IMG/VR virus record: IMGVR_UViG_3300032271_001055
Location: 1-22,006 of that record
DNA: 22,006 nt
From: a virus
Strand: one strand, 5' to 3'
Shown piece after piece: positions 1-22,006 of this stretch. The notes under the pieces were generated by a model. That model saw only the letters and a list, made by a program, of their open reading frames with translations. It was not told the origin of the DNA and ran no database searches. The number at the start of each line of letters is the position of its first letter. Within the stretch, counting starts at the first letter, position 1. The translations under genes were made by a program, and so were the position numbers.

Positions 1-465
1 ATCAGCGCCCGCGACGTCAGCCAGCACCCGATGAACGCCGGCAGCCTCCGGTCGACGCCGCCCTCGCAGGGCATGACCGGCGAGCGCTCCGCGTACGACC
101 GCTTCACGACCAGCCCCCGCTCGCCGGCGACGCGGCAGGACGGCAACGTCGAGGAAGCGAGCCAGTGGTCTGACTTTGCGATGGGCGGAATGGCCATGGG
201 CCACTCCCCGCGCCAGAACAAGGCCATTCACGCCCACGGCGCCCACCGGATGCCCCCTCTGGGCGGCATGGGCGGGCAGCAGATGGGTGGCCCGGGCGGC
301 ATGCCGGTAGGCGGCCCGCCGCGCCCGCCGGCGCCCCCGGCCGGCATGGGCGCCCCCCCGGGAATGGGTGGTCCGCCGGGGATGGGTGGTCCGCCGGGCA
401 TGGGCCCGGGGATGCCCCCGATGGGTCCCCAAATGCACAGCCGCGGCGGTCGTCACCGCTACTAA
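1..465 (+). CDS. C-terminal part of a virion protein (partial; Gly/Met/Pro-rich tail)
   Basis: The reading frame is open from the first base, so this is the 3' end of a longer gene; an internal ATG at 31 is probably not the true start. The visible 154 residues show a hydrophilic segment with a FAMGGMAMGH stretch near residue 57. They end in a long low-complexity tail of Gly, Met and Pro built on MGGPPG-like units, followed by a basic RGGRHRY terminus. No enzyme motif is visible. Such tails occur on phage portal and other head proteins, and the next gene is a head-tail adaptor, so a portal or capsid-associated protein is the most likely identity. That is inference from position and composition only. 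The stop codon TAA is part of the ribosome binding site of the next gene, which implies coupled translation. Confidence 0.6.
   Translation: MSARDVSQHPMNAGSLRSTPPSQGMTGERSAYDRFTTSPRSPATRQDGNVEEASQWSDFAMGGMAMGHSPRQNKAIHAHGAHRMPPLGGMGGQQMGGPGGMPVGGPPRPPAPPAGMGAPPGMGGPPGMGGPPGMGPGMPPMGPQMHSRGGRHRY
346..399 (+). repeat. 18-bp tandem repeat coding for MGxPPG units
   Basis: Two adjacent 18-bp units (364-381 and 382-399, beginning ATGGGTGGTCCGCCGGG) differ at one base. A degenerate copy lies directly upstream at 346-363. They encode consecutive MGAPPG, MGGPPG and MGGPPG units in the low-complexity tail of the first protein. Near-identity at the DNA level suggests recent slippage or unequal exchange. 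Confidence 0.8.
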
Positions 466-470
466 GGAGG
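464..470 (+). promoter_or_regulatory. Strong Shine-Dalgarno site for the adaptor gene
   Basis: AAGGAGG overlaps the TAA of the upstream gene and stands four bases before a GTG. This is the strongest ribosome binding site in the window and decides the GTG start of the adaptor gene. Confidence 0.85.
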
Positions 471-474
471 TTCC

Positions 475-1509
475 GTGGCAACGTCCGGGACCGTCAGCGC
501 GACCGTCTTCGAGACCCGCCGGATCATTGATCTGGCCCTCGGCGCGTGCAAGATGAAGCCCCAGCAAATTACGGGGGAGATGATCGATCAAGCGACATCT
601 CTCCTGTACCTGTGGCTGGTCGATCTTGCGCTCGACGGCGCCCCCCTGTGGACGATCGAAAAGATCATGCTTCCGCTCTACGACAACGTCGCCAACATCC
701 CGTTGCCGATCGGTACGTACGAGATGAAGGCGATCAATTACCGGACCCCGGTGACGGTCTCCAACACGTTCTCCTACAGCGCGCCGAACGTCGTCTGCAC
801 CTTTGGCACGCCCACCGTCGCAACCTCGATGGCCATCCAGTGGTCCTCGAGCTCAGTGCCGATCGCGCTGAATGTGTTCGCTTCTCCGGACGGTGTGACG
901 TTCACCCAGCTCAACGTCACGAACTACGTTTGGCCCGTCGCGCAGGGACTGACCGGGCAGCTCGTGTGGTACGACCTCGACGGGTGCCCGGTTAACACGC
1001 AGTACCTGCGCCTTGTGCCGCAGGTCTCCACGCAGAACCTGTCCGGTATCAGCGCCGTCTACACCTACGGCGGCCAGACCAACACCTCCGGCCAGACCGA
1101 GATTCCGTTGGCGGTCCTGAATCGGGACGATTACTTCAACCTCCCGAACAAGACCTTCAATAACCGCCCGCTGCAGTTCTGGTTCGACCGCGCCGTGCCG
1201 ACCCAGTATCTGCGGACGTGGTCAGTGCCGTCCGGCGTCCTGCTAACGAATTGTCTGGTCGCCCAGCGCCAGCGGTACGTGCAGGACGTCGGCTCACTCT
1301 CCCAGACCATCGAATGCACTCCCCACTGGTACAAGGCCGCGATAGACGGTCTCGCCGTAAAGTGCAACCGCTACATCCCCGACACTGACCCCTCGACCGT
1401 GGCTGGCAACATCGCCGCCGCGGCGGAGTCGTTGACGCGCGCGTGGGGCGGCGAGCAGGAGCCGGGCCCGCTGACCTATACCCCGCAGATCGGGTGCTAC
1501 ACGAAATGA
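475..1509 (+). CDS. Head-tail adaptor, gp4-like (packaged-DNA stabilisation type) with inserted beta domain
   Basis: This 344-residue protein resembles the gp4-like neck adaptors of short-tailed phages, which bind below the portal and carry the tail. The N-terminal 75 residues are helical and contain a Leu/Trp-rich segment followed by LPIGTYEMKAI near residue 80. The family signature RDDYFNLPNKTFNNRPLQFW appears around residues 216-235, followed by a WYKAAIDGLAVK helix near 285 and an AAAAESLTRAWGGE terminal helix near 314. Between about residues 88 and 205 lies a Ser/Thr/Val-rich segment of beta character, with a TQYLRL strand resembling discoidin/carbohydrate-binding-like folds, that a minimal gp4-like adaptor does not need. 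GTG is chosen as the start because of the adjacent AAGGAGG. The stop overlaps the next start (ATGA). The family call comes from recalled sequence patterns and is moderately secure; the fold of the insert is inference. Confidence 0.7.
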   Translation: MATSGTVSATVFETRRIIDLALGACKMKPQQITGEMIDQATSLLYLWLVDLALDGAPLWTIEKIMLPLYDNVANIPLPIGTYEMKAINYRTPVTVSNTFSYSAPNVVCTFGTPTVATSMAIQWSSSSVPIALNVFASPDGVTFTQLNVTNYVWPVAQGLTGQLVWYDLDGCPVNTQYLRLVPQVSTQNLSGISAVYTYGGQTNTSGQTEIPLAVLNRDDYFNLPNKTFNNRPLQFWFDRAVPTQYLRTWSVPSGVLLTNCLVAQRQRYVQDVGSLSQTIECTPHWYKAAIDGLAVKCNRYIPDTDPSTVAGNIAAAAESLTRAWGGEQEPGPLTYTPQIGCYTK

Positions 1510-1820
1510 GCATCTGGCTCGACACGACCGGCAAGGACAGCTTGGGCATTGGCGTGTGCGACAGGTGCAAGCTGAAGATGCCGATCTCTGACATGGTCCC
1601 GGATCCGAACAGTCCGGGGCTCATGATGCACCAGCACTGCGTCGATCAGTTTGATCCGTACCGCCTGCCCGCGCGGCAGCCGGACCCGATCATCCTGAAG
1701 ACGGTGCGCCCGGACTACGTCCTGACGGCCCCGGCGGTGTTGATAGGCACCCCGACCGGCAACCCCAACACGGACCCGTGGCCATGGCCCGGTCCGCCCT
1801 ATTCACCACCGGATACCTGA
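1506..1820 (+). CDS. Small zinc-knuckle-like phage protein
   Basis: This 104-residue protein starts at an ATG overlapping the previous stop (ATGA). An in-frame ATG farther upstream at 1443 would lie inside the adaptor gene and is not preferred. Cys18 and Cys21 form a CDRC knuckle, and His42/His44 with Cys45 form an HQHC motif, together able to bind one zinc ion. The surrounding sequence (GVCDRC, then DQFDPYRLPARQPDP) resembles small CxxC phage proteins found beside structural genes, in which the second pair is usually CxxC; here the first residue of that pair is His. The C-terminus is rich in Pro and Trp. The function of the family is not known to me. It could be a structural or assembly protein. 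DNA binding is possible but not shown. Confidence 0.7.
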   Translation: MSIWLDTTGKDSLGIGVCDRCKLKMPISDMVPDPNSPGLMMHQHCVDQFDPYRLPARQPDPIILKTVRPDYVLTAPAVLIGTPTGNPNTDPWPWPGPPYSPPDT

Positions 1821-1823
1821 TCC

Positions 1824-2162
1824 ATGGCCACACTGCAGAATCCCATCGCCGTCGCCAACCTGCCTACGTCGCTTTCGGCGAACAACGTCACGTCAGGCCC
1901 GGGCTCGGCGATCAACTGGATCATCAGCGCCCTGACCGTTGCCAACACCAGCACGACGCAGGCAATCAACGTCTCGGTCGGCATCACCAGCGGCGGCACG
2001 ACCTACTACCTTGCCCGTCTGGCAAACCTGCCGATCGGCGAGACGCTGACCATCGGCGGCAACGGCGCGAAGCTGATCCTCGGCAACGGCTGGGGCATCT
2101 CGGCATACTCCGACACCGCGACCTCCGCGGACTGCACGGTACACTACGCCTCGGTGCCGTAA
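1824..2162 (+). CDS. Small beta-rich virion protein (decoration or fibre-associated type)
   Basis: The 112-residue product has no charged clusters or enzyme motif. It is made of alternating Val/Ile/Thr strands: a first strand pair around INWIISALTVANTS, a second around INVSVGITSGGTTYYLARL, then the turn motif LPIGETLTIGGNGAKLILG and a last strand. This pattern matches small jelly-roll-like phage proteins in which a LPxGETL-type turn precedes a basic strand. They are usually annotated as structural, sometimes as decoration or fibre proteins. The gene lies three bases after the zinc-knuckle gene and overlaps the next fibre gene by one base (TAATG). Assignment to the virion is inference from fold-like pattern and context. 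Confidence 0.6.
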   Translation: MATLQNPIAVANLPTSLSANNVTSGPGSAINWIISALTVANTSTTQAINVSVGITSGGTTYYLARLANLPIGETLTIGGNGAKLILGNGWGISAYSDTATSADCTVHYASVP

Positions 2163-3163
2163 TGGGCCGCGTTAGTACCGGCGCACTGACGGTTCAGACG
2201 TTGACGGTAGGTCGTGAGACCGTACCGCCGTCGACCCGTTCCAACAGTGCCGTACTCGAAGTGCAGTCCACGGCAAACGTCAATCCCGTTTTTGTTCAAT
2301 TTCGAAACACTAACTCAAACAGTTTCGGTACAGCCAGCCATCAATTTGATGCTTTGAATTCGTCGCTTGCGCGCGTTAATTACGCGTCAATCGACATGTT
2401 CATTATTTCAAACACCGCCGGGTCACACTCCAGCGCGGTAAGCATCAATATAACAAATGCGGGAGTTACAAAAATCCCGCTAACTGTAAACGGCAACGCT
2501 TCTGCGTCGGCCATAACTGCCGTTGGCGTCAATTCTTCTCAGGTGGTGGTGCAGATTACCTGTTCCACGGGCGGCGCCTCGGGCCTTTTGGTCACCGACG
2601 GCACGCAGGCTTTCAGCGTCTATACCTCGGCCGGCAACGTGCTATTCGGGTCCACGACCAACGTCGCCGCGCAGATCGTTACCAACTCAGTCGCTCGCAT
2701 TACGGTCGCCAACACGGGCGGAGTGTCGATCGCCGCCTCTTCTGCTGGCAACTCACTGAACGTCACCGTCTCAGGAGGCAATGGGGTCGGCATTTCCGCG
2801 GCTGCAGCGGCGGGGGCGTACCTGTTTGTTGCCGGCAACGGCGCCACGCAGGGAACTCAGGGCTTGACGATTTACCACGACTCAACCGGCGCCTACCTGC
2901 AAACCAACACGACCGACGGCTTGTTTGTCAAAACCAACGGCACCACCGCCTTTACGGTCAGCACGGGTCAGGTTGTGAAATTTACGAACTCCGTGGGAAT
3001 TAACGGCGCCAACGGAACCACGGGACTTTCAGGATGGGGAGCCGCAAGCGGTGGTGCCGTAGTAAACAACTACCCCGGCGCGACGGCAACGCTTTTGCAA
3101 ACGACCAACGCGATGGCTCAGGTCATCAACCAGCTGATCGCTTTCGGCATCTTCAAGGTTTAA
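2162..3163 (+). CDS. Fibre-like protein 1 (tandem paralogue of the next gene)
   Basis: The start is the ATG overlapping the previous stop (TAATG), giving 333 residues; a longer reading of the frame to 1778 would run through the upstream gene. The N-terminal 110 residues align by eye with the next gene product: VQTLTVGRET against LQRLTVGQET, FDALNSSLARVNYASI against FDGLNSTPARVTYAAI, and NTAGSHSSAVSINI against NTAGAHVGAVQVQV. The middle is Gly/Ser/Thr/Val repetitive beta sequence, as in phage fibres. The C-terminus has GATATLLQTTNAMAQVINQL followed by IAFGIF, a short terminal helix seen on some phage fibre-like proteins. Probable role: receptor-contacting or structural appendage. Positions 2281-2520 contain about 46% GC by hand count, well below the neighbours, which suggests recent exchange. 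Confidence 0.65.
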   Translation: MGRVSTGALTVQTLTVGRETVPPSTRSNSAVLEVQSTANVNPVFVQFRNTNSNSFGTASHQFDALNSSLARVNYASIDMFIISNTAGSHSSAVSINITNAGVTKIPLTVNGNASASAITAVGVNSSQVVVQITCSTGGASGLLVTDGTQAFSVYTSAGNVLFGSTTNVAAQIVTNSVARITVANTGGVSIAASSAGNSLNVTVSGGNGVGISAAAAAGAYLFVAGNGATQGTQGLTIYHDSTGAYLQTNTTDGLFVKTNGTTAFTVSTGQVVKFTNSVGINGANGTTGLSGWGAASGGAVVNNYPGATATLLQTTNAMAQVINQLIAFGIFKV

Positions 3164-3166
3164 CGA

Positions 3167-4357
3167 ATGGCCAAAACATTTGGCGGTGGCCAGCTCAATC
3201 TGCAGCGCCTGACGGTCGGTCAGGAGACTGCTGCCGTCCCGTCTGCCGTTACGGTGGACGTGGTTGCCAACGCCACCAACACCGCCACGGTCTCGCTTTA
3301 CCGCAATCAGTCGGCGGCGACGAGCGTGATCGGCATTCGCCGTTTTGATGGCCTGAACAGCACCCCCGCTCGAGTAACGTACGCCGCCATTCAATCGTCG
3401 ATTACTGCCAACACGGCAGGAGCGCACGTTGGCGCTGTGCAGGTGCAGGTTGCCAAGGCGGGAACGCTTACGACGCTGTTGTCCGTTGACGGCACCAACG
3501 GCGTAACGATCAACCCATCCACAAGCGGCAACGCGCTGAGTGTTTTTCAAAACGCTGGCGCGACCGCCGTCACGCTGACCAATTGCCCCTTGGACGCGGT
3601 CGGCACCGCCAATTCGTACGTGCAGGTTGACGTTCACAACAGCTCCAACGGCGCTCTGGCGTCTTCGGATTTCATTGCCACTGCGGACACCGGCACGGAC
3701 ACGACCCAGTACATCGACATGGGCGTGAACAGCTCTGGCTTTTCCAGCGCTGGCTGGACCATTTCGGGTCCTCTTGACACGTACCTTTACGCCTCCGACG
3801 GCGCGATGACGATTGGCACCGCATCCGCCCAGTCTCTCAGTTTTCACACCGGCGGCACGCTCGCGGCCAACATTCGATTGACGCTTAACGCCACTGGCGA
3901 CATTTTTGGACGAGGCATTTCTCGAGTGGTGTACGCCAGCTCGCAGACGGCCTTCATCAGCAACACGACACTGACCAACACCCCCTTGGTGTTTTCTTCG
4001 GTTCCGGCCGGAACGTACGCCTTCAAGGCTTTTTTGCCCATGGTCGGCAACGTCGTGGGAACGATGGGTGCCAAGTTCAAATTGACCGTGGGTGGCACAA
4101 ACATCGGCAACAGTTTTTCTGCCGCCTACGGCGTCGTCAACAACGCCGCCAGCACCACCCTTGCTATTTCGGGCATCGGTACGCAGATTACATACACCAA
4201 CGTCTCGACCGGCAATGGCGACTACACCATCTACGAAGGGTCTTTCACGACGACCACCGCCGGAGCCGTGGCGATACAGATGGCGCAAAACACTTCAACG
4301 GCGCAGAGCCTCATATTGCAAGACAGGGCCTACCTCATGCTGACGCAGCTTTCGTAA
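3167..4357 (+). CDS. Fibre-like protein 2 (tail appendage)
   Basis: This 396-residue protein shares its N-terminal 110 residues with the preceding gene and then differs. Residues around 155-235 form a recognisable phage appendage module: SSDFIATADTGTDTTQYIDM, then GVNSSGFSS, then LYASDGAMTIGTASAQSLSF. The last 140 residues form a separate beta domain, including VPAGTYAFKAFLPM and AVAIQMAQNTSTAQSL, of the type found at the tips of phage fibres. No catalytic motif is visible. The start ATG stands three bases after the upstream stop, and the stop overlaps the following membrane-protein gene (TAATG). Shared N-termini with different C-termini fit two appendages that attach to the same virion site. 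That interpretation is inference. Confidence 0.65.
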   Translation: MAKTFGGGQLNLQRLTVGQETAAVPSAVTVDVVANATNTATVSLYRNQSAATSVIGIRRFDGLNSTPARVTYAAIQSSITANTAGAHVGAVQVQVAKAGTLTTLLSVDGTNGVTINPSTSGNALSVFQNAGATAVTLTNCPLDAVGTANSYVQVDVHNSSNGALASSDFIATADTGTDTTQYIDMGVNSSGFSSAGWTISGPLDTYLYASDGAMTIGTASAQSLSFHTGGTLAANIRLTLNATGDIFGRGISRVVYASSQTAFISNTTLTNTPLVFSSVPAGTYAFKAFLPMVGNVVGTMGAKFKLTVGGTNIGNSFSAAYGVVNNAASTTLAISGIGTQITYTNVSTGNGDYTIYEGSFTTTTAGAVAIQMAQNTSTAQSLILQDRAYLMLTQLS

Positions 4358-4548
4358 TGTCTCACCATATCCCGGATGCCATGCAAGTAAAACTCGCCGA
4401 CGTTGCCGCCGCAACCAGCGGCTTGGTGTGGTTGTCGGCCAAGGCTTCTGAGTGGGCCCCAATCCTGCAGGACATATCGTTTCTCATCGCTTCCGTCGCC
4501 GGCGTGGTAGCCATCTTCTACCACCTTCACAACTGGGACCGCAAGTGA
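4357..4548 (+). CDS. Small membrane protein, candidate holin
   Basis: This 63-residue protein has one clear hydrophobic segment at about residues 39-56 (ISFLIASVAGVVAIFYHL) followed by a short hydrophilic HNWDRK tail. A weaker, possibly amphipathic hydrophobic segment lies at about residues 13-28. Size, topology and position directly before the endolysin gene fit a small holin, the protein that opens the inner membrane at lysis. Both ends overlap neighbours (TAATG upstream, GTGA downstream), so translation is probably coupled to the endolysin. No specific holin family motif is visible. It might instead be an accessory membrane protein, with the larger membrane protein at 5029 as the true holin. 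Confidence 0.55.
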   Translation: MSHHIPDAMQVKLADVAAATSGLVWLSAKASEWAPILQDISFLIASVAGVVAIFYHLHNWDRK

Positions 4549-5027
4549 GCTTTGACTCCGCGTTCGATCAACTTCTTGGCCTCGAGGGCAACTACTCCAA
4601 TGACCCACAAGATCCGGGGGGAGAGACCATGTGGGGCGTCACCGAGAGGGTGGCAAGGGAACACGGATATACCGGGCCCATGCGAGATCTTCCTCGAGAG
4701 GTGGCCAAGGACATCTACCGCAAATCGTACTGGGACGAGTGCTCCTGCGACAGGCTTCCCGAAAAGCTTGCCGGCTGCGTTTTCAAAGAGTGCGTCAACG
4801 AAGGAACCGAAGAGATAAAGCTGTGCCTGCAACGCGCGCTGGGGGTGACGGTAGACGGCAAGATCGGCCCGCAGACCATTCACGCCGCGAATGCTTATCC
4901 TTCGCCGAATGAGTTGATTGCCCTGTTTCTGGCGGAGTGCGGCCTGTACTACATTACGCGCCCGGGCTTCCCGCGCTACGGGCGTGGCTGGCTGAAGCGC
5001 CTGTTCCTTGTCTCCATGGAGAGCTGA
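4545..5027 (+). CDS. Endolysin, GH108 family with C-terminal peptidoglycan-binding region
   Basis: The product cleaves the glycan strand of peptidoglycan during lysis. The start is taken as GTG overlapping the upstream stop (GTGA), giving 160 residues. Residues 13-33 carry the GH108 signature: LEGNYSNDP, then DPGG, then MWGVT, with Glu14 the expected catalytic residue. The family usually has EGGY; here it is EGNY. It continues with AKDIYRKSYWDEC, typical of the fold. A region around residues 93-112 (LQRALGVTVDGKIGPQT) matches the peptidoglycan-binding type 3 region that follows GH108 domains, and GFPRYGRGWLKRL closes the protein as in relatives. There is no signal peptide, so export would depend on a holin. 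It is flanked by two candidate holins, and no spanin was found. Confidence 0.88.
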   Translation: MSFDSAFDQLLGLEGNYSNDPQDPGGETMWGVTERVAREHGYTGPMRDLPREVAKDIYRKSYWDECSCDRLPEKLAGCVFKECVNEGTEEIKLCLQRALGVTVDGKIGPQTIHAANAYPSPNELIALFLAECGLYYITRPGFPRYGRGWLKRLFLVSMES

Positions 5028-5028
5028 C

Positions 5029-5577
5029 ATGTCGAACCTGTCCACTTTTGGCAGCAGCGCGCTGCACGTCATCGAGTCCCTTGCCCCGACCGTCGCGACG
5101 GCCCTCGGTGGCCCGTTTGCTGGCACGGCCGTGGTGGCGCTCGAGAAGGCATTGGGCGTGACGGGCAAGGAAAGCGTCGAGTCGGCGATCATGACCGCCA
5201 ACCCCGAGACCCTGCTGAAACTGAAAGAGGCGGAGCTGGAGCTGCAGAAGACGCTCTCCGAGCTCAAGATCCAGCAGGAGGCCCTTGAATACGGAGACGT
5301 CAAGAGCGCCCGCGAGCGGGACATGGCCTACGTCGCCAACCACCAGCGCAATTACCGGGCAGACGTCCTTGCCTATGGGGCGCTGGTCGCTTTCGTTGCG
5401 GCCGGATGGGCCCTCTTTGCGAAGGTGCTGCCCCCGGAAAACCGCGAGCTCATCGTGTACCTCCTTGGCGCCCTGACCGTCATCGTCAAGGACATCTACG
5501 GCTTTGAGTTTGGCTCGAGCAAGGCCAGTCAGGACAAGTCGGAAACCATCGCCGAACTTTCTGCCAGCAAGAAGTAA
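5029..5577 (+). CDS. Membrane protein with coiled coil, holin-like
   Basis: The ATG at 5029 follows the endolysin stop by one base and is preferred over an in-frame ATG at 5008 inside the endolysin gene; the product has 182 residues. Residues 1-50 include a Gly/Ala-rich, weakly hydrophobic stretch (LAPTVATALGGPFAG). Residues 57-100 form a Leu/Glu/Lys-rich coiled coil that ends in a GDVKSARERD motif. Two membrane segments follow, about 116-133 and 141-160, and the tail is Ser/Lys-rich. This architecture is shared by phage proteins next to lysis genes that are often annotated as holins (three-TM holin type). Its position after the endolysin supports a lysis role, but holin function is not proven by any motif. 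Confidence 0.6.
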   Translation: MSNLSTFGSSALHVIESLAPTVATALGGPFAGTAVVALEKALGVTGKESVESAIMTANPETLLKLKEAELELQKTLSELKIQQEALEYGDVKSARERDMAYVANHQRNYRADVLAYGALVAFVAAGWALFAKVLPPENRELIVYLLGALTVIVKDIYGFEFGSSKASQDKSETIAELSASKK

Positions 5578-5580
5578 ACC

Positions 5581-6243
5581 ATGCCTACAGAGATGACCTT
5601 CACCTCACTGCAGTCGGACCTTCAGTCCTATCTGCAGCGCGGAACCTCCACCGACCCCCTCGTGTATGCCCAGCTTCCGAAGCTGATCAACAACGCGGAG
5701 CGTCGAATCGCGCGCGAGTTGAAGGTCCTTGGGTTTCAAACTCCGATCGTGGCGACGCTGCAGCCGGGTGCCAATGGTCAGGTGCTGGCCAAGCCAGACC
5801 GCTGGCGGGCGACGGTCAGCATGAACTACGGCGCTGTCAACGCGTCCGGGTCTTTCAATGTCAGAACCCCGATTTTCCCGCGGGCCTACGAGTACATCCG
5901 GGCCTATTGGCCCGACGATTCCGTGACGGGGCCTCCGAAGTTCTACGCCGACTACGACTACAACAACTGGCTGATCGGTCCGACCCCGGATCAGGCGTAC
6001 CCGATCGAGATTCAGTGCTGGTTCCTTCCGGCCCTGCTCGACGCCAACAACCAAATCAACTGGACCTCGACCTACTGCCCTGACGTCTTGCTGTACGCGT
6101 CTCTGCTCGAGTGCGCTCCGTTCATCGTGAACGACGCCCGCATTCCGACGTGGGACAAGTACTACCAAGACCGCATGTCGGGCCTGTCCACCGAGGACGC
6201 GCAGCGGATCATTGACCGCACCACGCACCGAGAGACGCCATAA
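5581..6243 (+). CDS. Neck adaptor-like protein, SU10/gp6-type
   Basis: This 220-residue protein resembles the small adaptor proteins that sit between portal and tail in SU10-like and T7-like phages. The N-terminus reads SLQSDLQSYLQRGTSTDP and continues to PKLINNAERRIARELKVLG, a helical pattern typical of the family. A central beta part follows, with QPGANGQVLAKPDRWRATVS and PPKFYADYDYNNWLIGPTPD. The C-terminal helices include CPDVLLYASLLECAPFI and WDKYYQDRMSGLSTEDAQRI, also typical. The gene lies just after the lysis cassette and overlaps the next virion gene by one base (TAATG). A gp4-like adaptor occurs at 475, so this phage appears to encode two adaptor-type neck proteins, or one of the two has another role. 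Confidence 0.72.
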   Translation: MPTEMTFTSLQSDLQSYLQRGTSTDPLVYAQLPKLINNAERRIARELKVLGFQTPIVATLQPGANGQVLAKPDRWRATVSMNYGAVNASGSFNVRTPIFPRAYEYIRAYWPDDSVTGPPKFYADYDYNNWLIGPTPDQAYPIEIQCWFLPALLDANNQINWTSTYCPDVLLYASLLECAPFIVNDARIPTWDKYYQDRMSGLSTEDAQRIIDRTTHRETP

Positions 6244-7559
6244 TGCCCACAGGCTTCACTACCGTCTTCCAAGGGAACACGGTCTACCAGTCCCCGCTGT
6301 CGTATGCCGCCTACAACATCACCAGCAGCGCCGCGCCGCTGGTGCTGCAGTGGGCTCTGGACAATTTCCCGGCAAACGGCAACGTCGTTGCGAAGATCAT
6401 GGACGTCAACTGCACCGCCGTCAGCGGCTCGCTGCAGCTGCCGGCCGCGACCAACGCGACCGCCGGCGAAACGACCCTGATCAACAACACCGGCACCCAG
6501 AACCTGATCGTCTACGACGACACGAACCCGGGCGTCAGCGGCACGATTCTGGCAACGCTTGTCCCGGGCTCGCTCTGGCAGTTCTACCTGCGCTCCAACG
6601 CGACGCAGGCCGGCACGTGGGGCGCCTTCCAGTACGGGGCGCAGGTCAGCGCCTTAAACGCGTCGAACCTTGCCAGCAACAGCGTGATCGCGATCGGCAC
6701 GACCCTCAACCAGTCGATGCCTGTCAAGTCGCTGTCGGCCGCGACCTACACCCTCAGTACCGCCGCGCCGCCCTCCGGAGACCGGGACCAGTTCCTCGTA
6801 AACACCGGTGGCGCCTCGGTCTGGACCCTCCCCGCGGCCTCCGCCGCCGGCGCGGGCTGGTACGTCCAGATCCGCAACCAAGGCACGGGCGGCCTGACGC
6901 TACAGGCGGGCAACAACATCGACCAGATCAACGGCGTCTCGGGGTCCCCGGCCACGATCTCGCTGAACGTCAAGGACTCGTGCTTTATCACGTCCGACGG
7001 TACCAACTGGTGGACCATCGGCCTGACGAACCTCCTGAATGCCGGCTTCCAGTACAATGCCCTGTCCATCACCAGCGGCTACTACCAGCTGCCGACGACC
7101 ATTACCGGCAACGGCGCGATCCGCCTGACGGGCACGCTGACCGGGAACGTGACGATCGGTTTTCCGACCTCGGTCGCCCAGTACATCATCGACAACGAGA
7201 CGGTGCAGGGCACGTTCACGATCCAGATCGGCATTGGCGGCTCGAGCTCGCTGACGCAGGGCACGCCGATCTCGATCACGACCAACAACCCGGCCAGCAA
7301 TGCCGCCTACCGCTCGCTGGTCTACAGCGACGGCACCAGCGGCGCCAGCGCCAATACGGGCCTCCTGACGGCCGTCACGACCGCCTCCGGCGTCGTGCAG
7401 GTCTCCGGAGGCGGCACCGGCGCCACGACCGCGGGCGGGGCCCTGATCAACCTAGGCGGAACGTCTGTCGGCATCAGCCTTTTCACGGCCGCGTCGCAGG
7501 CGGCGGCCCAGACCGCGATGGGCGTAGACCAGATCCTTAACCCGATGCTGTGGGCGTAG
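6243..7559 (+). CDS. Fibre-like virion structural protein
   Basis: The 438-residue product is almost entirely beta-type sequence with many Gly, Thr, Ser and Asn residues. Its N-terminal part, with AKIMDVNCTA, SGSLQLPAATNATAGETTLI and GSLWQFYLRSNATQAGTW, and its central part, with ASVWTLPAASAAGAGWYVQI and DSCFITSDGTNWWTIG, match a virion protein family common in short-tailed phages. Residues around 389-406 contain GGGTGATTAGGALINLGG, a linker-like motif often found near the end of tail fibre shafts. It is placed between the small adaptor and the beta-propeller neck protein, with a one-base overlap upstream. Role in the virion is well supported by composition; which appendage it forms is unknown. 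Confidence 0.65.
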   Translation: MPTGFTTVFQGNTVYQSPLSYAAYNITSSAAPLVLQWALDNFPANGNVVAKIMDVNCTAVSGSLQLPAATNATAGETTLINNTGTQNLIVYDDTNPGVSGTILATLVPGSLWQFYLRSNATQAGTWGAFQYGAQVSALNASNLASNSVIAIGTTLNQSMPVKSLSAATYTLSTAAPPSGDRDQFLVNTGGASVWTLPAASAAGAGWYVQIRNQGTGGLTLQAGNNIDQINGVSGSPATISLNVKDSCFITSDGTNWWTIGLTNLLNAGFQYNALSITSGYYQLPTTITGNGAIRLTGTLTGNVTIGFPTSVAQYIIDNETVQGTFTIQIGIGGSSSLTQGTPISITTNNPASNAAYRSLVYSDGTSGASANTGLLTAVTTASGVVQVSGGGTGATTAGGALINLGGTSVGISLFTAASQAAAQTAMGVDQILNPMLWA

Positions 7560-7560
7560 C

Positions 7561-9513
7561 ATGCCACTGATCTTCGACGCAACGTCCCAGCCCGGCATCC
7601 GCCGCGACGGCACGGTGCTCGACGGGCACCAGTACACGGACGGGCAGTGGTGCCGCTTCCAGCGCGGCCGCCCCCGCAAGATCGGCGGTTACCGCGTCGT
7701 CAGCCCCTACATGGACAACCTGATCCGGGGCCTGTACGTTCAGAACGCCTCCGGCCTGCAGTACGTCTATGGCGGGCACCAGTCCGGGATCGACTCCCTG
7801 ACGGTCGACAGCAACGGCAGCGCCTCGGCGGTGGTGTCCCGGACTCCCACCTCGGCCGCGGTCTCCTACCAGACCTTGGCCGCCAACACCGCCGGCGTCA
7901 ATGCGCTGGGCGGGCCCCTGCCGTCCATTACGGCCGCGTCCGCCTCGGGCGGCTCGACCAACATCGGGACCCTGACCTTTGCCTCGGCCCTGACGCAGGG
8001 CATCGGGACCAACTTCAGCGTCCAGCTGGCCGGGTTCACCAACACCCTCGTCGGCGGGTCCACGGGGTGGTGGAACGGCTACTTCACGGCGACGGTCCTG
8101 ACGACCCTCACCGCCTCGATCAACCTGACCGGAAACGGGGCGCCGGCCGGCCTTTCCGGCGCCCCGACCACGCTCGGGAACGTCACGCAGGTCACCCCCA
8201 ACCTGCAGTGGCAGTTCGACGTGATTTACGACACAGTAAATTTCCTCGGGCAGGGGGCCGGGAACTACCTCGTCGCGCACGCCGCCCCGAACGCAATCGA
8301 CCCCACCAGCACGACCGTCGGCCCCATCTACGCCGGCCCGGTCTACGGGCAGGGGGCCTTGGTCCCGATCGTCGGGGCCAATATTCCCGTGTCCGCTGCT
8401 GGCGTTTCGGGGTTCAGTGGTGGTATATTGGCCATTCCACCGTTCTTGACCGCCTTCGGCAACGACGGTCTGTGGGCCTGCTCCAACACGACCGGGACCG
8501 GCACGGCGCAATATCAGGCGTCGCCCTTCTCGTTCTGCTCCTCCAATAGCGGGTCGAACTCACTCCTGACCTCGATCACCCGGCAAAAGATTGTCGCCGG
8601 CAGGCCCCTGCGCGCCGGCGGCGGCAACAGCCCCGCGGCGCTGTACTGGTCTCTGGACAGCCTGATCCGGGCCACGTTTGTCGGTGGCACGACCGTCTTT
8701 TCGTTCGACACGCTGTCGTCGAACATCAGCGTGATGTCGGGCGCGTCGATCATTGACTACGACGGCACGTTTTACTGGCTCGCGCAGGACCGGTTCATGC
8801 AGTTCAACGGCGTGGTCGCCGAGCTGCCCAACCCGTTCAGCCAGAACTGGCTCTTCGACAACATCAACCGCGCCTACAGCGGGAAGTGTTTTGCGTTCAA
8901 GGTGCCGCGCTTTGCAGAGATCTGGTGGTGCTACCCGCGCGGCAACGCTACGGAGTGCTCGCACGCGATCATCTACAACGTCCGCGACCAGATCTGGTAC
9001 GACACCCCGCTCCCAGAGCAGGGCCGCTCTTCTGGATTCTTCAGCGCGGGCCTGCTGGGTCCGATCATGACGGGGACGCAGCTGAACACGTTCAACAGCG
9101 GCACGAACCAGTCCAACCTGTACCAGCATGAGTACGGCAAGGATGCTCTTTACGGCCCCTCCGTGTCGGCCGTGCAGTCGTCGTTTACAACGGCCCAGTT
9201 CACGCCGTTCGACGCCTCTCCCGCCTCGGAAGAGTCGCAAGCGATTCGACGCGTGGAGCCGGACTTTGTGCAAAGCGGTGACCTGTCGATGAACATCATC
9301 ACGCAGGCCAACGCGAGGGCACCGCAGCAGGTGGTGGGTCCCTTCCCGGTGACCTCTTCGATCAACACGACCAGCTTCACGCAGACCGTGCCGGCCATAG
9401 CCGCAGGTCGCTTGATCTCGTTTCAGTTTGTGTCTTCGACCTTGGGTGGAGATTACCAGTGCGGCCGAATCATTGCCCACTCCGAGTCGTTCGGCGAGCG
9501 AATCATTAGCTAA
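7561..9513 (+). CDS. Beta-propeller neck/tail protein, nozzle or gp10-like
   Basis: This 650-residue protein belongs, by recalled patterns, to a phage family related in layout to P22 gp10 and nozzle-type proteins that close the tail tip. Residues 28-45 read GQWCRFQRGRPRKIGGYR, a typical opening. Propeller-blade motifs follow in the second half: RQKIVAGRPLRAGGG near 343, IIDYDGTFYWLAQDRFMQFN near 400-419, EIWWCYPRG near 454, then IIYNVRDQIWYDTPL. Between about residues 84 and 235 lies a Thr/Ser/Ala-rich beta segment that does not look like a propeller blade and may be an inserted domain. It follows the preceding gene by one base and overlaps the next start (TAATG). Confidence is good for a neck/tail virion protein and lower for the exact position. 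Confidence 0.65.
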   Translation: MPLIFDATSQPGIRRDGTVLDGHQYTDGQWCRFQRGRPRKIGGYRVVSPYMDNLIRGLYVQNASGLQYVYGGHQSGIDSLTVDSNGSASAVVSRTPTSAAVSYQTLAANTAGVNALGGPLPSITAASASGGSTNIGTLTFASALTQGIGTNFSVQLAGFTNTLVGGSTGWWNGYFTATVLTTLTASINLTGNGAPAGLSGAPTTLGNVTQVTPNLQWQFDVIYDTVNFLGQGAGNYLVAHAAPNAIDPTSTTVGPIYAGPVYGQGALVPIVGANIPVSAAGVSGFSGGILAIPPFLTAFGNDGLWACSNTTGTGTAQYQASPFSFCSSNSGSNSLLTSITRQKIVAGRPLRAGGGNSPAALYWSLDSLIRATFVGGTTVFSFDTLSSNISVMSGASIIDYDGTFYWLAQDRFMQFNGVVAELPNPFSQNWLFDNINRAYSGKCFAFKVPRFAEIWWCYPRGNATECSHAIIYNVRDQIWYDTPLPEQGRSSGFFSAGLLGPIMTGTQLNTFNSGTNQSNLYQHEYGKDALYGPSVSAVQSSFTTAQFTPFDASPASEESQAIRRVEPDFVQSGDLSMNIITQANARAPQQVVGPFPVTSSINTTSFTQTVPAIAAGRLISFQFVSSTLGGDYQCGRIIAHSESFGERIIS

Positions 9514-10565
9514 TGGCAGTCACGCTTCAATCGTTCGGCGGCGGCAACTTTTCAGGAAGCATAGAGGTCAGCGGCGCCTCGTTGCCCGGCGTCATCGACT
9601 TTGGTTCATCGTACTCCGCGGTTCTTGGATCCCTTACACTCGCCAGCACGTCGATGCTGTTTGGTTATTGGGTCGGGTATCCGGCACCCAACAACCCCTA
9701 CGTCGCGCCGACCAGCGTGACCTTTGGCGGCAACGCCTGCACGGTAGCCTGTCACGCTTCAGGATTTTCGTTAGGCTCCGGGCAGCCGGACCGCGAGCTC
9801 GTGATGTGGTTCTGCCCGCTGACGTCGGGCACCACCTTCAGCGACTACAAGCTGCGCATCACGTGGCCCGGGTCGGTGACCAGCATCTTCGGTCTGGCGG
9901 GAGAGATTGCTTGCGCGTATGGCGTGGATGCGACGGCAACGGCCTTGCTGACTGGCGCAGAGGCGGTCATTACGCTTGGCAACAACGTCAACCCGGACCA
10001 GTGTACGTTTCCGTCGTCGATCTCGGCCGCCGTAGGCGACATGATCATGACCGTCAGTGGCGCGTACAACTGGGCCTACAGCGCGGCCGCGCCGGTGGTG
10101 TCGACGCCGTCTGGTTACACCAACACCACTGGCGGCTTTGTGTTGACCAGCGGCCAAGTCTACGCCATGGCCAGCAAGCCAGTCTCAGTCGCCACGGCCG
10201 ACACGATTTCATGGCAGTACTATCGAGCAACGAGCTCGGGCGCGTGGGCCGCGACGGCCTTTGTGCTGAAGGCGCCCCTCGCGCCGCCCCCTGTCGTCAA
10301 CCCGTCGTTCATTGCCCCCATCACCTACTTTGTCAAACCTGACAACGTCCCCTTTGTGGTTTGGGCGGCCAAGATGAACAGCGCCTTGAATGCCAGAGAG
10401 GGTGCGCTGATTGTGTCCGACGAGAAAAACTGGAAGACGTGGGCCTCTCGCATCGTGACCTTGTCGTCGATCAATTACCTCACCCCGCCGAGTCCGCTCA
10501 ATTACACGGACTGGCGGGCTTGGGCGCGAGACTTCATCCGCACCCTTAGCCTTTCAGGACTCTGA
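9513..10565 (+). CDS. Beta-rich virion protein with C-terminal helical module
   Basis: I do not recognise a named family for this 350-residue protein. Residues 1-260 are beta-type and rich in Gly, Ser, Thr and Val, with a few Cys residues (GGNACTVACHASGF, MWFCPL). Short motifs such as SVTFGGNAC and AAVGDMIMTVSGAYN resemble Ig-like or jelly-roll virion proteins. A Pro-rich linker (APLAPPPVVNPS) near residue 260 leads to a C-terminal module of about 85 residues with PFVVWAAKMNSALN, NWKTWASRI and YTDWRAWARDFIRTLS, which looks helical and could anchor the protein. It overlaps the upstream gene by one base and precedes the large internal-virion-like block by two bases. Tail or neck appendage is the most likely role. 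Confidence 0.55.
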   Translation: MAVTLQSFGGGNFSGSIEVSGASLPGVIDFGSSYSAVLGSLTLASTSMLFGYWVGYPAPNNPYVAPTSVTFGGNACTVACHASGFSLGSGQPDRELVMWFCPLTSGTTFSDYKLRITWPGSVTSIFGLAGEIACAYGVDATATALLTGAEAVITLGNNVNPDQCTFPSSISAAVGDMIMTVSGAYNWAYSAAAPVVSTPSGYTNTTGGFVLTSGQVYAMASKPVSVATADTISWQYYRATSSGAWAATAFVLKAPLAPPPVVNPSFIAPITYFVKPDNVPFVVWAAKMNSALNAREGALIVSDEKNWKTWASRIVTLSSINYLTPPSPLNYTDWRAWARDFIRTLSLSGL

Positions 10566-10567
10566 CT

Positions 10568-13860
<3,293 letters not shown>

Positions 13861-13861
<1 letters not shown>

Positions 13862-14931
13862 TGTCGTACAACCCCAACTCTGGCGGTAATGGCGGCGGGG
13901 GAGCCCTGAGCTTTTTGTTCAACGGCTCGCCGCCGCCGTCGACCTCGAGCTACAACCAGCAATCTTCGCAGCTGCCGAAGTACTACACCGACTACGCGCA
14001 GAACATGCTGCACGTGGCCAACAACTGGGCCTCGCAGCCGTACCCGACCTACACCGGACCCCGCGTCGCTGCCCTCAATCAGGACCAGCAGAACGCGTAC
14101 GGACAGGTGCGTGACGCGTCACAGGCCTACAACGGTTACGCCGGCGCGGGCGCTGGCGCGATCGGCATGTCGATCGATCCGAGCCATTCTGGCTTGAACG
14201 CCGCGAGCCCGTACCTCAACGAAGCGAATCAAGGCATCGCAGGACAGATGGGGCAATTCTTCAACCCCTACACGCAGGCCTCGAACCAGAACCTCGCCGA
14301 CAACATGGCCCACAACTACCAGACCAACATCCTCCCGGGTCTGGCGAATCAGTTTGCGGCCGCGGGTCAGTTGGCCGGGCCGGGCTCGACCCGGATGGGC
14401 GACATGCAGAACGAGGCCGCCCGCAACGAGCAGCAGGCGCTGTCGCAGGGGATCACCGCGAACAACCTCGGCGCGTTCAGCGGCGCCATGCAGGGCGCCG
14501 GCGCGCAGGCGAACCTGCAGGCAAACCTTGCAAGCACCGCCGGAGGTCTGCAGCAGAACGCAAACTCCCTCGGCGTCAACGCCGGCACGGCCCTTGCCAA
14601 CGTCGGGCAGACCGGCCAGAATACCGCCCTCGGCGGAGCCAGCGCGCTCAATGCCATTGGCCAGCAGCAGCAGGGCCAGACACAGAAGAACCTCGACACG
14701 GCCTACTCGGACTTCCAGAACCAGTTCAATTGGCCGATGACGGGCGTCAACGCCGAACACAGCATCCTCTCCGGAATGCAAGTCCCGGCTGCCCAGCAGC
14801 AGTACAGCTACGGCATCAATCCGCAAGCGACGCAGCCGGGCTTTTTCAGTCCTTCGGGCCTGAACCAGCTGCAGAACATTTTCGCCCCCGGGGCCGTCAA
14901 GCAGGCCACGGGTCCGAACGGACAGGGCTAA
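13861..14931 (+). CDS. Gln/Asn/Ala-rich virion protein, probable internal or ejection protein
   Basis: This 356-residue protein starts at an ATG overlapping the previous stop (TAATG). After a Gly-rich head (NPNSGGNGGGGALSFLFNG), it has a YYTDYAQNMLHVANNWASQP helix and the motif YPTYTGPRVAALNQDQQNAY at about residues 61-80. This motif belongs to a phage structural family with many Gln/Ala/Asn-rich helical repeats. The remainder (AGQLAGPGSTRMGDMQNEAA, GAQANLQANLASTAGGLQQN) is long, helical and poor in charged residues, ending with GFFSPSGLNQLQ. No enzyme motif or membrane segment is clear. Position between two large virion-like proteins suggests an internal core or ejection component; this is inference. 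Confidence 0.55.
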
Positions 14932-14940
14932 GGATCACAC

Positions 14941-16944
14941 ATGGCACCGCAGATCGACCAGACTGACGGCACGAGCATTGCTCAGGGCCCGGATGGCAAC
15001 GCCATCAACCCCGACAACGGCGCGCCCGTTGATAGCGGCCTGAATCAGGCGAGCCCAAAAAAGACCGGCCGTGCGTTTGAGCAAGACCTTGCGCACCAGT
15101 TCTACGATGAACGTGCGCAGGCCCAGCGCCAGTACGAAGACTCGCAGACGATGTACTCCGAGTCCGCAAAGCAGGCCCGCGAAGTGCTGCAGAAGGCAAC
15201 CGATCGCCTGACGGCCATGCAGCACGGCCCGAGCCAGCAGGAGCTCGCTTTGCGTTATGGCGCGGCCGCCCTGACCGGCGGCCCGGACGCGACGCGCGGC
15301 ATCGCCGCCTCGCAGGCCGAGCTCGCCAAGGGCCTCGCCGAGCGGCGCACCGAGTCGGAGGGCGCACTTGACAAGCTGACCGGTTTCGGTACGCAATCGG
15401 CCAACCTCGGCATGAGCTCCGCGAAATTGATGGAGCAGCAGGCCCTATCGCGGATGAACAACCTCTCCATGCGGGAGGTGGCCGCGGGCCGCGCGGCGAC
15501 GACCGGCGTCCCGTGGTACGTCGAGCAGTTTGGGGGTGGGTTCCAGATGGCCCCCGGCGCGGAGAACGTGCTGGCCCAGATCGACTACGCCAAGCAGTAC
15601 TGGAAGGTCCAGAAGGCGACCCTCCCGGACGGCTCGACCACCTACACCTACAACGGGCAGCTGCTGGGACAGACCCCGGGCAGCGGCGCTCCGGGCGCCA
15701 TTGGCGCTGCGGGCCGCCCGCAGGTGTCAGGAGCCGGACTGCCGGCCGCCACCGCCGCGGCCACCGTCGCCCCCAGCGTGTCATGGAACGATGGCGGAAT
15801 GCAGGGCGCGATCGCCGCGGTCAATCAGCCCGGCGCGCAGGTCCGCTACGAGCCGGCCGGCCCCGCCGGCAGCGTCAAGCTGATCGTGAACGGGGCCCCC
15901 GTCGCGTTTGGCCCGCAGTCGGAGATCGACGCCGCGATCCGGGCCGGGACGCAGACCGCGGCCAGCGCCCCCGTCGCCGGCAAGCCAGAGCCGACCCAGC
16001 CGGGAGCAGAGCAGAAGTACCCCGGCGGCACCGCCTACAAGAGCGCTTGGACCCCGCCCGCGGTCTATACCCAGTACACGCCCGCGTTGGCCGCGAAGCA
16101 GTACGCGCCGATCTACGAACACATTGCGGAGGAGGCCGTCAAGGACATCCGCCCCGTCTCGCTTCCGCAGCAGCAGGGTCATTTCGGCGAGGCGGCCGGC
16201 AGCAAGAACGCCTACGACGAGGACAAGAAGTACGCCGAGGCGACCGACAAGGCCGTCGCGGCCGACTCAATGGGCGCGGGCAACAAGCTCCTGATCGCGC
16301 AGCACATGCTCGACGACATCAACAGCGGCAAGATGCACCCCGGCGCGCTTGGTCAGGCGCTACTACCAATTCGTTCCCAGCTGGCGACGCTGGGCGTGCT
16401 GCCGCCTGATGCTGCGGCCAGCGATGAGGCGTTCCAGAAGTGGGCCCGACAGCTGTCGTCTGCCGACCTCAAGAATCTGTTCGGCGGCCGCGTTACGAAC
16501 ATGGAGCTCGAACAGCAGATCAAGTCGAACCCGAACGGCGCGATGTCTCCGGAAGGCATGAAGGCCCTGCTCAAGCTCGAGATCGAGAAGGACACGCTCA
16601 ACCTGCACCGGGCCGCGATGTGGAACCTCTACCGCACCGACTACCACGGCGCGGCGCGCAGCTTCGACTCGTGGTACAACAAATACTGGAACCCCTACGA
16701 CGTTTCCAAGACCCGCATGGCCATCACGGCCATGAACGACCTGAAGAAGCAGCAGGCGGCCTATGCCCAGTCGGTTGCGGCCCCTCCCTCGACCGCGGCC
16801 CAGACCTCACGGACGCCCGTCACAAGCACCATCCGCTCCATCCCGAGCGCCTACCAGTCGCGCATTGACGCGATCCGCGCCCGACTTACCCCCACCCCGG
16901 CCCCGGCCGCACAACCGCAGGTAGCCCCGAATGGCAACCCCTGA
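14941..16944 (+). CDS. Coiled-coil virion-like protein of unknown function
   Basis: This 667-residue protein follows an AGGA site eight bases upstream of ATG. Residues 40-90 form a charged Gln/Glu/Ala-rich coiled coil (FYDERAQAQRQYEDSQTMYS). Around residues 180-195 it has TGVPWYVEQFGGGFQMAPG, then a beta-like segment (KVQKATLPDGSTTYTYNGQL), a Pro/Ala-rich linker, a second beta-like part (KLIVNGAPVAFGPQSEIDAA) and a mainly helical C-terminal 270 residues (KWARQLSSADLKNLFGGRVT). The last residues are Pro/Ala-rich. I do not recognise the family. It shares the alternation of helical blocks and disordered linkers with its neighbours, and its end overlaps the next gene by 14 bases, so it is probably part of the same virion-core set. 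Confidence 0.55.
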   Translation: MAPQIDQTDGTSIAQGPDGNAINPDNGAPVDSGLNQASPKKTGRAFEQDLAHQFYDERAQAQRQYEDSQTMYSESAKQAREVLQKATDRLTAMQHGPSQQELALRYGAAALTGGPDATRGIAASQAELAKGLAERRTESEGALDKLTGFGTQSANLGMSSAKLMEQQALSRMNNLSMREVAAGRAATTGVPWYVEQFGGGFQMAPGAENVLAQIDYAKQYWKVQKATLPDGSTTYTYNGQLLGQTPGSGAPGAIGAAGRPQVSGAGLPAATAAATVAPSVSWNDGGMQGAIAAVNQPGAQVRYEPAGPAGSVKLIVNGAPVAFGPQSEIDAAIRAGTQTAASAPVAGKPEPTQPGAEQKYPGGTAYKSAWTPPAVYTQYTPALAAKQYAPIYEHIAEEAVKDIRPVSLPQQQGHFGEAAGSKNAYDEDKKYAEATDKAVAADSMGAGNKLLIAQHMLDDINSGKMHPGALGQALLPIRSQLATLGVLPPDAAASDEAFQKWARQLSSADLKNLFGGRVTNMELEQQIKSNPNGAMSPEGMKALLKLEIEKDTLNLHRAAMWNLYRTDYHGAARSFDSWYNKYWNPYDVSKTRMAITAMNDLKKQQAAYAQSVAAPPSTAAQTSRTPVTSTIRSIPSAYQSRIDAIRARLTPTPAPAAQPQVAPNGNP

Positions 16945-19069
16945 TCCAGAAGCGCTTGCCCTCGCGGCAGAGATGCGTGCCGAGGGGCACGAGGTCCCGC
17001 CGGACATCCTTGCCGCGGCCGGCCTTGACGCCCCGCACGCGCCCGGTCAGGACATGGGGCAGGGCCCGACCGTCCAGCGCGCGCAGGAGCTCCACGACCT
17101 CGACCGCAAGGCGGCCGCGGACGCCTACGCCGGGATGGGCCCGTTCGCGCAGCGTGCAACGTCGACCGGGCAGGGCGCGGTCCACGCCTACAACGCCCTG
17201 AAGCACCACCTTGGGCTGATGTCCGATCAGGACTACGCCAACGCCAACACGATCGATGAGCCGGCGAAGGAGGCCCACCCCGGCTACAGCATGGCCGGCG
17301 AGGCCCTCCCGTTCATGATCCCGGGCCTGAACGTCGGCGAGCTCGCCGGGCTGGGGGCCAAGTACGGGATCCCCGCCGCCAAGAGCGCCGTCACGGCCCT
17401 GCGCAACCCGATCGTGCGGGGCGGGGCCGAGGGCATGGCTCAGGGCGCGATCACCTCCGATAACGCGTGGGAGGGCGCCGGAGAGGGCCTTCTGGGTGGC
17501 GCCGCGATCCCGGGGGCCTTCCATGGCGCCGGGAAGCTGGTACACGGCATGAATATCCGCCCAGAGGCCCGTGCCCTTCTGGACCGGTGGGGTCCGGACC
17601 GGATGCGCCTGACCCCGGGCCAGATGCTGGGCGGGGCATGGGGCCACGTCGAGGACACCCTCCGCCCGGCGATCCCGGGCCTCGAGACGCTCCGGGACAA
17701 CCCGAAGCGGGACTTCGCCCACAACCTGATCGCGGACGCCGCCGCCCCGGCCTACCGCGACAGCGGCGTGGCCATGCCGGCCCACGAGATCCCGAGCTCG
17801 GCCCGCGCCTCTGGTATGCGGGACGCCTACAACTCCGCGCTCGACTCCTATGACCCCCTCTACGGTTCGGTCCGGCCCTACCCGTGGCAGCCGAACATGT
17901 TCAACCTGACCGGGAGCAGCCCGACCGTCCTGAGCCAGATGGCGGCCGAGGCCGGCGCGCGCGGATCGGGCGTGACCGACTCCGCCCGCCGCAAGGCGAC
18001 GCAGGTCATGCAGGACATCAACTCCGGCTACCCGAAAGGTCACCCGATCCGGCTCCCGCTGTCGGACATGACCGCCGGCGACGCGATCGACCTTCGCTCC
18101 GCCGCCCGGGCCGCGGCTCGGAACCTGCCCAACGACCCGAACGCGGCCGGGTACGGCGCCCGGCCCTTGGTCCGCAACGCGTCCGATGCCGTGACTCGCT
18201 CCCTCGAGAACCAGCTCCCGACGGAGGCCGTCAATACCCTCCGCACCGGCGACCGCAGTTTCCGGGACCTGATGAACGTGCAGGGCGCGATCGACAACAC
18301 CCCCGCCGGGGCGGACTGGTTCACCCCGGCCCAGTACCTGCGGGAAGCGGAAGGCAACAGCACCGCCCGGCAGCGCGTCACGGGGCGCGGGCTGGACCCG
18401 AACGTCGACACTGCCAACCACGCCGCGGCCCTCTTCCGGGAAGACCCGAAAACGGGCTACGCGCAAGCCAAACTGGCGGCGCTGGCCGGAAAAGCAGCCG
18501 TTGGGGCCGGGATCGTCGGGACCCACGCCGCGTTCCCGCTGATGGCTGCCGGGAGCCTGCCGCTCGCCTTTGGATACACCCCATGGGGCCGGGCCGCCAT
18601 CGCCGGCATGTCTCGCCCGCAGCGGATCGCACAGCGCGGAATGGAGCTCTTCAATCAGGGCCTCGACCGGGCCTCGACGGGGATGGTCCCGGGGCAAGAC
18701 CTGCGGCTGCAGGAGCTCCTGTCCAAGTACGGCACCCAGCAGGGCGGGGCGACGCTCGGGGCCCACGAGGCGACCGACCGCTACAACGTCCCGATGCGGA
18801 TCCCCTTCCCGGCCGCGGCTCTGGAGGCCGCGCACGAGCCGGAGGTCCAGCAGTTCCACGTCGGGGGCCCGGCCCGGGAAGACGTCCAGTTCGCGGACGG
18901 GGGCAAGGTCGACCCGTCCCTGATAGACCGTTTCATCGAGTACCTCCGGAGCCAGCTCGGGATCATCCCCGGTGGCGGAGAGATACCGACCCACCCCCAC
19001 GACAATGGACCGTCAGGCCCGACAGGTGGTGGGGTCTCTGTGATGCAGGCGGCAGATCAACAGTCATAG
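16931..19069 (+). CDS. Large virion-like protein with hydrophobic segments, probable internal or ejection protein
   Basis: The 712-residue product begins inside the preceding gene. Residues 1-100 are acidic and helical (MATPDPEALALAAEMRAEGH). Residues 115-220 contain Gly/Ala-rich, weakly hydrophobic parts (GEALPFMIPGLNVGELAGLG, GAGEGLLGGAAIPGAFHGAG). The middle is helical with many Arg, Asp and Pro (DAIDLRSAARAAARNLPNDP). A clear hydrophobic stretch near residues 520-550 (AAVGAGIVGTHAAFPLMAAG) could cross a membrane. Near residue 654 is a FADGGKV motif followed by DPSLIDRFIEYLRSQLG. No catalytic site was found. A 704-residue frame exists on the other strand but is a high-GC shadow. Context suggests a DNA-ejection or core protein; the family was not recognised. 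Confidence 0.55.
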   Translation: MATPDPEALALAAEMRAEGHEVPPDILAAAGLDAPHAPGQDMGQGPTVQRAQELHDLDRKAAADAYAGMGPFAQRATSTGQGAVHAYNALKHHLGLMSDQDYANANTIDEPAKEAHPGYSMAGEALPFMIPGLNVGELAGLGAKYGIPAAKSAVTALRNPIVRGGAEGMAQGAITSDNAWEGAGEGLLGGAAIPGAFHGAGKLVHGMNIRPEARALLDRWGPDRMRLTPGQMLGGAWGHVEDTLRPAIPGLETLRDNPKRDFAHNLIADAAAPAYRDSGVAMPAHEIPSSARASGMRDAYNSALDSYDPLYGSVRPYPWQPNMFNLTGSSPTVLSQMAAEAGARGSGVTDSARRKATQVMQDINSGYPKGHPIRLPLSDMTAGDAIDLRSAARAAARNLPNDPNAAGYGARPLVRNASDAVTRSLENQLPTEAVNTLRTGDRSFRDLMNVQGAIDNTPAGADWFTPAQYLREAEGNSTARQRVTGRGLDPNVDTANHAAALFREDPKTGYAQAKLAALAGKAAVGAGIVGTHAAFPLMAAGSLPLAFGYTPWGRAAIAGMSRPQRIAQRGMELFNQGLDRASTGMVPGQDLRLQELLSKYGTQQGGATLGAHEATDRYNVPMRIPFPAAALEAAHEPEVQQFHVGGPAREDVQFADGGKVDPSLIDRFIEYLRSQLGIIPGGGEIPTHPHDNGPSGPTGGGVSVMQAADQQS

Positions 19070-19217
19070 TGACCAAGCCCCGGGGCCGGTAGAGCTCATA
19101 CCTCCACTTTGCCGGCACGAACCGATACAGCCCGCGGGCGATTAACTTCACGAACAGAAGGAAGATCATCGCCAGCGCAAGCCGAACGATAACCGAGACG
19201 ACGGTGTTCAAACGCAA
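18963..19217 (-). CDS. Possible small membrane protein on the minus strand
   Basis: This is the only minus-strand frame in the window I would consider. It encodes up to 84 residues, beginning with an uncharged-to-basic membrane segment (VVSVIVRLALAMIFLLFVKL) and then a basic stretch (FVPAKWRYELYRPRG). On the minus strand AGGAG stands six bases before a TTG at 19211, and a second in-frame TTG lies at 19217. Codons in the intergenic part mostly end in G or C, as in real genes here. Against it: the second half is antisense to the end of the 712-residue gene, both candidate starts are TTG, and every other gene is on the plus strand. It may be a small gene, a remnant, or chance. Confidence 0.3.
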   Translation of the reverse strand: MRLNTVVSVIVRLALAMIFLLFVKLIARGLYRFVPAKWRYELYRPRGLVTMTVDLPPASQRPHHLSGLTVHCRGGGSVSLRHRG

Positions 19218-19232
19218 CTCCTAGGAAACAAG
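19070..19232. other. Largest intergenic gap in the window
   Basis: The 163 bases between the large virion gene and the HNH gene form the only gap longer than about 20 bases. No plus-strand frame, tRNA or convincing sigma-70 promoter is visible. A weak inverted repeat (GCCGG and CCGGC about 20 bases apart) is too small to call a terminator. The only coding potential is the minus-strand membrane ORF. The last bases carry AGGAAA, six to ten bases before the ATG of the HNH gene, as its ribosome binding site. Confidence 0.6.
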
Positions 19233-19661
19233 ATGGCAGTCACAGAAGCTCAAAAGCGCTGGCGTTCTCGCAATAAAGAACAAATGAAAATCAATCGAAA
19301 AAAGGCGTACGCTTCTACAGCAAAGTATGCTGTTGCCGCCAGAAAAGCAACCCCAGAGGGTTGGGCAAAAGCTACTTTACCCAGATTGCGGTATAGAGCC
19401 CGAAAAGCCGGACTTGAATTTGATTTAAGGTGGGAAGATATTGTTCCCCCCACTCATTGCCCCGTCATGGGCATGCCACTGCAATTAGCGGGCAAGCGCG
19501 GGCAAATGAATTGGCATTCTCCTAGCGTTGATAGATTCGACAACAGCTTTGGTTATACACGAAATAATGTTCGTGTAATCAGTAACCGGGCAAATATCTT
19601 AAAAAAAGACGCCTCTTTAAAAGAGATTCGTCAATTGTTGGCCTACATGGGCGGAGGGTAA
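19233..19661 (+). CDS. HNH-type endonuclease, probably a free-standing homing endonuclease
   Basis: The 142-residue product has a basic N-terminal half (EAQKRWRSRNKEQMKINRKK, LPRLRYRARKAGLEFDLRWE) typical of DNA-contacting parts of phage HNH proteins. It then has the nuclease core: THCPVMGMPL at about residues 75-84, SPSVDRFDNSFGYTRNNVRV at about 96-115, and ISNRANILKKDASLKEI. The DR...GY...NV...S..AN..K spacing is characteristic of a phage HNH class. Such enzymes cut DNA at one site and promote spread of their own gene. Hand-counted GC over 19261-19620 is about 45%, against about 63% in the following gene, a clear sign of separate origin. It starts at ATG with AGGAAA upstream. Its last 41 bases overlap the open frame of the downstream hydrolase, whose normal start is missing. 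Confidence 0.82.
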   Translation: MAVTEAQKRWRSRNKEQMKINRKKAYASTAKYAVAARKATPEGWAKATLPRLRYRARKAGLEFDLRWEDIVPPTHCPVMGMPLQLAGKRGQMNWHSPSVDRFDNSFGYTRNNVRVISNRANILKKDASLKEIRQLLAYMGGG

Positions 19662-19665
19662 CTCT

Positions 19666-20196
19666 ACGACTACGATCGCTTATCGAGAAGGCATTTTGGC
19701 AGCGGACAGTCAGGTGACGGTTGACTCGGAAGGTGGCGGCTCTCGCAAGTTCAAGTGCGAGAAGCTGTACCGGAGAGAGGTGCCGAAGCTGGGGGAGTGC
19801 ATTATCGGTCTGGCCGGGGGCTCGTTCGATGGTCTGGTGTTCCTCGACTGGCTCGTCACGGGCGACGTGGATGCCCCGCAGCGGCTGCTTGACGGCGCGG
19901 CCGACTTCACGGCTCTGGTCCTGTCCAAGGAGGGCCTGTTCGAGTACGACCTCTGGTGCCGCCCGGATAGGGTCCTCGAAAAGTTCTACGCGGTCGGGAG
20001 CGGGGCCAAGGCCGCCCTCGGCGCAATGCACATGGGGGCGGACGCCAAGAAGGCGGTCGAGATCGCGTGCCGGATCGACCCCTACACCCGGCCCCCGATC
20101 ACGGTCATGTCCCTTGCGGCGACCCCCAAGCCGAAGTCAAGCCGCCAGCGGACTGCTGTACATGCACCAGAAAAGGCGGTAGAGTCAAGTAGTTGA
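19666..20196 (+). CDS. HslV/proteasome-like Ntn-hydrolase (start codon missing or unusual)
   Basis: The protein resembles phage relatives of HslV, the threonine protease of the proteasome superfamily. From 19666 the frame reads TTTIAYREGILAADSQVT, the classical N-terminal strand: a Thr that would act as nucleophile after Met removal, and an Asp in AADSQ. Next come a Lys-containing SRKFKCEKLY segment, GECIIGLAGGSFDGLVFLDW, and AVGSGAKAALGAMHMGADAK. These match the HslV fold in order, and about 177 residues is normal length. The difficulty is the start. In this frame there is no ATG, GTG or TTG from the stop at 19618 until TTG at 19696, which would remove the nucleophile strand. A GGAGGG at 19653-19658 is well placed for the ACG at 19666. 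The gene may use that codon, be recoded, or be broken by the HNH insertion. Family call is firm; activity is doubtful. Confidence 0.72.
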   Translation, partial: TTTIAYREGILAADSQVTVDSEGGGSRKFKCEKLYRREVPKLGECIIGLAGGSFDGLVFLDWLVTGDVDAPQRLLDGAADFTALVLSKEGLFEYDLWCRPDRVLEKFYAVGSGAKAALGAMHMGADAKKAVEIACRIDPYTRPPITVMSLAATPKPKSSRQRTAVHAPEKAVESSS

Positions 20197-20215
20197 ACCA
20201 TCCACGGAGAGACAC

Positions 20216-21373
20216 TTGACAACCAATCATCGACCTGACATCACGGTAGCGCAAGCGGTAGCGGCTTACGAGCAGTACGGATCCCAGAGGGCGGCCGCGG
20301 AGGCGCTGGGCGTAAACCAGTCCACGGTCTGCCGCAAGCTGCGGATGAACGGGGAGTCGTCCTATCATCCTCCTGCCGAAGGATTCTACGTCAAGGGCGT
20401 CTCGACCCTCTACAACGCGAACGGAGAGGTCTCCGCGCAGTGGGTCAAGACCAGCATCGAGCAGGAGGACCGGGCCAAGGCGATCATCGCCGCGCTCAAG
20501 CTGGAGCTGGCCGACATCGAGCCGGCCCCGGCGCTACCCCCAGCCCTGCCGAACGCGCACACGGACCAGTTCCTGACGGCGTACCCGATCGGGGATGCCC
20601 ACTTCGGGATGTACGCATGGGCCGAGGAGGCCGGGGAAGACTTCGACCTCAAGATCGCCTCGGATGACCTTCTTGCGGCCGCGACGCGGCTGCTGTACTC
20701 GTCGCCGAAGACCAAGGACTGCCTGATCATCAACGTGGGAGACTTCTTCCACGCCGACGACGGCACGGCCCGGACCCCGCAGCACGGGAACAAGCTGGAC
20801 GTCGACTCGCGGCACTTCAAGGTGCTCCGGACCGGGATCAGGGTCTTCGTGCGGATGATCACGCTATCATTGCAACGGCACGATAACGTCTACGTTGTTA
20901 TCGTGCCGGGCAACCACGACCCGCACAGTTCGATGGCCCTGTCGCTGGCGCTCGAGCAACGCTTCTGCAACGAGCCCCGGGTCAAGGTCGTTGGCCACCC
21001 GAGCCCGTTCTATTACCACGAGTTCGGGAAGAACCTGATCGGCGTCACGCACGGCGACACGGTCAAGCCCGAGAGGCTGATGGAGCTGATGGCCACCCAC
21101 CAGCGCGCGGCGTGGGGCCGGGTCGAGTACTGCCACTGGATCACGGGCCACGTGCATCATAAGCGAGTCTTTGAGTCGTCTGGGGGCGTAGTTGAATCGT
21201 TTAGAACGCTTGCCGCGAAGGACGCGTGGCACCACATGAGCGGATACAACTCCGGTCGAGACATGTGCTCGATCGTCTACGACAAAGAGCACGGCGAGTA
21301 CGAGCGACACCGCGTCGGACTGTCCATGCTCAGGAACCCCAATGCCGAACCCATTCCTCGACTACCTCGCTGA
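20216..21373 (+). CDS. Metallophosphoesterase with N-terminal helix-turn-helix
   Basis: The start is TTG with GGAGAG four bases upstream, giving 385 residues. Residues 8-45 (ITVAQAVAAYEQYGSQRAAA, then EALGVNQSTVCRKLR) form a helix-turn-helix of the kind that binds DNA. From about 120 the calcineurin-like metallophosphoesterase core is complete: Asp127 and His129 in GDAHFG, Asp176 in GDFFHADD, Asn233-His234-Asp235 in GNHDPHS, His279 in THGD, and His312 and His314 in GHVHH. All metal-binding positions are present, so the enzyme is expected to be active on phosphodiester or phosphomonoester bonds, possibly DNA given the fused domain. The substrate is unknown. It follows the hydrolase gene by 19 bases and overlaps the next gene by 32 bases. 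Confidence 0.85.
   Translation: MTTNHRPDITVAQAVAAYEQYGSQRAAAEALGVNQSTVCRKLRMNGESSYHPPAEGFYVKGVSTLYNANGEVSAQWVKTSIEQEDRAKAIIAALKLELADIEPAPALPPALPNAHTDQFLTAYPIGDAHFGMYAWAEEAGEDFDLKIASDDLLAAATRLLYSSPKTKDCLIINVGDFFHADDGTARTPQHGNKLDVDSRHFKVLRTGIRVFVRMITLSLQRHDNVYVVIVPGNHDPHSSMALSLALEQRFCNEPRVKVVGHPSPFYYHEFGKNLIGVTHGDTVKPERLMELMATHQRAAWGRVEYCHWITGHVHHKRVFESSGGVVESFRTLAAKDAWHHMSGYNSGRDMCSIVYDKEHGEYERHRVGLSMLRNPNAEPIPRLPR
20877..20907. repeat. Perfect 11-bp inverted repeat inside the phosphoesterase gene
   Basis: GGCACGATAAC (20877-20887) and GTTATCGTGCC (20897-20907) are exact reverse complements separated by nine bases. They can form an 11-bp hairpin in DNA or RNA. The repeat lies in codons for HDNVYVVIV, just before the GNHD metal-binding motif. 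No U-run follows, so it is not an ordinary terminator. Confidence 0.85.
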
Positions 21374-22006
21374 CCGGCAGTCCCTGCACAACCGGGCCCC
21401 GGACCCGCAGCTCAAAGAGCTTTGGAACCGCTACGTCGCTGACAAGCTGACGCAGTACGGCGAGGCGCACGGAGCGCGCTCTCTTGCAAACGAGGGGAAC
21501 GGCTCCGTGATTGGCGGGCTGGCCGGCGACCTTGGCCATGCCCTTCACGTCGATGACTACCGCCCTTCCCCCGAGGCCGAGGCGCTCTACGCAAACCCGG
21601 TCCCGGGTGAGGTCCAGCTTCATCCGCTGGTGCAGGGCGCGCGGACCGCGGTCGACGTCACCAAGGGCCTCGGAAAGTCGTTGGCGAATACGATCGCCAA
21701 GGGCTACGGGGCCGCGGTCGGTTCCGACTACCGGCCCTTCCCGAAGCCGTTCGAGGGCGCGGACCCCCAGTCGATCCGGTTCCTGTCCCACGCCTCGGAC
21801 GCCGCGCAGGACCTTGCCGGAACCCCCGCCTTCAAGCTGCCGGCGATGGCCTACGACTACCTCCGGGAGGGCGCCGCGGGCGGCGCGCGGGCCCTAGGAG
21901 GCCCGGAGGTGGGCGGTGTGACCTACGGCCTGATGTCGGCCGTGCCCGACGCCTTTCTGGCGGAGGGCGGCAGCGTGGGAGAGGCCGCGGCGGGCGTCGG
22001 TGACGC
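21342..22006 (+). CDS. N-terminal part of a large virion-like protein (partial)
   Basis: The frame is open from ATG at 21342 to the end of the window, giving at least 221 residues. AGGA lies about seven bases before the ATG, and the start is 32 bases inside the phosphoesterase gene. The protein opens with MPNPFLDYLADRQSLHNRAP and continues with helical, Ala/Gly-rich sequence with weakly hydrophobic parts (GNGSVIGGLAGDLGHALHVD, GGARALGGPEVGGVTYGLMS). Two DYRP motifs (DYRPSPEAEALY and DYRPFPKPFEG) are about 60 residues apart. Near residue 205 it has FLAEGGSV, similar to the FADGG motifs of the other large proteins. No catalytic motif is visible in this part. Composition resembles the gene at 16931, so another internal virion protein, or the head of a large polyvalent ejected protein, is likely but unproven. 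Confidence 0.6.
   Translation, partial: MPNPFLDYLADRQSLHNRAPDPQLKELWNRYVADKLTQYGEAHGARSLANEGNGSVIGGLAGDLGHALHVDDYRPSPEAEALYANPVPGEVQLHPLVQGARTAVDVTKGLGKSLANTIAKGYGAAVGSDYRPFPKPFEGADPQSIRFLSHASDAAQDLAGTPAFKLPAMAYDYLREGAAGGARALGGPEVGGVTYGLMSAVPDAFLAEGGSVGEAAAGVGD

Follow-up and report, generated by a model that had tools for sequence, protein, structure and literature searches.

In a metagenomic virus contig a free-standing gene for an HNH homing-type endonuclease appears, on balance, to have inserted at the start of a gene for an HslV-like hydrolase, which would still be made weakly from an ACG codon. The DNA analysed, hereafter the window, comprises positions 1 to 22,006 (22,006 nucleotides) of IMGVR_UViG_3300032271_001055, a single virus contig from a metagenome.

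Organization of the locus

The features at the junction of the two genes and around it are:

19233 to 19661, plus strand: free-standing HNH endonuclease gene, 142 aa (phrog_3322, E 1.7e-31; GC 46%, GC3 0.42)
19653 to 19658, plus strand: Shine-Dalgarno (SD)-like GGAGGG within the last HNH codons, 7 nt before the ACG at 19666
19659 to 19661, plus strand: TAA, HNH stop codon, 4 nt ahead of the ACG, a layout that fits termination-reinitiation
19666 to 19668, plus strand: ACG, proposed start codon at the initiator-Met position (homologue alignment; near-cognate codons at this position in other loci)
19669 to 19671, plus strand: ACT, codon of Thr1, the catalytic residue at the N-terminus of the mature hydrolase (T1 invariant in 59- and 55-sequence alignments; match to the HslV/proteasome beta fold)
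19666 to 19701, plus strand: first 12 hydrolase codons, with HNH-like codon composition, a probable co-transferred tract (GC3 5/12 against 0.82, binomial P 0.0019)
19666 to 20196, plus strand: intact gene of the HslV-like hydrolase or phage proteasome homologue (PPH) (phrog_1040; pLDDT 92.3; Foldseek match to HslV)
19696 to 19698, plus strand: TTG, first canonical start in frame, the use of which would lose strand E2-6 and the nucleophile (sequence and model)
20216 to 21373, plus strand: next gene downstream, combining HTH and metallophosphatase (phrog_704 exonuclease family), which also adjoins the hydrolase in HNH-free phages

The hydrolase frame is free of stops from 19621 to 20196. Inspection of its codons between 19621 and 19698 revealed no ATG, GTG, TTG or CTG ahead of the TTG at 19696, as a preliminary description of this DNA had claimed, and the same description was correct in placing the end of the HNH gene within this region (the TAA at 19659-19661 closes the ORF 19233-19661) and GGAGGG seven bases from the ACG. 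Alignments with phage homologues obtained by tblastn start at query residue 2 of TTTIAYREG; these homologues begin with Met-Thr-Thr-Ile and their Met aligns with the ACG at 19666, which indicates that this codon occupies the initiator-Met position. The N-terminus described as conserved from 19666 is intact, with the refinement that ACG stands at the place of the Met and the nucleophile Thr is encoded by the next codon, ACT 19669.

A shorter hydrolase starting at TTG 19696 would use the first canonical start in frame, with AAGG close upstream. The alignments and the model agree with the earlier placement of this codon past the nucleophile strand, and a protein initiated there would lack the strand, its Thr and the invariant TTIAxxxG segment. 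In the loci examined the start directly precedes TTIA and does not lie further in, so the suggestion that relatives might begin at this TTG did not hold, and we regard such a start as extremely improbable.

No phage-encoded tRNA able to read the unusual start was found in the window, and the four junctions analysed for RNA structure folded no better than shuffled sequences (z from -0.18 to 0.46). A group I or II intron was considered and rejected: no Rfam match was obtained for 18700-20300 (E up to 1), and only 4 nt separate the HNH stop from the ACG. Upstream of the HNH gene, a 712-aa protein of the window had no match among phages. Between the gene for this protein and the HNH gene, the minus strand (18963-19217) contains an open frame with a membrane-helix-like start (MRLNTVVSVIVRLALAMIFLLFVKLIARGL). 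Elsewhere in the window, a predicted protein of 1097 aa (10568-13861) contains a long poly-glycine run.

Identity of the hydrolase

Sequence comparison and structure prediction both indicate that the hydrolase gene of the window is real and intact. A match to phrog_1040, the phage 'peptidase HslV family' (E 3.4e-33), was obtained for its product, which is not a member of the bacterial HslV equivalog NCBIfam NF003964, for which it scores 15.7 bits against a cut-off of 137. The model predicted from 55 sequences (pLDDT 92.3) has the proteasome/HslV fold, with Thr1 borne on the N-terminal strand, and HslV structures were its top Foldseek matches (E 4.9e-10, probability 1.00). In the alignment T1 and K32 are invariant and D13 is conserved in at least 90% of the sequences; going by the alignment, we take these residues to be the counterparts of T1, D17 and K33 of HslV. 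With the frame open to 20196 and the predicted fold and active-site residues intact, the earlier remark that the rest of the gene is undecayed stands. The neighbouring phrog_704 exonuclease gene also adjoins the hydrolase gene in other phages, without an HNH gene. Of the published names the closest is PPH, given to a proteasome homologue that occurs in phages and in their hosts; propeptides are reported to be absent outside the beta and HslV subunits, PPH included (PMC8665760).

Two other loci of this family deserve mention. In phage CcrColossus (NC_019406.1, L093:1501-1531) the hydrolase is annotated from 1531 though an ATG at 1501 precedes TTIAYRSG; the annotated start was likely mis-called. 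Locus L144 (8874-8901) encodes a possible propeptide, MRNSLRTHG followed by TTIAYRDG, from an ATG after GGAGGG; the Gly before the Thr resembles that of proteasome beta subunits, whereas PPH proteins are described as propeptide-free (PMC8665760).

The HNH gene family

The HNH protein of the window matched phrog_3322 (E 1.7e-31) and phrog_3118 (E 6.9e-9); it had no match in Pfam, and the HNH profile had none among PDB sequences. The conserved pattern of the family is H...SPSVDRFDN..GYT..NVRVIS.RAN. The best phage relative was found in Brevundimonas phage Kabachok, immediately 5' of a nucleophile aminohydrolase. This HNH protein (47-49% identical to that of the window) and the one encoded in contig L142 (37%) are, in the loci assembled, the two further examples that immediately precede a hydrolase gene of this family. 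When hydrolase codons 1-8 were examined for synonymous-site conservation, as a mark of an endonuclease site, only mild codon bias emerged. An HNH gene of phage DSL-LC04 (OR003939.1, L004:4586-5450) shares 26 nt with the 5' end of a gene of the same protease family, which has kept its ATG start; tblastn found no match between this HNH protein and the HNH family of the window.

Kabachok and the empty site

Kabachok (L048, ON529852.1) is an isolate. Its HNH gene ends in ...ATGGAGGGAGGATCATAA, and the hydrolase gene that follows reads ATA ACA ACG ATA GCA (I-TTIA), with no in-frame NTG upstream of the ATA. The HNH stop overlaps this codon (ATAA), and an SD-like site, GGAGGGAGG, stands at the place equivalent to GGAGGG in the window.

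On both flanks Kabachok shares 88-92% DNA identity with four relatives that lack the HNH gene (Domovoi, Papperlapapp, Bambus and Marchewka). The identity breaks off at L048:1361, immediately past the stop codon of the gene upstream, and picks up again at L048:1815 (hydrolase codon 2). Between these points the relatives have a short spacer with the start codon TTG at its end, where Kabachok has ATA. This comparison indicates that in Kabachok the HNH unit took the exact place of the spacer and start codon, since the HNH-free relatives possess both and identity resumes at codon 2. The change from TTG to ATA requires two base changes and therefore is not a simple point mutation. After the ATA, the first three codons differ from those of Domovoi synonymously only and the following three match exactly, a pattern that transfer of a short tract along with the insert would give. 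Presence and absence of the HNH gene at an otherwise conserved site is seen in Kabachok and its four relatives. The alignment of hydrolase 5' ends with HNH-free relatives that had been proposed for the window could thus be made for Kabachok (TTG start in all four relatives), and it favours the option, named in the preliminary description, that the start was lost when the HNH gene arrived; a search of the collections for a close relative of the window found none, the best exonuclease match being 46% identical.

In the deposited annotation, the Kabachok hydrolase starts at GTG 1839 (L048:1812-1839), within the N-terminal hairpin, and loses the catalytic Thr. The HNH ORF (1366-1815) is unannotated, and a short reverse-strand CDS was called in its place.

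Recurrence of weak starts across hydrolase loci

A total of 2.9 million virus contigs were scanned with the pattern TTIA[YF]..[DE]G, allowing both NTG and non-NTG at codon -1; a first profile, built from eight distant hydrolases, was too diverse for the contig scan. After setting aside the non-NTG matches that were not hydrolases (L141, L143, L145, L147-L149 and L151-L155), at least 164 true loci were gathered from the pattern scans and from loci fetched otherwise. Among the 164 loci listed, the codon at the Met position was ATG in at least 126, GTG in at least 24, TTG in at least 4, CTG in at least 1, ACG in 3, ATT in 3, ATA in 2 and GGA in 1. An NTG codon was thus present in 155 of the 164 motif-matched loci listed, a lower bound, canonical loci being undercounted, so the share of near-cognate codons is an upper estimate. 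The lack of such a codon in the window accordingly goes beyond chance. The GGA belongs to L144, where an upstream ATG follows GGAGGG, and this locus was left out of the near-cognate count because of its propeptide-like form.

Clustering at 90% identity gave at least about 122 clusters, seven of them near-cognate: the window (ACG), L048 (ATA), L104 (ATA), L142 (ATT), L146 (ATT), L150 (ATT) and L156/L157 (ACG). With L144 aside, all seven non-NTG starts are one base from ATG, against an expectation of about 0.105 for each random non-NTG sense codon. In prokaryote genomes the sole match to an ATH start (L265) was a chance match and not a hydrolase.

An HMM of the three HNH proteins, applied to the 900 bases upstream, matched in three loci only among the 164 listed (the window, L048 and L142). 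All three pairs lack a canonical start, whereas none of the 155 NTG loci listed has the HNH gene upstream (Fisher P 8e-5 for the loci listed and 1.2e-4 for their 90% clusters); the window was the starting point of the scan, so one of the three pairs is not an independent draw. The L142 contig carries a diverged third pair, in which the HNH gene overlaps the 5' end of the hydrolase gene and extends past its start position; the Met position is ATT and the SD-like sequence is GGGGTGA. The recurrence of HNH gene and weak start in unrelated phages suggests that such mobile genes home onto start codons.

The HNH gene is not the sole cause of near-cognate starts, which also occur in the HNH-free loci L146, L150 and L156/L157. 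L150, with ATT at the Met position, has in addition an in-frame GTG ten codons upstream. In L156 (941-944) and L157, two assemblies identical over 2 kb, there is no HNH gene and no clear SD, and the ACG at the Met position is reached through TGA CCC ACG after an upstream ORF in the same frame. In L104 (794-820) an eight-codon ORF, ATGGCTGAGATGGAGTACGTGTCATAA, stands at the place of the conserved ATG and is followed by the hydrolase gene from ATA; the end of this ORF resembles the end of the Kabachok HNH gene, and ATG occupies the corresponding position in the relatives L107 and L119. The eight-codon ORF may be the scar of an HNH deletion.

Origin of the ACG codon

The GC3 of the first 12 hydrolase codons in the window is 5/12, compared with 0.82 in the remainder of the gene, 0.42 in the HNH gene and 0.84-0.89 in neighbouring genes (P 0.0019); this 5' signal is suggestive, as there are other low-GC3 stretches in the hydrolase gene, the lowest near its C-terminus. 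Probably one cassette brought the HNH gene, the ACG and the first hydrolase codons together. The position of the ACG within a tract of HNH-like, low GC3 makes a recent mutation, or a mistake in base calling, less likely.

The same observation bears on an assembly or sequencing error, in which the true base would give ATG, or a one-base indel in the run of G would have altered the frame. The window is a single metagenomic contig, ACG is one base away from ATG, and GGGCGGAGGG minus one G would fuse the HNH and hydrolase frames; against this, the same phenomenon is found in the isolate Kabachok (ATA), and ACG also occurs in the two assemblies L156 and L157. A sequencing error in the window is weakened as an explanation, and we consider it highly improbable.

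Is the hydrolase translated?

To our knowledge, ACG is absent from the start list of table 11, and together with its weakness in an E. coli reporter this means that the hydrolase gene could be nearly silent. In one study, an ACG start in a reporter with a good SD gave 0.1-1.5% of ATG; ATT ranged from undetected to 7-22%, depending on the reporter, and ATA and ATC fell within 0.01-6.5% (PMC6925171). The HNH insertion might have silenced the hydrolase, leaving the ORF as a recent untranslated relic too young to decay, as the absence of a canonical start, the weakness of ACG and ATA in the E. coli reporters (PMC6925171) and the few residues that separate Kabachok from its HNH-free relatives, which may point to a recent insertion, would allow. 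We judge this unlikely, though it carries more weight than the other alternatives: the surviving codon is near-cognate in every case, and each of the three HNH pairs keeps both an unbroken hydrolase frame and an SD-like site (window, GGAGGG; L048, GGAGGGAGG; L142, GGGGTGA). The dN/dS of near-cognate loci against their relatives (0.05-0.13) is similar to that of canonical relatives, a point in favour of translation; this ratio does not, however, date the loss of the start.

The preliminary description had also offered a +1 ribosomal shift at GGG TAA C that would yield an HNH-hydrolase fusion, and the SD-like GGAGGG and the stop codon do lie right at the shift site. Relative to the HNH gene, the hydrolase lies in the +1 frame in two of the pairs (window and L142) and in the -1 frame in the third (Kabachok), which makes a shared recoding signal unlikely. 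In addition, a fusion would bury Thr1 inside the protein, whereas PPH proteins are reportedly propeptide-free (PMC8665760). The chance of such a shift appears very small.

The sequences are best read as pointing to initiation at the ACG, which would probably be weak and depend on translation of the HNH gene through coupling. The rare ACG start, another option of the preliminary description, hence persists as the best remaining candidate, with its exact Met position, strong SD and the recurrence of ATA and ATT at this position.

Proposed mechanism

An HNH unit would insert exactly at the start codon of a PPH gene, displacing the spacer and the canonical start, and would carry its own tail (GGAGGG and stop codon) together with the first few hydrolase codons, ACG standing in for the Met codon. 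The ACG left behind is probably a crippled but usable start. Low-level synthesis of the hydrolase could then proceed by initiation at the ACG with fMet, aided by the SD within the HNH gene and by possible reinitiation of ribosomes released at the stop codon 4 nt earlier, after which methionine aminopeptidase would remove the Met and expose Thr1. If the HNH protein has the presumed homing activity, loss of the canonical start may shield the insert from cleavage by the enzyme that it encodes.

Further relatives in the HNH scan lie upstream of genes that start with MNIF..P, or overlap them; among these genes, the one in L073 scores as Pyr_excise (PF03013; 28.3 bits against 23). The Met position of these genes is mostly ATG, with TTG in L053, L054, L062, L067 and L083; at the HNH end it is ATT in L073 (L073:1790) and ATC in L085 (HNH end near 1650). 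These loci provide a lead to Pyr_excise-type genes as a candidate second target of the same HNH superfamily. Tentatively, the superfamily might be specialised in start-codon homing by way of conserved 5' coding ends (of the proteasome homologue and of the pyrimidine-dimer glycosylase type); the SD and near-cognate start of the cassette (ACG, ATA, ATT or ATC) would keep the target alive at a low level, destroy the recognition site and couple expression of the target to the endonuclease gene. We hold this extension to be possible, and less probable than the insertion at the hydrolase start itself.

Comparison with known systems

Free-standing homing endonucleases are usually described as harmless residents between genes; here the start of the next gene is repeatedly replaced by a near-cognate triplet. 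The loci yield candidate natural ACG, AUA, AUU and AUC starts in phages and allow the sharing of one translation site by a mobile gene and its target to be tested directly. The starts of such genes are misplaced by gene callers, as in the Kabachok hydrolase, which is annotated from a GTG with loss of the catalytic threonine. In the literature covered, with most subscription journals outside it, we found no report of homing endonucleases replacing the start codon of a downstream gene and none of ACG starts in phage genes.

Like the PPH proteins, the hydrolase of the window is phage-encoded, of about 140-175 residues, with Thr after Met and the HslV/proteasome-beta fold; it differs in its ACG start and in a 5' edge joined to an HNH gene, and the available text on PPH reports no such start (PMC8665760). 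The GTC of Streptomyces sigR is likewise reported as a weak start outside the NTG class, in a gene that is otherwise normal, whereas that of the window is ACG, lies in a phage and is tied to a mobile element (PMC5472188). The HNH unit ShiLan sits out of frame inside phage methylase genes and ends in TAAC; the window shares a mobile HNH unit that ends in TAAC at the junction, in a frame unlike that of the host gene, but the ShiLan unit lies within a host gene whose frame is kept open, whereas the insert of the window lies at the start codon (PMC11855218). The free-standing homing endonuclease genes of T-even phages, such as mobE and segF, also lie between conserved genes with overlapping or coupled frames; in T4 several of them, mobE and segF included, overlap their upstream neighbour, and translational coupling with this gene has been proposed (PMC2988022). 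In those phages it is the start of the endonuclease gene that overlaps the upstream gene, whereas in the window it is the downstream target that loses its canonical start (PMC2988022).
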